DNA of 64,000 nt from Oscillatoria nigro-viridis PCC 7112. GTDB lineage: Bacteria; Cyanobacteriota; Cyanobacteriia; Cyanobacteriales; Microcoleaceae. This document shows, in pieces, positions 1-64,000 of the stretch. The translations under genes and the position numbers were made by a program. The stretch's first letter is position 1. Every line of letters starts with the position of its first letter. The DNA is taken from positions 4,788,501-4,852,500 of the forward strand of contig NC_019729.1 in assembly GCF_000317475.1 (NCBI RefSeq). The letters are read 5' to 3'. The notes under the pieces are model-generated. The model saw nothing but the letters and a program-made list of their open reading frames with translations. It had not been told where the DNA came from and ran no database searches.

Positions 1-116
1 TGTAAAGTCGGTTTGTTTACTCCAGTGGTTTCAGCAAGTGCAATAGTTGATTGAGCAGTAGTATCGGCGACGAGAGCCATAGTTTCATTGTTCAAGCTTC
101 TTTCTTCGGTGTACAT
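1..116 (-). CDS. Hypothetical protein, 5' end only (runs off the window)
   Basis: An open frame on the minus strand starts at an ATG at 116 and continues past the left edge, so only the first 38 residues are visible (MYTEERSLNNETMALVADT and onward). An AGGA sequence about eight bases before the ATG could be its ribosome binding site. A second ATG lies at codon 13. I do not recognise the family: the visible part is polar and rich in Thr, Ala and Glu, with no signal peptide or membrane segment. The upstream region carries palindromic 15-bp tandem repeats. Before the group II intron inserted, a 26-codon peptide gene on the same strand lay about 0.3 kb upstream. Confidence 0.45.
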   Translation of the reverse strand, partial: MYTEERSLNNETMALVADTTAQSTIALAETTGVNKPTL

Positions 117-202
117 AATGTGGTTCCTATCAACATTTAAGTTTTGGTCTGTGATATTTCAGGTATAACTGGTGGAATTTGTGGATTGACAGTCACTTTT
201 TC

Positions 203-232
203 GAGTGTCACTCATTTGAGTGTCACTCATTT
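203..232. repeat. Two tandem 15-bp palindromic repeats upstream of the left-edge gene
   Basis: GAGTGTCACTCATTT occurs twice head to tail, with a partial third copy (GAGTTAG) after it and a related AGTCAC before it. The core GAGTGTCACTC is an 11-bp near-perfect inverted repeat. It lies about 90 bp upstream of the minus-strand start at 116, where a multi-site operator could sit. The regulatory role is inferred from position and symmetry only. Confidence 0.4.
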
Positions 233-1439
233 GAGTTAGTCCCAGTGTTAACTGTTAATATCTCTTCCGCCAGCGCCGGAATGATATACTAAAAGAATGT
301 TAAGAGTGCAACGAAGACAAGTTATGCCTAAACGTCTAGTGCGATTCGTTGAAGAGTGAATCGGGGGTGAAAGTCCGTACATAACCCTTCCAGCCACAAG
401 GCTGAACTCTCGGTCTGATAAGGGTGCAAGTCCCTTCTGCCAGACTCAGGTATGACTCCCTATCTGCTCACACTGACCAAGCTCGATTCTTGGAGGGTGA
501 AGCTCTTAACTGGAGGCAATCAGATATCTATTGTGAGGTGACACTGGCGTTAATGGGAAGCTCCAATGGTGAAACTGAGCCTAAAAAAGTAACTTATTAG
601 GAAGCGGGGCTCAGACTACCAACCCAGACTTTACTGGAGATTATTCCCGCCGAGTCTTGGGCGGACAGCGCTAAGAGTCTAGGGAATCCAGTAGTTAAAT
701 TGGCTACACCTAAAGGGGCGAACAATCTCACCGAGGGAACGAAGAAAAACGAACTGAGAGTCAAGGGGAAGTCGAACCCTTTTGTAGGCTAGACGAGCAG
801 CGGAACCCCCTCAGATCGGGTAGGACAGACCGGCGCGACCTGAACTGGTCGTTTAGTAAGGAGAACCACTCTCCTAGTGGATTCACACCCACTACCCTCA
901 CGTAAAGAGACTCGCTAGAGTCTGGTCACGACTGAGTAGGTAACGAAAAAGTCGGAGTGCAGACCACGAACGTAGCCGAAACTAGCAGCCTAAGCTGGTG
1001 AGGAGCAAGAGGGAAATTTCCAATGGTGAACGTAAGTGAACTATCACTAAAACTGCGTCATCCTACAAAGAGCCAAATAAGGCTGACAGGCTCTAACCAA
1101 AAAGGTAAGTGGATAGGATTTATGATTCGGTGTTTCATAAATCGTGTGAACACGCATCTCCACCGCAGAAAAGATAGCACCTAACGGAAGTTAGAAAACT
1201 AAGCGATACAACAGGATAAACCCTACAGAGTCTACGAGAGGTCGATTACTCCTAGTAGGTCTGAGGTAACAAAGACGGAACACTCTGTTGGGTAAAGGAT
1301 AGAAGAAAAAGCGAATGCTGGTTTGTAATGAACCAGATAGGGGTTGAAATATCACTTCTGACCGAAAGGAAAGCAGACTTCTTTTGGGTCTTATACGAAA
1401 GAAACTCAGTTAAAGGAATCGAATCCAAGGACAAGTTAG

Positions 1440-3098
1440 ATGGTGTCATTATTGACAACAAACGGACTAAAGAAACGACTTGAAAACTGGAACCAAATCA
1501 ACTGGATAAAAGTTATCAAGCTAGTTAGAAACCTGCGCCAGAGAATCTTTCGTGCGAGAAAACTTGGTGACTTCCGTAAGCTACGGAGCTTGCAGAAGTT
1601 GATGTTACGAAGCTACGCAAACTTGCTGCTGTCAGTTCGACGTATCACCCAGACCAATCAAGGTAAAGCAACGGCAGGCATTGATAAAGAAGTAATCAAT
1701 ACTCCAGAGCAGCGGGTGATTCTGGTAAACGATTGGAATGGGGGCAACCCCAAACCAACTCTAAGGGTGGAGATACCAAAGCCCAACGGAAAGAAACGAC
1801 CGCTCGGAATCCCGACCGTGCGTGACAGAATCGAACAGGCAATAGTAAAGAATTCACTAGAGCCTGAATGGGAAGCCGTATTCGAGCAACACTCATACGG
1901 ATTCCGACCGGGAAGAAGTTGTCAAGATGCCATTGAGCAATGCTTTAACAAAGTAGGGTTCAACAAAGCAGGCGGACACAAATGGGTTCTAGAGGCTGAC
2001 ATCAAGGGATTCTTCGACAACATCGCCCATGAATCCATCCTGAACCTGATGGGCAACTTTCCCAAGAGAGAACTCATCCAAGGATGGTTAAAAGCAGGGT
2101 TTGTGTTCCAAGGGAAATTACACCCCACGGAACAAGGCACACCACAGGGCGGCGTGATTTCGCCGCTACTTGCCAATATCGGTTTGCATGGCTTAGAAAC
2201 CTTTATAAAAGCCACCAACCCGAAACTTGGCGTGGTTCGATATGCTGATGACTTTATTGTCACGGCTAAAGACAAACACAGTCTTGAAACTGCTCAAACC
2301 CTGATACAAGCATGGATATCAGAACGAGGTCTTGAGTTAAGCGCTGAGAAGACGGTAATCACGTCATTGGAAGATGGGTTTGATTTCCTGGGGTTCAACT
2401 CCCGGCACTACGATGGAAAACTCCTAATTAAGCCGTCCAAAAAGAAGGTGTTAATCTTCTGCAAGCGGTTGGGAGAAGAAGTTAGAAACTTAAATGGTGT
2501 AGAACAGGAAGTCTTAATCAAAAAGCTCAATCCAATTCTCAGAGGTTTTGCCAACTACTACAAAGGGGTAGTGAGCAAGGAAACCTTCGGCTACATCTCC
2601 TATAGATTGTGGCAATACCTTTGGCGTTGGGCAAAGCGTAGACACCCCAACAAAAACAAGAGATGGGTTCGGAAGCGTTACTTCAAAACCATTAAAGGCA
2701 ACAACTGGGTGTTCGCTTGTACTACAAGCGACCGAAGGGGTAAAGACAAAGAACTTGCCCTATACTCAATTGCATCTACTCCCATCGAACGCCATATAAA
2801 GGTTAAGGGTGACGCCAGCCCCGATGACCCCTCGCTAAAGGAATATTGGGACAAACGCCACCAGAAGCTTGGAAAAACTCGCTTCAATAAAGGCTCTAAG
2901 CTTTATACGATAGCAGATAACCAAGACTGGAAGTGCCCAGAATGTGGCGAACCCTTATTCAAGGGGGAAGAAATCGAAACCCATCATATAGTGCCTGTTG
3001 CTGGAGGTGGAACAGACGACGTGGAAAACCTTCAGCACCTACACAAACCGTGTCACAAGCAGGTACATAAAACCCAAGTTAAATCTCGCTTGAAATAA
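1440..3098 (+). CDS. ltrA: Group II intron reverse transcriptase/maturase with HNH endonuclease
   Basis: This 552-residue intron-encoded protein should bind and splice its host intron and reverse-transcribe it into DNA targets. The reverse transcriptase blocks span roughly residues 70-330, with the catalytic YADD motif near residue 268 (RYADDFIVTA) and the QGTPQGG motif before it. A maturase (X) domain follows at about 370-470. The C-terminus (about 499-545) is an HNH endonuclease with paired CPEC and KPCH cysteines around ETHHIVP, so the protein should also cut the second strand for retrohoming. Length and domain order are normal and no frameshift is seen. It lies entirely in intron domain IV. 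Confidence 0.95.
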   Translation: MVSLLTTNGLKKRLENWNQINWIKVIKLVRNLRQRIFRARKLGDFRKLRSLQKLMLRSYANLLLSVRRITQTNQGKATAGIDKEVINTPEQRVILVNDWNGGNPKPTLRVEIPKPNGKKRPLGIPTVRDRIEQAIVKNSLEPEWEAVFEQHSYGFRPGRSCQDAIEQCFNKVGFNKAGGHKWVLEADIKGFFDNIAHESILNLMGNFPKRELIQGWLKAGFVFQGKLHPTEQGTPQGGVISPLLANIGLHGLETFIKATNPKLGVVRYADDFIVTAKDKHSLETAQTLIQAWISERGLELSAEKTVITSLEDGFDFLGFNSRHYDGKLLIKPSKKKVLIFCKRLGEEVRNLNGVEQEVLIKKLNPILRGFANYYKGVVSKETFGYISYRLWQYLWRWAKRRHPNKNKRWVRKRYFKTIKGNNWVFACTTSDRRGKDKELALYSIASTPIERHIKVKGDASPDDPSLKEYWDKRHQKLGKTRFNKGSKLYTIADNQDWKCPECGEPLFKGEEIETHHIVPVAGGGTDDVENLQHLHKPCHKQVHKTQVKSRLK

Positions 3099-3103
3099 GG
3101 CTT

Positions 3104-3138
3104 GAGCCGGATGAGTGCGAAAGTCTCATGTCCGGTTC
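3104..3138 (+). ncRNA. Group II intron domain V hairpin
   Basis: GAGCCGGATGAGTGCGAAAG followed by the complementary arm TCTCATGTCCGGTTC makes the 34-35 nt catalytic domain V stem-loop with its GCGAAA-type loop. It lies six bases after the maturase stop codon, as expected. A shorter hairpin for domain VI follows up to about 3179. Confidence 0.9.
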
Positions 3139-3227
3139 TTAGGGGAGGGGAAAGGGGCGACCCTCGAACCTTACCCGACTAATTGGTCGCTCGGTGTTCA
3201 GAGTACACAAACTAGAGCAGAGCATGA

Positions 3228-3308
3228 TTAGACACGACAGCAATTTAATCCCGAAACGGAACTGATACCATCGTTAATTGACTGAGCTAGGTTAAGACTT
3301 TTAACCAT
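3228..3308 (-). CDS. Putative 26-residue peptide ending in Cys-Cys-Arg-Val
   Basis: The ATG at 3308 is preceded by AGGAG with a six-base gap, one of the better Shine-Dalgarno sequences in the window. The peptide begins MVKSLNLAQS and ends GLNCCRV. It has no membrane segment. The stop lies 49 bp from the 3' end of the group II intron. I do not recognise it; a leader peptide, a RiPP-like precursor or a regulatory upstream ORF are all possible. Evidence for expression is the ribosome binding site only. Confidence 0.35.
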   Translation of the reverse strand: MVKSLNLAQSINDGISSVSGLNCCRV

Positions 3309-3589
3309 ATTTTTCTCCTATTAATTGGCTGATTAAATTACACTTCAATGAACTGCTTTCATTTAATCAGAGTTAGCCTCCTTCATTTTCTACTTGGTCT
3401 CAACTCCAGTATCAATATCTCTTACCTAAAATATTAAGTCTTGTTTTTTAAATGACGTTTTGATAATTTTAGCTGCAAAGTAGATTAAACTAAGTAAAGT
3501 TAATCAATAGCACGGCCGAGAGAGCGAAAATAGTAGATAGTAACTCTAAAAAGCTTCAGGCTTGACAGAAGCAGTAGGAATACGTAGAT

Positions 3590-6500
3590 ATGGCTAGCAT
3601 AACAAATATTTTTCGAGGATATCAGATTAACGAGCAAATATACGCAGGCAATCGAACTCTAGTTTATCGTGGCCGTCGGTCTTCAGATCGGCAGCCCGTA
3701 GCGATCAAAGTGCTGCGAAATGACTTTCCCCGCTTCCACGAACTGGTGCACTTCCGCAATCAGTTTGTCATTACTAAAAACTTAGAGCTCCCCGGTACTG
3801 TCAAGGCATACAGCCTGGAGACTTACCACAACCACTATGCTCTGGTAATGGAAGACTTTGGCGGAATTTCCTTAAGTAGCTACCTCGCTAGTTTGGTGTT
3901 CGCCAGCAACGAACCCCTGGAAGGGTTGCCCGTTAACGAGTTTCTTCCCATTGCAATTCAAATTGCCAACTCGCTCGACGGACTTTACCGCCACCACGTC
4001 ATCCATAAAGACCTCAAACCCGCCAACATTTTAATTAACCCTGTCAGCAAAGAAGTGAAGCTGATTGACTTCAGCATCGCTTCCCTGTTGCCGCGCGAAA
4101 CCCAAGAAATTCAAAATCCCAACCTTCTAGAAGGCACTTTACCTTACATATCTCCCGAACAAACTGGGCGAATGAACCGAGGCATTGACTACCGCACGGA
4201 TTTCTACTCTCTGGGAGTTACATTCTACGAACTGCTGACGAGACAGTTGCCTTTCCAAAGCGAAGATCCGATAGAGTTAGTACACTGTCACCTTGCCCAG
4301 CAGCCTATTCCAGTCCATCACCTCAACAAAAGCGTTCCATTGGTGCTGTCTGAAATTGTTAGCAAACTGATGGCGAAGAATGCTGAAGATAGGTATCAAA
4401 GTGCGATCGGACTCAAGTTTGATTTGGAAACTTGTTTGTACCAGTGGCAAAAAACTGGAGAAATCGCCTCTTTTAAACTAGGGCAGCGAGATTTGTGCGA
4501 TCGCTTCATCATTCCCGAAAAATTATATGGTAGAGAGAACGAAGTATTCTCCCTACTGGCAGCCTTCGATCGCGTGAGTGCCGGAAGCGCGGAAATGATG
4601 CTGGTGGCTGGCTTCTCAGGTATTGGCAAAACCGCCGTCGTCAACGAAGTTCACAAACCGATTGTCGCAGCTAGAGGCTACTTCATCAAAGGCAAATTCG
4701 ACCAATTTGGACGCAGCCAACCCTTCTCAGCTTTTGTACAAGCTTTTCGCGATTTAATGGGTCAATTGTTGAGCGAAACAGATGCTAAAGTTGAGCAGTG
4801 GAAGACTCAAATCCTGGCAGCGTTGGGCGAGAATGCTCAGGTAATTGTTGAGGTAATTCCCGAACTAGAACGGATTATCGGAGAGCAACCCCCGGCACCA
4901 GAACTTTCGGGCAGTGCTGCCCAAAATCGCTTCAATCGGTTACTCGAGAACTTCATTCAACTCTTCACAACCAAAGAACATCCCCTCGTCATTTTCTTAG
5001 ACGACTTGCAATGGGCCGACTCAGCCTCATTGAACTTGATTCAACTTCTGACGAGCGATCGCGATCGGCGGTATCTCTTTTTAATAGGAGCGTATCGAGA
5101 TAACGAAGTCAGTCCCGTAAACCCTTTGGTGGTGACATTATCCGAAATCCAACAAACGGGAGCTACTGTAAACACCATTACCCTCGCGCCGCTCGATTGC
5201 GTCAATTTGAATAGTTTGATTGCCGATACCTTAGCTTGTTCTAAAGCCTTGGCTATGCCATTAACAGAACTGGTAGATCAAAAAACCCAAGGCAATCCAT
5301 TTTTCAGCACGCAATTTCTCAAATCTTTGCATGAAGATGGGCTAATTACGTTTAATTTTGAGGCTCGGTATTGGCAGTGCGATATCGCGAGAGTGCGAAC
5401 CTTAGCACTAACGGATGATGTTGTCGAGTTCATGGCGATTCAATTGCAAAAGTTGCCAATCCAGACGCAAGAAGTTTTAAAGTTAGCTGCCTGCATTGGT
5501 AACGAATTCGATATAGCAACGCTGGCGGTAGTTTGTGAAAAATCTTCTTCGGATACGGCCGCCAACTTGTGGCCGGCTTTGCAAGCAGGGTTGATTCTCC
5601 CACTAACGGAAATTTATAAATTTTTTACTTCAGAGGAGTTTGAATTCGGCAATCAGAATTCAGAAACAGAAAGCAATACTTCTGACTCGTGGTTTCAGAA
5701 TGCAGACTCCTGTTATTACAAATTTATGCACGATCGCGTACAGCAAGCAGCTTACGTTTTGATTCCCGAATCCCAGAAACAATCCACTCACCTCAATATT
5801 GGTCAACTTTTGTTGATTAATACTCCAACAACAGAAAGGGAAGAGAAAATTTTTAATATAGTCAACCAGTTGAATTATGGTGTTGATTTAATTACCGAGC
5901 CAACAGAGCGTTACCAACTGGCTGAGTTGAATTTAATCGCGGGACGCAAGGCGAAGACTGCTACTGCTTATGTTGCGGCACGCAAATATTTAAGTTTTGG
6001 CAGGCAAATCCTAGCTCCCGATAGCTGGCACACTCACTATGAAACAGCCCTGGAACTGCACGTATTAGCGGCAGAAACTGCATACCTGAGCTATGATTTT
6101 CAGGACATGGAGGAATTAGCTGATTTAGTCCTGCACAATGCCAGAACGCTGCTGGATAAGGTGAAAGTGTATGAAATAGAGCTTTCTGCTTGTACGGCGC
6201 AAGTCAAACCCAAACAAGCCGTTGAAATGGGGTTAGCAGTTCTCAAACTCTTGGGAATCTGCTTTCCCGAAAATCCAACTCCGGCAGATATTCAGCAGGG
6301 ACTAGAACAAACCGCGTCACTTTTTGCTGGCAAAAAAATTGCGGACTTTATTGATTTGCCAGAAATGGAAAATCTCCAAAAGCAAGCAGCCTTGCGAATT
6401 TTATCAGCTTTAGTTTCTCCAGCCTACATCACGGCTCCACTTCTCCTGCCACTGGTTATTGTGGAAATGGTTCATTTGTCGGTTAGTTATGGGAATGCTC

Positions 6501-9082
6501 CCTTATCTGCTTTTGCTTACGGGTTGTATGGATTGGTATTAAGCGGTGTACTTCAAGACATTGAAACAGGGTTTGAATTTGGGCAATTGGCGTTAAATAT
6601 TGTTGATTTATTTAATGCTAATTACCTCAAAACAAAAGTATATTATACAGTCGGCGTTCACATCATACATGGCAAACATCATGTTAAAGAAACCATCCCT
6701 ATTTTAAAAGAGGGTTACGCGATAGGGCTGGAAACGGGAGAGCTAGAATTAGGATATTCAGCCAAAGAAATCTCTCAATATTCATATTTAATCGGTCGGG
6801 AAATTGCCGGACTCGAAGAGGAGGTAGCGACCTACTGCAAGGCGTTGGTTCAATTTAAACAAGAAGCAGCGTTAAATTATACTCAAATCGTTCATCAGGC
6901 TTTATTAAATCTGCTGGGGCGATCGGAAAATCCCTGTCAATTTGTGGGAGATGCCTACAATGAACAAACAATGCTCCCATTTCACATCCAAGCAAACGAT
7001 CGCAACGGACTCCACTATTTGTACTTCCATAAACTGCTTGTGTGTTACCTGTTTGGAGAAACCGAGCAAGCTTTAGAAAATGCTCGGCAAGCCGAACAGT
7101 ATTTAGACGCGGTGACGGGTATGCTCAATGTGCCGATGTTCTACTTTTATGACTCTCTAGCACGGCTGGGAGTTTGTACCGAGCTGGGTTCATCGGAAGA
7201 GAAACAAGAACATCTGCAAAAAGTGAAAAACAACCAGGAAACCCTTCATAAATGGGCACATCACGCCCCCATGAATTTCTCTCACAAATGTTACCTAGTG
7301 GAAGCCGAACTGTTCCGAGTGCTGGGTGAAAATGTGCAGGCGATGGAGAGTTACGATCGCGCCATTTTTCTTGCTAAAGAAAACGATTATCTCAACGAAG
7401 CAGCTCTGGCGAATGAATTGGCTGCTAAATTCTACTTGGTATGGGGGAAAGAAAAAGTTGCCCAGGTATATCTAATAGATGCTTACTATGCTTATGCTCG
7501 TTGGGGAGCGAAAGCAAAAATCGACGCTCTAGAACAACGCTATCCCGAACTTCTGGCTCCTATCTTCAAACAGGAGAAAGCTGGTTCGTTGGAGGAAGGT
7601 ACTACCTCCAATGAGACTTCATTGATTTCTAGTCATCGCCAAACAATTGCTGGCAGTACGAGTACCACAGTAATAGATTTACCAACTGTTATCAAAGCTT
7701 ATCAAGCTTTGTCTAGCGAAATTAAGCTGGAACAATTGCTCACTACCCTGATGGAAGTAGCGATTCAGAATGCAGGCGCTCAAACAGGAGTATTGATTTT
7801 GAAAGAAGAGGACAACTGGACAATCGCCATCCACTGTAGCGATCGCCAAGGCTGTCTTTTGCAAGAAACTATTGGGATCGAGGAGAGCGAATCAATTCCC
7901 CAGACTGTCATTAATTACGTCAAACGCACCCAGAAAACCCTAGTTTTCGATGATGTCAAGACTGAATTAATATTTGCTGCTGACCCCTATATCAAGCAGC
8001 ACCAACCTAAGAGCATCCTATGTACTCCGATTACCCATCAAGGCAAAATGATGGCAATTCTGTATTTGGAAAATAATCTGACGACGGGGGCATTCACTGG
8101 CGATCGCGTCGCCCTCCTCAACATCCTCTGCTCGCAAGCTGCTATCTCGCTGGAAAACGCGGGCTTGTATCAGCAATCTCAAAAGCTTTATCAACAATCC
8201 CAGGAATATGCCCAAAAACTGGAGCAGTCTATCCAGGATCTCAAACAGATGCAACTGCAATTGGTGCAGGGTGAGAAGATGTCTGCTCTGGGAAATTTAG
8301 TCGCAGGGGTAGCCCACGAAATTAACAATCCCGTAGGCTTTATCGCCGGCAACTTGCAACCGGCTCAAGAATACGTGGGGGATTTATTCAATTTGATCGA
8401 TTTGTATCAAGAAAAATTTCCCAATCCCGGAGTGGAAATAGAATCAGAAATTGAGGATATAGACTTGGAGTATTTGCGAGAAGATTTGCCCAAATTAATT
8501 GGCTCGATGCAGGAGGGAGTCGAGCGCATCCGCAATATCAGTACGAGTTTGAGAACGTTTTCCAGGGCAGATAGCGATCGACCTGTTTCTTTCAATATTC
8601 ACGACGGACTCGAAAGCACTCTGCTAATTCTCAAGCACCGTTTAAAAGCCAGCGAGTTCCGCCCTGCCATTGAAGTTGTGAGAGAGTATGGTAACTTACC
8701 CCCAGTCAAATGCTTTCCCGGACAGTTAAACCAGGTATTTATGAATGTACTGGCTAATGCCATTGACGCTCTGGAGGAGTCAAATAAGGGGCGCAGTTTT
8801 AAGGAAATTAAAGCCCTACCCAATCAAATCACGCTTCAAACTGCTCTGAGCGAATCCAACAATCAGGTTGTGATTCGGATTAAGGATAATGGAGTGGGGA
8901 TGTCGAACGAAGTCAAGGAAAACATCTTTAACCACTTATTCACGACCAAGGCTGTGGGTCAAGGAACCGGATTGGGATTGTCTATTGCCCGCCAAATTGT
9001 TGTGGAAAAACATGGAGGTACGTTAGCCGTGAATTCCTCTTTGGGGCATGGTTCGGAGTTTGTGATTTCTATTCCGGCGTGA
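3590..9082 (+). CDS. Giant Ser/Thr kinase-AAA ATPase-GAF-histidine kinase
   Basis: This 1830-residue cytoplasmic signalling protein joins two kinase chemistries. Residues about 10-270 form a Ser/Thr kinase with VAIKVL, HKDLKPANILIN (HKD in place of HRD) and DFS in place of DFG. About 310-540 is an AAA ATPase with Walker A GFSGIGKT near 341 and Walker B LVIFLDDLQWAD. A long helical, TPR-like middle follows to about 1300. A GAF domain spans about 1385-1525. A histidine kinase with H-box VAGVAHEINNP (His near 1573) and G boxes DNGVGM and GQGTGLGLS ends the protein. The architecture is that of cyanobacterial HstK-type proteins. The response regulator partner is not adjacent. The ATG at 3590 has no strong ribosome binding site but begins at the kinase domain. 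Confidence 0.93.
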   Translation: MASITNIFRGYQINEQIYAGNRTLVYRGRRSSDRQPVAIKVLRNDFPRFHELVHFRNQFVITKNLELPGTVKAYSLETYHNHYALVMEDFGGISLSSYLASLVFASNEPLEGLPVNEFLPIAIQIANSLDGLYRHHVIHKDLKPANILINPVSKEVKLIDFSIASLLPRETQEIQNPNLLEGTLPYISPEQTGRMNRGIDYRTDFYSLGVTFYELLTRQLPFQSEDPIELVHCHLAQQPIPVHHLNKSVPLVLSEIVSKLMAKNAEDRYQSAIGLKFDLETCLYQWQKTGEIASFKLGQRDLCDRFIIPEKLYGRENEVFSLLAAFDRVSAGSAEMMLVAGFSGIGKTAVVNEVHKPIVAARGYFIKGKFDQFGRSQPFSAFVQAFRDLMGQLLSETDAKVEQWKTQILAALGENAQVIVEVIPELERIIGEQPPAPELSGSAAQNRFNRLLENFIQLFTTKEHPLVIFLDDLQWADSASLNLIQLLTSDRDRRYLFLIGAYRDNEVSPVNPLVVTLSEIQQTGATVNTITLAPLDCVNLNSLIADTLACSKALAMPLTELVDQKTQGNPFFSTQFLKSLHEDGLITFNFEARYWQCDIARVRTLALTDDVVEFMAIQLQKLPIQTQEVLKLAACIGNEFDIATLAVVCEKSSSDTAANLWPALQAGLILPLTEIYKFFTSEEFEFGNQNSETESNTSDSWFQNADSCYYKFMHDRVQQAAYVLIPESQKQSTHLNIGQLLLINTPTTEREEKIFNIVNQLNYGVDLITEPTERYQLAELNLIAGRKAKTATAYVAARKYLSFGRQILAPDSWHTHYETALELHVLAAETAYLSYDFQDMEELADLVLHNARTLLDKVKVYEIELSACTAQVKPKQAVEMGLAVLKLLGICFPENPTPADIQQGLEQTASLFAGKKIADFIDLPEMENLQKQAALRILSALVSPAYITAPLLLPLVIVEMVHLSVSYGNAPLSAFAYGLYGLVLSGVLQDIETGFEFGQLALNIVDLFNANYLKTKVYYTVGVHIIHGKHHVKETIPILKEGYAIGLETGELELGYSAKEISQYSYLIGREIAGLEEEVATYCKALVQFKQEAALNYTQIVHQALLNLLGRSENPCQFVGDAYNEQTMLPFHIQANDRNGLHYLYFHKLLVCYLFGETEQALENARQAEQYLDAVTGMLNVPMFYFYDSLARLGVCTELGSSEEKQEHLQKVKNNQETLHKWAHHAPMNFSHKCYLVEAELFRVLGENVQAMESYDRAIFLAKENDYLNEAALANELAAKFYLVWGKEKVAQVYLIDAYYAYARWGAKAKIDALEQRYPELLAPIFKQEKAGSLEEGTTSNETSLISSHRQTIAGSTSTTVIDLPTVIKAYQALSSEIKLEQLLTTLMEVAIQNAGAQTGVLILKEEDNWTIAIHCSDRQGCLLQETIGIEESESIPQTVINYVKRTQKTLVFDDVKTELIFAADPYIKQHQPKSILCTPITHQGKMMAILYLENNLTTGAFTGDRVALLNILCSQAAISLENAGLYQQSQKLYQQSQEYAQKLEQSIQDLKQMQLQLVQGEKMSALGNLVAGVAHEINNPVGFIAGNLQPAQEYVGDLFNLIDLYQEKFPNPGVEIESEIEDIDLEYLREDLPKLIGSMQEGVERIRNISTSLRTFSRADSDRPVSFNIHDGLESTLLILKHRLKASEFRPAIEVVREYGNLPPVKCFPGQLNQVFMNVLANAIDALEESNKGRSFKEIKALPNQITLQTALSESNNQVVIRIKDNGVGMSNEVKENIFNHLFTTKAVGQGTGLGLSIARQIVVEKHGGTLAVNSSLGHGSEFVISIPA

Positions 9083-9195
9083 GCAGTTCGTGCTAGGCTT
9101 TAGCGCAATTAGCGCCGTTTAGTAATAAGAAACATAGGGATATTCCCGGTTTCTATATCCCATACGTTTAGGAATGAAATTGTGAGTTGTAAGCT

Positions 9196-11943
9196 GTGAA
9201 ACGTAATTTTTTCTATTGGCGTCTAATATTGTCAGTCTCGATTTTACCCGTACTGGCGATCGCCCCGTCTTTGCTCTGGAATCAACCCGGAAGAGCACAA
9301 CAGGGGGAGAGGGCTGAGCTGATTGATGCTTCGAGCTCCAGCCAGGGAATGAATTCCCTGGCTGATAGCGAAAGTCGGTTAAAACTGATATCTTGCACCA
9401 TTGTCAAGAACGGGCAAGATGCCTGTGAAGTGAGAAAATTCACTCTTTGTGGAACAGGCATCTTGCCTGTTCATAAAAGACTTATTGAGAATGGTGCAAC
9501 ATCTCAGTTAAAACCGACTGAAATATTGACCGATAGTTCTCTTGAGAAAACTTTAACTATGAGACAGGGAATTCAACCCCTGTCGGAATATAGGCTTTTG
9601 GCTCAATCTGTACCGCCTTCTTCGATAATTAGACAAGGCGGCCAAGTGTCTCTAAACGACCGCATTCTCCCCCTAAGTTGGACTCAGCATTTGATTCATG
9701 CTTCGAGAACCCGCCAGGGAATGAATTCCCTGGCTGATAGCGAAAGTCGGTTAAAACCGACTGAAATATTGACCGATAGTTCTCTTGAGAAAACTTTAAC
9801 TATGAGACAGGGAATTCAACCCCTGTCGGAATATAGGCTTTTGGCTCAATCCCTACCGCCTTCTTCGATAATTAGACAAGGCGGCCAAGTGTCTCTAAAC
9901 GACCGCATTCTCCCCCTAAGTTGGACTCAGCATTTGATTCATGCTTCGAGAGCCCGCCAGGGAATGAATTCCCTGGCTGATAGCGAAAGTCGGTTAAAAC
10001 CGACTGAAATATTGACATATAGTCCTCTTGAGAGGACTTCAGCTATGAGACAGGGAATTCATTCCCTGTCGGAATATAGGCTTTTGGCTCAATCTTTACC
10101 GCCATCTTCGAGAGTTAGACAAGGCAGCCAAGTGTCTCTAAACGGTCGCCTTCTTCCCCTAAGTTGGACTCAGCAGCCGGCAAACAGCACTTCTGCAGAT
10201 TTCCGAACTTGGATTGCTGACGTTGGATTGATGCAAAGTGCGGGAGTGGATTTGCTTAGCAGCGCCGACAGTACCAAACAACCGGTGCAGTGGTTTTCGG
10301 TATCTTTAACCGGTGTTCAAAGCTTAGCAGCGCGGGCAACAGGCCCGTATCGTTACTTAGATGTTACCGATTTTGCTCGACTTGCGGGCTGGGAGATATC
10401 TGCTGATGGGAATATTCTAAAAATTACTTCTCAAACTGCAAGTGTTACTGGAATTCGGCAAGCAGAAATAGAATCTGGCGATCGCATTGTTGTAGATCTC
10501 GATCGCCCCGCCCCTTGGCAAGTTAACTTTGTCAATAAACCAATCCCGTCGCCGACGCCGACACCCAACCCCCCGGACGACCCCACAAAGCCCGCTATCC
10601 CACTGCCAAACCTCCGCACAGCGCCAAACCTCGAAACACCAGACGACCCGACGAAACCGGCTCTCCCGCTGCAAATAACGCCATTACAGCCGATCGCCGG
10701 TCAAGAATGGTCGATCGCGATCGATGCCCAAGTCGCACCCGCCATAATTCAGCAGACTTTTTCAACCAGCCAACAATTGCTATCACTAAAAGTCGAACCT
10801 GACGGCGCTCAAACCAAAGTCAAAGTAAGGATTCCTTTAGGTTGGCGGCCGCAAGTTTTCAGCTTGGGAAATCCCAATCGATTAGCGATCGACATTCGGC
10901 CAGATTCGTTAGTAGAAAAAAACATTGTTTGGGCTCCCGGTGTGCAGTGGCGGCAGCAGTATCAGAATTTAGGAACTGCTCGTTTTCCGGTAGTTTGGTT
11001 AGAAGTTAATCCGCGTCAATCCGGTATAAAAATTCGACCAATTCTCAGCAATCCGCCTGCCGATCGAGGCACTGCACCTTTATTGCAAACAGCAGAAGTG
11101 TCTGGTGCCGCTGCGGCGATTAATGCAGGTTTTTTCAATCGAATTAATCGCTTAGCTTTAGGCGCTATTCGGCGGGACAATAAATGGCTTTCCGGCCCGA
11201 TTTTGAATCGGGGGGCGATCGCCTGGAACGATCGGGGCGAATTTGCGATCGATCGTTTGACTTTGCAAGAAACTTTGATAACTCCGGCAAATCAATTTTT
11301 GCCTGTTTCTCATCTCAATAGTGCCTACGTGCAATCGGGAATCGGTCGCTACAATTCTGATTGGGGAACAACTTATACTCCGCTGTCTGGCAATGAAATA
11401 GTTGTGACTGTTGCGGGCGATCTAGTTGTCAGCCAATCCCCCGGAGGTGCGGCGGGAACAACAACTTTTCCCATTCCAGCTAACGGTTATGTTTTGGCTT
11501 TGCGTTCGGATTTGTCGATCGCCCCTCAATTCACACCCGGCACTTTATTGCGTCTGGAAACTAACACTTTTCCTGCTGATTTCAACCGTTTTCCATACAT
11601 TCTCGGCGGCGGGCCGGTCTTGGTACAAAACAGTCGAGTGGTTTTGGATGCGAAGGCGGAAGGGTTTAGCGATGCCTATGTTCGACAGACAGCAATTAGA
11701 AGTGCGATCGGGCGAACTGCTGCGGGGAATTTGCTGATTGTAGCGGTGCACAATCGCGCGGGCGGGGCGGGGCCAAATTTCGCAGAACTCGCGCAGATAT
11801 TGCAGCAAATGGGTGCTGTGGAGGCTTTAAATTTGGATGGCGGAAGTTCGACGAGTTTGTATTTGGGAGGTAGTTTGCTCGATCGACCTCCGTCAACTGC
11901 TGCGAGCGTTCATAATGCGATCGGTATTTTCATTCAACCATAA
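9196..11943 (+). CDS. Secreted phosphodiester glycosidase (NAGPA/DUF2233 type) with repeat-derived N-terminal region
   Basis: The 915-residue product starts with a signal peptide (hydrophobic ILSVSILPVLAIAPSLLW, cleavage after GRAQ) and acts outside the cytoplasmic membrane. The C-terminal 310 residues match the phosphodiester glycosidase family: AAAINAGFFNR, LNRGAIAWND, and EALNLDGGSSTSLYLGG near the end. A proline-rich linker (SPTPTPNPPDDPTKPAIP) separates it from a beta-rich AMIN-like middle. Residues about 49-326 are three near-identical 81-residue repeats. Their DNA is the same palindromic element seen in intergenic DNA at 50101 and 54839, and the first copy carries a 43-residue in-frame insertion. 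The start codon is GTG at 9196. The enzymatic substrate is unknown. Confidence 0.85.
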   Translation: MKRNFFYWRLILSVSILPVLAIAPSLLWNQPGRAQQGERAELIDASSSSQGMNSLADSESRLKLISCTIVKNGQDACEVRKFTLCGTGILPVHKRLIENGATSQLKPTEILTDSSLEKTLTMRQGIQPLSEYRLLAQSVPPSSIIRQGGQVSLNDRILPLSWTQHLIHASRTRQGMNSLADSESRLKPTEILTDSSLEKTLTMRQGIQPLSEYRLLAQSLPPSSIIRQGGQVSLNDRILPLSWTQHLIHASRARQGMNSLADSESRLKPTEILTYSPLERTSAMRQGIHSLSEYRLLAQSLPPSSRVRQGSQVSLNGRLLPLSWTQQPANSTSADFRTWIADVGLMQSAGVDLLSSADSTKQPVQWFSVSLTGVQSLAARATGPYRYLDVTDFARLAGWEISADGNILKITSQTASVTGIRQAEIESGDRIVVDLDRPAPWQVNFVNKPIPSPTPTPNPPDDPTKPAIPLPNLRTAPNLETPDDPTKPALPLQITPLQPIAGQEWSIAIDAQVAPAIIQQTFSTSQQLLSLKVEPDGAQTKVKVRIPLGWRPQVFSLGNPNRLAIDIRPDSLVEKNIVWAPGVQWRQQYQNLGTARFPVVWLEVNPRQSGIKIRPILSNPPADRGTAPLLQTAEVSGAAAAINAGFFNRINRLALGAIRRDNKWLSGPILNRGAIAWNDRGEFAIDRLTLQETLITPANQFLPVSHLNSAYVQSGIGRYNSDWGTTYTPLSGNEIVVTVAGDLVVSQSPGGAAGTTTFPIPANGYVLALRSDLSIAPQFTPGTLLRLETNTFPADFNRFPYILGGGPVLVQNSRVVLDAKAEGFSDAYVRQTAIRSAIGRTAAGNLLIVAVHNRAGGAGPNFAELAQILQQMGAVEALNLDGGSSTSLYLGGSLLDRPPSTAASVHNAIGIFIQP
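9341..10173 (+). repeat. Three 243-bp in-frame repeats built from a dispersed palindromic element
   Basis: Units begin at 9341, 9713 and 9956. Units two and three are spaced by exactly 243 bp (81 codons), and the first is longer by 129 bp because of an insertion. Each begins with the hairpin GCCAGGGAATGAATTCCCTG, continues TAGCGAAAGTCGGTTAAAAC and contains GAGACAGGGAATTCAACCCC. The intergenic elements at 50101-50230 and 54839-54974 show the same order: CCAGGGA hairpin, TAGCGAAAGT hairpin, GAGGCAGGGGTTT hairpin. Copies two and three are nearly identical, so the duplication is recent. Confidence 0.9.
9386..9506. mobile_element. 121-bp MITE-like element inserted in frame in a coding repeat
   Basis: The element has imperfect terminal inverted repeats with core ATCTTGCACCATTNTCAA (19 of 22 positions match between the two ends). 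It contains the inner hairpin AACAGGCATCTTGCCTGTT. It is flanked by GTTAAAAC at 9378-9385 and again at 9507-9514, an 8-bp target duplication. Together these add 129 bp, a multiple of three, so the host reading frame stays open. The other two host repeats lack it. Related copies are at 23144-23324 and 52505-52882. Confidence 0.85.
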
Positions 11944-11980
11944 ACCGTACCACTACGGAACAAACTCAAAAAACTCTTAT

Positions 11981-12157
11981 CCCCCCCTTAGCAAGCAGGG
12001 CGGTTTCATTCTCAGGAAAACCAGCCTTTTGTACGCGTCGTGCCCTGAATGCCGACCCGGCCCATCCAGGATTTGTTAGGCATTTGGTGGGATTGGGAAA
12101 AGCGAGGGGGGCTGCCCCTACAAGAGAATGAAACAGCCCTGCCTTAGCAAGGGGGGG
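11981..12157. repeat. Palindromic element with about 33-bp inverted ends (C-rich family)
   Basis: CCCCCCCTTAGCAAGCAGGG followed by CGGTTTCATTCTC on the left is mirrored by GAGAATGAAACAGCCCTGCC and TTAGCAAGGGGGGG on the right, with about 110 bp between. A related copy lies at 31984-32139 and a fragment at 31321. It lies directly behind the stop codon of the glycosidase gene and could form a strong hairpin at the 3' end of its transcript. Confidence 0.6.
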
Positions 12158-12199
12158 TTGGGCAGGAGAGGGGCTTCAGGAAAGCTAGAAATTTTAAGT

Positions 12200-12715
12200 T
12201 CAGAGTTGATTGAATTGAGTTCTGATAGCTTCTATGCGACTGCGGTTAACTCCCAAATCCGACTGTCCCAGACGCGAAGCCGATCGCACGTGGATGACTT
12301 TTGCGCTATCATCTACCAAAAATTCAACGTCATCAACAAACCCCATCAAAGCGCTGGTGAACTCCGCATAGAGGTAATTATCAGTTGCCGTGATAATTTT
12401 AGTTTTTCCATAGGACTCGATCGCCCCTTTGAGCTTTACCATCGCTTCACTCTGGGACGAAGTGTAGGCCAAAGGCTCAATTTTGTGTTCGGCATCTTGA
12501 CTGAAGCTGCTGACGCAGTTGGGGGAACTCGGGCACGCTGCGAGTTTTCCTGACTGAATCCCGATATTGGCAGGTCTGGTTCCAGCAAACATGGTTTTTT
12601 CTCCAGGTATAGCGATAAAAGTAGCGATCGACAGTACCGCTACTGCTAGCAGTGATATTAAAATAACCAGGACTCTTTTCCATGCTGTCGGCGATTTTGT
12701 TTCAACTGTTCGCAA
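12200..12715 (-). CDS. DUF1499 family protein, membrane anchored
   Basis: The 171-residue product has one N-terminal membrane segment (about residues 13-35, VLVILISLLAVAVLSIATFI) followed by a DUF1499 domain. The hallmark CPSSPNCVSS lies near residue 60, followed by YLYAEFTSALMGFVDDVEFL and a basic SASRLGQSDLGVNRSRIE stretch. The function of the family is unknown. The start codon is TTG at 12715, chosen because GGAGG lies nine bases upstream. It lies downstream of the signalling cluster on the same strand, 67 bp after the cyclase gene, and may share its transcript. Confidence 0.85.
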   Translation of the reverse strand: MRTVETKSPTAWKRVLVILISLLAVAVLSIATFIAIPGEKTMFAGTRPANIGIQSGKLAACPSSPNCVSSFSQDAEHKIEPLAYTSSQSEAMVKLKGAIESYGKTKIITATDNYLYAEFTSALMGFVDDVEFLVDDSAKVIHVRSASRLGQSDLGVNRSRIEAIRTQFNQL

Positions 12716-12782
12716 AGGATTAGCCCTCCTGAAACTATAAATGCGGTCTACCTTTCATATTAATTGAAATTACCTCAAAATT

Positions 12783-14441
12783 TTAAAAAGATTTCTTTTG
12801 TTCTTCAATTAACCAGTAAGTCAGCATTCTTCCTTTACCTTTAATCGGGATATGACCCCGTTCTTCCAAAACAAACTGCTCTTTCAAACGCTCGTAAGTC
12901 GCCGCCGTCACTTGAATTTTACCAGGCAATCCGTTCGACTCCATGCGTGAAGCAACATTAACAGTATCCCCCCACAAATCATAGCTAAATTTACTAATCC
13001 CAATAATTCCAGCCACCACCGAACCGCTGTGAATTCCGAGCCTCAATTGAAAATTTTCTCCCATTTTGGCATTAAACCTCCTCAAAGCTGCCTGCATCTC
13101 CAAAGCTAAAAGTGCGATCGCCTCCGAGTGATCCTCCCGCGGCGTCGGCAAACCCCCAACCACCATGTAAGCATCCCCAATCGTCTTAATCTTTTCCAAC
13201 CCGTGCAATTCAGACAACCTATCGAACTCCGAGAAAATCCCGTTCAAAATTTCTACCAACTGCGTCGGACTTTTGTGAGCCGAAAACTCTGTAAAACCAA
13301 CCAAATCAGCAAACAAGACGCTCACCTCATCAAAATGATCCGCTATCAACTTTTGCTCTTTTTGCAAGCGATCCGCAATAGGTTTCGGTAAAATATTCAG
13401 CAGCAATTTCTCTGTTTGCCCTTGCTGCACTTTCAGCGCTGCTTCAGCTTGTTTTCGCTGAATCAACGAACCGAGCTGCGTAGCAACGGCGCTCACTAAT
13501 TCCAACAAGCGCGGCTGACATTTCAGAACTTTTTCGCGATAAAAAATCAAAATAGCTAACACTTGGTTGTCCGCCAAAATTGGCACCCCAAAAGCCGCTT
13601 TCAATCCCACACTCCGCGCAATTTCCGCTCGTGAAAAAACTTGTTCCGGTGCAGTAGAAACATCCTCGATCCATTCAGACTGCTGCGACTGCCCAATCCT
13701 ACCTGGGAGTCCCACACCGGGAGCAAAAATTAACTGCCAACTTGTTTGTCGGAATTGGGCAAAACTCAAGTCACTGACGTACCTGCCTGTAGCGCATTTT
13801 AAAAAGCCATCACTGCAAGGAATCCAAGCTTCGCCCAGATTCCATTCAATAGTTTTGCAAATTAAACCTAAAATCACATCTATAGCCGACTCAAAATCCT
13901 CAGATTTGCTAATAGCTTGAGTGGCCTGCAGCAGCAATCTTGTTTCCATTTCCACCTGGTGGCGTTCAGCAATTTCTTGGTGCAACTGGATATTTTGAGC
14001 GGTCAATTTTTGATTTTTTTCTTGCAATTGCATTTGCAATAAACGCACAGTAAGTTGATTGCTCACTCGCGCCAACACTTCTTTCACTTGAAAAGGTTTG
14101 GTGATATAATCCGCTCCACCAACTTCAAAAGCTTTGGCTTTATTTATTCCTTCTTCTAGCGCGCTGAGAAAAATGATGGGAATTTCCTTAAATTGCGATT
14201 GTGCTTTTAATTTTTTACATAGTTCGTAGCCGTCAATATCCGGCATCATAATATCGAGTAAAATCAAATCTGGTGCGCTAGATTGAATAGCATCTAACGC
14301 CGAAAAACCATTAGTAACAGGTCGAACTTTATAGCCATTTTTTTGCAAAATTCTAATCAACAAACGCAGATTATCTGGCGTATCGTCAACTACTAAAATA
14401 TCTGCTTGATAGTTTTCAGTTTGTTCCGCCTTCATCTGCAT
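12783..14441 (-). CDS. Response regulator-GAF-adenylyl cyclase
   Basis: This output protein should make cyclic AMP in response to phosphorylation. A receiver domain (about residues 10-130) has phospho-acceptor Asp in LILLDIMMPDIDGYE and KPF. A coiled linker leads to a GAF domain (about 170-320) and a class III nucleotidyl cyclase (about 365-545) with VLFADLVGFTEFS. The purine-selecting residues look adenylyl: Lys in EKIKTIGDAYM and Asp in SYDLWGDTVN, where guanylyl cyclases have Glu and Cys. I chose the ATG at 14441 because GGAGG lies nine bases before it; a start eight codons upstream is also open. It overlaps the end of the preceding hybrid kinase gene by 26 bp, so translation is probably coupled. 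Confidence 0.92.
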   Translation of the reverse strand: MQMKAEQTENYQADILVVDDTPDNLRLLIRILQKNGYKVRPVTNGFSALDAIQSSAPDLILLDIMMPDIDGYELCKKLKAQSQFKEIPIIFLSALEEGINKAKAFEVGGADYITKPFQVKEVLARVSNQLTVRLLQMQLQEKNQKLTAQNIQLHQEIAERHQVEMETRLLLQATQAISKSEDFESAIDVILGLICKTIEWNLGEAWIPCSDGFLKCATGRYVSDLSFAQFRQTSWQLIFAPGVGLPGRIGQSQQSEWIEDVSTAPEQVFSRAEIARSVGLKAAFGVPILADNQVLAILIFYREKVLKCQPRLLELVSAVATQLGSLIQRKQAEAALKVQQGQTEKLLLNILPKPIADRLQKEQKLIADHFDEVSVLFADLVGFTEFSAHKSPTQLVEILNGIFSEFDRLSELHGLEKIKTIGDAYMVVGGLPTPREDHSEAIALLALEMQAALRRFNAKMGENFQLRLGIHSGSVVAGIIGISKFSYDLWGDTVNVASRMESNGLPGKIQVTAATYERLKEQFVLEERGHIPIKGKGRMLTYWLIEEQKKSF

Positions 14442-16986
14442 TATCTGATTCCTCCGCCTCGGCAATTAAATTGAGAATTTTCTGGTAATCAAAATTATCC
14501 AGATGACCCTGGAGGATTTCCGCCAATTCAGGATGAGGATCCCTTATTTCGTCGATTGTCCTGACAATTAAGTCAAAATCAGCACTGCGGATTACCTGCT
14601 TCATGTTGTCTATCCATTCTGCGGGAAGTGTAGGTAAATAAGCAAGCGCAGCATTAGGGAGCGAGCTAGATAAATTATTTCGATCGCCTATTGAGATAAA
14701 GTCCGTTGAGTTAGAGTAGAGATACTTCACCCCCAAATGTTTGTTGATGGTATCAAATATATCTGTTTTGCGGAAAGGTTTGCTAATAAAATCGTCGCAG
14801 CCGACCAATAAAGCAAACGCTTGTCTCCCTTCAATTGTACTAGCTGTCAAAGCAATAATCTTCGGAATCGGGGATTCGGGCTCGTCCAGATTCATTTCCT
14901 CTTTTTCTTGCTGCTCTTGCTCTCTCTGCTTTATTCTGGCCTTAATTTGTTTAGTAGCTTCGTAGCCGTCCATCACCGGCATTCGCACATCCATCAAAAT
15001 TAAGTGCGGATGCCAATTTTCCCATAATTCTATGGCTTCCTGGCCGTTGGTGGCTTGTTCCACCCCGAAACCTAAAGGAGAAAGCATTTTGACTAAAAGT
15101 TGGCGGTTGTCTTCGCGATCGTCCACAATTAAAATCCGATAGCACGGTTGATTGGGTTCCAACCCACTAACTTCGCGGTTAAGTTGCGGATCTGGAATAT
15201 CGGCAGCATAAACCGCACCGACAGGAATTTCAAATTTAAAAGTGGTGCCGAGTTCCAGTTGACTTTCTACGACAATTTCTCCTCCCATCAGGCGGACAAA
15301 TTGACGGCTGATCTTCAATCCTAAACCCGTGCCTTTCTGAATTTTTTGACCGGAAGCTGTTTGCACAAAAGCCTTAAAAATATTGCCCAATTCTTCGGAA
15401 GCAATGCCAACTCCTGTATCTTCAATTTCAAAGAGAAGGAAAAAATCCGGCACAGTTGAATCCTCAGCCTCATCGCTGCATTCAACCTTTGCAAAATCAC
15501 TGCTAGTTCTCGAAAAATCCCGAATACTTCTTGTGGTATCGAAGCAAGCTTTAGGACTATCCAATAAATCCAGAAATCCCGATTTTTCTAACTTTATAAC
15601 TCTTAAGATGATTTCGCCTGTTTGGGTAAACTTAATCGCATTACTCAGAAGATTAATCAGCACTTGCCGCAGTTTAATATCATCGGTTCGCACGTACTGA
15701 GGAACGTCAGCATCGCGCTGGAAATGCAACTGCAATTCTTCATTATGTACCCGCAGTTGAAACATATCTTGCAAATCGTCAAGCAAGCGGTAGAGGTCGA
15801 AGTTTTTCGGGTTGAGTGTCATCCGCCCCGCTTCGATTTTTGACAAATCTAAGACTTCATTGATCAAGGTCAGCAAGTGTTCGCCACTACGGCGAATAAT
15901 TCTCATATTTTCTCGGTTTTCGACAGTAAGATCCGGGCTGGGTTCCATGATTTGTGCAAAGCCGAGTATAGAATTGAGAGGGGTGCGTAACTCGTGGCTC
16001 ATATTGGCAATAAACGTGCTTTTAGCTTTGTTTGCTGCTTCAGCAGCTAATGCGGCTTGTTGCAGTTGTTCTGTGCGTTCGTCAATTTGGGCTTCTAAGG
16101 TGTGGTGGTAATCTGCTAGTATTTTTTCGGCTTGTTTGCGATCGCTAATATCTTGAAAAGCTGCGATCGCATAAACAATATTTCCGCTAGCGTCAAAAAT
16201 CGGCGTGGTATTGATCTCGATCGCAATTCTTTTGCCATCTTGACGGATTTCTACATCGTCAACCTTGACAGATTCTCCTTTCAGTGCGCGCAAAATTGGC
16301 AGATTATCCGGCGGGTACAGCTCATCAGTATTGGCAACATAAAGTTGATAAGTAGCAGCTAATTGTTCCGCAGTGCTTTCCGGGATAGTGTCTGCACCCA
16401 GCAAATCCCGCGCAGCCTGGTTGAAATAGGCGATCGAGCCGTCGGGATGATAAACAGATACCCCCACTGGCAAAGCTTCTAAAAATTGGCTCAGGCGGCT
16501 TTCACTCGCAGACAGCGCCTCATTTACTAGCTTTAACTCCTCGTTTACTTCTTGGCGCTTATGAATTTCATCTGTTAACTTTTGATCTTGCAAATAACTG
16601 TGAACAGCTTCTACTACCGTTAATTTTAAGTCTTCATTTTGCCAAGGTTTAGGAATATAACGGTACAATTTAGCATACTTAATAGCATTACTCAGGGCTT
16701 CCAAATCTGCTTGCCCCGTTAGCATAATCGTAAGCGTCTCCGGCGAGCTTTCGTGAATTTTTCTGAGCAGTTCATCCCCTTTAATATCCGGCATGATATA
16801 ATCGGAAAGCACCAAAGCAATCTCGTATTCATCTGCCTGCAAATCTGCCAGCAACTCTAAAGCATCAGCCCCCCCTTCAGCGGTTTCAATTATACACCGA
16901 TCGCCGATCGCCTTTTTCAGTTCAATCTTTAAACTATTCAAAACATCAGGTTCATCATCAATACAAACAATCACAGGTTTTTTCAT
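14416..16986 (-). CDS. Hybrid histidine kinase: receiver-PAS-HisKA-HATPase-receiver
   Basis: An 856-residue cytoplasmic phosphorelay protein. It starts with a receiver (ALVLSDYIMPDIKGDE, TGQAD, KPW) close in sequence to the single-domain regulator upstream. A coiled coil, a PAS domain (about 165-290), the dimerisation/phospho-acceptor domain ([20 protein letters not shown], near 325), an ATPase domain (DTGVGI, GTGLGLKIS) and a second receiver (HLILMDVRMPVMDGYE) follow. The last 60 residues (PAEWIDNMKQVIRSADFDLI) resemble the tail of the dCache hybrid kinase at 19026. Its ATG overlaps the TGA of the upstream receiver gene (ATGA). Confidence 0.93.
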   Translation of the reverse strand: MKKPVIVCIDDEPDVLNSLKIELKKAIGDRCIIETAEGGADALELLADLQADEYEIALVLSDYIMPDIKGDELLRKIHESSPETLTIMLTGQADLEALSNAIKYAKLYRYIPKPWQNEDLKLTVVEAVHSYLQDQKLTDEIHKRQEVNEELKLVNEALSASESRLSQFLEALPVGVSVYHPDGSIAYFNQAARDLLGADTIPESTAEQLAATYQLYVANTDELYPPDNLPILRALKGESVKVDDVEIRQDGKRIAIEINTTPIFDASGNIVYAIAAFQDISDRKQAEKILADYHHTLEAQIDERTEQLQQAALAAEAANKAKSTFIANMSHELRTPLNSILGFAQIMEPSPDLTVENRENMRIIRRSGEHLLTLINEVLDLSKIEAGRMTLNPKNFDLYRLLDDLQDMFQLRVHNEELQLHFQRDADVPQYVRTDDIKLRQVLINLLSNAIKFTQTGEIILRVIKLEKSGFLDLLDSPKACFDTTRSIRDFSRTSSDFAKVECSDEAEDSTVPDFFLLFEIEDTGVGIASEELGNIFKAFVQTASGQKIQKGTGLGLKISRQFVRLMGGEIVVESQLELGTTFKFEIPVGAVYAADIPDPQLNREVSGLEPNQPCYRILIVDDREDNRQLLVKMLSPLGFGVEQATNGQEAIELWENWHPHLILMDVRMPVMDGYEATKQIKARIKQREQEQQEKEEMNLDEPESPIPKIIALTASTIEGRQAFALLVGCDDFISKPFRKTDIFDTINKHLGVKYLYSNSTDFISIGDRNNLSSSLPNAALAYLPTLPAEWIDNMKQVIRSADFDLIVRTIDEIRDPHPELAEILQGHLDNFDYQKILNLIAEAEESDNADEGGTN

Positions 16987-17375
16987 AACTTAGCCAGCCC
17001 AGATTTTATAGTCTCTATTAAGTCTTTGCTTTGCCAGGGTTTGTACAAACAACAGTATAAATCTGCTTCTTCTACTGCCCGCTGAACAGCCGCTGCATCC
17101 GCTTGTCCAGTCAACATCACTTTAATAATTGTAGGATACTTTTGGTGAACTTTAATTAAAAGTTCGTCACCTTTAATTCCCGGCATCAGCCAATCAGAAA
17201 CAACCACAATCACCTGAGCTTTTTCTTGAAAGTCCTCCAGTAAATCTAAAGCTTCATCACCACTTTCAGCTAATTCATAAAAGTAATCATTTTTAAATTC
17301 CTTCTTTAGCTGCATCTTGAGAGTATTCAAGATATCGGGTTCATCATCAACGCAAAGAATTATAGGCTTATTCAT
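16983..17375 (-). CDS. Single-domain response regulator (CheY-like)
   Basis: The 130-residue product is one receiver domain: acidic pair DDEPD near residue 10, phospho-acceptor Asp in VVVSDWLMPGIKGDE near 61, TGQAD and KPW at the end. There is no output domain, so it should pass phosphate or bind a partner. It is very similar to the N-terminal receiver of the next gene, with which it overlaps by four bases (ATGA). GAGGAAAAG just before the ATG is a good ribosome binding site. Upstream, 218 bp separate it from the receiver-kinase gene. Confidence 0.92.
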   Translation of the reverse strand: MNKPIILCVDDEPDILNTLKMQLKKEFKNDYFYELAESGDEALDLLEDFQEKAQVIVVVSDWLMPGIKGDELLIKVHQKYPTIIKVMLTGQADAAAVQRAVEEADLYCCLYKPWQSKDLIETIKSGLAKL

Positions 17376-17593
17376 CTTTTCCTCTCTGCTTAAATTTTAG
17401 TAGGTTTACTGACATGACTGGCTTTTGCATTATTGATTTCGGGCAAGGATGCAGGATATCTGTCCCCTATCTTATTTTAATAGGACTTCCGAAGATCAAC
17501 AGATCGACCCGGTTTATTGTAATAAATCTTGTATTTGTCAGCGAGACAGCAACGAGTGTCACCGGGAATCAGCCCCCGGCAGGTAAGTTTTGT

Positions 17594-19018
17594 TTAATAA
17601 ATTGGTAGCGAGACTGTAAAAGTTGTCTGCCCCGGTACAGAATCTACAGCAATTGTACCTTCGTGTTTTTCCACAATTTTTCTGACAATATCCAATCCCA
17701 AACCGCTACCTTCGCCCGCAGATTTAGTCGTAAAAAAGGGCTGAAAAATTTTGGGAATAACTTCTGAGGGAATACCTTTACCGTTATCAGTAAACTTGAG
17801 AAAAATATTTGCCTCTTGCTGCCGAGTTTCAATCGTCAAAATACCTTTATAATCCATTGCTTGCAGGGCATTATGAACGAGATTCGTCCAAACTTGATTT
17901 AAGTCATCGGGATAGCACATAATTTCGGGTAAATCTCCATAATTTTTCACTACTTCTATACCGTGTTTCAGTTGATTTTGATAAAGGGTTAACACCGTTT
18001 CAATGCCATCGTGCAAGTTCGCCTGGACTTTTTCTGGTTTGCTATCAAAATGAGCGTAGGTTTTTAAGGCAAATACTACTTTCCCAGACTTCGCTGTTGC
18101 TCTTTGGATCAGGCTAATACTTTTTTTAAAGCTCGCAAACTGGTAAGCACTATTTAAAACTACTTCCCAATCCGGCGATTTGAAAAGCGGCAAGAACTCT
18201 TCTATTTTATCGTAGATTTCCATGTCAACTAAAGTATCCGCAATTTCCTCGGAATTTTCAACAGATTCTGCCATCAAATCTCCCGTCAACTGCTGCTTGA
18301 ATTTGCGTTTTTCTCTGCTAGTGAATAAAACTTTTTGATGGGTTGCTCTGTACAGTAAAGCTAAAAAATAAGCTTTGCTTTCGTCAGAAAGTTCTTGATA
18401 AATTTGAGGAAATTTCTCTAAAAAATCGTCTGAAAAATTAGCTATATTATTAATAGAAGAACCTATAATGCCCAGGGGAGTATTGATTTCGTGGGCAATG
18501 CCGGCAATCAGTTGTCCCAGGGCTGCCATTTTTTCCGATTGAATCAAATGCTCTTGGGTGGCTTGCAGTTGGTGGATCGCCGTTGCTAAATCTTGATTTT
18601 TTTCTTGCAAAGTTTGTTGCAGTGAACAAATTTTTAAATGAGTTTCTATCCGTGCTAAAACTTCTTCAACCTGAAACGGTTTAGTAATAAAATCAACTCC
18701 GCCAACTGCAAAAGCTTTAACTTTATCCAGCACGTCATTGATTGCACTAATAAAAATAACAGGAATGTCTTTTGTAATTTCAGAAGCTTTGAGTTGCTGG
18801 CAAACTTGATAGCCGTCCATTTCCGGCATCATAATATCCAGCAGCACTAGATCCGGGGGTATTTTTTGAGCAGCAGACAATGCTAGCTTGCCGTTGGGAA
18901 CCGGGCGAACTTGATAGCCTTTTTCGCTCAAAATTCCGGCCAGCAACCGCAGGTTTTCTGGCGTATCGTCCACTACTAAAATATTAGCTCGATTGGTTTT
19001 AGGTAAAGTTGAAGTCAT
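17594..19018 (-). CDS. Receiver-histidine kinase
   Basis: A 474-residue protein with an N-terminal receiver (LVLLDIMMPEMDGYQ, KPF) and a C-terminal kinase. The H-box is LIAGIAHEINTPLGIIGSS near residue 171. A long helical insert that includes YFLALLYRATHQK follows. The ATPase domain has NLVHNALQAM, DNGKGI and GSGLGLDIVRK. The HEINTP form of the H-box and the insert are typical of cyanobacterial kinases that act as relays without their own sensor. It starts seven bases after the stop of the dCache kinase gene, so the two are probably one transcript. Confidence 0.92.
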   Translation of the reverse strand: MTSTLPKTNRANILVVDDTPENLRLLAGILSEKGYQVRPVPNGKLALSAAQKIPPDLVLLDIMMPEMDGYQVCQQLKASEITKDIPVIFISAINDVLDKVKAFAVGGVDFITKPFQVEEVLARIETHLKICSLQQTLQEKNQDLATAIHQLQATQEHLIQSEKMAALGQLIAGIAHEINTPLGIIGSSINNIANFSDDFLEKFPQIYQELSDESKAYFLALLYRATHQKVLFTSREKRKFKQQLTGDLMAESVENSEEIADTLVDMEIYDKIEEFLPLFKSPDWEVVLNSAYQFASFKKSISLIQRATAKSGKVVFALKTYAHFDSKPEKVQANLHDGIETVLTLYQNQLKHGIEVVKNYGDLPEIMCYPDDLNQVWTNLVHNALQAMDYKGILTIETRQQEANIFLKFTDNGKGIPSEVIPKIFQPFFTTKSAGEGSGLGLDIVRKIVEKHEGTIAVDSVPGQTTFTVSLPIY

Positions 19019-19025
19019 CGGGTAT

Positions 19026-22000
19026 TTACTGTTTCTCGCTGAGATCGATTATGTTCAAAATTCTGTCATATTCAAAATTATTAATGCAATCTTGAAGCTT
19101 GCCCGCAAGAGAGGGATTGACAGTGCCGATTTGTGCGATCGAACTGGCGATCGCCTCCATGTCCACACTCAAAATACTTTGCTTAAATTCGGCTATCCAG
19201 TCGGGAGAAACAGAGGCGAAAGCCTCCGGTGTCAGCACCTCCTGACTTGAATCCTCTACACCTGCGGCACTTACTGCGGTTGGATATTCATAAATATAGC
19301 GTACTCCTAAATGCTTTCCCATTGCCACAAAGATATCCTCCTCGCGGAACGGTTTCCGCATAAAATCATCGCAACCCGCCGAAAGAATCACCGCCCGTTC
19401 TTCCTCCAAAACGCTAGCCGTTAGGGCCACAATCGCCGTTGCTTGCCCGCCAGTTGTAGTTTTAATCTGTTTCGTTGCCTCGTAGCCGTCCATGACGGGC
19501 ATTCTCATGTCCATCCAAATCAGATGCGGTTCCCACTCCATAAAAATATCAACCGCTTCTTTACCGTTATTCGCTTCTCTCAACTCAAATCCGAGTGGAC
19601 TGAGAAGTTTTACTAACAGTTGGCGGTTCAAAGGTTTGTCGTCCACAATTAGCAAGCGATAACTCGGCTGATTCGGTTCGAGGGCAACAACTCGACGTTG
19701 AGTTTTTTTGCTTTCAATATCAGTAGCTTCAACCAGATTAACTTGGATGTCAAACTGAAATACTGCACCCTTGCCGATCTCGCTGCTAACCGTAATTTCA
19801 CCTCCCATTAATTGCACGAACTGGCGGCTAATAGCTAAACCTAAACCAGTTCCTTCTTGAGAATCTTTACCTGTTTTCGTCTGCACGAATGCTTCAAACA
19901 ACTGATGGATTTCCTCAGCAGCAATGCCTGTACCAGTATCTTGAACTTCAAAATGCAGCCAGTAGCGGCCGGGCAATTGGTCAGTGCTGTTTTTATTATG
20001 TATATTCCGCCTTCCTCCTTTGACTTGCATCGACACTCCCCCTTCAGAAGTAAATTTAATTGCATTATTGAGCAAATTAATTAAGACTTGCCGCAATTTA
20101 ACTTCATCCGTACAAATGTAATGGGGAACTTCTGCGTCTCTATCGAAGATTAATTGCAAACCTTTTTGCTCAGCTTTGAGAGCAAACATATCTTCTAAAT
20201 CGTCGATGAGTTGGTACAAATCGAAGTTTTTTTCATTAATCGTCGTGCGTCCGGCTTCGATTTTTGACAAGTCTAAAACTTGGTTAATTAAAGCCAGTAA
20301 ATGTTCGCCACTCCGCAGGATAATTGCAACATCTTCTTGATTTTCAGGAGACAGAGTTTTACTGCGGATCATGACTTGAGCAAAGCCGATGATCGCGTTC
20401 AGGGGCGATCGCAATTCGTGGCTCATATTCGCTAGAAAGGTACTCTTCGCTTTGTTTGCTGCTTCGGCCGCTTCTTTCGCCTGCTGCATTTTGATTTCCG
20501 CTTGTTTGTTATCAGTAATGTCTTTAATAAAACCTTCGTAGTAAAGTAGATTTCCTGCTTCATCGCAGACAGCGCGACAATTTTCAGAAATCCAGATTAT
20601 GCTGCCATCTTTGCGGTAAATTTCCGATTCAAAGTTTGATAGTATCCCGTACTCGTTCATCAGCGCTGCAAATTCGTCGCGGCGGTTGGGTTTCACGTAA
20701 AGCTGGTTATTGAAATTCGGCTGTGCTGCTATTAAATCTGCAGGCGAGTCGTAACCGTAGATGTTAGCTAAAGCGGGGTTAGCGCTGATGTATTTCCCGT
20801 CAATAGCAGTTTGAAAAATTCCATTCAAAGCATTTTCATAAATGTTGCGGTACTTTTCTTCTGCTTCCCGCAGGGCAGTTTCTGCTTTTTGCCGCTCGGT
20901 AATATCGCTAGAAATCGACAAAAAACAAGCTTCTCCCTCAATATCGATGGTTTCTATAGACAGCAGTGCCGTTCTTTCTGTACCATTTTTATTGCGAAAC
21001 CTCAGCTCATAATTGTGAATTGCCGTCTTATTTTTTAACATTTGAATCATGCGATCGCGCTCTCCCAAACTCGCCCAAAAATTGAGCTGCACCGCTGTTT
21101 TTCCAATAATTTCTTCGTGACTGTACCCCATCATCCGACAAAAGCTCTCATTGGCTTCTATGTGGCGACCATCGCTAATTCTAGTCAGGGTAATCGCATT
21201 AGGACTTAAACGAAAAGCTTTAGAAAACTTTTCTTTTGCCTTGGCAAGATCGGCGGTACGTTCTGCAACTTGCACTGCTAAATTGTCGTTGTATTCCTTT
21301 AATACCTTTTCCGCTTGTTTGCGTTCTGTAATATCTTGAAAAGCGCACATCGCGTAGATAATATTTCCTTGAGCGTCATAAATAGGAGTTCCCCAAACTT
21401 GCAGGGGGATAGTTTTGTCAGTCGCAGAGATTTCAATGTCATCAACAGTTACACTTTTACCCTGCAAAGCATTTAAAATTGGGTCGCGTTCCGCCGGGTA
21501 AATTTCCTGAGTGCCAGCTAAATAAACTCGGTAGGCTTGACGTAAAGTTTCGGAATCTGCTGGTACAATTCCTTGAGATAAAAGTTGCTCTCCGGTAGGA
21601 TTAATGTAGTGAGGTTGACCGTTCGGTTCTGCAATAAAAATCCCTAGCGGTACTGCATTAAAAAATTGTTTTACTCGGCTTTCGCTTTCCGACAGAGAAT
21701 TAAATGAATGCTGCAATTGCTCGGCCATGCTGTTAAAAGCAGTGGCAAGTTCTCCGAGTTCATCTTCGCGATTCAGAGTGAGCTTTGTATCCCATTCATT
21801 CCGCGCCAAAGCTTTCGCCGCCGCATTCAATCTTAAAATCGGCTGAACTACCCATTTAGCAGTAAGAATGCCCAGAATTGTCGCCCCCATCAATGCTGCA
21901 AGCGACAGTAAAAAAGTCGTGCGGGTGTTGAGGTTAATTTGCTCCATAAAGTCAGACTCTGGCACAACTACTACAATCAGCCAATCCAACCCTCGATCGT

Positions 22001-22979
22001 CTTTAAAAGGAGCTACCTGAATAAAATTTCGCTTGCCATCAACATCAAAAGTAAGTTGTTGAGAATTAGTGATTTTAGCTAAGCTATCGTAGGATTTATC
22101 TAAATGCTGTGCAGTTTGGCGAATTACCGGATTCTCGCTTTCTGAAGCTTTAATGCGCCTTATTTCTTTACCTTCCACCACGAATTCTGGACTCGCCGTT
22201 GAAGTAGCAATTAACATCCCCGATCGCTCCATGACAAAAGTTTGTCCTGATTTGCCAATTTTCAGGCTAACGAGAAATTCTTTGATGCGGGAAAACAGCA
22301 AATCGCTGCCAGCTACTCCTAACAATTTGCCAGCGTCGTCGTAGATAGGCAAAGCAGCAGTAATTGCCAGTTCTCTAGTCAAAAAATCTGTATAAATTGG
22401 AGTCCAAATAGGTTTTTTTTTCGCAGCGGCAGCGATGTACCAAGGGCGAGTTCGCGGGTCGTAAATATTGGGTGAAATTTGCACTAATTGAACGCGGTTT
22501 CCCTGAGAGTCCGCAGTATATCGAGCTAATTTATTGCCAGTAGAGCTGTCAGCAGCCGATATCAAAGTCCCATCTTTAGTGCGGATTGCTCCCGAATGTT
22601 CTCCATTTTCTTTGCCTGTGTAAATGATGCTGATAGAATCAAAATATTGAATTTGCTCGAGGAAATGATGTTCGAGTTTTTGCTTGTCTTCTAGGTTCAA
22701 CTGTCCCAATTTGATCGCTTGAAGGTTCAGGTGATTGACAATGTGGGGAATTGACATATAATGTTCCATGCGGTCTTTGATGCGATCGCTAATTTCTCCC
22801 CGCAACTGAGCGGCAACATCGTTGACTGCCCGCTGACCGTTTTGGAAAGATAGCCAACCTACAACTCCTACCGTGCCGACAATTTGCACTAAAAAAGGAA
22901 CCACGAGCACCGTTTGTAATGGAACTTTGCCGATAATTTTTGTAGCCAAACGATTGAGGGGTTTAGGAAACATATTCAT
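19026..22979 (-). CDS. Membrane hybrid histidine kinase: dCache-HAMP-PASx3-HisKA-HATPase-receiver
   Basis: The 1317-residue sensor is the first gene of the cluster. Membrane segments lie near residues 22-45 and 345-370 and bracket a periplasmic double Cache domain (DPRTRPWYIAAAA is typical). A HAMP domain follows at about 375-430, then three PAS domains (roughly 440-560, 590-705, 715-835). The H-box is [19 protein letters not shown] near 855. The ATPase has DTGTGI and GTGLGLAIS, and the receiver has HLIWMDMRMPVMDGYE. The C-terminal 60 residues (PDWIAEFKQSILSVDMEAIA) are shared with the hybrid kinase at 14416. The ATG two codons downstream (22973) has AGGA at a better distance and may be the true start. 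Confidence 0.93.
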   Translation of the reverse strand: MNMFPKPLNRLATKIIGKVPLQTVLVVPFLVQIVGTVGVVGWLSFQNGQRAVNDVAAQLRGEISDRIKDRMEHYMSIPHIVNHLNLQAIKLGQLNLEDKQKLEHHFLEQIQYFDSISIIYTGKENGEHSGAIRTKDGTLISAADSSTGNKLARYTADSQGNRVQLVQISPNIYDPRTRPWYIAAAAKKKPIWTPIYTDFLTRELAITAALPIYDDAGKLLGVAGSDLLFSRIKEFLVSLKIGKSGQTFVMERSGMLIATSTASPEFVVEGKEIRRIKASESENPVIRQTAQHLDKSYDSLAKITNSQQLTFDVDGKRNFIQVAPFKDDRGLDWLIVVVVPESDFMEQINLNTRTTFLLSLAALMGATILGILTAKWVVQPILRLNAAAKALARNEWDTKLTLNREDELGELATAFNSMAEQLQHSFNSLSESESRVKQFFNAVPLGIFIAEPNGQPHYINPTGEQLLSQGIVPADSETLRQAYRVYLAGTQEIYPAERDPILNALQGKSVTVDDIEISATDKTIPLQVWGTPIYDAQGNIIYAMCAFQDITERKQAEKVLKEYNDNLAVQVAERTADLAKAKEKFSKAFRLSPNAITLTRISDGRHIEANESFCRMMGYSHEEIIGKTAVQLNFWASLGERDRMIQMLKNKTAIHNYELRFRNKNGTERTALLSIETIDIEGEACFLSISSDITERQKAETALREAEEKYRNIYENALNGIFQTAIDGKYISANPALANIYGYDSPADLIAAQPNFNNQLYVKPNRRDEFAALMNEYGILSNFESEIYRKDGSIIWISENCRAVCDEAGNLLYYEGFIKDITDNKQAEIKMQQAKEAAEAANKAKSTFLANMSHELRSPLNAIIGFAQVMIRSKTLSPENQEDVAIILRSGEHLLALINQVLDLSKIEAGRTTINEKNFDLYQLIDDLEDMFALKAEQKGLQLIFDRDAEVPHYICTDEVKLRQVLINLLNNAIKFTSEGGVSMQVKGGRRNIHNKNSTDQLPGRYWLHFEVQDTGTGIAAEEIHQLFEAFVQTKTGKDSQEGTGLGLAISRQFVQLMGGEITVSSEIGKGAVFQFDIQVNLVEATDIESKKTQRRVVALEPNQPSYRLLIVDDKPLNRQLLVKLLSPLGFELREANNGKEAVDIFMEWEPHLIWMDMRMPVMDGYEATKQIKTTTGGQATAIVALTASVLEEERAVILSAGCDDFMRKPFREEDIFVAMGKHLGVRYIYEYPTAVSAAGVEDSSQEVLTPEAFASVSPDWIAEFKQSILSVDMEAIASSIAQIGTVNPSLAGKLQDCINNFEYDRILNIIDLSEKQ

Positions 22980-23770
22980 CCTAAAAGTAATTTAAATGGG
23001 CAGTTGAAATTAGGAGATGTTAAAATCTTGGAGCGAGAGACGAGCGAGGAATATAAAATCCGGTTAATCACTCATCGTCAAATTGTTTGAACTGGACCTT
23101 TAAGAGTTTTGAGGACTTCCGTCCTCACTAAGTAGGTGCAAACTTATATCTTGCACTATTCTCAATTAGCCTTTTAGGAACAGGCTTTTCGGCCTGTGAA
23201 GCGAGAAAAATTATCTTTTGTGGAACGGGCAAGATGCCGTTCGCAAGATGCCTGTGAAGCGAGAAAAATTATCTTTTGTGGAACGGGCCGGAGAGCCCGT
23301 TCTTGAGAATGGTGCAAGATGTGAGTGCAAATAAACATTACATGGTTCGGGCGGGTGAGAGGACTCATCTACTCGCTTCGATCGCGGATCTTAACTAAAC
23401 CCTCCCTGATAAGATACTATGGTTGTTTTGCGATGACCTACTTACAAACTTACAGTTCGCGATCGCACTCCGACCGAAGACAGCGGGTTTCGGCTTCGCT
23501 CGAGCACCGGGTTTTTTACGCTCATCTGCGGGCTCGAACGAAGTATTGCTGTGAAAAAACCAAGGTGAGGATTACCCCTGGCATCGCGAACTAACTTAAT
23601 CGGGGCTTACGCACTCAAGGGCGTTAAATCAAGGGTTTGAGATTGCTTCCCTAGGTTCGCCACGACAGAAAATCTTAGTACGTGCGTAAGTTTTTTTAAT
23701 GAGAGTACGATCGCCCAAATGTTAGCACGATCGCACTATCCACAGCAGCACACACCCCAAAAACCTGCAT
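22980..23770. other. 791-bp intergenic region with a MITE and degenerate repeats
   Basis: No convincing gene is seen. The region holds a GAGGACTTCCGTCCTCACT hairpin (23111-23129), the 181-bp MITE-like element at 23144-23324 and HIP1 sites. It separates the signalling cluster from the GH10-like gene. Short open frames here run through the repeats and have no ribosome binding sites. Confidence 0.6.
23144..23324. mobile_element. 181-bp MITE-like element, intergenic copy
   Basis: The ends are ATCTTGCACTATTCTCAA on the left and its complement TTGAGAATGGTGCAAGAT on the right, 17 of 18 matching. The flanks GTGCAAAC (23136-23143) and GTGCAAAT (23325-23332) form an 8-bp target duplication with one mismatch. 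Inside is a tandem duplication of a GAAGCGAGAAAAATTATC unit followed by a GGAACGGGC hairpin. There is no coding capacity for a transposase, so it would move in trans. Confidence 0.8.
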
Positions 23771-26539
23771 TTACCTGCGATTCAACTCCATCCTTTCGCC
23801 GTAACGTAAAAGCATATCCAAACTCTCCAAACGATTTTGCCAAGTTTGCACCTGATAGCTATTTTCGGCAGAATGCAAGCGCATCGAAGATTGAAATTGA
23901 GATTGAAAACTCCCCAACAATCTTTTAGCAGTTGCTAAACTTTCCGTAGAAGGATTTGCCGCCAACTTGCTCAAAGCTTGCGCCAATTCATCCGATCGAC
24001 TTTGCAAAACTTTCAGTTCAGATTCCGACACCCGCAACTGATTGTTAGCCAACAAAAAACTCCATTCCTGCTTGAGAGCAGTATACCGCGAAGCCGCCGC
24101 CGCAAACGGCTGTCGGTAAGGAATCGGCTCCGCAGCAGAAGTGGAACGCACCGGCGGGGCTTGAGTGCGGTTAAAAAACCCCTGCATCCCGCTGCTGATA
24201 CTTTCCACCGCAAAAATAGCATAGCCCCCAGTCGGCAAATCGCGCAAAGCTTGAATTTGGTCGATCGCCACAACTTCCGGGAGAGTCAACAACTTAACCG
24301 AGGGAGAAATCAAAGCCGAACCGATCGTTTGTTCCTTTACCAACGGTTCGGTGATGCGCTGAAGTCGGTTCGTATCCAAAGCATAAGTCATCGGCACAAT
24401 CAAATCTACAATGCCTTGACGAGCCCAAACTTCCCAATTTTGCTGAATTTTGTAAATCCGCTGACTTTCCGGGTGCGGAAACACCGCCACCGACAGAATT
24501 GTGCGCGGATAATTCTGCCGCAAAAGCTGAGAAACTTCAGCTACAAAAGTATTAATTTGATTGGTTTTAAACTCAACCCACTGCCGCCACAAACTGCCCG
24601 ATCTCGGCGAAATATTCACCGGATCTGCACCAGTCAACTGCTTAAATTGCTGCCTCCCCGCAATACCGTAACCGTAAGTAAAATTCGCATTGTCATCTTG
24701 AAAAGGATAGCGAATATAGTCTAATTGCACTCCATCAACTTTGTAGTTATTGGCAATTTCGCTGACAATCCGCAGCAAATAATTCCGCGCTTCCGGGTTC
24801 GCCGGATCGAGATAAAACTTACCGTCGTTAGGATTTTGCGTGCGCCCTTTATTGTCAATATTTGCCCAATCAGGATGGGCGGAAAGCACCGGCCCTGGAT
24901 AAGAACTAGGCTTGCCAATTAAAGTATTGTGGCGCTTATTTCCTGTGGCAAAAACCCAAACCCAAGCGTGCAGTTCTATGCCTCGCTCGTGAGCTAATTT
25001 AACCGCAGATGCCAGCGGGTCCCAGCCAACAGTCAGGGGATTTTGTTGCGGTGCAACTTGACTGGGATAAATCGTATATCCGGCATTCAAAGTTTCAAAG
25101 AAAACGGTGTTGATACCGGCGGCGGCGAGCCGATCGAACACTGCAGCCAAACCTTGTTCGGATCGCGCTGCGACGATCGTCCCGCGATCGAGCCAAACCG
25201 CCCGAATTTCCGCCCCAACCCGCTGTCCTTCCTTCGGGTAATTTTCCCACAGCAACTGCCGCGCTTCCACCCACTGCGATCTCGCCTCCGCGTAGTTTTG
25301 CTGTTGCAGGAGTTGGTCGAAAGTTTGCAAAACCTGCCGCGCTTGGGCGATCGCCCGTACCCTAATCGCTTGTAGAACAGGGGGGCGGCTGGTTGCCGGG
25401 CCGCCTCCGCCCTGTTCTGCCGCCACCAGTTGAGGGGAGGTAGCAGCATTGAGATTGATGGCGGTATTGGCTGAATTAGATGCTGTCAGGGCGCTTTCAA
25501 ACCGGCCGAGGAGGTTGGTGAGTTCTTGGCGCATCAAGTACGCTTCAATGCTGACGATCGGCTTATTGGAATTTGCCTGCACGTCCAAACCCGCCGGCGC
25601 CGATTGATCGGAAGGGTCTGTAAAAGTTGCAGGTACTGGATCGGGCAGCGCACCCGAGGGAGAAAGTCGGCTCAGCGGGGTAGTACGCGGCAAACTAGGG
25701 CTGTTTATAGTGACTCTTGAGGGGGGAGTTGGCAGTGGGGTCGCGGCATTAGTGGGAGGCGCGGAGGGCCCAGAAGCGATTGTGCCTCCCCAGCGGGCGA
25801 TCGAGGCTTGCAGCCAAGCCTTATCTACATTTCCCGAACCGTCGCTACCCCAGCGCCAGCCGAGATAGGTAGCGCGATCGGTGGCGATGGCGGCGGAGGA
25901 ACCGGAACTATCTTTCCAAGTAGCAATAGTTTGACTGTTCGCATCAGCCGGAATCAAGACACCGCCTTGGACTGAGGCATTTTTTTGTTCTGCTGGCACC
26001 CAACTGCTAGAAGTAGTGCAAGCCAGATCCCGACAGCGGCTGCGCGGTTGCGGGGTCGCCGGTTGGGTTAACGGAAAAGCCCAATAGGCCCCGAGGAGCG
26101 ATCGCAAAGATTGGCGCACCAAGGCCGGGGAACTGCGGCCGACGGGACCCGAAGCAATCAAGCGGCCGCCCTGGGAAGCCCAAGCTTCTAAAACTTTAAT
26201 TTGTGCCGGACTCAAAGTTTCAATGTTGGGCAAAAACAGCACGTTAACGCCTGCTAAATCCGCCGTATTTTTGATTTGTTCGAGATTGATCGGTTTGTAA
26301 GCAATGCCGCTTTCCCAGAGGCGCGTGGTAATCTTTACCCAGTCGGGAGAATTCTCGGAACTGCGAACAACGCCCAGAACTACTTCTGCGAAACTCGGAG
26401 AGGGAAATAGGATGAAGAGATTGAGTAATGTACTCGCTAGAGTTCCAATTAAGACTCTTTGCAAGAAAGTGAAAAAGCGAATTTTTTGAACCTGGGAGCA
26501 GGCATCAGGCAGTTGATCGGGCTTTTTGATTTGTTGCAT
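23771..26539 (-). CDS. Secreted GH10-like glycosyl hydrolase (GHL10/DUF187)
   Basis: The roughly 922-residue exported protein has a hydrophobic signal near its N-terminus (VLIGTLASTLLNLFILF, then SFAEV). A Rossmann-like region follows (residues about 50-150, VNVLFLPNIETLSPAQ). The catalytic-type TIM barrel spans about 445-760: IRAVWLDRGT, INTVFFETLNAGYTIYPS, HAWVWVF, VDGVQLDYIRYP and IVDLIVPMTYA. A Ser/Pro-rich low-complexity stretch separates the two. The last 130 residues are helical. The family includes putative cell-wall or polysaccharide hydrolases; the substrate is unknown. I use the ATG at 26539; a GTG nine codons upstream is also open. Confidence 0.85.
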   Translation of the reverse strand: MQQIKKPDQLPDACSQVQKIRFFTFLQRVLIGTLASTLLNLFILFPSPSFAEVVLGVVRSSENSPDWVKITTRLWESGIAYKPINLEQIKNTADLAGVNVLFLPNIETLSPAQIKVLEAWASQGGRLIASGPVGRSSPALVRQSLRSLLGAYWAFPLTQPATPQPRSRCRDLACTTSSSWVPAEQKNASVQGGVLIPADANSQTIATWKDSSGSSAAIATDRATYLGWRWGSDGSGNVDKAWLQASIARWGGTIASGPSAPPTNAATPLPTPPSRVTINSPSLPRTTPLSRLSPSGALPDPVPATFTDPSDQSAPAGLDVQANSNKPIVSIEAYLMRQELTNLLGRFESALTASNSANTAINLNAATSPQLVAAEQGGGGPATSRPPVLQAIRVRAIAQARQVLQTFDQLLQQQNYAEARSQWVEARQLLWENYPKEGQRVGAEIRAVWLDRGTIVAARSEQGLAAVFDRLAAAGINTVFFETLNAGYTIYPSQVAPQQNPLTVGWDPLASAVKLAHERGIELHAWVWVFATGNKRHNTLIGKPSSYPGPVLSAHPDWANIDNKGRTQNPNDGKFYLDPANPEARNYLLRIVSEIANNYKVDGVQLDYIRYPFQDDNANFTYGYGIAGRQQFKQLTGADPVNISPRSGSLWRQWVEFKTNQINTFVAEVSQLLRQNYPRTILSVAVFPHPESQRIYKIQQNWEVWARQGIVDLIVPMTYALDTNRLQRITEPLVKEQTIGSALISPSVKLLTLPEVVAIDQIQALRDLPTGGYAIFAVESISSGMQGFFNRTQAPPVRSTSAAEPIPYRQPFAAAASRYTALKQEWSFLLANNQLRVSESELKVLQSRSDELAQALSKLAANPSTESLATAKRLLGSFQSQFQSSMRLHSAENSYQVQTWQNRLESLDMLLRYGERMELNRR

Positions 26540-26608
26540 GATAAATATGAGAATTACCCAGCGCACCGCTCAAGAAAAATTCAATAACAATTAAGAGCGA
26601 TCGATCGA

Positions 26609-26880
26609 TTTTAGATTTTAGATTTTAGATTTTAGATTGGGGATTTTAGATTTAAATCATGGTCTATTCCTCATGACTGTTGACTGTTTGACTGTTTGGG
26701 CATTTGAACAATACCGAGGCCACCGGAAACGATTTTAGATTAAAACCTGGGTGCATTTGCGTTGAAAAACCAAAAATACAATTTAGATGCCGGACAGCCA
26801 ACAGTCAACAGCCAACAGTCAACAGCCAACAGTCAACTGTCAACAGCCAACTGTCAACAGCCAACAGCCAACTGTCAACT
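26609..26880. repeat. STRR arrays: ATTTTAG heptamers and (C)AACAGTC/GCC decamers
   Basis: TTTTAGA is repeated four times at 26609-26637, and alternating CAACAGCC/CAACAGTC/CAACTGTC units fill 26796-26880. Such arrays are typical of filamentous cyanobacteria. They lie between two minus-strand genes in an otherwise empty stretch, and open frames through them are not genes. Confidence 0.85.
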
Positions 26881-26885
26881 CTTTT

Positions 26886-29624
26886 CTAAGTTGCAGCTTC
26901 ATTCACCGGGAATCTATCGATTAACTGCATCGCCCGACAAGCATTCCTCCGCAAAGAATCGGAAACATGAGGAACATGAGGAATCTGAGACAAGAAATCC
27001 AAAGTCCGGCGCAAAATCCGCACCACATCCCCTTCATCCAAACTCGTATGGCTAATCAGTTCCAGCCATTCAACACCCAGAGCCCACTGTTCGACCAAAG
27101 TCACTAATTCCCGTTCCAGCCAAATCGGGATTGCAGCTTCGTGACGGTACTGCACTTGAAACAACCGGCGGCGCAGCCCTTTTTGCAGATTGTCCAAAGG
27201 TGCCAAAACTTCTGGCGACAGCGAGTAGTGAGTCCAACTGTCGGGCCTGGAAACTTCTGTAACTAAGGCCGCGCAAGCAGCAGCGAGGTGGTGGGGGTCG
27301 AGTTCGTCAAACTCGGCAGACATCAGGGACAAACCCAGCCACAGTTCGTTATCGCCGCGAATGGCGGCGCAAGCTTGACCCAAGATTGTCGGCACCAACC
27401 TGTCGGAGGAGTCATCTCGGTTTCCATGTGCCGAAACTACTCTTTCCAAGCAGCCAAAATTCAGCAAGATGTCGATTAAGTTGAGAAATTGCTCCCAGTA
27501 GCGAGCTCGCTGCTTTTCTAACTCTTGTTCGCTTTTGCGGATTTCTTTTTTCAATTCTTCCCGGCGGCGCTGGCGTTTGAGCAAAGTACCGGGATTGCCC
27601 CATTCTAGAACCGGGTGAATTTCTAGCTTAGCTTCTAGGGCTGCGATTTTGTGCTGTTGCTCGATCGCCTCTGGGCTCGGTTCCGGTGTCGGCAATTGTG
27701 GGATCGATCCAGCAATTGAAGCAGTTTCTTCAGTTCCCAAGCGGCACTGGCCTAGTCTCAGGGGCATTTCCGGCGGCGGGTTCAAGGTATCTGCAACGCT
27801 CAAGCGGGGTAATTCGGCGTGCAGGGTAGCGACATCGCTAATGGCGACGACATACCAGCGGTTATCTTTGCCCAAGCACACCAAATTTGGTGCTTGGCCG
27901 GAACCTGGGGTTTTGGCAACCAGTACGGCGGGTACGGGAGTTGTGTGCGATCTTTTGGCTGTCGGAACGTGCTTGCCTTTGAGACTCAGAACCGTGCCGA
28001 GCACTGCAAAAGCCACAGCTACGGACATTTCCTTAAATCTGGCTTCTTCAGCTTGCTGCAATAAAGTTTTCAGCAAACGTTTCTCTTCTTTGAGTCTTGC
28101 CTGCAATTTTTCGTAATGGGCGAGTTCTTTTTCCAGGGTAGAGACATTTCCTCCCCCCGCCAGGGACTCTTCGAGCACCGCCAATTCTGTTTGCAGCCGG
28201 TCTAATTCTGCTTGCTGCGGCTGCAAGTACAAGGTAGACAGGTATTGACCGAAACTCCGCTCTACCAACTCTTGAGCTTCGTCGAGAGTGTGAGTTTGCA
28301 GCAAATTCAGCACCATGCCGTAGCTGGGCGTAAACTGACTGGCGAGGGGGTCGGCTTTGGCTGTTGCCAAATAAGATGCTTCTTTTGCGCCTTCAAAGCG
28401 CGTCTGAACTGCGACCACGTGCCCCAGCTTGTCCATGCCCCGCCGACCCGCCCGACCGGCCATTTGCAGGAATTCTGAAGCGTTTAGCAGTCGGTGTCCC
28501 TTGTCGGTGCGCTTGGACAGGGTGGAAATGACTGTGGTGCGGGCGGGCATATTAATGCCGGCTGCTAGGGTTTCGGTGGCAAATACGACTTTAATCAAAC
28601 CTCTGCCAAAGAGTTCTTCTACTAAACCTTTCCAAGCGGGCAAAATGCCTGCGTGGTGGGCGGCGATGCCTTTTAAAAGTGCTTCTTTTTGACCGAAGCG
28701 TTCTGCTTCTGGGTTTCGCTGTAAAAAATCGTCAATGATGCGTTTGAGTTCGGCTGTTTCGGCTTCGTTAACCAGGGAGAAATTGCCGACTTCTGCGACT
28801 GCTTGGTCGCACCCGCGACGGCTGAAGATGAAGTAAATTGCTGGTAGCATATCTCGATCGTCCAACCGGGCCAAAACATCGGTCAAACTCGGAGTGGGGA
28901 TGCTGCCTCTTTCTACTTTTTGCTGCTTCTTTTTGGGGACTAACCGGACATTCGCTCTTTTGCCGGTCTCGTCTAGCAGGGGAAATATCCCTTTTTGGTT
29001 GGCGAAGTGGAATTGCAGCGGTACTGGCCGAAAGTCTGAGTAGACGAGCTCTGTGGGCCCGTGGACTTTGTTAATCCAGTCTGTGAGTTGCTCGCTATTG
29101 GCAACGGTTGCTGAGAGGGCGAGGAGTTGAATTTCGCTCGAACAGTAGATGATGGATTCTTCCCAGACGGTACCGCGCTGGCGATCGTTCATGTAGTGAC
29201 ACTCGTCGAGTACCACGGTTTCGACTCCGGTGAGGGAAGTACCGACTTCTCCGATCGGCGTACCGTAGAGCATATTCCGAAATATTTCGGTAGTCATCAC
29301 CAAAATCGGCGCATCTCTATTGACGGAGATGTCGCCGGTGAGCAAACCTACGTTGTCGTCTCCAAATTGACTGCGGAAGTCGCGCAGCTTTTGGTTGGAG
29401 AGAGCTTTGAGGGGAGTGGTGTAGAAGACGCGCCGCCCCCTGGAAAGTGCTTGATGGATGGCGTATTCCCCGATTAACGTTTTCCCAGAGCCTGTGGGAG
29501 CGCACACGACAACCGATTTACCTGCATCGAGGGCGGCGATCGCCTCTCTCTGAAAGTTATCTAGCTCGAATGGAAATATGGTCTTCAGATCCAGCTCTGG
29601 GCGGTTCTGGGCAGTGTCTGGCAC
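26886..29624 (-). CDS. Ski2-like DExH-box RNA helicase
   Basis: The 912-residue protein unwinds RNA using ATP. The Q-type and Walker A region (FQREAIAALDAG, CAPTGSGKT, residues about 22-46), motif II DECH near 140, motif III LSATVAN and motif VI QMAGRAGRRGMDK form the two RecA-like domains. An insert and a C-terminal DSHCT-like helical domain (about 740-905) complete the Ski2/Mtr4-like fold. The family includes the plastid helicase ISE2, so a role in RNA turnover or ribosome-associated RNA remodelling is likely. The start codon is GTG at 29624. The stop lies next to an STRR array. Confidence 0.92.
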   Translation of the reverse strand: MPDTAQNRPELDLKTIFPFELDNFQREAIAALDAGKSVVVCAPTGSGKTLIGEYAIHQALSRGRRVFYTTPLKALSNQKLRDFRSQFGDDNVGLLTGDISVNRDAPILVMTTEIFRNMLYGTPIGEVGTSLTGVETVVLDECHYMNDRQRGTVWEESIIYCSSEIQLLALSATVANSEQLTDWINKVHGPTELVYSDFRPVPLQFHFANQKGIFPLLDETGKRANVRLVPKKKQQKVERGSIPTPSLTDVLARLDDRDMLPAIYFIFSRRGCDQAVAEVGNFSLVNEAETAELKRIIDDFLQRNPEAERFGQKEALLKGIAAHHAGILPAWKGLVEELFGRGLIKVVFATETLAAGINMPARTTVISTLSKRTDKGHRLLNASEFLQMAGRAGRRGMDKLGHVVAVQTRFEGAKEASYLATAKADPLASQFTPSYGMVLNLLQTHTLDEAQELVERSFGQYLSTLYLQPQQAELDRLQTELAVLEESLAGGGNVSTLEKELAHYEKLQARLKEEKRLLKTLLQQAEEARFKEMSVAVAFAVLGTVLSLKGKHVPTAKRSHTTPVPAVLVAKTPGSGQAPNLVCLGKDNRWYVVAISDVATLHAELPRLSVADTLNPPPEMPLRLGQCRLGTEETASIAGSIPQLPTPEPSPEAIEQQHKIAALEAKLEIHPVLEWGNPGTLLKRQRRREELKKEIRKSEQELEKQRARYWEQFLNLIDILLNFGCLERVVSAHGNRDDSSDRLVPTILGQACAAIRGDNELWLGLSLMSAEFDELDPHHLAAACAALVTEVSRPDSWTHYSLSPEVLAPLDNLQKGLRRRLFQVQYRHEAAIPIWLERELVTLVEQWALGVEWLELISHTSLDEGDVVRILRRTLDFLSQIPHVPHVSDSLRRNACRAMQLIDRFPVNEAAT

Positions 29625-29730
29625 AAGGATTATTATCAGGTTTGAGGGTAAGTATGCTGAAATCTTGCTAAAAGCAAGTCAGCAGAGGACTGTATTGATT
29701 TTAGACCTTCGTCAGCAAATCGGCTATGAA

Positions 29731-29841
29731 GTCATTAGTCATTAGTCATTAGTCATTAGTAACAATTACCAATTACCAGTTACCTGTTTGACCCCTGCCC
29801 CATGCCCAATTCCCCATTCCCATTCCCATTCCCCATTCCCC
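29731..29841. repeat. STRR arrays (GTCATTA, AATTACC and CCCATTC units)
   Basis: GTCATTA is repeated four times (29731-29760), followed by AACAATTACCAATTACC and then CCCATTC/CCCCATT units to 29841. The array extends into the 5' side of the next gene, so an upstream in-frame ATG at 29802 would add 18 repeat-derived residues and is probably not the true start. Confidence 0.8.
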
Positions 29842-29855
29842 AAGTTTCCTTATCT

Positions 29856-30989
29856 ATGATTCCTGTTATTTCGACTATTCCTGTGGTGCAGCTTGCTTCG
29901 GGCGATCGGCTTTCACTGCAAGTCTATCAGTTCCAAGGTGCGATTCCCGGCAAAAAAGCTTATCTCCAATCTAACCTCCACGGCGCTGAGATTAGCGGTA
30001 ATGCGGTGATTTACCAATTAATTGAGTTTTTAATGTCTTTAGACAGCAGCCAGTTAATCGGGGAAATTTGGCTGGTTCCGGTTTGCAATCCTGTGGGTGT
30101 CAGTCAGCGATCGCACCATTTTTCCCCTGGTCGCTACAATCTTTATGATGGGGTAAATTGGAACCGGATTTTCTGGGATTTTGAAAAGCAAGGTGAAGAT
30201 ATTCTGGGTTTTGCTAAGTCTCACCTCCATCTCGATGCCGATACTGTCAAAGTTAATTACAGAAAAGCGATTGCTTTGAGTTTTGCGAAAGAGTTGGCAA
30301 AAATTAACGCTCCTAGTTGCCGCCCCTACAGCGAACTTTACCGATATCAGCTACAATCTTTGTGTTTGGATGCTGACTACGTGCTCGATTTGCACAGTTC
30401 TACGAATCAAAGTTTAGATTACCTTTACTGTTTTAGTTCCCGCGAGGATAGTGCGAAAGCTTTTTTGCTCGATCGCGCAATCTTGATGGACGAGTACGAC
30501 GGCGATGCTTTTGACGAGGCGTTTCTCAAGCCTTGGCTGGCGCTGGAGAAGGTTTTGGCCCAGTTGGGAAGTGCGATCGAATTTGACATAGAAGCTTGGA
30601 CTTTAGAATTAGGTTCGGGGATGGAAATGAATCCCCAGTCGGTGGCGAATGGCTTGCGGGGCATCAAAAATTACTTAGCCAGTAAGGGTTTATTGAAAAT
30701 CGATGGATTTCCTCTGCCGGAAACTGCGGCGCATCAAGTTATTTTTACCCCCAAGAATTCCGCGATCAAATACTACGCGCCGGCGGGGGGGATGATTCAA
30801 AATCGAGTGCAATTGGGGAGTTATGTCAAAAAGGGCGATCGGCTTTATCAAATTCTCAGCTTTAATAAGAATGGGGAATTTCCCAGTTTGGTTGATGTTT
30901 GTGCTGAGTCGGATGTTTTCATTTTTGATGTTTCGACCAATCAGTCAGTAAATCAAGGAGAGTATGTGTTGTCGGTGATGGCAGATTGA
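29856..30989 (+). CDS. Succinylglutamate desuccinylase/aspartoacylase family protein (M14-like)
   Basis: A zinc-dependent amide hydrolase of about 377 residues. The zinc ligands are His and Glu in LHGAEISGNAV (residues about 41-50) and a later His in YVLDLHSS near 180. The catalytic Glu is probably in WTLELGSG near 250. The C-terminal 80 residues form a barrel-sandwich/lipoyl-like domain (GGMIQNRVQLGSYVKKGDRL). The natural substrate cannot be told from the sequence. I place the start at the ATG at 29856 because the 18 codons before it are STRR repeats. Confidence 0.85.
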   Translation: MIPVISTIPVVQLASGDRLSLQVYQFQGAIPGKKAYLQSNLHGAEISGNAVIYQLIEFLMSLDSSQLIGEIWLVPVCNPVGVSQRSHHFSPGRYNLYDGVNWNRIFWDFEKQGEDILGFAKSHLHLDADTVKVNYRKAIALSFAKELAKINAPSCRPYSELYRYQLQSLCLDADYVLDLHSSTNQSLDYLYCFSSREDSAKAFLLDRAILMDEYDGDAFDEAFLKPWLALEKVLAQLGSAIEFDIEAWTLELGSGMEMNPQSVANGLRGIKNYLASKGLLKIDGFPLPETAAHQVIFTPKNSAIKYYAPAGGMIQNRVQLGSYVKKGDRLYQILSFNKNGEFPSLVDVCAESDVFIFDVSTNQSVNQGEYVLSVMAD

Positions 30990-31058
30990 AAATACCGAGA
31001 AACCGGGTTTCTTCAAGAAACCTGGTTTCTGAAAACCTCTTGGTAGTCGAACCATAAA

Positions 31059-31289
31059 TTACGATATACTATTGAATAGGGCTTGTTTAAATTCGGCTGC
31101 ACTTTTATAATAAATTTCAGGATTGTCAATTAAAGCGCGATCGATAACTGTGGCTACCGGTTTAGGAATCGCAGAAGTGCGATCGCGCACAGGAACCTCA
31201 TCATTTTGCAACACAGCCAAAAACGGGTCTCGATCCTGCAAATTTCGCGGGGAATATCCCGTTATCATCACATACAAACAAGCCGCTCG
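31059..31289 (-). pseudogene. C-terminal fragment of a Ser/Thr protein kinase
   Basis: The residual frame reads AACLYVMITGYSPRNLQDRD, then VPVRDRTSAIPKPVATVIDR and ALIDNPEIYYKSAAEFKQAL. This is the end of a Hanks-type kinase domain (the region from helix F onward, as in cyanobacterial kinases). The ATP-binding and catalytic loops are missing, and no start codon or ribosome binding site precedes the fragment. It adjoins a small inverted-repeat element and a transposase relic, so the gene was probably destroyed by rearrangement there. Confidence 0.75.
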
Positions 31290-31335
31290 ATTCGGGATTT
31301 GGGATTACAAAAACTTCTACTCCCCCCCTTAGCAC

Positions 31336-31435
31336 TAAGCTGTCGCGCATTTAAATTGTAGATTCAGGGCGGGCGGGACACCCCACAAGACGGGGAATTG
31401 TTTTTTAACAGACAATTTAAATGTAGAACAGCTTA
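31336..31435. mobile_element. 100-bp element with 24-bp terminal inverted repeats
   Basis: The left end TAAGCTGTCGCGCATTTAAA, continuing TTGT, and the complement of the right end TAAGCTGTTCTACATTTAAA, continuing TTGT, agree at 20 of 24 positions. The inside is GC-rich and has no coding capacity. The element abuts the end of a Tn5/IS4-like transposase relic, so it may be a non-autonomous derivative or a later insertion. Confidence 0.6.
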
Positions 31436-31873
31436 TGCTTTATAAACATCTTTCTGGGAGCATCTCACTTGTGCCCACACCTATTGGTCGATAATTCCTA
31501 ATGGTAGCCCCTGTGTTGTTGCTGCCAAATTAGAATGCAATTTCAATCCCTGAGCATATTTACTATCAAGATATCCGACTCCTTTGATGGTTTTATGCGT
31601 AGTGTAATTTAATTCGGTTGTATGTTGTATTGCTCAGATAATTTGATGATTTTTGATTTTTGAAAGCGTCGCATCTACGTGTCCTCTCCTAAGCTGAGCT
31701 GGTTTTATGTATGGTGAATCCCAGAAATCATTAGTAGCTTTAGTTTCTGTCCATGTACCACTAGCTTGAGCTACACTGGAGGTTTGTTGCTCGCTCAAGT
31801 TAGAGACAATTTTCATAAATCTCTTTGTTCTTCTTACATCTGGCAATTGAGTTTTTTCTAATTCTTGCCTTAC
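31436..31873 (-). pseudogene. Relic of a Tn5/IS4-like transposase
   Basis: The first part (QELEKTQLPDVRRTKRFMKI, VSNLSEQQTSSVAQASGTW, ATNDFWDSPYIKP) matches the N-terminal DNA-binding domain of Tn5-type transposases. After a frameshift near 31640 a second frame gives AIQHTTELNYTTHKTIKGVG, YLDSKYAQGLKLHSNLA and TTQGLPLGIIDQ, followed by an in-frame stop and VWAQ. This is the start of the catalytic domain with the first acidic region. The start codon, the rest of the catalytic core and the C-terminus are gone. Confidence 0.8.
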
Positions 31874-31983
31874 CTATCGATCGATCGTTTTAACCTGATT
31901 TCTGGGCGATCGCCGCAGCGTTCAACTGCACAGATGTTGATTTTTGTCAACTTTCTTGTTAAGAAAAATGTTGATCGAGCATA

Positions 31984-32139
31984 GCTTAGCAAGGGCGGTT
32001 TCATTCGACCTAGGGGCAAACCCTCGTGAAGAGCTCCGATATTTGAAACACCGATTCCCTCGTCCGTGGAGGGGGTAGGCATTCTTGGCGCTACTCCTAC
32101 AAAACGATGATTTCCCTGAGAATGAAACAGCCCTGCTTT
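31984..32139. repeat. Palindromic element, second copy of the C-rich family
   Basis: TTAGCAAGGGCGGTTTCATT on the left is mirrored by AATGAAACAGCCCTGC on the right. The central part differs from the copy at 11981-12157. The 88-codon open frame through it has no coding features. The remaining stretch to 32504 holds another repeat-like segment (GGAGTATCCCGCAGGGGGAG) and AT-rich promoter-like sequence, but no gene. Confidence 0.55.
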
Positions 32140-32504
32140 GTTCTGCAAGATGACGGGCTTTGATATTGGGATATTACTATGGAATGTTGATTTTTCACCC
32201 CCTAGTTAACAATTATTAACAGTAGGCACACCGCAAAGGAAAAGGAGTATCCCGCAGGGGGAGTAGGACACAGCAATGCCTTGTCCCTACGGTTGGCTTT
32301 GAGTTTTAATACTTGTTATAAGATTGACGATTGTAGAGTTTTACAATCTTTAAAATAGCTGAGCGCGCTAGCACAAAAGAAGAGATGCCGTAGTATTCCT
32401 ATAGTATTAAACACCCTAAATTATACACTTCTGACTTTAGGGAGAGGGAACTGAACGAATTAATTTCTACTATTAATTTAAGTAGAGCAAAGAGGAAAAA
32501 ACAC

Positions 32505-33365
32505 ATGGCACTTCAAAAATTAGCAGACTTTTATCCTAACTATCAGGAAGAAATATTTGCTGGAGACGACATCAAGGGATTTGATGTTTATGCGGGCGAC
32601 TCTGATGAAAAAGTAGGCACGGTTTATGATGCTTTGGTTGATGACACTGGTCGTTTCCGCTATCTGGTAATTGATACCGGTATTTGGATTTTTGGCAAAA
32701 AAGTATTGTTGCCAATCGGCTCAGCTCGCTTCGACTACGGAGCCCGTCGCGTCTACGCAACAGGCCTTCGCAGCAAAGCTCAAGCAGAACAATTGCCGGC
32801 TTACAATGAATTAGAATCAGTAGATTACGATCGCGAAGAACAGGTAAGAGGCGTTTACCGCAATCAAGAAACTGCCGCTGTCAGCACTGCAACTCCTGCT
32901 AGCTACGATCGCAGCAGCTACAGCTACGATATGGACCGCCCCCTCTACGACACCAACGAACAGCAGCACCAAAATCTCAAGCTTTATGAAGAACGCTTGA
33001 TTGCCAACAAACAGCGCGCAAAAACAGGTGAAGTAGCAGTTGGCAAGCGCGTGGAAACTGAAACAGCGCGAGCTTCAGTACCCATTGAAAAAGAACGAGT
33101 CGTAATCGATCGAGTAACCCCGGTAGAAGCGGGTCGAGTAGTTTCAGTCGGTGACGCTGACTTCCAATCAGGGGAAGTTGCACGCATAGAAGTCTACGAA
33201 GAAACGGCCGACATTCACAAGGAAGCTTTCGTCCGGGAAGAAGTCAACGTCAGAAAAGAAGTTGTTCGCAGCACGGTTGAGGGCGAAGAAACCTTGCGTC
33301 GTGAAGAATTAGACGTTAAGACTGATGGAACTGCGGTTGTAGATAATAAAAATCCAAAGATCTAA
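32505..33365 (+). CDS. PRC-barrel and DUF2382 stress protein
   Basis: A 286-residue soluble protein. The N-terminal 115 residues are a PRC-barrel (KGFDVYAGDSDEKVGTVYDA, FRYLVIDTGIWIFGKKVLLP). After a Tyr/Ser-rich linker, a DUF2382 domain (about 155-275) begins with LKLYEERLIANKQRAKTGEV and is rich in charged heptads (EVNVRKEVVRSTVEGEE). Such proteins are often induced by osmotic or oxidative stress in bacteria; the biochemical role is not known. AGAGGA eight bases before the ATG is a good ribosome binding site. A paralogue follows 221 bp downstream. Confidence 0.88.
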   Translation: MALQKLADFYPNYQEEIFAGDDIKGFDVYAGDSDEKVGTVYDALVDDTGRFRYLVIDTGIWIFGKKVLLPIGSARFDYGARRVYATGLRSKAQAEQLPAYNELESVDYDREEQVRGVYRNQETAAVSTATPASYDRSSYSYDMDRPLYDTNEQQHQNLKLYEERLIANKQRAKTGEVAVGKRVETETARASVPIEKERVVIDRVTPVEAGRVVSVGDADFQSGEVARIEVYEETADIHKEAFVREEVNVRKEVVRSTVEGEETLRREELDVKTDGTAVVDNKNPKI

Positions 33366-33586
33366 ACCAACCGCAACAGGTATTGCGTAGGAATTGCGCC
33401 TTAATGACATAATTCTGTCACTGCCCAGGTTTGATTTGATTTGTGGCGATCGCGCAATTCCTATGTGAGCGGCGGCGGGGGTACAAAACTTGTCTGGTTT
33501 TGGCAACCTTTATGCACTTTCCCCGCCTTTACCAATTTCCCCTTACCAATTCATAATAAAAGTCCCCAAGCAGGAAAGTTTAAAAA

Positions 33587-34480
33587 ATGAACGGTCAAGC
33601 ATCAGCAGAAAAGATAGCAACTGCCAAATCAATAACCCGTCTCAACCGGGTGCCTGAAAAAGTCAGAACTAAGCTAAAAAGTTTTACCGTCAAAGACAAC
33701 CAAGGTCACTTAGTAGGCAAAGTTAAAGATGTCTATTTTGATGCTAACGGTCAGTTAAACTTTGTCGTGGCCGGGCTAGGCAGCGAAAACACCCGCATTT
33801 TTTTATTAAGTGTTAAGCTGCTAAAAAAAGTCGATTATCACCAAAAAGTGCTGTTTGTAACTATTAATTCGTCTCAAGTCGATATGCTGCCGGTAGTTTC
33901 GGAAAATGACTGGGATACGTATTTAGAAAATGCCTCTGAACCGCATAGTGAATTTAGCAACAGTGAGTTAACAAATCCCTCAACAGTTATGTCAAATCTA
34001 ACAGATGCCGATCGCACAGATGCAAATTTGGAGATAGATCGGGATGAGGAAAACTTCGATATTGTCGATCGAGAAGTAATTCGCCTGTTAGAAGAACGAT
34101 TGGTGATCGATCGCAGCAAGCGCAAAGTCGGCGAAGTCATAGTGCGTAAAGAAATTGAAACTCGGATGGTACAAGTACCCATCCAGTGGGAAAAGCTGAT
34201 TGTCGAACAAGTCGGCGACGATCCCAAGGTGTTGGCAGAAATAGATTTAGGCGAGGGAAACATCACCGGTATAGATTTGACGGAGATTAAGACCGATCGC
34301 CAAGAACCGACAGTTAAGGCTGAATTTACCTCTGTGCAGAAAGCTAGCAAAATCTTAAATTCGATCGCCTCTCAACCCCGCCACGGTTGCGTTAAAGTCC
34401 GCCTCGAACTCGTTCTGGAAGACAAGCAACTTGAGGATACTTACCAAAAATGGATGACGGAACACCACCCTGAGAGTTAA
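33587..34480 (+). CDS. PRC-barrel and DUF2382 protein, paralogue
   Basis: A 297-residue protein with the same order as its upstream neighbour but diverged. A PRC-barrel-like domain comes first (KSFTVKDNQGHLVGKVKDVY, LNFVVAGLGS, residues about 30-110), then an acidic linker, then DUF2382 (VIRLLEERLVIDRSKRKVGE, about 165-225). The last 60 residues (PRHGCVKVRLELVLEDKQLE) are absent from the neighbour. It probably arose by tandem duplication. An 'AGGAAAG' sequence precedes the ATG. No clear regulatory site is seen in the gap between the two genes. Confidence 0.85.
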   Translation: MNGQASAEKIATAKSITRLNRVPEKVRTKLKSFTVKDNQGHLVGKVKDVYFDANGQLNFVVAGLGSENTRIFLLSVKLLKKVDYHQKVLFVTINSSQVDMLPVVSENDWDTYLENASEPHSEFSNSELTNPSTVMSNLTDADRTDANLEIDRDEENFDIVDREVIRLLEERLVIDRSKRKVGEVIVRKEIETRMVQVPIQWEKLIVEQVGDDPKVLAEIDLGEGNITGIDLTEIKTDRQEPTVKAEFTSVQKASKILNSIASQPRHGCVKVRLELVLEDKQLEDTYQKWMTEHHPES

Positions 34481-34768
34481 AATATTCGTCCTTTTCGGTG
34501 CAGATTTTAGCTATTAGCGAGAAACTTAAATCTAAGAGTGGACTGTGGCGAGTCGTGCTGGGGAGGAAGTTCACCGCCATCTACTAAGATCGGGTTCGGA
34601 ATTAACCGTAATTTTGGTAGGGGCGGGTTCACCAATATCTATAATACAAGCGCGAGATCCGTAAGCCCGCCCCGACCGGGATATTTAAATTTTTAGCGAT
34701 CGACCTCTAGACAAAATTGTACCGACTTGCGGTAAAATTGTGGTGGTCAAATTTAAAAGTATTTGAAA
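34481..34768. other. Intergenic region with a GGGGCGGG palindromic repeat
   Basis: A GGGGCGGGTTCACCAATATC segment at 34620 pairs with CCCGCCCC near 34670. A related GGGGCGGGTTTATCGATATT occurs at 51364. No gene or RNA gene was recognised. Confidence 0.4.
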
Positions 34769-35254
34769 ATGCCCAGCACAATCTCCGACATTAAAGTAAC
34801 AACGATCGCAGGCGAAGACAAGCAGCTAGGAGAGTACGCTGGCAAGGTACTCTTGATAGTTAATGTAGCTTCCAAATGTGGCTATACGCCTCAATACAAA
34901 GGACTCGAAGAATTGAGCCAGAAGTACAGCGCGGCTGGACTCCGGGTTTTAGGATTTCCCTGCAACGACTTCGGAGCTCAAGAACCCGGAAGTAATCCAG
35001 AAATCGTCAATTTCTGTACTACAAAATACGGCGTCACCTTTGAATTATTTGACAAAGTACGCGCTAAAGGTACTCAGCAGCACCCGCTGTACGCTAAACT
35101 TACGAATGCAGTCGATCCCAAGGGTGAGGTTTCGTGGAATTTTGAGAAATTCTTAGTTAGCAAACAGGGTGAAGTGGTTGCTAGATTCCGCAGCAGTGTT
35201 GGCCCCGATTCGCCCGAACTGATTGCTGCTATCGAGCGAGAATTGGCAAAATAA
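34769..35254 (+). CDS. Glutathione peroxidase (Cys type)
   Basis: A 161-residue thioredoxin-fold peroxidase that reduces hydrogen peroxide and lipid hydroperoxides. The peroxidatic residue is Cys37 in NVASKCGYTPQY, where selenocysteine stands in animal enzymes. The conserved LGFPCNDFGAQEPG and the WNFEKFLV block with the catalytic Trp follow. Cyanobacterial members often use NADPH or thioredoxin systems as reductant; the donor here is not evident. The ATG at 34769 was chosen over a TTG two codons upstream. Confidence 0.95.
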   Translation: MPSTISDIKVTTIAGEDKQLGEYAGKVLLIVNVASKCGYTPQYKGLEELSQKYSAAGLRVLGFPCNDFGAQEPGSNPEIVNFCTTKYGVTFELFDKVRAKGTQQHPLYAKLTNAVDPKGEVSWNFEKFLVSKQGEVVARFRSSVGPDSPELIAAIERELAK

Positions 35255-35449
35255 GAAGTTCGGCAACTAAGCAGTGTACAGGACTTAACGGATTTAACGG
35301 ATGGATGTTTAGGGAAGAGGGAAGAAATTAATCAGCTTTTTTTTCAATAAGTTGAAAGCTATTTTTTTTCTATCTTCCCCATTGTTGGCAAGCACTCAAC
35401 CCTGAACGAATACCGATGATTGTATTTAATTGGAGAACGGTTTAATTTA

Positions 35450-35563
35450 ATGGAAAATACATCGGGATTAGATTTAGTGGTAGGTTTACTTGCCTTAGCA
35501 ATTCTGGCAGGTGGTCTGGTCATGCTATTTGTAGGTATGGCATCGTTTCCTAAAGAAAAATAA
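35450..35563 (+). CDS. 37-residue single-helix membrane protein
   Basis: The ATG at 35450 is preceded by GGAGAACGG at a suitable distance. The product starts MENTSGLDLVVGLL, has one glycine-rich membrane helix (about residues 8-31, with LAGGLVMLFVG) and ends FPKEK. The size and helix are like the small subunits of cyanobacterial photosynthetic or respiratory membrane complexes, but I do not recognise it as any known Psb, Psa, Pet or Ndh subunit. It stands alone between gpx and the VOC gene. Confidence 0.55.
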   Translation: MENTSGLDLVVGLLALAILAGGLVMLFVGMASFPKEK

Positions 35564-35742
35564 TACTAATCGATATGAGATGCGATCGCACGACCCGAAT
35601 TAAAGTCTTTGTAGTGAGGTCTGAAGTCCTCCTAGAAATCGGAGGGTTCTAGCCCTGATTGCCCACTGAAAATGCTTATTTTACAGCAGACGATCTGAAT
35701 CAATCAAACTGCTTTCAATTTTAACATTCGGAATTGACAATC

Positions 35743-36204
35743 ATGCAAACTACCGAAAACAACGTCAAAATTGCCCTCGCGCCGGGGAATTTGCGCCGCG
35801 TTCACCATATCGCTTTAAACGTGCGGGATATGAAAGCTTCCCGTCACTTCTACGGTACAATTCTCGGGCTGCACGAACTAACAGGTGCAGAAATTCCCGC
35901 AAGTTTAACAGAAATGGTGGCCGCTGGTAAAGTCGCTAATTTCGTTACCCCAGACGGTACTGTTATTGACTTATTTTGGCAGCCCGACTTAGAACCGCCA
36001 AACCCAGACCCGGAGAAAGCTTTTACCCGCGCCAACCACTTAGCCTTCGATATCGATCCGGATTTGTTCGATCGCGCTCTGGAAGTGCTAAAGTCAAATC
36101 AAATTGCGATCGATAGCGGCCCCGTCACTCGCGCTACAGGGCGCGGCATTTACTTTTACGATCCTGATGGATTTATCATCGAAATCCGTTGTGATGCAGT
36201 TTAA
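35743..36204 (+). CDS. VOC superfamily protein (glyoxalase/dioxygenase fold)
   Basis: The 153-residue product has two beta-alpha-beta-beta-beta modules. Candidate metal ligands are His in RVHHIALNVRDM (residues about 21-22), His in TRANHLAFDID (about 96) and Glu in FIIEIRC near the C-terminus. Members include glyoxalase I, fosfomycin resistance enzymes and ring-cleaving dioxygenases, so the substrate cannot be assigned. The ATG at 35743 was preferred to a TTG three codons upstream. It is probably monocistronic. Confidence 0.85.
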   Translation: MQTTENNVKIALAPGNLRRVHHIALNVRDMKASRHFYGTILGLHELTGAEIPASLTEMVAAGKVANFVTPDGTVIDLFWQPDLEPPNPDPEKAFTRANHLAFDIDPDLFDRALEVLKSNQIAIDSGPVTRATGRGIYFYDPDGFIIEIRCDAV

Positions 36205-36297
36205 ACAGTCGCTATCGGGTTCTCGGTAGTCTGCCTGCACCCTACATTTACTCTTTCGATCGCGGTGTTCCGCAAACATCCTACCTTGAGAGTTGTT

Positions 36298-38883
36298 TTA
36301 TTTTCCGTCTTGGCTAATAGATTGCTTCGGCCAAGTAAACCGAAAAGTTGCTCCCTCACCTTCGGCAGATTCTAGGGAAATACTGCCCCCTTGACCTTCG
36401 ACAATTTTTTTCACCAGCGACAAACCAATCCCAGTATTTTCAACTTTATCGCGAGCTTCCAAGGTCTGAAAAATTACAAAAACTTTATCGTGATATTGAG
36501 GAGCAATCCCCGGCCCGTCATCCTCTACAGAAAACTCGTAAAAATCATCTAACTCTTTAACCGAGATTTTTAAATGACCCGATTCAGATCGGTTGTGCTT
36601 AATTGCGTTGCTAATTAAATTAGAAAAAACCTGCTGCAACAGCAATCTTTCTGTCACAAAAGTTGGCATTCCCGGTTCAACTTTCACCTCAAATCCATAC
36701 GGCGGCGCCAACGAATCAATAATTTCGGCTAATAAATTCTCAACTTTTACCATTTCTGAAGGCACTTGAATCCGTCCGACGCGGGAATATTGCAGCAGTC
36801 CTTCAATCAAAGCTTCCATCCTGTGAACTCTGCCGCGCAGCAGGTTCATTTGGTGCAGAGTATCCTCTGTCATCGACTCGCTGAGGTCTTCTTCTATCCA
36901 ACTGCTGAGATTGGCGATCGCCCTGAGCGGCGCTTTCAAATCGTGAGAAACTACATAAGCAAACTGGTCTAATTCTTGATTCCGCTTTCTTAAAACATTC
37001 GTCGTTTGAGCCAGATTTTGGGCTGTCCACCTCAATTCTTCAGCGCGCAACCGCAGCGATTCCTCTGCTTGTTTGCGATCCCTAATATCTTCAACCACAC
37101 TCATCAGAAATTGACTGCCATCTTGTTCTCGCAGCAGCGAAACCGTCAAGTTTGCCCACACCAACTCTCCGTCTTTGCGGATGTAGCGCTTTTCCAGAGA
37201 GAAATTTTCAATTTCTGCTGCTAACAATTGGCGCAAAAGTTCCAGTTCGCTTGCCAAATCTCCATGCCAAGTAATCTCCTGAAATCTTTTCTCCAGCAAT
37301 TCTTGCCGGCTGTAGCCCAAAATTTCGCAAAGTTTTTGATTGACTAACAGAAATTTGCCTTCCACAGTCGCTTGAACCATGCCGACTGCCGCCTGCTCAA
37401 AAGTAGCGCGAAACCGCTGCGCGCTTTGGGCTAAAGCAATTTCTGAGCGTTTGCGATCGCTAATATCGTTGCTGATTTCCAAAATAGCGACTGGCCGATC
37501 TCGATCGTCGTACTGCAAAGTCCACCGGCTTGCCACCGTTATTTTTGTGCCGTCTTTCTTAGTTCGCACCAGTTCTCCTTGCCAAGAACCCTTCTCTAAA
37601 AATACTTTTTGAATTACCTCAAAAGGTTGGATCCATTCTGTTTGTAAAAGCTGGTGAATATTTTTTCCTATTGCTTGCGACTTCCGCCACCCGTAGAGCC
37701 ACTTCGCCCCCAAATTCCAATAAGAAATTGCCCCATTCAAGTCTAGTACCGCGATCGTATCGTTGGCCAAATCCAGAATTTGTGCTTGCTTTCGCAGAGT
37801 TTCCTCGGCTTGTTTTCGTCCTCTGGCATCGCGGCAAATCGCAATAAACAAGTGTTGATTTGCCAGACGCATTTCGCTGACAGCTAACTCCATCGGAAAC
37901 TTCGTTCCGTCCTGTCGAAGTCCAACTGTTTCTTGCTGGTAAGTCTTCAGGGTAGTATCTGGATGTAACACAAAATATTCGACCGAATAATCCCCCACGC
38001 TGCTGTGCGGCTGCGGTTGAGCGATCAGCCCCCGCAAGTTAGAGCCAATTATTCGATCGGCTTTCTCGCCAAAAATCTTTTCTGCTGCCCTATTAAAAGA
38101 CTCAATATTTCCCCGTGCGTCCAAAGTAATAATACCGTCAGCCGCATTGTCTACCACAGCTTGAATCCGGCTTTTACTTTCTTCCAAGCCAGCTTCCCGC
38201 TTCCTCAATTCCTTCTCTAAACTATCAAATAAATACCAGGAAGCCCCTGCACCCAAACAGCCGGAAAGCAAACCCGCAAATTGCACAAAATTAATGAAAT
38301 CTACCAACTGCCCTACTTGCCGATCTACACTTTTCTGGTAGGCTTCGACGGCATCAGAAAAGGCATTAATTTTTGCGCGCAGCTTATCCATGTTTAATTT
38401 GCCTCGAGCAAACACCTGAATTATTTCCGGCGACTGCATCCTTGTTCCCGAACTGTCCAGCTTATTCAAAGTGTTTTGCAATAAATTTATTTGCTGTTCG
38501 GTACTTTTTTTAATTTCTTCAAATCCCTGAGGTTGCAGTTTGCTTTCTTGAACCAATACTTGGAGTTTAGCCAGCAGCGGAGGCAAACTCTTCTTGGCTT
38601 CTAAGTAGGGTGAGAGAAATTCGCGGCGCTTTGTCAACCCATAACCCCTAACGCTCGTTTCCGCATCTACCACCAGGGTTATCAAGCGGTTAGTTTCCTG
38701 AAGTATTGCCTTATTAGTATCTGCTCGCTTTCTTATCTGTAGGGCACTATCCCGGAGGGCTGCAATTGCTACGAGCGAACCAAACAGCAAAATCATGGGA
38801 ATAGCAATGATTACTGTTCCCCGCTGGCGAATTGGTCGGTCTGTCCATACAAAGTGGAGGCAGCCATCGAGCAAATACTTCAC
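36298..38883 (-). CDS. CHASE3-PASx3 sensor histidine kinase
   Basis: An 861-residue membrane sensor. Two membrane segments (about residues 22-43 and 195-215) bracket a CHASE3-type helical sensor (TNRLITLVVDAETSVRGYGL). Three PAS domains follow (about 240-360, 370-485, 490-610). The kinase core has the phytochrome-like H-box YVVSHDLKAPLRAIANLSSW near 650 and G boxes DDGPGI and NTGIGLSLVKK. There is no receiver, so it must signal to an unlinked regulator. The start codon is GTG at 38883; no ribosome binding site stands out. Confidence 0.92.
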   Translation of the reverse strand: MKYLLDGCLHFVWTDRPIRQRGTVIIAIPMILLFGSLVAIAALRDSALQIRKRADTNKAILQETNRLITLVVDAETSVRGYGLTKRREFLSPYLEAKKSLPPLLAKLQVLVQESKLQPQGFEEIKKSTEQQINLLQNTLNKLDSSGTRMQSPEIIQVFARGKLNMDKLRAKINAFSDAVEAYQKSVDRQVGQLVDFINFVQFAGLLSGCLGAGASWYLFDSLEKELRKREAGLEESKSRIQAVVDNAADGIITLDARGNIESFNRAAEKIFGEKADRIIGSNLRGLIAQPQPHSSVGDYSVEYFVLHPDTTLKTYQQETVGLRQDGTKFPMELAVSEMRLANQHLFIAICRDARGRKQAEETLRKQAQILDLANDTIAVLDLNGAISYWNLGAKWLYGWRKSQAIGKNIHQLLQTEWIQPFEVIQKVFLEKGSWQGELVRTKKDGTKITVASRWTLQYDDRDRPVAILEISNDISDRKRSEIALAQSAQRFRATFEQAAVGMVQATVEGKFLLVNQKLCEILGYSRQELLEKRFQEITWHGDLASELELLRQLLAAEIENFSLEKRYIRKDGELVWANLTVSLLREQDGSQFLMSVVEDIRDRKQAEESLRLRAEELRWTAQNLAQTTNVLRKRNQELDQFAYVVSHDLKAPLRAIANLSSWIEEDLSESMTEDTLHQMNLLRGRVHRMEALIEGLLQYSRVGRIQVPSEMVKVENLLAEIIDSLAPPYGFEVKVEPGMPTFVTERLLLQQVFSNLISNAIKHNRSESGHLKISVKELDDFYEFSVEDDGPGIAPQYHDKVFVIFQTLEARDKVENTGIGLSLVKKIVEGQGGSISLESAEGEGATFRFTWPKQSISQDGK

Positions 38884-39012
38884 GGATATTGAAGGAGAAA
38901 GTTTGCTGCCAGTATATCGCTTTTTGGCAGTTTAGGCTATGGATAAGTTCGTTTTTTTATTGGGCGATCGTCGGGGACTAACCGTGGAAACTAGATTAGA
39001 CCCCTGCGATAG

Positions 39013-39288
39013 CTACCTGCTGACACTAACAGCAGATTTTTTGGCACGGTGTTTAAACTGAGGCACGGAGAAAGAAAGGACTTTTTTCGGCAGCGAGACA
39101 GCAGGCGCAGCAGAAAGGATCGTTTCTGCTTTACCTTCGTTTTCGCCTTCGGCTTCTGCTGTTAAACTAGAGTCTGTTTCGCAAGTGTTTGGAACACTTG
39201 TAACTACAGTAGTCCACCTGCCTGTAGCCGGATCGCGATAACAGGTAAAAGGATTTATTTTTAGCGGTTGACTGCAAGGTTTAATCAT
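39013..39288 (-). CDS. Conserved small cyanobacterial hypothetical protein
   Basis: The 91-residue product begins MIKPCSQPLKINPFTCYRDP and continues ATGRWTTVVTS, a motif I associate with short cyanobacterial proteins of unknown function. The second half is Glu/Ala-rich and then basic. I chose the ATG at 39288 because AGGAG lies eight bases upstream; the open frame extends 17 codons further without such a site. Function unknown. Confidence 0.6.
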   Translation of the reverse strand: MIKPCSQPLKINPFTCYRDPATGRWTTVVTSVPNTCETDSSLTAEAEGENEGKAETILSAAPAVSLPKKVLSFSVPQFKHRAKKSAVSVSR

Positions 39289-39832
39289 GTAGATGCACTC
39301 CTTTGATTCAGAGAAATTGTGCATTGCTTTCAGCAGCAATGCTATCTCGGCAGTAGCAGCAGTATGAAGGCAAAAAGCAGAATTGTGTTTCTGCGTCCAG
39401 AGACTTTTGAGAATTCCTGAATTCCTTTTAACTTTTGCCTTCTACTGGTTCGCGACCATAGCATTACTTTTACCAAATTGCCTTTCTGGAAGCAACCCCC
39501 CACCCGCTTATTTAGGTTGAGGTGGGATTTGTAAATGCAGCGAGGCGCCCGATCGTGCCGGCAGGACAATCTTGGAATAATATAGGTATTCTAGGCTGAA
39601 AAAAAATGCTACTGTGTGATCGACAACAGAGGTCGATCGCGATCGGTGTCACAATTAAAAAGGTAATGGGTAATTGGTAATGGGTAATCGGTAATGGGGG
39701 AATTAGGAATTGGGAAATTATTCCATCTTTTGGCATCCGTTAAATCCGTTAAATCCCGTACAGGATTCCTGGCAAAACCCCCACCCGTTAAATCCCTTAA
39801 ATCCCCTACATTGCTAGTTGCCCAACTTGCTT
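39289..39832. other. 544-bp intergenic region with STRR arrays
   Basis: The stretch holds a (GGTAATGG)n/(GGTAATTGG) array at 39661-39718 and CCGTTAAATCC units at 39738-39810 that also occur near 35285. The open frames here are short and repeat-derived. No gene, RNA or clear promoter was found. Confidence 0.5.
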
Positions 39833-41971
39833 CTAACTAATATCAACTTTTGCCTTTAAATGAACAGTAAAAGTAGAGCCAACATCCAACTGACTCTCAA
39901 CAGTGATATCGCCGCCCATCATCTGGCAAAACAAGCGGCTAATGGCCAATCCTAAACCTGTGCCGCCGTACTTGCGAGTAGTCGAAGCGTCCCCTTGAAT
40001 AAAAGGTTCAAACAAACCCTGCTGCTGTTCTGCCGACATTCCAATCCCCGTATCAGATACCTGCAAATAAACCCAATCGCTGTCGCCTGCTGGTTCGCGA
40101 GTCGCGCTCAACAGCACCGTTCCACCTTCGGTAAACTTCAGGGCATTAGAGAGCAAATTGAACAGAATTTGCCGGACTTTAGTCAAATCTGCATACATCA
40201 CTCCCAAATTTTCTGAGCAAGAAACTTGCAATTCATTGTGATTTTTTTCGACCAAAGGGTGCAAAGTTGCAACGACTTCTTCTATTAAATTACTGAGGTC
40301 AAATTTTTCTAAATAAAGCTCCATCCGACCGGCTTCTATCTTAGAAAGGTCTAGAATATCGTTAATTAAAGTTAGCAAGTGCTTGCCGGCGTTATAAATT
40401 TTTTGGGTATCGGGAATGATGTCTTCGAGTCCCGATTCCCGTGCTTCTTCTTGTAGCATTTCGCTGTAACCGATAATCGCGTTGAGCGGCGTCCGCAGCT
40501 CGTGGCTCATATTGGCTAAAAAAGTGCTTTTAGCTCTCGAAGCTGCTTCAGCTTTGTGTAAGGCTTCTTGCAAGGCTATTTCGGCTCTTTTGCGCTCGGC
40601 AATTTCGATGCGGAGCAGTTTATTGGCGGCGGTGAGTTGAGCGGTGCGCTGATCGACGGTCATTTCTAGCTGCGCTTTGGCTTTGGAGAGTGCTTCCTGG
40701 GCCCGCTGGCGCTCAAATCCTTCGATCGCCAGCGCTACCAAATTTGCCAAAGAATCGGCGAAGGTGCGCTCCTCCAGAGCCCACTGGCGGGGCGCGCCGA
40801 TATGTTCGAGAGAGAGGATGCCCACGATCTGCCCGCCGAGCCTAATTGCTACATTTAATATGGATGAATTGGGCTTGCTGGCATTTGGCAGCACACCGGA
40901 AGGTTCGGCTAGGGAAGATGAGCGAGACAAATTTGTTTGTAGAGATTTTTGAGTCTTGGTCGTAGGTTCTAAACCATTCTCCGATCGCAAATTTTCGCCC
41001 CGCGCGTCGCCTTCGACATCTAAATTTGATAAATTTAAATCGCTTGCCGATATGGACTCCCGGCTCAAATGATTCTCCTGGGTGCGATCGTACAAGTCGA
41101 GACAGACTAATTTGAGGTTGGGGATTTTAAACTTAGAATGATTAACCCCCTCGTGTTGCTCTGGGGCAGCGGCCTCTGTATCGAGTGGCTCTGTTTGGTT
41201 GTGGGCGAGCACTCTCTCCGTAAAATTTAGCTGGGGCTCGTTCGGGTAGCGATTTCCAAATCTTCCGTGGTTGTAAAGCCAGACGCTGACTTTTTCCACA
41301 TCCAAAGTGCGGGCTGCCGCCTCGGTAATTTCGCGAATTCCCACATTCAGCGCACCGCTGTTGAGAGTCCTCTGGCGACCTAGCTGCAACAAAGCCAAAC
41401 TCTGGCGGCGGAGACGCTTTTCGCTCTCTTGGAGGGTTTGTTCTGCTTCCTTGCGCTGGGTGAGGTCGTACAAGGCGCACAATGCCGTCTGCTGCCCGTT
41501 AAACACCAGCGACTGAACCGAGATCATCGCCCAGAAAGCGGTGCCGTCTGATTTTTTGCAGTGGAGTTCGTAGTTTTGGAGGTATCCCTCTTTAGCAAGT
41601 GCCTCAAGTACCTTTGGGCGATCGGCGGGGTTGAAGTAAAAGTCTGGAGTGGTGCAGCCGATCAATTTTTCTAGGGGTATGTTCAGGAGAGAAGCCAATT
41701 GAGCGTTCGCATACATAATTAAGCCGTCACAGAGGCGAGAAACTAATATCGGCACGGGAGTTGCCGAGGCGATCGCCCGAAACTGCTCTTCGCTTGAACG
41801 CAGCGCCAACTGAGCTTTGCTGAGCAAGTGAGCTTCCATCGTATCTGAATGTTCGGTGGTAGTCTCCAGCAAAAGTTCTAGGTCAACCTTTTCGCGCTTC
41901 AAGTTTTCAAGTTCCGCACTCAGCCGCTGAACGTCGAAAAGTAGCTGTTCTGTCGATGGTTCTTCCTGCAT
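39833..41971 (-). CDS. PAS-GAF sensor histidine kinase
   Basis: A 712-residue cytoplasmic kinase. An N-terminal coiled coil (about 5-60) leads to a PAS domain (about 65-185, [20 protein letters not shown]). A GAF domain follows (about 200-425) with a long low-complexity insert (about 270-360). The kinase core has [20 protein letters not shown] near 490 and G boxes DTGIGM and [10 protein letters not shown]. The chain ends soon after the ATPase domain with no receiver. The neighbouring STAS protein is on the same strand 147 bp upstream and could be a partner. Confidence 0.92.
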
Positions 41972-42118
41972 AGCAATTGAAAATTGGTAATTTTTAGTCT
42001 GTTCTGAAGTTTTTTAGGGTTTTGTGCTAGTTTAACTATGACTTATTCCGATTAACTTCAGCCACCCTCATCCTGGTTCCCGGACTTAGCCGGGGATTCC
42101 TGTTTACCTTTTTCGCTA

Positions 42119-42463
42119 CTATTCCAATTCTAAGTGCAAGGAAGGCATCAGCCGCTGCAAGTTTTTCAGGGATTTGATCTGCCAGGGGATCTGTTTAGAA
42201 CCTTTGATGGCCATTTGAATATTTTTTTGCTGGCGCACTTCGATCGCAAATTTTGAGAAAATATTAATTCCAGAACTATTTAAAAATTCTAGCTTTCGCA
42301 AGTCTAGAGTAACCGTGTTTGGGCAGGAGTCAGCCACTTCGTTGAGCAGATCGACGATCGGCGCGTATTCTTCCACCTGGCTGAGTCGGAACGAGCCGCT
42401 ACAGGTGACTGTTTGCGTAGCGCGATCGTACTGGACCGTGTAATCTTTGGTCTGAATCTCCAT
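42119..42463 (-). CDS. STAS-like regulator of the slr1659 superfamily
   Basis: A 114-residue protein with a STAS/anti-sigma-antagonist-like fold: TVTCSGSFRLSQVEEYAPIV, TVTLDLRKLEFLNSSGINIF (the LNSSGI turn corresponds to the phosphorylatable Ser region) and IQMAIKGSKQIPWQ. The family is found mainly in cyanobacteria next to histidine kinases or PP2C phosphatases and probably works by partner switching. It precedes the PAS-GAF kinase on the same strand. Confidence 0.8.
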   Translation of the reverse strand: MEIQTKDYTVQYDRATQTVTCSGSFRLSQVEEYAPIVDLLNEVADSCPNTVTLDLRKLEFLNSSGINIFSKFAIEVRQQKNIQMAIKGSKQIPWQIKSLKNLQRLMPSLHLELE

Positions 42464-42909
42464 ACTTTTGTCAGTTGCCGGTTTTGAGTGGTAAAGGGGC
42501 TTTGGCTGCGCGAGCGAGGATTGAGCTTCAGGCTAGCACGATCGAGACTCAGCCGTTTGCCGAATGCCGAAGGTCTTTGCGCGTGTAACTTTTATTACAT
42601 ATACTGCCAACTGTACCATTCCCGCAGGGCAGTTAGGAGTTATTTGAGGATTTATCAGTTGTGATACCAGTTGGAAAAAAGAATGCAACTGTTGACTAGC
42701 TCTCAACCCTTGTAGTCATCAGTCATTGCCAATCTAACATCTCAAATCTCAAATCTCAAATTGTATGAGTTGTGGGGCTTGACGAGACCAGCTTTTGCTG
42801 AAGTTCCGAGCTATCAATTCGATTGTTTTTCTCAAGTCAGTATTGACAAAATCACCAAAATGTGAGAGATATTGCACATCTGACACTGAAATGAAGGGGA
42901 GAATATTTA
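42464..42909. other. 446-bp intergenic region upstream of cynS
   Basis: Contents are divergent promoter space, an (ATCTCAA)3 STRR at 42739-42762 and otherwise unremarkable sequence. I found no clean NtcA site (GTA-N8-TAC) ahead of the cyanase gene. GGGGAG about ten bases before the cynS start is its ribosome binding site. Confidence 0.4.
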
Positions 42910-43353
42910 ATGGCAATTTCAGGAATTACAGAAAAGCTTTTGGCGGCTAAAAAAGCTAAGGGAATTAGTTTTGCAGATTTAGAAAAAGTTTTGGGGCGCG
43001 ACGAAGTTTGGATTGCCGCGGTTATTTACCGTCAAGCTACTGCATCAGAAGATGAAGCCGAGAAAATTGTCTCGGCTTTGGGACTAGATAGCGAGACGGG
43101 TGCGGTTCTCTGTGAACCTCCGTTAAAAGGTTCTTTGGAGGAGTCGGTGCCGGTTGACCCCCTGATGTATCGTTTTTATGAAATTATGCAGGTTTACGGG
43201 ATGCCACTCAAAGCAGTGATTCACGAAAAATTTGGTGACGGGATTATGAGCGCGATCGACTTTACTTTGGATGTCGAGAAAGAAGCAGACCCAAAAGGCG
43301 ATCGAGTGAAAATAATTATGTCGGGAAAATTTTTGGAATACAAAAAATGGTAA
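42910..43353 (+). CDS. cynS: Cyanate hydratase (cyanase)
   Basis: The 147-residue enzyme converts cyanate and bicarbonate to ammonia and carbon dioxide (via carbamate) in the cytoplasm, working as a decamer. The catalytic residues are in place: Arg88 and Glu91 in [11 protein letters not shown] and Ser114 in GIMSAIDF, equivalent to Arg96, Glu99 and Ser122 of the E. coli enzyme. The N-terminal part is the helical, HTH-like dimerisation domain. No cyanate transporter (cynABD) genes are next to it. In other cyanobacteria cynS is under nitrogen control, but no NtcA site is visible here. Confidence 0.97.
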
Positions 43354-43712
43354 GCCCGGGCGGCTTTACTTTTAAGTGAAAATTAAAAATTCAAATTGGC
43401 TCGAATCACTCATGACTAATGACTAAAGCCTCAAAAGTGTTAACTTAGAAATAGAGATCGCGAAGCTGGAATCCGCCAAAAAACGGAGACAAGCCCCCGA
43501 CTTAAGTCGTGCAGCTCCCCAAATTTTAGACCCTAGTTCAGCTCCAAAACTCATCTGTGGAGTAAATCTAAAATCTAAAATCTAAAATCTCAAATCGACT
43601 GACTGGCTTGGGTGTCCGATCGGGAAACCTTTCTAGGGCAAAGCTAAGGTCGATCGCGCGGCAACTTCCCCAGTCGAAACAAGCAACCGCAACCGTAAAT
43701 TAAGAGGCAAAT
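43354..43712. other. 359-bp intergenic region upstream of clpX
   Basis: It holds an (AATCTAA)n/(AATCTCA)n STRR at 43564-43597 and HIP1 sites. The clpP2 gene that usually precedes clpX in cyanobacteria is absent. No small gene was recognised. Confidence 0.45.
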
Positions 43713-45095
43713 ATGTCAAAATATGACTCCCATCTCAGATGCTCCTTTTGCGGCAAGTCGCAAGAGTACGTCCGCAAGTTAATAGCTGGGCCCGGCGTCT
43801 ACATTTGCGATGAATGCGTGGAACTGTGCAATGAAATTTTAGAGGAGGAGTTCTTTGACTCCAGCAAAACAATTGGTCAACAGATTCCCCAATCAGAGGT
43901 GCGAGAGTCTCAGGGACAAGGAACGCGGCGCCAGGGTCGATCGAATAAATCGAAAATTGTTTTAGGTCAAATTCCAAAACCGACAGAAATCAAGCAGCAT
44001 TTAGACAACCACGTCATCGGCCAGCACTCAGCAAAAAAAGTCCTTTCTGTAGCAGTTTACAACCACTACAAGCGCTTGAGCGTCGATCAAGCTAAAGATA
44101 GCGACAAGTCTTCCCCCGACAGCGATGTAGAACTGCAAAAATCCAACATCATGCTAGTGGGCCCCACAGGTTGCGGTAAAACTTTGTTAGCGCAAAGTTT
44201 GGCGCAAATGCTCGAAGTCCCTTTTGCTGTAGCGGATGCGACGACGCTGACAGAAGCTGGATATGTCGGGGACGATGTAGAAAATATCTTGCTGCGGCTG
44301 TTGCAAATGTCCGATTTTGATGTGGAATCGGCGCAGCGGGGCATTATTTATATTGATGAAATTGACAAGATTGCTCGCAAAAGCGAAAACACTTCGATCA
44401 CTAGAGATGTATCGGGAGAAGGAGTGCAGCAAGCGCTGCTAAAAATGTTGGAAGGAACAGTGGTTAATGTTCCCCCGCAAGGCGGCCGCAAACATCCTTA
44501 CCAAGATTTTATTCAAGTTGACACTAGCAAAATTCTATTTATTTGTGGCGGTGCTTTTGTCGGTTTGGAAAAAATAGTTGAACAGCGTTTGGGTAAAAAA
44601 TCCTTGGGCTTTATTCAGCCAACAGAAAGCGACAGCAACTCGACTTTGCCGGCGAAAGACAAGCGGGCCGCTGATATTTTGCAGCAGGTACAGCCGGAGG
44701 ATTTAGTCAAGTTTGGTTTGATTCCTGAGTTTGTCGGGCGGATACCGGTGGTGACGGTGATTTCGCCGCTGGATGAAGCAGCTTTGATGCAGATATTGAC
44801 TGAGCCCCGGAATGCGCTGGTGAAGCAGTATCAAAAGCTGTTGAAGATGGACAGCGTGGAGTTGGAATTTCAGCCGGAAGCGCTACGGGCGATCGCCCAG
44901 GAGGCCTACCGCCGCAAAACCGGCGCGAGAGCTCTCCGCAGCATTTTAGAGGAGTTAATGCTAGATGTGATGTACGAGTTGCCTTCTCGCAAGGATGTGG
45001 CTCACTGTAAGATTACTCCTGAAATGGTCGAGAAGCGATCGACTGCTGAATTGCTGTGGCATCCCGCATGGCACAAACAGCACGAAACTGCATAA
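43713..45095 (+). CDS. clpX: ATP-dependent Clp protease ATP-binding subunit ClpX
   Basis: The 460-residue AAA+ unfoldase feeds substrates to ClpP. The N-terminal zinc-binding domain has Cys10, Cys13, Cys32 and Cys35. Walker A is GPTGCGKT near 150, the pore loop is AGYVGDDVE and Walker B is IIYIDEIDK near 212. The ClpP-docking loop reads KKSLGF, with Leu where E. coli has Ile in IGF. The small domain ([20 protein letters not shown]) completes it. No clpP or tig gene lies upstream. A 20-bp gap follows before an open frame into the pilin-like gene. Confidence 0.97.
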
Positions 45096-45150
45096 TTTGT
45101 AATCTGTAGGGTGCTTGTGGCGCACCCTGCAAGCTTGGCAAATTTACTTT

Positions 45151-45741
45151 ATGACAGTTAAAAAAATGTCAGTCAATGTAGCTAAAGCCAGTAAAAAATC
45201 GAGATTGCCAGTATCCAGTTTGCTGCCGAGGATTGCAATTTACAGCGCGGTTTTGGCTGGCATCATGGCGTCATTTTACGATTTTAAACTCAATCAATTT
45301 TTTATCTCCAGAGATCCGCAATCCTCAGAAGCCATACAATATATTAATAGCATCAATAGAGCGCAGCAAGCTTACTATGCAGAGTACGGTAAATTTAGCG
45401 ATAACATTACCCAACTGGCTATAGGACTTAAAGAACACACCGATGACAATAATTACACGATTGTCTCATCAATGGGCCCGGTTCAAACTTTGCACAATCA
45501 CCGCCAACCAGCACAATTTGAAAGCGCGATCGCGATCGGCAAACCTAATGATATGAGTATCGGAAAATCCTACACTGGCGCAGTATTTGCTTTTAAAGAA
45601 AAGGGTAGCAATATGATAACAACTATTGCGGCAATTTGCGAGAGCGATCGAATTAATGCAAGTTATGCAGAAACTTGGAATCCGCCAACTTTTGACGGGC
45701 AAGAAATTCACTGCCAGCCCGGAACAACTATCTTAAGGTAA
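45151..45741 (+). CDS. Pilin-like (type IV pilin/general secretion) protein
   Basis: A 196-residue membrane-anchored protein. One hydrophobic segment near residues 24-42 (RIAIYSAVLAGIMASFYDF) is followed by a pilin-like helix (AIQYINSINRAQQAYYAEYG) and KFSDNITQLA, a pattern shared by cyanobacterial type IV pilin-like proteins. The usual prepilin peptidase site (G/FTLIE) is missing, and there is a non-standard basic N-terminus. It could be a minor pilin-like protein that is not processed normally. The ATG at 45151 replaces an upstream TTG. Its 3' end overlaps the convergent kinase gene by nine bases. Confidence 0.7.
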   Translation: MTVKKMSVNVAKASKKSRLPVSSLLPRIAIYSAVLAGIMASFYDFKLNQFFISRDPQSSEAIQYINSINRAQQAYYAEYGKFSDNITQLAIGLKEHTDDNNYTIVSSMGPVQTLHNHRQPAQFESAIAIGKPNDMSIGKSYTGAVFAFKEKGSNMITTIAAICESDRINASYAETWNPPTFDGQEIHCQPGTTILR

Positions 45742-47007
45742 GACCTTGAAACTATTTTGCGCCACTCTTTCACCGTCCAAGTAAAATTCAAACTTCCAAT
45801 TTCCCGGCTTGTCATCTTGTTTAAAATTGTACCAACACCAAGTATTTAATCGATCGCCCGTCGTTTTTAAATAAGATTGACTTTGGGCTGCTAATACTCT
45901 TTGAGGGTTGACAACCTTACAATAACTTCTATATTCTCCTTCTGGCAAGTTAGCAGCACTTACAGCAAAATAGACTTTTTTGTTTTGCTTCAAAGACCAA
46001 ACATCCCTAAGTTTCGTTGATTCTAATTCGTCAGTTAACATTACTTGAGTCTTAGGTTTCAAATTTGCTGAGTTGATTACTCGTTTGATATCTACTACTG
46101 TTTGAGGTTCGGGAGATTTCCAAAAAAGCGGAATAAAAATAGCAGAAATTGCTGTTAATACTCCGACTGATATCAATACCAGTTTTAAGTTGTTATGCTG
46201 CTGAACTACTTCCAGGGGAATCAAAGCATTTAATGCCGCATCTGCGGAAGGATAGCGGTGTTTGAAATTAGGTTCCACCATTTTTTGCAGCCAGTCAAGA
46301 AATTCTGGAGTTAGCTGTGGCAACCGATGTTTAAAATTAATCCGCCCGGTATCGTCCATCAAGCTGCCAATTTCAGTAGAATTGATGCCGATTAGCAAGC
46401 AAATTAGCGTTGCGCCTAGACTGTATAAATCCGATGCAACAGTTAGCTGGCGGTTGAACATTTGTTCTGGCGGCATAAAGCCCAAAGTGCCTTTAACAAC
46501 GCTGCTGGCGGCCACTTCTCCCCCGCCGATTCTAGCAAATCCGAAATCGACAAGGCTGACATTCAGGCGATCGTCCACCAAGATATTTTCCGGTTTTAAA
46601 TCTCTGTGGATGACTGGCGGAACGCGGTTTTGCAGGTATTTGAGGATTTCTAAAACCGAGATAGCAATTTGCTTGATTTGTTCGGGATTCCAGCGGCCAG
46701 AATTTGCCAAAGAAGGAGCATTTTTGTATTCTTGCACCATGCAGAAACCCGAGGCGGTTTGGAAGGAATCTAAATAGCGGGGAATGCTGGGATGGTCGAG
46801 TTCTCGCAAAATTTGAATTTCTTTTTCGTAAGCTTGATATTCTGACCAATTAGCGCCGGTGCGGGCAAATTGAAATTGTTTGACAACAACCGAACGTTTT
46901 GTATTAATTTCGGTAGCGAGATAGGTAACGCGGCCGCCTGCGCGATTGTGTCCGAGTTCGCGAGTTATTTGATAGCCGTAGTTGGAAAAGTCAGGAAAAG
47001 CATTCAT
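45733..47007 (-). CDS. Ser/Thr protein kinase with one membrane segment
   Basis: A 424-residue Hanks-type kinase. The catalytic domain (about residues 11-265) has a glycine loop GHNRAGGRV, the ATP-binding Lys in SVVVKQFQF, HRDLKPENI near 136, DFGFAR and GFMPPEQMF. A membrane helix lies near 280-300 (LVLISVGVLTAISAIFIPLF). The C-terminal 110 residues would lie outside the cytoplasm and form a small beta-rich domain (EGEYRSYCKVVNPQ). The first 270 residues are closely similar to the kinase encoded just upstream, so this is a tandem duplicate. Confidence 0.92.
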   Translation of the reverse strand: MNAFPDFSNYGYQITRELGHNRAGGRVTYLATEINTKRSVVVKQFQFARTGANWSEYQAYEKEIQILRELDHPSIPRYLDSFQTASGFCMVQEYKNAPSLANSGRWNPEQIKQIAISVLEILKYLQNRVPPVIHRDLKPENILVDDRLNVSLVDFGFARIGGGEVAASSVVKGTLGFMPPEQMFNRQLTVASDLYSLGATLICLLIGINSTEIGSLMDDTGRINFKHRLPQLTPEFLDWLQKMVEPNFKHRYPSADAALNALIPLEVVQQHNNLKLVLISVGVLTAISAIFIPLFWKSPEPQTVVDIKRVINSANLKPKTQVMLTDELESTKLRDVWSLKQNKKVYFAVSAANLPEGEYRSYCKVVNPQRVLAAQSQSYLKTTGDRLNTWCWYNFKQDDKPGNWKFEFYLDGERVAQNSFKVLP

Positions 47008-47025
47008 AGGTAAGTTGTAAGGTTT

Positions 47026-47083
47026 GTAGTAAGGACGGAAGTCCTGAAAAAGCTTGTAGTAAGGACTTCCGTCCTTACTACGA
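47026..47083. repeat. Inverted repeat GTAGTAAGGACGGAAGTCC ... GGACTTCCGTCCTTACTAC
   Basis: Two arms, GTAGTAAGGACGGAAGTCCT and AGGACTTCCGTCCTTACTAC, enclose about 18 bases; the second is itself preceded by a further direct GTAGTAAGGACTTCC overlap. A shorter relative lies at 23111. It sits between the two tandem kinase genes and could act as an RNA hairpin that uncouples them. Confidence 0.6.
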
Positions 47084-47091
47084 ACAAGTTT

Positions 47092-49140
47092 TTACGGTTT
47101 GATTAAATTGGGTTGAGATTTGCGATACTTGGCAATAATTCTTTTTGGTTTAAAAACAATCAGGTCAATTAGCGGAATTGCAGTAACGGCTAAAGATGCC
47201 AGTATCGTTCCTCCTACAAGTAGTATTTCGACTGGTTCAACCCATTCTAATTGAGTCCCCCATTTTAAAAACAGTTGAAATGCTATTCCCAAGCTCGTAC
47301 AAAACCCGGCAGTAAGAAAAGCTATTTTTGCAGCATCTTCTTCAAGAGTTTTTCTGGCTATCTGCTCGTCAATCAGAGTGTTAAATATATAATTAACTAC
47401 CTTATAAATCAGGGTTGCCCAAGCTATAATCCAGATGAATATTATGCTTAATAAAACTCCGAATACTCCCCAATAAAAATACAATAAAAATAGTAAAATT
47501 ACCATACTCATTCCTGCGAGCGTAACATTCATAATACTTCCTAGTATAAAAGCTCCAAGTAAAGTTACTGCGATCGGAAAGCTCGCAGTCCCAGCAAACA
47601 CAAAAAACATTAATTGATAACCGATTGTGTCCTTCGCGATATCGAAAGCAATACTTCTTAAGAAGGCGAGCGTAACAGACAAAATCACTCCTATTATCCC
47701 TCCCCACAAGGCTCTAAACCAATTAAAATCGTGTTTTTTCGATCTAGCTGCTATCGCTATTTCAGCGACTGAAAATCCCAAAAATCCACTTGTAAAAAAG
47801 CTCGCAAGTATGATAGTAGTACCCCAAGAAGTAAAAAAGCTACTAGACTCGATATCGCCGAAATTACCAGTCGCATACAAGTGAAGTATTAAGTCTGGTA
47901 AGATAAAACAGCACGTAAAACTTGCCAAAATAAAACAGCACATAAAAGTCAGCCTGCGTGCGGACAAACCATTAGTTATTTGCGGTACGGGCAGGGCAGA
48001 TGTGGTGACTTGCAATTCTCTTGTATGAGTTTCGGGTTCAGAATTTGCGCGCAAGATGATTTGGCGGTTGTAAGTTTGACTTGCCAGCAATTTGCTCGTA
48101 TCGACTGCGATTTTGCACTCGATATTATTGCTTTCAAATGCCTGCGGTTCAAAGGAGATCCAAGAGTGGTCGTAGGGCGTGTGGGGCGGATCGTTCGGAT
48201 GCGGCGCGACTTCCCACCTGCCACAAAGTATTGTATCGGGAATTGGGTTGCTAATGGCAATCGTCCCTGTTAAGATTTTTCCATATTCTGTGGCGGTGAA
48301 TTGAATGCACTCGCGCTCCATTCTTACTTTCGGCAAGCTGCTGACATCCAAAGATTCTAGTGCAGCTAAAGCATCAGCCGCCGACTGATATCTATCTTGA
48401 ATTCTCGGCGCTACCATCCTGTCCAGCCAGTTCATCCAACCCTGCTGCAACGGCGGTACTAAATGCCGAAAATGAATGCCATAATTGGCATCAACTAAAT
48501 TACCGACATCCGCAGATTTCGTACCAGTTAACAAGCAAATCAGCGTTATCCCCAAGCCGTAAAGGTCGGATGCTTTTGTTAATTTTCGGTTGAACATTTG
48601 TTCCGGTGGCATGAATCCCATCGTGCCTTTGACGACGCTGCTAGCCGCGATATTTCCACCTCCTAGCCTAGCAAAACCGAAGTCTACTAAATAAACATTG
48701 AGTTCGTCATCTATTAACAAGTTTTCTGGCTTAATGTCGCGGTGAATTATCGGCGGTTTCTGAGCTTGCAGGTCAACTAAAATCTCTAAAGTTGCGATCG
48801 CAATTTGCTTGATATCCGGCGGCGAAAAAGTCCGCGCGACAGCAGATTCGGCATTTTTGTATTCCTGCACCATGCAGAAACCGCTGTCAGTTTGAAAAGA
48901 ATCGAGATAGCGGGGAATGCCCGGGAAATCCAGTTTTTGCAAAACTTTAATTTCTTGTTCGTAAGCTTCGTATTCTGCCCAGCTAGCACCTAATTGGGCA
49001 AATTGAAATTGCTTAATTACAACTAATTTTTGAGTATTTGTATTTTTCGCTAAGTATGTAACTCGGCCGCCGAGACTGTTGTGTCCGAGTTCTTTTTCAA
49101 TCTGATAGCCCTGAGTGGAAAAATCGGAGAATGCGTTCAT
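47092..49140 (-). CDS. Ser/Thr protein kinase with polytopic membrane domain
   Basis: A 682-residue protein. The kinase domain (about 11-265) has VVIKQFQF, IHRDIKPENLL near 137, DFGFAR and GFMPPEQMF, nearly identical in layout to the next gene. A soluble beta-sandwich-like region (about 270-375, CIQFTATEYGKILTG) follows. Then come about eight hydrophobic segments to the C-terminus (LTFMCCFILASFTCCFIL, IIGVILSVTLAFL, MSMVILLFLLYFYWGVFGVL and others). The combination suggests a kinase that senses or controls a membrane process. No substrate is apparent from the neighbours. Confidence 0.9.
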   Translation of the reverse strand: MNAFSDFSTQGYQIEKELGHNSLGGRVTYLAKNTNTQKLVVIKQFQFAQLGASWAEYEAYEQEIKVLQKLDFPGIPRYLDSFQTDSGFCMVQEYKNAESAVARTFSPPDIKQIAIATLEILVDLQAQKPPIIHRDIKPENLLIDDELNVYLVDFGFARLGGGNIAASSVVKGTMGFMPPEQMFNRKLTKASDLYGLGITLICLLTGTKSADVGNLVDANYGIHFRHLVPPLQQGWMNWLDRMVAPRIQDRYQSAADALAALESLDVSSLPKVRMERECIQFTATEYGKILTGTIAISNPIPDTILCGRWEVAPHPNDPPHTPYDHSWISFEPQAFESNNIECKIAVDTSKLLASQTYNRQIILRANSEPETHTRELQVTTSALPVPQITNGLSARRLTFMCCFILASFTCCFILPDLILHLYATGNFGDIESSSFFTSWGTTIILASFFTSGFLGFSVAEIAIAARSKKHDFNWFRALWGGIIGVILSVTLAFLRSIAFDIAKDTIGYQLMFFVFAGTASFPIAVTLLGAFILGSIMNVTLAGMSMVILLFLLYFYWGVFGVLLSIIFIWIIAWATLIYKVVNYIFNTLIDEQIARKTLEEDAAKIAFLTAGFCTSLGIAFQLFLKWGTQLEWVEPVEILLVGGTILASLAVTAIPLIDLIVFKPKRIIAKYRKSQPNLIKP

Positions 49141-49187
49141 ATAGTTTGTAGTAATTTTATTGTGGGAGGGGATTCTAGCCCGTCATT

Positions 49188-49407
49188 AACAGGCATCTTG
49201 CCTGTTCCACAAAAAGTTATGTTTTTTGGGATGGGTTTCTATCCTGTCAGCAACAGGCAAGATGCCTGTTCCACAAAGAGTTATTTTTTTTGTGGGGTTA
49301 TATCCTGTCAGGAACAGGCAAGATGCCTGTTCCACAAAGAGTTATGTTTTTTGGGATGGGTTTCTATCCTGTCAGCAACAGGCAAGATGCCTGTTCCACA
49401 AAGAGTT
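49188..49407. repeat. Array of four AACAGGC-hairpin repeats
   Basis: AACAGGCAAGATGCCTGTTC (or AACAGGCATCTTGCCTGTT) occurs four times at about 62-bp spacing, separated by near-identical linkers (CCACAAAGAGTTA, GGTTTCTATCCTGTCAG). It is the inner hairpin of the MITE-like family but without the terminal repeats. Short open frames across it are artefacts. Confidence 0.85.
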
Positions 49408-49483
49408 ATTTTTTTTTGATGAATCGACATTACCAACATAACTTTTTTCCAAAAAGGCGGCAAGTGCGGTATGATGTGATTTC

Positions 49484-49605
<122 letters not shown>

Positions 49606-49640
49606 TCTAACTCACTTTTGAACGCATCTGCGAGGTACGG

Positions 49641-50051
49641 ATGATGGATGGAATTAACACGGCTGTACGCACCAAGCACAGTCTATTTGTTTGCACTGCT
49701 TGCGCTAGTGTTTGGAAAAACGGCAAGCGCGAAGGCAAAAGCGGCGGTCAACAATTCATGGAAAATTTGTCGCAACTCGCTAAAAATTGGGAGTTTTCCG
49801 ATCAATTTGAGATTCAAGAGGTTGAGTGCATGAGTGCTTGCAGTCACTCTTGTGCGGTGTCTTTTGCTGCTGTTGGAAAGTACACTTATCTGTTTGGCGA
49901 TTTACCAGCAAATGAGTCGGAAAGCGTCGAGGCTGTACTCGAATGCGCGGGTCAATACTATGCTAAACCGGACGGTTTGTTGCCTTGGTCTGAGCGTCCT
50001 CAAGCTCTAAAAAAAGGCGTTTTAGCAAAGATTCCACCGCTGGGAAGTTAA
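49641..50051 (+). CDS. DUF1636 metal-binding (2Fe-2S ferredoxin-like) protein
   Basis: The 136-residue protein has a thioredoxin-like ferredoxin pattern of cysteines: LFVCTACASVW (residues about 16-26) and VECMSACSHSCAVSF (about 68-82). This is the DUF1636 family, often linked to cobalamin or cobalt genes. It lies directly behind a cobalamin riboswitch and 264 bp before cobW, so a role in cobalt or cobalamin metabolism is likely. GAGGT precedes the ATG at 49641; a second ATG follows immediately. The reaction is unknown. Confidence 0.85.
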   Translation: MMDGINTAVRTKHSLFVCTACASVWKNGKREGKSGGQQFMENLSQLAKNWEFSDQFEIQEVECMSACSHSCAVSFAAVGKYTYLFGDLPANESESVEAVLECAGQYYAKPDGLLPWSERPQALKKGVLAKIPPLGS

Positions 50052-50100
50052 GCTCTTTCCTTCCAGGCTTGGCCCATCGGCAATAACTAAAGCCACCAAT

Positions 50101-50230
50101 CCGCCAGGGACTTAAGTCCCTGGCTAATAGCGAAAGTCCTCTAAAGAGGACTGAGAATAAAAATTTTAAACTCATTAGTCCTATGCAAGAGGACTTTCGC
50201 TTTGAGGCAGGGGTTTAAACCCCTGCCGGA
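50101..50230. repeat. Composite palindromic element (CCAGGGA/GCGAAAGTCC family)
   Basis: The order is GCCAGGGACTTAAGTCCCTG hairpin, TAGCGAAAGTCCTCT with AGAGGACT, then its mirror AGAGGACTTTCGCTTT and finally GGCAGGGGTTTAAACCCCTG. A second copy is at 54839-54974, and a diverged version is translated three times inside the gene at 9196. It lies between the DUF1636 gene and cobW. Confidence 0.85.
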
Positions 50231-50315
50231 CTGTCGGTTTAACGAGTTTTATGTCCGCAATTGCCTGACCAAAAATTGAAAGATATTCAATCACACTACA
50301 ACAACTAAATTATCA

Positions 50316-51350
50316 ATGCACAAAATTCCTGTTACTGTCATCACTGGTTTTCTCGGTAGCGGCAAAACTACCTTAATTCGCCACTTATTGCAAAATAATC
50401 AAGGCCGCCGCATTGCTGTTCTGGTTAACGAATTTGGCGAAATTGGAATTGATGGAGAACTGCTGCGCGATTGCCAAGTTTGCGACGAAGAAGAAAATGT
50501 TAGCAGCAATATTGTAGAACTAACAAATGGTTGTCTTTGCTGCACTGTTCAAGAGGAATTCTTGCCGACTATGCAGGAATTGTTGAAGCGCAGAGAACAA
50601 GTTGATTGTATCTTAATTGAGACTTCTGGCCTGGCACTTCCTAAACCTTTGATTCAAGCTTTTCGCTGGCCGGAAATTCGCACCGGTGCTACTGTAGACG
50701 GTGTTGTTGCGGTTGTCGATTGCGAAGCTGTTGCTAGCGGTACTTTTGTGGGCGATATCGATGCTTTGACGGCACAGCGGCAGGCTGATTCTAGTTTAGA
50801 TCACGAAACTCCGATCGAGGAATTGTTTGAAGACCAGTTAGCCTGTGCCGATATGGTACTTTTAACGAAGGTCGATCGCGTAGATGCGGAAACTCACCAG
50901 AAAGTCCAAAGCTGGTTGCAGCAAGAGTTGCGTCCGAGTGTGAAAATAGTGCCTTGCAAAGGTGGCGAAATTAACCCCGATGTGCTCATGGGATTTAATG
51001 CTGCGGTTGAGGATGATTTGGAGTCTCGCCCGAGTCACCACGACACTGAGGAGGAACACGAGCACGATGATGATATTAACTCGACTTACTTTATTGCCGA
51101 TCGCGAATTTGAACCTGAAGCTTTGGTCAAAAAACTGCAATCCTTGATGCAGCAGGAGGAAATTTATCGGATTAAAGGGTTTGTGGCGGTTCCCAAGAAA
51201 CCGATGAGGATGGTGTTGCAAGGTGTGGGTTCGCGCATAGAATATTTTTACGATCGTCCTTGGCAACCTTCCGAACTCCGCCAAACCAAATTAGTGCTGA
51301 TCGGTCGAGAGCTAGAACGAGAGCAAATTGCAGCTATGATTAACAATTAA
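50316..51350 (+). CDS. cobW: CobW-type GTPase metallochaperone
   Basis: A 344-residue G3E-family GTPase. Walker A is GFLGSGKT (residues 11-18), the metal site is CLCC in ELTNGCLCCTV, and the G motifs LIETSGLALP and LLTKVD follow. A His/Asp/Glu-rich stretch (SHHDTEEEHEHDDD) near residue 240 could bind metal. The C-terminal CobW_C domain contains GFVAVPKKPMRMVLQGVGS. The cobalamin riboswitch and the DUF1636 gene upstream suggest cobalt delivery to cobalamin synthesis. The paralogue at 51532 is instead behind a Zur-like box, which argues for different metals. Confidence 0.93.
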   Translation: MHKIPVTVITGFLGSGKTTLIRHLLQNNQGRRIAVLVNEFGEIGIDGELLRDCQVCDEEENVSSNIVELTNGCLCCTVQEEFLPTMQELLKRREQVDCILIETSGLALPKPLIQAFRWPEIRTGATVDGVVAVVDCEAVASGTFVGDIDALTAQRQADSSLDHETPIEELFEDQLACADMVLLTKVDRVDAETHQKVQSWLQQELRPSVKIVPCKGGEINPDVLMGFNAAVEDDLESRPSHHDTEEEHEHDDDINSTYFIADREFEPEALVKKLQSLMQQEEIYRIKGFVAVPKKPMRMVLQGVGSRIEYFYDRPWQPSELRQTKLVLIGRELEREQIAAMINN

Positions 51351-51493
51351 TTGTCATCTGAGAGGGGCGGGTTTATCGATATTTTGAATTGCAGCAAATA
51401 TTATTGGCAAACTCGCTCCTCCAAGCTCTCACGAACAATTTATTAACATTATTTAATATTGTGACCGCTGCCAGCAAGTTTGGTATAAAATAG

Positions 51494-51508
51494 CGATAAT
51501 GGTTATCA
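51494..51508. promoter_or_regulatory. Zur-like box upstream of the second COG0523 GTPase
   Basis: CGATAATGGTTATCA matches 12 of 14 fixed positions of the 7-1-7 cyanobacterial Zur consensus TGATAATNATTATCA. It ends 23 bases before the ATG at 51532, where a zinc-loaded repressor would block transcription. Confidence 0.75.
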
Positions 51509-51531
51509 TTGTACAATAATCGAGGTCAAGT

Positions 51532-52503
51532 ATGGTGACTGCTGGGGCGATCGAATCAGTTCCTGTTACCGTTCTCACGGGTTATCTCGGCGCAGGCAAA
51601 ACTACGCTACTGAACCGCATTTTAACACAGGAACACGGCAAAAAAGTTGCAGTCATCGTCAACGAATTCGGCGAAGTAGGCATCGACAACCAACTGATAA
51701 TTGATGCCGACGAAGAAATTTTCGAGATGAACAACGGCTGCATTTGCTGTACAGTCCGAGGCGATTTAATTCGGATTATCGGCAACTTGATGAAGCGGCG
51801 AGACAAATTCGACCACATAGTCATCGAAACAACAGGTTTAGCCGACCCCGCACCCGTAATTCAAACCTTTTTTGTAGACGAAGATATGCGGGAAAAATTG
51901 CTGCTAGACGCAGTTGTCACCGTAGTCGATGCCAAGCACATCTGGCAGCACTGGGACGCAGACGAAGCTCAAGAACAAATTGCATTTGCCGATGTAGTTT
52001 TGCTCAACAAAACTGATTTAGTGACTGAGGAAGAATTGGCAGAATTAGAAAAGCGAATTCGCGCCATGAATGCAATGGCAAAAATTCACCGCACCCGCAA
52101 CGCTGAATTACAAATGGATGCTTTGTTGGGCGTCAAAGCATTTGATTTGAACCGGGCATTAGAAATCGAGCCCGACTTTTTGGGCGAGCACGATCACGAA
52201 CACGACGAAACTGTTACTTCGGTAGCAATAGTAGAATCCGGTGCTATTGACGGCAACAAATTTAGCGATTGGATTGAGGAATTGTTGCGAACTCAAGGGC
52301 CGAATATCTTTCGTACAAAAGGCATTTTGAATGTCGCCGGAGACAACAAGCGATTTGTTTTTCAAGGAGTACACATGGTGTTTGATGGCAGGCAGGATCG
52401 ATCTTGGAAAGCTACAGAAACTCCGAAAAACGAGCTTGTATTTATCGGTCGCAATTTAAACGAAAATCAATTGCGAGAGGATTTCCGTAAATGCCTGGTT
52501 TAA
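51532..52503 (+). CDS. COG0523 GTPase, probable zinc metallochaperone
   Basis: A 323-residue G3E-family GTPase with Walker A GYLGAGKT (residues 17-24), CICC in MNNGCICCTVRGD, IVIETTGLADP, and LLNKTDLV. A His-rich GEHDHEHDE near residue 225 can bind metal. The Zur-like box directly upstream implies expression under zinc starvation, as for ZNG1/YciC-type chaperones. Its stop codon touches a MITE-like element. The WD40 gene downstream is on the same strand. Confidence 0.93.
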   Translation: MVTAGAIESVPVTVLTGYLGAGKTTLLNRILTQEHGKKVAVIVNEFGEVGIDNQLIIDADEEIFEMNNGCICCTVRGDLIRIIGNLMKRRDKFDHIVIETTGLADPAPVIQTFFVDEDMREKLLLDAVVTVVDAKHIWQHWDADEAQEQIAFADVVLLNKTDLVTEEELAELEKRIRAMNAMAKIHRTRNAELQMDALLGVKAFDLNRALEIEPDFLGEHDHEHDETVTSVAIVESGAIDGNKFSDWIEELLRTQGPNIFRTKGILNVAGDNKRFVFQGVHMVFDGRQDRSWKATETPKNELVFIGRNLNENQLREDFRKCLV

Positions 52504-52504
52504 C

Positions 52505-52882
52505 TGACATCTTGAAGCATTTTTAATAAGTTTTTTAGGAACAGGCAAGATGCCTGTTCCACAAGAATAAAATTCATCTCTTGTGGAACGGAACAGGCAA
52601 GATGCCTGTTCCACACAAAGAAAATTCATTGAAACGGAACAGGCAAGATGCCTGTTCCACAAGAATAAAATTCATCTCTTGTGGAACGGAACAGGCAAGA
52701 TGCCTGTTCCACAAGAATAAAATTCATCTCTTGTGGAACGGAACAGGCAAGATGCCTGTTCCACACAAAGAAAATTCATCTCTTGTGGAACGGAACAGGC
52801 AAGATGCCTGTTCCACACAAAGAAAATTCATCTCTTGTGGAACGGGCATCTTGCCCGTTCTTAAGAAGAGTACAACATCTCA
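52505..52882. mobile_element. Expanded MITE-like element with seven inner hairpins
   Basis: Diverged ends TGACATCTTGAAGCATTTTT and (complement) TGAGATGTTGTACTCTTCTT enclose about eight copies of GGAACAGGCAAGATGCCTGT plus TCCACA, joined by AAAATTCATCTCTTGTGGAA. The element begins two bases after the stop codon of the GTPase gene. The inner units have been amplified in tandem compared with the 121-bp copy at 9386. Open frames through it (about 70-100 codons) are repeat artefacts. Confidence 0.75.
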
Positions 52883-52894
52883 GATTCAATAAAT

Positions 52895-53950
52895 ATGGGT
52901 AACGAAAAGACAAATAAAAGTGAACTAACTCTGCAATTTCACGCTAAAGAAATGCTGTCTGACTACGTAACTGCTGTTACTTGGTCGCCGGACGGCACAA
53001 CTTTAGGAGTCTGTTCTGCTGCGGGCGAAGTGATGCTGGCGAAAGTAGGGGTAGTTAATGAATTGTCCTTGCAAACGCTACAAAGTGCTACGGGTAAATC
53101 AGCCGATTGCTTGTCTTTTTCCCGCGACAGTCAATTCCTAGCTGCTGGCGGACAAGATGGAAAAGTGCGAATTTGGCGCGTTAATTCTGGGGAATTAATT
53201 GCTGATTTGGACAACCAGCGCGTCTGGGTGGATAAGTTAGCTTGGAGTCCCAACTGCAACCAGTTAGCTTTCAGTATGGGCCGCTACGTTCAAGTCTGGA
53301 ATGTTGAGGATAATGTTGTTGAAGTAACGCTGAATTTCGACTCATCATCTATCCTCGATTTAGCATGGCATCCGATGGTTCAATATCTGGCAGTTAGCGG
53401 CTATAAAGGCGTCAAAGTTTGGCATGGGGAAGACTGGGACGAAGACCCGGAAATTTTATCAGTACCTTCTGCAACTGGTGCAATTGCTTGGTCGCCACAA
53501 GGGGAATATTTAGCTTGCGGCAATATGGACAATACTCTCATTGTTAATGAATGGGGCAATTTTGAACCGTGGGTAATGCAGGGTTTTCCGGGGAAAGTTC
53601 GGCAGTTAGCTTGGTCGGATAAAACTAATTCTTTGGGTGCGCCGTTGTTAGCTGCGGCGAGTTCGGAAGGCATTTCAGTGTGGGAAAGAGACGCTGATGA
53701 AAGAGTCGGTTGGGATTCTTGGGCGTTAGAAGTACATGAAAATGTGGTAAATGCGATCGCCTTTCAACCTAGCACATTTTTATTAGCTTCTGCCGCCGCA
53801 GACGGTCAAGTTTGTTTGTGGTACGAAGCAGAACAATTGCTGCAAATTCTCAAAGGTGCAGAGGGCGGTTTTTCCTGTCTCGCATGGCATCCCGAAGGCC
53901 AGTTTCTCGCCGCTGGCGGCTGTGGAGGCGAATTTCTGGTTTGGTCATAA
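52895..53950 (+). CDS. WD40 repeat protein
   Basis: The 351-residue protein consists of about seven WD40 repeats forming one propeller, with SWSPDG-like and SVWE/KVWH strand ends throughout (ADCLSFSRDSQFLAAGGQDG, KVRIWRVN, AFSMGRYVQVWN, LAWHPEGQFLAAGG). There is no signal peptide or catalytic domain. WD40 proteins of this type are often next to COG0523 genes in cyanobacteria, so it may scaffold a metal-delivery complex; that is inference. It starts 12 bp after a MITE-like element. Confidence 0.85.
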   Translation: MGNEKTNKSELTLQFHAKEMLSDYVTAVTWSPDGTTLGVCSAAGEVMLAKVGVVNELSLQTLQSATGKSADCLSFSRDSQFLAAGGQDGKVRIWRVNSGELIADLDNQRVWVDKLAWSPNCNQLAFSMGRYVQVWNVEDNVVEVTLNFDSSSILDLAWHPMVQYLAVSGYKGVKVWHGEDWDEDPEILSVPSATGAIAWSPQGEYLACGNMDNTLIVNEWGNFEPWVMQGFPGKVRQLAWSDKTNSLGAPLLAAASSEGISVWERDADERVGWDSWALEVHENVVNAIAFQPSTFLLASAAADGQVCLWYEAEQLLQILKGAEGGFSCLAWHPEGQFLAAGGCGGEFLVWS

Positions 53951-54106
53951 ATCTACGGGCGGCAAAGATTTCGGGGGGCGCTAAGTTCGCATAACGGGCG
54001 CGCCTGTTTGACGAAAACATAAACAATTGAAAACTTGGTCTTGACAAAATGCTAAATTACAATACCATTTTAGTGGCTGTACTATCCTCAAAGGCGATCG
54101 ACAATT

Positions 54107-54787
54107 ATGACCCAACAGCAATTTCTCGAACAACTCAACACTATTCTCGACCAAAACCACCTGCTGAAACACCCGTTCTACCAAATGTGGAACGAAGGTA
54201 AACTCGATCTGGCAATGCTGCAAGAGTACGCCAAAGAATACTATCTGCAAGTCCACAACTTCCCCACCTATGTCAGCGCTACGCACGCCGCCTGTGACGA
54301 CATCAAAATTCGTCAAATGCTCCTCGAAAACCTGATAGAAGAAGAGAGAGGCGCTGCCAATCACCCCGAACTGTGGCTGCGCTTTGCCGAAGGTTTGGGT
54401 TTAGACAGAAATGCAGTTATCGATCGCGAACACTTAGAAAAAACCAGCGAATCCGTTCGCATTCTCAAAGACTTAGCGCGCAGCGAATCCCCCGTCAAAG
54501 GTTTAGCCGCCCTTTACGCTTACGAAGCGCAAATCCCCGAAGTTTCTACAACCAAAATTGCTGGTTTGAAGGAATTTTACGGCATCCATTCAGAAGCTGC
54601 TTTGTCTTTCTTTAAAGTGCACGAAAAAGCCGACGAGTTCCACTCGCAAGCCACCTGCGAAGCGCTGTTAGATCTTTGCCAAACTGAAGAAGCAAAACAA
54701 GAAGCGCTGTTAGCTGCTGAGAAAGCAACTTTTGCTCTCAATTTACTGCTTGACGGTGTTTACGAAGCTTATTGTCAAGCTAAGTAA
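54107..54787 (+). CDS. CADD/PqqC-like helical oxygenase family protein
   Basis: The 226-residue all-helical protein belongs to the heme-oxygenase-like diiron fold (TenA/PqqC/CADD). Candidate metal ligands are Glu in EYAKEYYLQVHNFP (residues about 42-52), Glu and His in NLIEEERGAANHPELW (about 77-92), and Glu and His near YGIHSEAALSFFKVHEKADEFHS. Chlamydial CADD supplies para-aminobenzoate for folate synthesis, and cyanobacterial homologues are annotated as folate-related; the activity here is unproven. A Zur box is not evident upstream. Confidence 0.8.
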   Translation: MTQQQFLEQLNTILDQNHLLKHPFYQMWNEGKLDLAMLQEYAKEYYLQVHNFPTYVSATHAACDDIKIRQMLLENLIEEERGAANHPELWLRFAEGLGLDRNAVIDREHLEKTSESVRILKDLARSESPVKGLAALYAYEAQIPEVSTTKIAGLKEFYGIHSEAALSFFKVHEKADEFHSQATCEALLDLCQTEEAKQEALLAAEKATFALNLLLDGVYEAYCQAK

Positions 54788-54838
54788 GTAAGCGTAAAAA
54801 ACGAACGCATAAAAGGAGTTTCAGCTTAATCCGAAAGC

Positions 54839-54974
54839 CCGCCAGAGACTGAAGTCCCTGGCTAATAGCGAAAGTCCTCGCTATGAGGACTGAAAAACTC
54901 ATCAGTCCTCATAGCGAGGACTTTCGCTTTGAGGCAGGGGTTTCAACCCCTGCCGGACTGAAACCCCTGCCGGA
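54839..54974. repeat. Composite palindromic element, second intergenic copy
   Basis: The element reads GCCAGAGACTGAAGTCCCTG, TAGCGAAAGTCCTCGCTATG, the mirror CATAGCGAGGACTTTCGCTT and GGCAGGGGTTTCAACCCCTG, with the last GACTGAAACCCCTGCCGG partly duplicated. It fills most of the 304 bp between the CADD gene and znuB and could serve as a bidirectional terminator. Confidence 0.85.
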
Positions 54975-55091
54975 CTATGGCTTGTACCTTAAGTTGACGC
55001 TCCTTGGGCAATGCTGTCTCGCTACGGGGAACTTTTTGCCTAAGCAAGCGTAAAAAACCCACAACAAGTAGAGTGTGTGCATCCAAGAGTG

Positions 55092-55928
55092 TTATCCTCT
55101 CTTTCTTGTCAAAATCCCTTGAGTGGGACTGAACAGCAAAGCTACTAAAAATAACCCAAAAACAACTAATACAATTGCCGCACCCGATGGCATATTTAAA
55201 TAATAGCTGAGATACATACCACTCACGCTAGCTGTCATCCCAAAAATGGCTCCTAATCCCATCATTAAATGTAGCTCTTTTACCAACAAATACGCCGTTA
55301 TTCCCGGCCCGATTAATAGAGAAATTACTAACAGCGCTCCCACAGTTTGCAAACTCGCCACAATCGTCAACGTAATCGCCGAAATCATTCCGAAATAAAT
55401 CCAGTTTACAGGCAAACCGGATGCTTGCGCCCCCAGCGGGTCAAAAGTATAAAATAGCAGTTCTTTATAAAACATTTTAACCATCGCCAAAATTATCAAA
55501 GTAATGACAAAAGTCTGCTGCACGTCAGCAGGTGCAACTGACAAGATATTCCCAAACAAAAACCCGTCTAAGTCTAATTTGGTTGTCCGTAACAGGCTAA
55601 TCAAGGTGATGCTAATTGCTAAAAATGTAGCTAGAATTAATGCCATGACGGCATCAATTTTGAGGCGCGATTGTGATTGAATCCACGCCATAATCACGGC
55701 GCTGATAATTCCCGATATAAACGCGCCGATCGAAATATTGAAACCTAAATAAAAAGCCACAGGCAATCCTGCTAATACTGAATGGGCAATCATGTCAACC
55801 ATCATTCCCATTTGTTGTACAATTAAGTAGGAGCCAACAACGGCGCAGAGAATTCCTAGCAAAACGCCGACGCCGATCGCATTTCGCATGAACTCGAATT
55901 TTAGCGGCTCAATTAGTAGGTTTAACAT
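55092..55928 (-). CDS. znuB: Metal ABC transporter permease (ZnuB-type)
   Basis: A 278-residue integral membrane protein with about eight or nine hydrophobic helices, the ABC-3 family permease fold. Typical sequences are GVGVLLGILCAVVGSYLIVQ at the start, HSVLAGLP, and LVISLLIGPGITAYLL. It should form the channel for zinc (or manganese) together with the ATPase at 56217 and the binding protein at 57027. It follows znuC after a gap of 288 bp that is largely filled by seven 32-bp tandem repeats. Confidence 0.92.
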   Translation of the reverse strand: MLNLLIEPLKFEFMRNAIGVGVLLGILCAVVGSYLIVQQMGMMVDMIAHSVLAGLPVAFYLGFNISIGAFISGIISAVIMAWIQSQSRLKIDAVMALILATFLAISITLISLLRTTKLDLDGFLFGNILSVAPADVQQTFVITLIILAMVKMFYKELLFYTFDPLGAQASGLPVNWIYFGMISAITLTIVASLQTVGALLVISLLIGPGITAYLLVKELHLMMGLGAIFGMTASVSGMYLSYYLNMPSGAAIVLVVFGLFLVALLFSPTQGILTRKRG

Positions 55929-55971
55929 TGAATTACATTAATAAGGGGATTTTTTAAACTACTATCAATTT

Positions 55972-56186
55972 CACAGGCGGGACGCCCGTGCCACCTTCAA
56001 CTGCACAGGCGGGACGCCCGTGCCACCTTCAACTGCACAGGCGGGACGCCCGTGCCACCTTCAACTGCACAGGCGGGACGCCCGTGCCACCTTCAACTGC
56101 ACAGGCGGGACGCCCGTGCCACCTTCAACTGCACAGGCGGGACGCCCGTGCCACCTTCAACTGCACAGGCGGGACGCCCGTGCCAC
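55972..56186. repeat. Seven tandem 32-bp repeats between znuC and znuB
   Basis: The unit CACAGGCGGGACGCCCGTGC plus CACCTTCAACTG starts at 55972 and recurs every 32 bp to 56164; the seventh is cut after 23 bp. The repeats are identical. ACTATCAATTT flanks both sides of the array. Each unit contains the hairpin CGGGACGCCCG. There are no unique spacers, so it is not CRISPR. The array lies inside the probable znuCB transcript. Confidence 0.95.
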
Positions 56187-56216
56187 TATCAATTTTAAAG
56201 ATAAATCTTTTTTGGC

Positions 56217-56936
56217 TTACGCTGAAACTAAACTTAAATCGTATCCATAGGCTTTTTGAATATTGGCTGCGGTGAGAACTTCTCGGCAGGAACCAGTCGC
56301 AATTAACTGCTTGTTGAGCAACAATAAATTGTCGTACTGTTTTAAAGTTTCGCCTAAATCGTGGCTGATTACTAGCAATGTTTTATTTTGGGCTTTTAGT
56401 TCGGCAAAAATATTGAAAATAATCTCTTCTGTTGCTTTGTCGATCGCGTTAAAAGGTTCGTCGAAGAAGAATAAATCGGCTTGTTGGGCGATCGACCTTG
56501 CTAAGAAAATCCGCTGCTGCTGTCCGCCAGACAGTTCGCCAATTTGCCGATCGCGCAAATCCCACATTCCCACCCGCAGCAAAGCAGCTTTCACCAATTC
56601 TTGCGACTGCTTCGAGGGACTGCGAAACCAACCAGTCTGGACGGTTCGCGCCATCATTACCGCATTCCACACCGTAATCGGATAATCCCAGTCAATTTGC
56701 GATCGCTGCGGCACGTAAGCCACCCGCGACAACTGTTCCTTCAGCAGCCGTCCCTGATATTTGACCAAACCCCGACAGCCCGGGATCAATCCCAGCATCG
56801 CTTTCACCATCGTGCTTTTCCCCGCGCCGTTGGGGCCGAACACACCGGTTAATTGCCCCGATTCTAAATGGAAATTCACGCTGTTGAGGGCCGAGATTCC
56901 TCGATAATTGACAGCTAAGTCTTGCACTTCTAACAT
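56217..56936 (-). CDS. znuC: Metal ABC transporter ATP-binding protein (ZnuC-type)
   Basis: A 239-residue ABC ATPase with Walker A GPNGAGKS (residues about 34-41), signature LSGGQQQR near 140, Walker B DLFFFDEP and a switch His in LVISHDLG. It powers uptake by the ZnuB-type permease downstream on the same strand. The ATG at 56936 lies 61 bp from the Zur-like box shared with znuA, which is transcribed the other way. Confidence 0.94.
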   Translation of the reverse strand: MLEVQDLAVNYRGISALNSVNFHLESGQLTGVFGPNGAGKSTMVKAMLGLIPGCRGLVKYQGRLLKEQLSRVAYVPQRSQIDWDYPITVWNAVMMARTVQTGWFRSPSKQSQELVKAALLRVGMWDLRDRQIGELSGGQQQRIFLARSIAQQADLFFFDEPFNAIDKATEEIIFNIFAELKAQNKTLLVISHDLGETLKQYDNLLLLNKQLIATGSCREVLTAANIQKAYGYDLSLVSA

Positions 56937-56997
56937 AATTCAAACTTTTGAGAACGATTCTTGTTCGTACCTACTACAATAGGATAACTCGAAAAAG

Positions 56998-57012
56998 CAA
57001 TAATGATTATCG
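56998..57012. promoter_or_regulatory. Zur-like box between znuC and znuA
   Basis: CAATAATGATTATCG matches 12 of 14 fixed positions of TGATAATNATTATCA. It lies 61 bp before znuC and 15 bp before the chosen znuA start, so one site could repress both directions when zinc is sufficient. Confidence 0.8.
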
Positions 57013-57026
57013 TTCCAAAGGTGAAA

Positions 57027-58103
57027 ATGTTAAAGAACTGGGCTGGAAAAACTGGCAGATTGTGCGGTGCGGCTGTTTTGGCAATTGGCTGCGGGCTGGT
57101 TGGCTGCAGTGGAGGACAGAACGCCAGCAATCGGGCGCCAGAGAGTCCCGCCGCCACTCAAACTCAAGCCAGTCGGGCCGCCAACTTGCCCAAAGTCGTC
57201 GCCACGACTGGCGTTATCTGCGACATAACTAAAGAAATCGCTCAAAGTTCGATCGACACCACCTGTCTAATTAAGCCGGGAGACGACCCCCACGCCTACC
57301 AAACCAAGCCGGAAGACCGCAAAGCGATTGAAACAGCAAATCTGATTTTATACGGCGGCTACAACCACGAACCCAGCATCATTAAGTTAATTGAATCTAG
57401 CAGTAATTCCGCACCCAAAATCGCCGTACACGAACTCGCCGTTCCCAAACCGCTGATGGGCAAAGACGAGCACGAGCACGGCGAAGAGAAAGGGGAAAAC
57501 CAACCCCATGCAGAAGGCGAAAAAGTCCCTGACCCTCACGTTTGGCATAACCCTCAAAATGGCATCCGTATGGTAGAAACAATTCGGGATGAATTGATAA
57601 AAGTTTCCCCCGCCAATGCTCAACTTTATACAAAAAATGCAGCAAGCTTAACAGATGAGTTGCAAAAAATAGATACTTGGATCAAAGCTCAAATTGCGAC
57701 TATTCCAGCCCAAAAACGGAAGTTAGTAACAACTCACGATGCTCTGAGTTACTATGCCGATGCTTACGGTTTGGAGATGGCTGGAGCTTTGCAGGGCGTG
57801 ACGACAGAGGAACAGCCCACCGCCGCAAGAATTGCCGAATTGTCCTCAGAAATTAAGACTGCAGGAGTGCCGACAATTTTTGCCGAAACTACAACTAATC
57901 CGAAGTTGATGGAGACTGTGGCGAGGGAGGCAAATGTCGAAATTTCGGACAAAAAGCTTTACAGCGACGAGTTGGGCGGCCCCGGCACCGGTGCTGATAC
58001 ATATCAGGGAATGCTGAAAACTAATACTTGCGCGATTATTTCTGGCCTCGGCGGCAATTGTACTTCGTTTGCAGGAGAAACTGCACCAAATCCCAAACCC
58101 TAG
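57027..58103 (+). CDS. znuA: Zinc ABC transporter substrate-binding lipoprotein (ZnuA-type)
   Basis: A 358-residue periplasmic metal-binding protein of cluster A-I. A lipoprotein signal (CGAAVLAIGCGLVGC, lipobox LVGC) starts the chain. The metal ligands are His in DDPHAYQTK, His in DPHVWHNP, His or Asp in LVTTHDALSYYADAYGL, and the C-terminal DTYQGML region. A His/Glu-rich loop (DEHEHGEEKGENQPHAEGE) near residue 150 marks zinc-type proteins. I use the ATG at 57027, which has AAGGTGAAA before it; the upstream ATG at 57003 lies within the Zur-like box. Confidence 0.94.
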   Translation: MLKNWAGKTGRLCGAAVLAIGCGLVGCSGGQNASNRAPESPAATQTQASRAANLPKVVATTGVICDITKEIAQSSIDTTCLIKPGDDPHAYQTKPEDRKAIETANLILYGGYNHEPSIIKLIESSSNSAPKIAVHELAVPKPLMGKDEHEHGEEKGENQPHAEGEKVPDPHVWHNPQNGIRMVETIRDELIKVSPANAQLYTKNAASLTDELQKIDTWIKAQIATIPAQKRKLVTTHDALSYYADAYGLEMAGALQGVTTEEQPTAARIAELSSEIKTAGVPTIFAETTTNPKLMETVAREANVEISDKKLYSDELGGPGTGADTYQGMLKTNTCAIISGLGGNCTSFAGETAPNPKP

Positions 58104-58219
58104 ACTTTCTAAAGTTCGCCTACTAACAAGCACCTTACATTTGCTGGGTACGCAGCAAAACACAGCGCTCGCAATCGCAGGGGTTTTCGATTGGAAACGC
58201 TGCGTTTGCTGCGATGGCC

Positions 58220-58480
58220 TTAAGGTGAATTTTGCTCCTCGGTACTGGGGGGTTTTTGGCCAATTCCCAATTGCTTCTTAGAGGATTTTAAGTCTTTCCA
58301 AAGCATCTTAATATCTTTATAGGCTTTCTCAGCGCTAATTTTCCCCCCTGTTTCTAGCGAGCAAATATAAGTTATTTTTTGAGCAAACTCCTGCAAATTG
58401 GCATTAAACGCCAAGTTTTCTGGCGTGAAATCACCGTAGTAGCGATTGCGAGGATGTAAAAAATCTTCCCGCTCTTTCAT
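58220..58480 (-). CDS. Conserved cyanobacterial hypothetical protein (DUF7219-like)
   Basis: The 86-residue soluble protein (MKEREDFLHPRNRYYGDFTP, then FAQKITYICSLETGGKIS and a basic C-terminus) resembles a small family found widely in cyanobacteria and labelled DUF7219. No catalytic motif is seen. It is convergent with znuA, with about 116 bp between the stops. Function unknown. Confidence 0.75.
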   Translation of the reverse strand: MKEREDFLHPRNRYYGDFTPENLAFNANLQEFAQKITYICSLETGGKISAEKAYKDIKMLWKDLKSSKKQLGIGQKPPSTEEQNSP

Positions 58481-58686
58481 TGCCCCCTCCTAATTTAACT
58501 TTTGGTTTTCAACTTTTGGTTCGGTCTCTGCTGTTAATAGCACTATTTGTACTCACTATCGCGGCGCTAACTTGCTTCTATTGTATTGCGTAAGTAGCAA
58601 TTGTGCTTTTTCGCTCTGTATTTAGTCTATTAATGCAGTCTTAACCTTAAGTTAGCTTTATTTTAACTTTTCTTTAACCTAAAAGC

Positions 58687-58720
58687 AAAAAAAATGGGAA
58701 ATGCGCGGTTCGCATCTCCC
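58687..58720 (-). terminator. Intrinsic terminator behind smtA
   Basis: On the minus strand GGGAGATGCG, a five-base loop AACCG and CGCATTTCCC form a 10-bp stem with one G-U pair, followed by ATTTTTTTT. It lies about 50 bp beyond the smtA stop codon. Confidence 0.85.
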
Positions 58721-58769
58721 TTTAGATATATTTGGCAGTTGTTGATTAACCTTTTCTGAAGCCAAATAT

Positions 58770-58937
58770 TTATTTGTGGCACTCGCAGCCGGTGTGACCG
58801 CAGCCTTGGCCGTTGGGGTGGCCGTCAGCGCAAGCACTGGAACAGTATTGTTTGCCGTCTTTTTCAATGGCTTCGCTGACGTTGACAACGCACGAACATG
58901 AAGGACAGGCACATTTGGTTTGGGTGGCGGTAGTCAT
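58770..58937 (-). CDS. smtA: Metallothionein (SmtA family)
   Basis: A 55-residue cysteine-rich protein, too short for routine ORF calling. It starts MTTATQTKCACPSCSCVV and contains YCSSACADGHPNGQGCG followed by HTGCECHK. Its nine cysteines and the two central and C-terminal histidines match the SmtA/BmtA zinc-cluster proteins. It would bind zinc and other thiophilic metals in the cytoplasm. AGGAG lies ten bases before the ATG. The promoter region is shared with the divergent SmtB-like repressor and contains an inverted repeat of the SmtB type. Confidence 0.96.
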   Translation of the reverse strand: MTTATQTKCACPSCSCVVNVSEAIEKDGKQYCSSACADGHPNGQGCGHTGCECHK

Positions 58938-58980
58938 ACTTGAGATTCTCCTGGTGGGGTTGTTTGTCTTTACTAAAATC

Positions 58981-58994
58981 TGAACATATATTCA
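58981..58994. promoter_or_regulatory. SmtB-type operator between smtA and smtB
   Basis: TGAACATATATTCA is a near-perfect inverted repeat of the TGAAC/ATTCA form bound by SmtB, AztR and BxmR repressors. It is centred 50 bp from the smtA start and 65 bp from the smtB start. Confidence 0.8.
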
Positions 58995-59052
58995 TGTATA
59001 AGTCAAGGAAATGTAAAAGTTTTGTTACAAAAGGTTTGCCGATCGCACTAAA

Positions 59053-59493
59053 ATGAAAATGAGAATTAAAACTAGCCGGGAAAAGATGTCACCCAACTCT
59101 GCTGTTAATGGAGCGATAACTCAGCCTCACGAACAAAACGATACACCAATGTGCGATCGACCGCACCTAGTTGACAGCTTGCGGGCCGGGGACATCCAAA
59201 CACAGGTTCTCAACACCGCAAAAGCGCAGCGGATGGCTGAGTTTTTCAGTCTTTTGGGAGATGCGAATCGCCTGCGGCTGCTGTCGGTTTTGGCAAAACA
59301 AGAACTGTGCGTTTGTGACTTGGCTGCGGCGTTGAGTATGAGCGAGTCAGCAGTATCGCACCAGTTGCGGGCATTGCGGGCGATGCGTTTGGTAAGTTAC
59401 CGCAAGGTTGGGAGACAAGTTTTTTATAGTTTACTCGATCGCCACGTTTTTGAACTTTACCAAGCAGTCGCCGAACACTTAGACGAAACCTAA
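59053..59493 (+). CDS. smtB: ArsR/SmtB-family metal-sensing repressor (BxmR-like)
   Basis: The 146-residue winged-helix repressor should release DNA when metal binds. Both known site types are visible. An alpha3N-type thiolate site is built from Cys in TPMCDRPH and the two Cys in ELCVCDLA. An alpha5 zinc site has Asp, His, His and Glu spaced 0, 2, 13 and 16 in LLDRHVFELYQAVAEHLDE. Having both is the pattern of BxmR and AztR. The recognition helix is in SMSESAVSHQLRALRAM. It diverges from smtA around a shared operator. A start at the ATG at 59086, preceded by GGGAAAAG, is an alternative. Confidence 0.93.
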   Translation: MKMRIKTSREKMSPNSAVNGAITQPHEQNDTPMCDRPHLVDSLRAGDIQTQVLNTAKAQRMAEFFSLLGDANRLRLLSVLAKQELCVCDLAAALSMSESAVSHQLRALRAMRLVSYRKVGRQVFYSLLDRHVFELYQAVAEHLDET

Positions 59494-59495
59494 TA

Positions 59496-59696
59496 TTATT
59501 CTCCTTGGATGGTGTGGCCCGTAGCGACCACAGCTTGTTTGATTGACTCATCAGAAGCTTTGGCTTCCACCGTAACAGTCTTAGCCGTTATATCCACATT
59601 GACAGAAGCATCGGATTCAACAGTTTGGATGGCTTTGGTAATTGTATCACCGCAGCCAGAACAGACGATCGACGGAACTTTAAGTACCAGTGCCAT
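59496..59696 (-). CDS. Heavy-metal-associated (HMA) domain protein
   Basis: A 66-residue single-domain metallochaperone with metal-binding Cys12 and Cys15 in VPSIVCSGCGDTITKA and the ferredoxin-like HMA fold (VNVDITAKTVTVEA). The usual MxCxxC Met is replaced (SIVCSGC), so the metal may not be copper alone. The ATG at 59696 was preferred to a TTG four codons upstream. It is convergent with the smtB-like gene, two bases apart, which fits a metal-handling locus. Confidence 0.88.
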   Translation of the reverse strand: MALVLKVPSIVCSGCGDTITKAIQTVESDASVNVDITAKTVTVEAKASDESIKQAVVATGHTIQGE

Positions 59697-59843
59697 AATA
59701 AAAGCCAAATATTGTAGATGACAGTATTGATTGTGCTTTTATTTTAATCTAATTTCGCTTTCCAAGCAAAAGTGCGCCAGAATAAATTCTGACGCTACAA
59801 AAAGTAACTCTTCCGGCGCAGACTAATAATTAATAACTGATGA

Positions 59844-60662
59844 CTAATGACTGATGACTAATGACTTAGTATCTGGTATGCACCGCCCAACGGCGGCGGC
59901 TACAGGCCGCAAACTCGCAACTAAATCAACCATATCTGGTAAAGAAAGAGCTTGCCGCGCGTCAGAAACGGATTTTTCCGGTTGCGGGTGACATTCAATA
60001 ATTAATCCGTCTGCACCGCAAGCAACCGCTGCTTTGGCTAGTGGTGCGACTAATTCTCGCTTGCCTACGGCGTGAGAAGGGTCTACTATTACTGGCAAAT
60101 GAGTTAACTGTTTTAGCGCTGCGACTGCACCTAAATCTAATACGTTTCGGGTGTAATTGTCGAAGCTGCGGATGCCTCTTTCGCACAGAACTACATGAGG
60201 ATTTCCGTGACTGAGAATGTATTCGGCGGCCATCACAAATTCTTCGATTGTGGCTGACAAGCCGCGTTTTAGCAGGACTGGTTTTCCGGCTTGACCGATC
60301 GCCTTTAGCAACTCGAAGTTTTGCATATTCCGACTGCCTAGTTGCAGCATATCAGCATAGGTGACAACTGGCTCGATTTGGGCGATCGACATTACCTCTG
60401 TCACGACGGGCAAACCGTAACGCCGGCTGACATCGGCTAAAATTTCGAGTCCCTCAATGCCCATGCCTTGGAAAGCATAGGGAGATGTGCGGGGTTTGTA
60501 GACTCCGCCCCGCAAAGCTTGCACGGATGTGGCGGATAGTTGGCGGGCGACTGTTTCCATTTGTGCGGAACTTTCGACGGTACAGGGGCCGCCGATGATT
60601 AGTAATTCTTGGCCGCCGACTGAGACTGTTTCTGAGAGTTGGACAATTGTCTGGTGTTCGGG
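59844..60662 (-). pseudogene. aroF: 3-deoxy-7-phosphoheptulonate (DAHP) synthase, 3' part split by IS607
   Basis: This part encodes the DAHP synthase barrel that joins phosphoenolpyruvate and erythrose 4-phosphate, the first step of aromatic amino-acid synthesis. It includes LLIIGGPCTVES, GGVYKPRTSPYAFQG, VLLKRG, LCERGIRSF, DPSHAVGKRELV and IIECHPQPEKSVSDARQ. The frame is open from GAA at 60659 but its start codon lies on the other side of the insertion, at 62701. Rejoining the parts gives a 283-residue protein with no gap. An internal ATG at 60560 leaves a 238-residue product that lacks the GGPC metal site. The last residues (SLVISH) are encoded by an STRR array. Confidence 0.9.
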
Positions 60663-60751
60663 TGAGGCGCTGAAATAGATTTCTTAGACAGGTATTGACA
60701 TTCTTCCCGGATTGGGTAACTATTGAGTTGTAGTATTAGAGGTAAGCAACT

Positions 60752-61393
60752 TTGGAGACTCAATCAGACGTGACACTCTCAATCGGGGAAGCGGCTAAGG
60801 AGCTTGGTATTTCGACAAAGACGCTGAGACGCTGGACTGATGCAGGCAAGATTAAGTTTGAGCGCTCTCCCACGGGACAGAGACGCTTCTACCTTACCGA
60901 TATCAAGCGAATTACTCCCAGAGACTTAAACCAGGCAGACGATCGAATCACTATCAACTATGCCAGAGTTTCTAGTCATGACCAAAAAGAAGATTTAAAG
61001 CGTCAAGCTGCTGTTTTGGAATCGTTTAGCGCTGCCAATGGCTGGCAATTTGAAACAATTCAAGACTTAGGCTCTGGACTTAATTACAAGAAAAAAGGAC
61101 TGACAAAACTACTCAAACGAATCATGTCCGGTGAGGTTGGCAGACTTGTTGTTACTCACAAAGACAGGCTTCTAAGGTTTGGTTCCGAGTTAGTTTTCGC
61201 AATGTGTGAGGAATTTGAATGCGAGGTAGTAATAGTCAATAAATCGCCGGATGAATTGAGTTTTGAACAGGAATTAGTTCAAGATATGATTGAATTAATT
61301 CAGGTTTTTAGCGCTAGACTTTATGGCGCTAGAAGTCACAAAAACAAAAAACTGATTGATGGTATAGCTAAAGCAGTGGAGGACGTAAAATAA
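60752..61393 (+). CDS. tnpA: IS607 transposase TnpA (serine recombinase with MerR-like HTH)
   Basis: A 213-residue serine recombinase that catalyses excision and integration. The N-terminal helix-turn-helix (LSIGEAAKELGISTKTLRRW, residues 8-60) binds DNA. The catalytic domain begins with INYARVSSHDQKEDLKRQ, where the nucleophile is the Ser in ARVSS near 76, and continues with VVTHKDRLLRFG. The start is TTG at 60752, eight bases after AGAGGT. The stop codon overlaps the tnpB start (TAATG). Confidence 0.93.
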   Translation: METQSDVTLSIGEAAKELGISTKTLRRWTDAGKIKFERSPTGQRRFYLTDIKRITPRDLNQADDRITINYARVSSHDQKEDLKRQAAVLESFSAANGWQFETIQDLGSGLNYKKKGLTKLLKRIMSGEVGRLVVTHKDRLLRFGSELVFAMCEEFECEVVIVNKSPDELSFEQELVQDMIELIQVFSARLYGARSHKNKKLIDGIAKAVEDVK

Positions 61394-62520
61394 TGCTACT
61401 CAGTTTCAAGACGGAATTAAAACCTAACAATAGACAGGTGACTCTATTCCGTCAACACTGTGGAGTAGCCAGACACGCTTACAATTTTGGCAATGCTATT
61501 ATTCAGGAAGCTTTACAACTTAGAGAGGCTGATAAAACAATCAAAATTCCCTCTGCTATTGACTTGCACAAACGTCTAGTCGCTGAGATTAAACCAGCTA
61601 ATCCCTGGTATTATCAAAGCTCCAAAGCAAGTCCACAACAGGCTCTGGCAGAGGTAAGGACGGCATGGGATAGATGCTTCAAAAAAGTCTCTAAACAGCC
61701 TAGATTCAAGAAGAAAGGCAAGTCTAAAGACAGTTTTTATCTTGAGCAAGGCACTAAAGCAAAACCTGGTATCAGCAATGATGGTAAGCGAGTTAAACTC
61801 CCTAAAATTGGTTGGGTGCGATTGCACGAACCTCTCCCCATTACGGCTACTCATAATTGCGTAATTAGTCGCACTGCCGACAAATGGTTCATAGCCATCA
61901 AGTATGAGATTGAACAGCCACCAATACCTCTAAATCGCCCCTCTATTGGTGTTGATATTGGTATTAAGGAATTAGCTGTCACCAGTGACGGAAAGGTTTT
62001 TGCTAACCCCAAAGCTTACCGCAAAATGAGTAAGAAAATGAAGCGATTGCAGCGCTCTGTTAGTCGCAAAGTTAAAGGCTCAAAGAACAGAACTAAGGCA
62101 GTTAGAAAGCTGGCAAAACTGCATTCTAGAATTTCATTCATCCGCAAAGATGCTATTCATAAACTCACCAATCATCTCGCTAAAAACCACAGCGTGATTA
62201 AAATTGAGAATTTGAACGTCAAAGCATTTTTGAAAAATCACAAATTGGCGGGTGCGATTGCCGATTGTGGAATGTACGAATTTAAGCGACAACTTGAATA
62301 TAAAACTGAGAAATTTTCTAGTCAGTTGATTTTAGTTGACCGCTTCTTTCCTAGTTCTCAAATCTGTTCAAATTGTAGGAATCACCGCCACAAAATGCCA
62401 TTAAAGAATCGAGTCTATGTATGTCCTGATTGCGGTCATACAGAGGACAGAGACTTGAACGCAGCTAAAAACATTGAGCGATGGTTTGAAGGAATTCACA
62501 TTCCGATTCGCTCAGATTAA
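61393..62520 (+). CDS. tnpB: TnpB RNA-guided nuclease of IS607
   Basis: A 375-residue TnpB, ancestor-type relative of Cas12. RuvC acidic residues are in IGVDIGIKELAVTSDG (Asp near 190), in VIKIENLNVKAF (Glu near 274) and in DRDLNAAKNIERW (Asp near the end). The zinc finger is CSNCRNHRHKMP with CPDCGH. All catalytic residues are present, so the protein should be active. It is translationally coupled to tnpA. Its guide RNA is expected from the element's right end. Confidence 0.94.
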   Translation: MLLSFKTELKPNNRQVTLFRQHCGVARHAYNFGNAIIQEALQLREADKTIKIPSAIDLHKRLVAEIKPANPWYYQSSKASPQQALAEVRTAWDRCFKKVSKQPRFKKKGKSKDSFYLEQGTKAKPGISNDGKRVKLPKIGWVRLHEPLPITATHNCVISRTADKWFIAIKYEIEQPPIPLNRPSIGVDIGIKELAVTSDGKVFANPKAYRKMSKKMKRLQRSVSRKVKGSKNRTKAVRKLAKLHSRISFIRKDAIHKLTNHLAKNHSVIKIENLNVKAFLKNHKLAGAIADCGMYEFKRQLEYKTEKFSSQLILVDRFFPSSQICSNCRNHRHKMPLKNRVYVCPDCGHTEDRDLNAAKNIERWFEGIHIPIRSD

Positions 62521-62668
62521 GTAAGTCAAACGGTAAGCTCTACCGAGATTGCCTGTGGAGTAGGCAAACCCTTAGAAGTCATTCTGAGACTACGCTGAAA
62601 CAGGAAGTAAACACTAAAGTCCAAAACTTTCGAGCAATGGGTAGCTTTGGGTAAGTTTTATAGAGCGG
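62521..62668 (+). ncRNA. Probable omega RNA (reRNA) at the right end of IS607
   Basis: In TnpB-carrying elements the RNA scaffold spans the 3' end of tnpB and the element's right end, and the flanking host sequence acts as guide. Here 148 non-coding bases follow tnpB and can fold (GCCTGTGGAGTAGGC is a hairpin). The guide would read from 62669 into aroF, starting ATGAGATTTGG. This is inferred from family knowledge; ends are approximate. Confidence 0.55.
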
Positions 62669-62701
62669 ATGAGATTTGGTTGCGAGTTTGGCTTCTAACA
62701 T
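62669..62701 (-). pseudogene. aroF: aroF 5' fragment (start codon and first 11 codons)
   Basis: The ATG at 62701 has GGAG nine bases upstream. The codons read MLEAKLATKSH and then meet the IS607 end; the next codon, Pro, is completed by the other side at 60662. This N-terminus is typical of the short cyanobacterial DAHP synthases (..KLATKSHP-HQTIVQL). Transcripts from the leader now read into the antisense side of IS607. Confidence 0.85.
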
Positions 62702-62741
62702 GAGGGAATTCTCCGGGAAATTTAAGTGGGTGGTTGAAAAC

Positions 62742-62773
62742 AAAAAACCCGGAACTTTTAGGAGTTCCGGGTT
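62742..62773 (-). terminator. Proximal attenuator terminator of the aroF leader
   Basis: On the minus strand AACCCGGAACT, a short CCTAAA loop and AGTTCCGGGTT form an 11-bp perfect stem followed by TTTT. It ends 41 bases before the aroF ATG. Its 5' arm is the partner of the antiterminator sequence inside the second leader ORF. Confidence 0.9.
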
Positions 62774-62797
62774 GGTGCGAAAAGACAGCGCGACAAT

Positions 62798-62860
62798 TTA
62801 CCCAGAACTCTTGTTGGGCCAAAAATAAAAGCTGTTGTGCCAGTTACTGAATAATGTCAT
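62798..62860 (-). CDS. aroF leader peptide, proximal (20 residues, core NSFYFWP)
   Basis: The ORF from the ATG at 62860 to TAA encodes MTLFSNWHNSFYFWPNKSSG. It has three Phe, one Tyr and two Trp in 20 residues, with FYFW at positions 11-14. The last codons (AGT TCT GGG) form the antiterminator arm. The core aligns with NSYFYFW of the distal leader, showing that the two arose by duplication and have kept their aromatic codons. No strong ribosome binding site is visible. Confidence 0.8.
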   Translation of the reverse strand: MTLFSNWHNSFYFWPNKSSG

Positions 62861-62904
62861 CGGTGTTTTCGCTTGTGCTCGATTGGTTGTTGGGAAAAGA
62901 AGTA

Positions 62905-62938
62905 GAAAAAACAAAACCGCAGGTGTTAATCTGCGGTT
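62905..62938 (-). terminator. Distal attenuator terminator of the aroF leader
   Basis: On the minus strand AACCGCAG, an eight-base loop ATTAACAC and CTGCGGTT form an 8-bp perfect stem followed by TTGTTTTTT. It ends the first attenuator unit about 170 bases after the predicted transcription start. Confidence 0.88.
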
Positions 62939-62967
62939 CGCCTGGATGTTCACAGTGAATTACCAAT

Positions 62968-63036
62968 TCACTCCGGGCGAACTTGGCTGCACCAAAAATA
63001 AAAATAGCTGTTGGCTGTGAACTTCGCTGTGAACAT
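62968..63036 (-). CDS. aroF leader peptide, distal (22 residues, core NSYFYFW)
   Basis: The ORF from the ATG at 63036 to TGA encodes MFTAKFTA, then NSYFYFW and CSQVRPE. Seven of its 22 residues are aromatic (four Phe, two Tyr, one Trp), with five in a row at positions 11-15. The Val-Arg-Pro codons form the antiterminator arm. The start-codon region ATGTTCACAG can pair over 10 bp with CTGTGAACAT at 62946-62955, which may control initiation. It begins about 40 bases after the predicted transcription start. Confidence 0.82.
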   Translation of the reverse strand: MFTAKFTANSYFYFWCSQVRPE

Positions 63037-63081
63037 AGGTGAAGTGCTGCGATTTGTGGATTAAACACAATACTATTCGAT

Positions 63082-63110
63082 AACCTAGCACAGAGTGGTA
63101 GGAATGTCAA
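63082..63110 (-). promoter_or_regulatory. Sigma-70-type promoter of the aroF leader
   Basis: On the minus strand TTGACA (63110-63105), a 17-bp spacer and TAGGTT (63087-63082), preceded by TGC as an extended -10. This is the best consensus promoter in the window. Transcription should start near 63076 and run through both attenuators to aroF. Confidence 0.88.
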
Positions 63111-63194
63111 GCATTTTTTTGCAAAATGTATGGAAACGGCAATGGCGTTTAACTCGGCGTGGTTGTCGTTTTTTGGCTATGTCTGTTATTCTAT

Positions 63195-63299
63195 CGATAT
63201 AGGGACAAGTCCATAAGTCCTTATATCGACAAGTAGCCCTATCCGATCGCGCGCCTGTGTGTCAGGCTAGACACATAGACAAATCGATATAGCGATATG
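63195..63299. promoter_or_regulatory. Inverted-repeat region upstream of the RHH gene
   Basis: CGATATAGGGAC (63195-63206) and GTCCTTATATCG (63217-63228) form an inverted repeat matching at 11 of 12 positions. TGTGTGTC and GACACATA form a second near 63256-63276, and CGATATAGCGATAT overlaps the start codon. Repeated CGATATA half-sites just before a ribbon-helix-helix gene suggest autoregulation. Confidence 0.55.
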
Positions 63300-63512
63300 G
63301 AAACTTTGACTGCAAGTAAAACTGTGTCCGTAAAAATCTATCTACCTGAAGAGACAAGAGCCAAGTTCAAAGCATCTTGCGCCATGCGTAGCCTCAGCAT
63401 GAATGAGGTTCTGTTGGAGTACATCGAAACTTGGTTACAGGAAAACGAACCCGTTTTAGAGCCAAAGCCCCAGCGGGTCAAGACGATCGCCAAAACTGAG
63501 GAAACAGACTGA
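63297..63512 (+). CDS. Ribbon-helix-helix DNA-binding protein (CopG/ParG-like)
   Basis: The 71-residue product has the short beta strand SVKIYLPEE followed by two helices (TRAKFKASCAMRSLSMNEVL, LLEYIETWLQENE), the ribbon-helix-helix pattern of CopG, antitoxin and plasmid partition regulators. The rest is basic. Several CGATATA half-sites lie directly upstream, the likely target. Its TGA overlaps the ATG of the next small ORF, so it heads a compact operon. A toxin partner is not evident in the visible part. Confidence 0.75.
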   Translation: METLTASKTVSVKIYLPEETRAKFKASCAMRSLSMNEVLLEYIETWLQENEPVLEPKPQRVKTIAKTEETD

Positions 63513-63658
63513 TGACCAAGAATTTCAAAGGTGGTACCCGCCACGCGATCGATCCGTGGAATCAATCCCAAATCGAAAATCGAAAATCCTTGCATCCCCC
63601 GAATTTATCTCGCGCAAGTCAATCCAAAATCCAAAATCCAAAATCTAAAATCGAATGA
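63512..63658 (+). CDS. 48-residue ORF overlapping the RHH gene, partly repeat-derived
   Basis: The ATG overlaps the upstream TGA (ATGA). The product begins MTKNFKGGTRHAIDPWNQ; its second half is encoded by AAAATCCAAAATCTAAAATC-type STRR repeats. Either a real short gene has been extended or altered by the repeats, or the overlap is chance. No homology is recognised. Confidence 0.35.
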   Translation: MTKNFKGGTRHAIDPWNQSQIENRKSLHPPNLSRASQSKIQNPKSKIE

Positions 63659-63717
63659 CCGATCGACTATATCGAATAAACGGCATCCTCGAACAAACCG
63701 CGAGGGACAAATGCTGA
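63655..63717 (+). CDS. 20-residue ORF linking two small genes
   Basis: ATGACCGATCGACTATATCG begins at 63655 and overlaps the previous stop (ATGA), and its TGA overlaps the start of the next gene (ATGCTGA). Both overlaps suggest translational coupling, but the peptide itself has no recognisable feature. Confidence 0.25.
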   Translation: MTDRLYRINGILEQTARDKC

Positions 63718-63926
63718 GAGATTCAGATAACCCAGAGAAATCTTGGGAGGATTTAGAAGCCGAACTGCTTCCTCACCGTCCTTTTTATGCCCCCGGCGAG
63801 ACTGAAATTGAAAAAGACCTTTATGCTAAGCGACGATGTGCTCAGCAAAAAATGAAGGCTGAAAAACGCCCCGATATTGCAGGCCGCTCTTATTACTACT
63901 GCACGGAGACCAATAATGATGACTAA
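63711..63926 (+). CDS. 71-residue hypothetical protein
   Basis: The ATG at 63711 follows GAGGGACAA, a good ribosome binding site. The charged product (MLRDSDNPEKSWEDLEAELL, then PFYAPGETEIEKDLYAKRRC) has no membrane segment or known motif. It belongs to the chain of small overlapping genes after the RHH protein; the next start, at 63916, lies inside its end. A longer open frame from 63531 passes through repeats and is not preferred. Confidence 0.6.
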   Translation: MLRDSDNPEKSWEDLEAELLPHRPFYAPGETEIEKDLYAKRRCAQQKMKAEKRPDIAGRSYYYCTETNNDD

Positions 63927-64000
63927 CTCGAATTACCGACTGCTACCTGCCAGAGATGAGTATGTCCAAGTGTCTATCTATCTCAATCGGGTGCATTTGG
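63916..64000 (+). CDS. Hypothetical protein, 5' end only (runs off the window)
   Basis: ATGATG at 63916 overlaps the end of the upstream gene by eleven bases and stays open to the window edge for 28 codons (MMTNSNYRLLPARDEYVQVS and onward). The family is not recognisable from this length. Coupling to the small gene before it is likely. Confidence 0.45.
   Translation, partial: MMTNSNYRLLPARDEYVQVSIYLNRVHL

Follow-up and report, generated by a model that had tools for sequence, protein, structure and literature searches.

In cyanobacteria that carry this DAHP synthase gene, aroF, the gene is typically preceded by two short leader ORFs with runs of aromatic codons, each with its own intrinsic terminator, and we are highly confident that this leader is a real tandem ribosome-mediated transcription attenuator reading Phe, Tyr and Trp codons. 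The predicted tandem attenuator is typical of cyanobacteria with this aroF. It was recognised in a window of 64,000 nucleotides of Oscillatoria nigro-viridis PCC 7112, the window being the whole stretch of DNA analysed. The initial annotation had the F/Y/W attenuators control a DAHP synthase; the design proved to be conserved and covarying, but aroF is broken in this genome.

On the minus strand of the window, the order is promoter, leader ORF 1, terminator 1, leader ORF 2, terminator 2 and the ATG of aroF (Table 1). The promoter, both leader ORFs with their aromatic runs and both terminators were found by sequence and script as they had been claimed, and the ATG of aroF was also present, at 62701-62699 and not at 62702. 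The last TGG and the antiterminator arm are nine bases apart in units 1 and 2 alike, and the pairing annotated for the proximal unit (10 bp) and the distal unit (7 bp) was likewise confirmed. The arm of unit 2 forms 10 bp with its partner, one of them G-U, and the arm of unit 1 forms 7 bp, followed by 3 bp past one C-A mismatch. Terminators 1 and 2 had the most pairs among the four terminator sites on the minus strand, and the two strands together held 7 such sites against a mean of 1.8 in shuffles. A simple promoter scan of the window did not list the promoter, whose TAGGTT agrees with TATAAT at 3 of 6 positions.

Table 1. Features of the leader, the interrupted aroF and other elements in the window
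Feature	Position	Strand	Details
Promoter	63082..63110	-	TTGACA 63110-63105, 17-nt spacer ending TGC, TAGGTT 63087-63082
Leader ORF 1	62968..63036	-	22 codons, MFTAKFTANSYFYFWCSQVRPE*, contains NSYFYFW
Antiterminator arm, unit 1	62976..62982	-	GTTCGCC; reaches 62972 across one mismatch
Partner of arm 1	62936..62942	-	GGCGAAC; overlaps 5' side of terminator 1
Intrinsic terminator 1	62906..62939	-	Stem 62939-62914, then T-rich tail
Leader ORF 2	62798..62860	-	20 codons, MTLFSNWHNSFYFWPNKSSG*, contains NSFYFW
Antiterminator arm, unit 2	62800..62809	-	AGTTCTGGGT; runs into stop codon
Partner of arm 2	62763..62772	-	ACCCGGAACT; doubles as 5' side of terminator 2
Intrinsic terminator 2	62738..62773	-	Stem 62773-62746, then T-rich tail
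aroF 5' remnant	62667..62701	-	11 codons and two bases; reads into the element as a 40-codon ORF, stop near 62579
IS607-like element	60662..62666	+	About 2.0 kb; each junction has a GG/CC dinucleotide
Serine recombinase with MerR-type head	60752-61393	+	Inside the IS607-like element
TnpB	61393-62520	+	Inside the IS607-like element
aroF 3' remainder	59844..60661	-	Type I DAHP synthase (PF00793); lacks a usual start codon ahead of the GPC motif
Cobalamin riboswitch	49472-49618	+	Rfam match, RF00174
Group II intron	3102-3179	+	Rfam match, RF00029

The aroF gene of the window is split after codon 11 by an IS607-like element, a break that is absent from the initial annotation. The element was assigned by its recombinase with MerR-type head, its TnpB and the GG at its junctions, which together we take to define IS607. 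The 3' part of aroF holds no ATG, GTG or TTG ahead of the GPC motif, which is presumably part of the active site of DAHP synthases; because the first start codon, an ATG at 60560, falls behind this motif, a working product from the 3' part is unlikely. No Rfam match was obtained for a group I intron (IStron) able to rescue aroF. The gene is uninterrupted in relatives with 95-96% DNA identity. Since the element splits the gene after codon 11, the leaders control no working aroF here and, judged from the sequence, drive nothing functional, the intact device being an orphaned regulator in this genome. Five full copies of the element, including the one in aroF, were each listed at 100% identity in the genome together with one copy split in two, and because of this identity the element was probably active recently.

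For this strain, it is fairly probable that the leader is a relic, functional in an ancestor and kept by inertia now that aroF is dead. The insertion past codon 11, the near-identical element copies elsewhere and an intact second DAHP synthase in the same genome all point to this reading, and so do two details of the leader itself: leader 2 of the window reads NWHNSFYFW in place of the NWYYGFYFW or NWYYSFYFW of most relatives and has thus lost two aromatic residues, and the unit-1 antiterminator mismatch, which is absent from most close relatives, shortens the helix of the window. Against it, units 1 and 2 score 75.1 and 77.5 bits with covariance models built from the two units, the promoter and terminators are whole, and the insertion might still be able to revert or be absent from part of the population. 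Because the units score so highly and promoter and terminators are whole, the loss of aroF is probably recent. The relic reading concerns this strain and is compatible with the attenuator explanation. At another locus of the same order (L239, genome G176; 4001 bases), leader 1 MFSSRSYFYFWFRVVHWE is intact beside a degenerate aroF remnant. Since this is a second decaying aroF, loss of this isozyme probably happened more than once.

The search for orthologues of this aroF covered 29 genomes at the level of the genus, 61 at that of the family and 291 at that of the class. Within the genus, two leader ORFs were found at 16 of the 17 orthologous loci of other genomes (L004-L020). The exception, L004, is without a leader ORF. 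It keeps the 3' half of leader 2 together with the terminator of this unit, but the start codon and the region upstream are replaced by other DNA, the end of which we take to resemble the terminus of a mobile element. The aroF gene itself is intact in this congener (G025). In the family, all 12 further loci (L033-L044) had two or more leader ORFs. The class sample comprised 106 near-full-length aroF orthologues including the window's own, and counts refer to the other 105, of which 94 had at least two aromatic leader ORFs and 11 had one; the ORF detector overcounts, giving three ORFs at 6 of the 105 loci, some of them spurious. Covariance models R1 and R2, built from unit 1 and unit 2 respectively, showed both units at six of the 11 single-ORF loci (L060, L061, L152, L159, L166 and L170). 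By ORF or model, both units are present in 100 of the 105 orthologues and one unit in five, which is unit 2 at L213 and unit 1 at L221 and L225-L227. The aromatic ORFs and terminators expected by the initial annotation upstream of related aroF genes, and the conservation of aromatic codons and stems, were therefore found across the class genomes with this aroF. A peptide classifier mislabelled several true pairs, and the counts rest on ORFs and models instead.

Searching the 291 class genomes with R2 gave one match in each of 105 genomes, spanning 59 of 130 genera. By coordinates, 102 of the 105 matches lie ahead of the orthologue at a distance of 152-305 nt (2178 nt in the window, where the element intervenes). 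For the remaining three, aroF is downstream in the fetched DNA of G169 and G320, and the contig of G187 ends just past unit 2; an R2 match before aroF was seen in 104 of the 105 genomes. The orthologue-bearing genomes missed by R2 (G070, G105, G141 and G153) carry unit 1 only. R1 matched 25 genomes of a 194-genome phylum sample, once each, 18 before aroF by coordinates, six by fetched DNA and one (G176) before the aroF remnant. With 21 (R1, phylum) and 14 (R2, class) candidates scored per genome, these searches are not exhaustive. Most of the remaining class sample lacks this aroF, and the device accordingly has the same patchy distribution as the gene. In the genome of the window, R1 had a single match and no use of the leader unit for other genes was found; R2 had one strong match and five weak ones (E 0.01-0.7), one of which is the opposite strand of the same place.

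Named species representatives (Nostoc, Calothrix, Scytonema, Leptolyngbya, Phormidesmis and others) were the best 80 of 566 candidates and are biased toward near relatives. Among the 77 with enough upstream DNA, two or more ORFs were found in 68, one in 8 and none in 1, and the models revealed both units in seven of these nine others, including the ORF-less L118, and unit 1 only in L137 and L146. A Nostoc punctiforme strain (L099) is among those with the pair. The class and named locus sets share genomes, and counts across them must not be summed. One of the two ORFs at L143 looks spurious, with an R2 match only, and L209 has two ORFs yet only R2 matches. Through either binning error or transfer, aroF and its leader are also present on three contigs named as Obscuribacter or Melainabacteria MAGs (L124, L137 and L146), the last two having unit 1 only.

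The promoter is conserved with the leader. TTGAC, 16-18 nt and TAnnnT were found upstream of leader 1 in all 31 aligned relatives, with a spacing of 17 nt in 16/16 of the genus and the pattern out of register in one other, L084. Over all unit-1 loci, the pattern was present in 174 of 187 and missing in 13. Phe, Tyr and Trp were all present in 160 of 162 distinct unit-1 leaders and in 140 of 143 distinct unit-2 leaders.

For the analysis of pairing, units past a terminator-score filter were aligned, one per cluster and with the window added (A2, 75 of 187 unit-1 sequences; A3, 70 of 166 unit-2 sequences). The 54 ORFs left out of the alignment and geometry counts were nine fitting neither type and 45 of 409 without a terminator score of 15 or more, the latter including genuine unit-2 leaders whose hairpins are weak or unusual, as well as spurious ORFs. 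In the unit-1 antiterminator (76 sequences), 87.4% of cells were paired and two-sided changes occurred in 7 of 13 pairs; 75 cells were two-sided against 26.0 in shuffles, and slid versions paired at most 47.6%. In the unit-2 antiterminator (71 sequences), 83.6% of cells were paired and two-sided changes occurred in 5 of 11 pairs, with 52 two-sided cells against 23.3 in shuffles. Its paired cells and score were also above shuffles, but neither the count of two-sided pairs, which 316 of 500 shuffles reached, nor the number of pair types, which 301 of 500 reached, stood out. Terminator 1 was paired in 96.9% of cells with two-sided changes in 3 of 8 pairs, and terminator 2 in 91.5% with two-sided changes in 6 of 11, these pairing values being biased upward by the selection of units for having a terminator. 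Covariation of the antiterminator and terminator stems, which had been suggested as a check, was thus found in both units, with two-sided changes in 3-7 pairs each. Column 84 of A3 showed two-sided changes both with column 24 in the antiterminator and with column 99 in the terminator, and the partner of the arm overlapped the 5' stem of the terminator in 154 of the 162 distinct sequences for unit 1 and in 140 of the 143 for unit 2. One arm is predicted to have two mutually exclusive partners, the antiterminator and the terminator.

These data bear on the possibility that the short ORFs act on translation, by reinitiation or peptide function, with incidental terminators. The peptides are indeed conserved, and translation-raising leader ORFs have been proposed before (PMC4833913), but past the aromatic run base pairing is kept with two-sided changes, and a terminator with a score of 15 or more lies behind 364 of the 409 detected ORFs, which makes this explanation improbable.

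Specificity was examined with the same detector. In 76 orthologous class upstream regions, two or more aromatic-cluster ORFs were found in 67 and one in 9, and the opposite strand of the same 76 regions had none. Among 1520 dinucleotide shuffles, two or more ORFs appeared in 9 and one in 115, and a single such ORF was present in 10 of 374 window tiles. R1 and R2 gave no match at 17 other DAHP synthase loci (13 of the genus and four more distant). At 13 genus loci of the paralogous DAHP synthase there was no detector match, a looser setting giving short ORFs in 4 of 13, and one of the four distant DAHP synthases had two TTG-started ORFs in 1500 bases. It is very unlikely that a metabolite- or tRNA-binding element, such as a riboswitch or T-box, controls the terminators beside coincidental ORFs: terminator/antiterminator pairs are common there too, but at least one aromatic leader ORF was present in 105 of 105 class orthologues and two or more were rare in the shuffles. 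A riboswitch or T-box was rejected, as no Rfam family reached its gathering score in the leader in a search that recovered the cobalamin riboswitch elsewhere in the window. Chance, by which T-rich DNA yields codons for the three aromatic residues and terminators occur commonly, fits the T-rich run and the single ORFs seen in tiles and shuffles, but has next to no probability given one R2 match per genome, nearly always before aroF, and the conserved order and spacing, and was refuted by the shuffle, strand and tile controls and the covariation.

The geometry of the tandem attenuator was similar among relatives. In unit 1, 143 of 162 sequences have an arm that begins 3-7 nt past the last aromatic codon, and 157 of 162 one that ends 2-9 nt ahead of the end of the stop codon; the corresponding distances in unit 2 are 7-13 nt (126 of 143 sequences) and 2 nt (115 of 143). 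Nascent RNA of the window was folded with nine bases past the stalled Trp codon masked and the 3' half of the terminator absent. The fold with a stalled ribosome was in silico the antiterminator, at -19.1 kcal/mol in unit 1 and -15.4 kcal/mol in unit 2, and when the ribosome was placed at the stop codon, the terminators were the only folds left in silico (-15.3 and -17.6 kcal/mol). In the full-length RNA of the window at equilibrium, the terminator out-competes the antiterminator; therefore, the switch must be kinetic and decided during transcription, as in known attenuators. Unit 1 also has a conserved 5-bp hairpin, formed by the arm with the GUGA that holds the leader stop codon (A2 columns 29-33/39-43), which shows no two-sided changes and is possibly a protector, the 1:2 hairpin by which attenuators favour termination when the leader is not translated. 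No protector hairpin was found in the unit-2 alignment.

The leader thus has codons for the end products, a terminator before the gene, an exclusive antiterminator and, in silico, an arm spaced so that it is free during a stall on the control codons and masked by the ribosome at the stop codon. From anatomy, order, conservation, covariation, geometry and nascent-RNA folding, we infer stalling, readthrough and the amino-acid response as follows. RNA polymerase would start at the promoter and meet the two units in series, and in each unit a ribosome would translate the short ORF with its Phe, Tyr and Trp codons. With an ample supply of all three charged tRNAs, the ribosome would reach the stop codon and cover the arm, which lies next to this codon or across it, and the terminator hairpin would form. 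When any one charged tRNA is scarce, the ribosome would stall in the F-Y-F-W run and leave free the arm, which lies a few bases downstream; the free arm would pair with the terminator's 5' half while its 3' half is still to be transcribed, and the polymerase would read on. As aroF would be transcribed only after both units are passed, repression would multiply. The mechanism assumes transcription-translation coupling in cyanobacteria. Because nearly all leaders hold all three residues, shortage of any one amino acid should suffice. The idea of the initial annotation that the leader reads the pooled level of the aromatic amino acids is probably wrong, as stalling at any single tRNA shortage would amount to an OR for derepression and not to a sum.

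The two DAHP synthase isozymes differ in their domains. The attenuated enzyme, represented by the intact orthologue L007, matches TIGR01361 and PF00793 above cut-off and is a bare PF00793 enzyme, and the paralogue L001 has an N-terminal ferredoxin-like domain, PF18152, that is absent from the attenuated enzyme. The second DAHP synthase of the genus (L001 and L021-L032) is without a leader, PF18152 having been shown on L001. The ferredoxin-like domain mediates feedback inhibition in the DAHP synthase of Thermotoga, and bare archaeal DAHP synthases are not known to be feedback-inhibited. Regulation of the isozymes seems to be divided between RNA control of the bare enzyme and protein control through the ferredoxin-like domain, and the leader suggests a reason why an allosteric domain is dispensable in one isozyme.

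The enteric leaders pheL-pheA and trpL-trpEDCBA have one unit, sense one amino acid per leader and control a branch pathway, not the entry enzyme. They share with the cyanobacterial leader the control codons, the exclusive antiterminator and terminator and the dependence on ribosome position, whereas the cyanobacterial leader has three amino acids, two units and a pathway-entry enzyme. In Salmonella mgtCBR, two leader ORFs reportedly sense different signals, whereas both cyanobacterial ORFs would read the same three amino acids, each with its own terminator. Tandem leader-ORF attenuators are known from mgtCBR (PMC3641672), a magnesium-transport and virulence operon. A further related system is the C. 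glutamicum AroR leader with Phe-Tyr-Phe before aroF (Neshat et al. 2014, as described in PMC11802643 and PMC4046766), reported to be induced under Phe limitation (PMC11802643, PMC4046766). It is likewise an aromatic leader peptide before a DAHP synthase gene with ribosome-mediated attenuation, but these accounts describe one leader, do not mention Trp and concern another phylum. The uORFC-13-1 motif upstream of Acholeplasma aroF is likewise a predicted uORF; it contains Phe codon(s) and stands next to a terminator (PMC8632094). It differs in being described from 24 sequences of one genus and environmental DNA, with at least one Phe and no mention of a tandem in that description. Two attenuator units are mentioned for the aromatic supraoperon of Streptococcus pneumoniae (PMC1173090).

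A leader-gene study of 2016 states that reliable data on how attenuation works in cyanobacteria do not exist (PMC4833913). Among the titles and abstracts listed in searches of open-access literature, we found no such attenuator in cyanobacteria; this agrees with the initial annotation, to which no aromatic attenuator was known from cyanobacteria, as does PMC4833913 for attenuation generally. Two serial gates for the same three amino acids were also not met in the open-access literature listings. A mixed F/Y/W tandem had been called unusual anywhere, which holds for the combination, although mixed aromatic leaders (C. glutamicum) and tandem leaders (mgtCBR) are known. What is unusual is the combination of a cyanobacterial host, a three-amino-acid run, two complete serial units and class-wide conservation. 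We consider it likely that ribosome-mediated attenuation exists in cyanobacteria in the form of old, class-wide serial three-amino-acid gates wherever this aroF occurs, with the isozymes split between RNA and protein control.

If the attenuator works as proposed, the entry enzyme of the shikimate pathway would be derepressed when any aromatic amino acid runs short, and tight transcription-translation coupling would be implied in cyanobacterial cells. The leader provides a concrete attenuation case in about 100 sampled cyanobacterial genomes and makes it testable whether cyanobacterial ribosomes trail RNA polymerase closely enough for attenuation; the positions of ribosomes and RNA polymerase in cyanobacterial cells are under study (PMC13378304). 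Two serial gates for the same amino acids would be a design for sharp or deep repression, and the leader makes a ready-made sensor available for the engineering of aromatic production.

Next to aroF, the region 57003-59708 encodes a zinc-binding protein of the ZnuA type together with a regulator of the ArsR family. It also includes a small ORF (59496-59708) that resembles, by eye, a metal-binding chaperone. These genes possibly form a metal-homeostasis cluster adjoining aroF.
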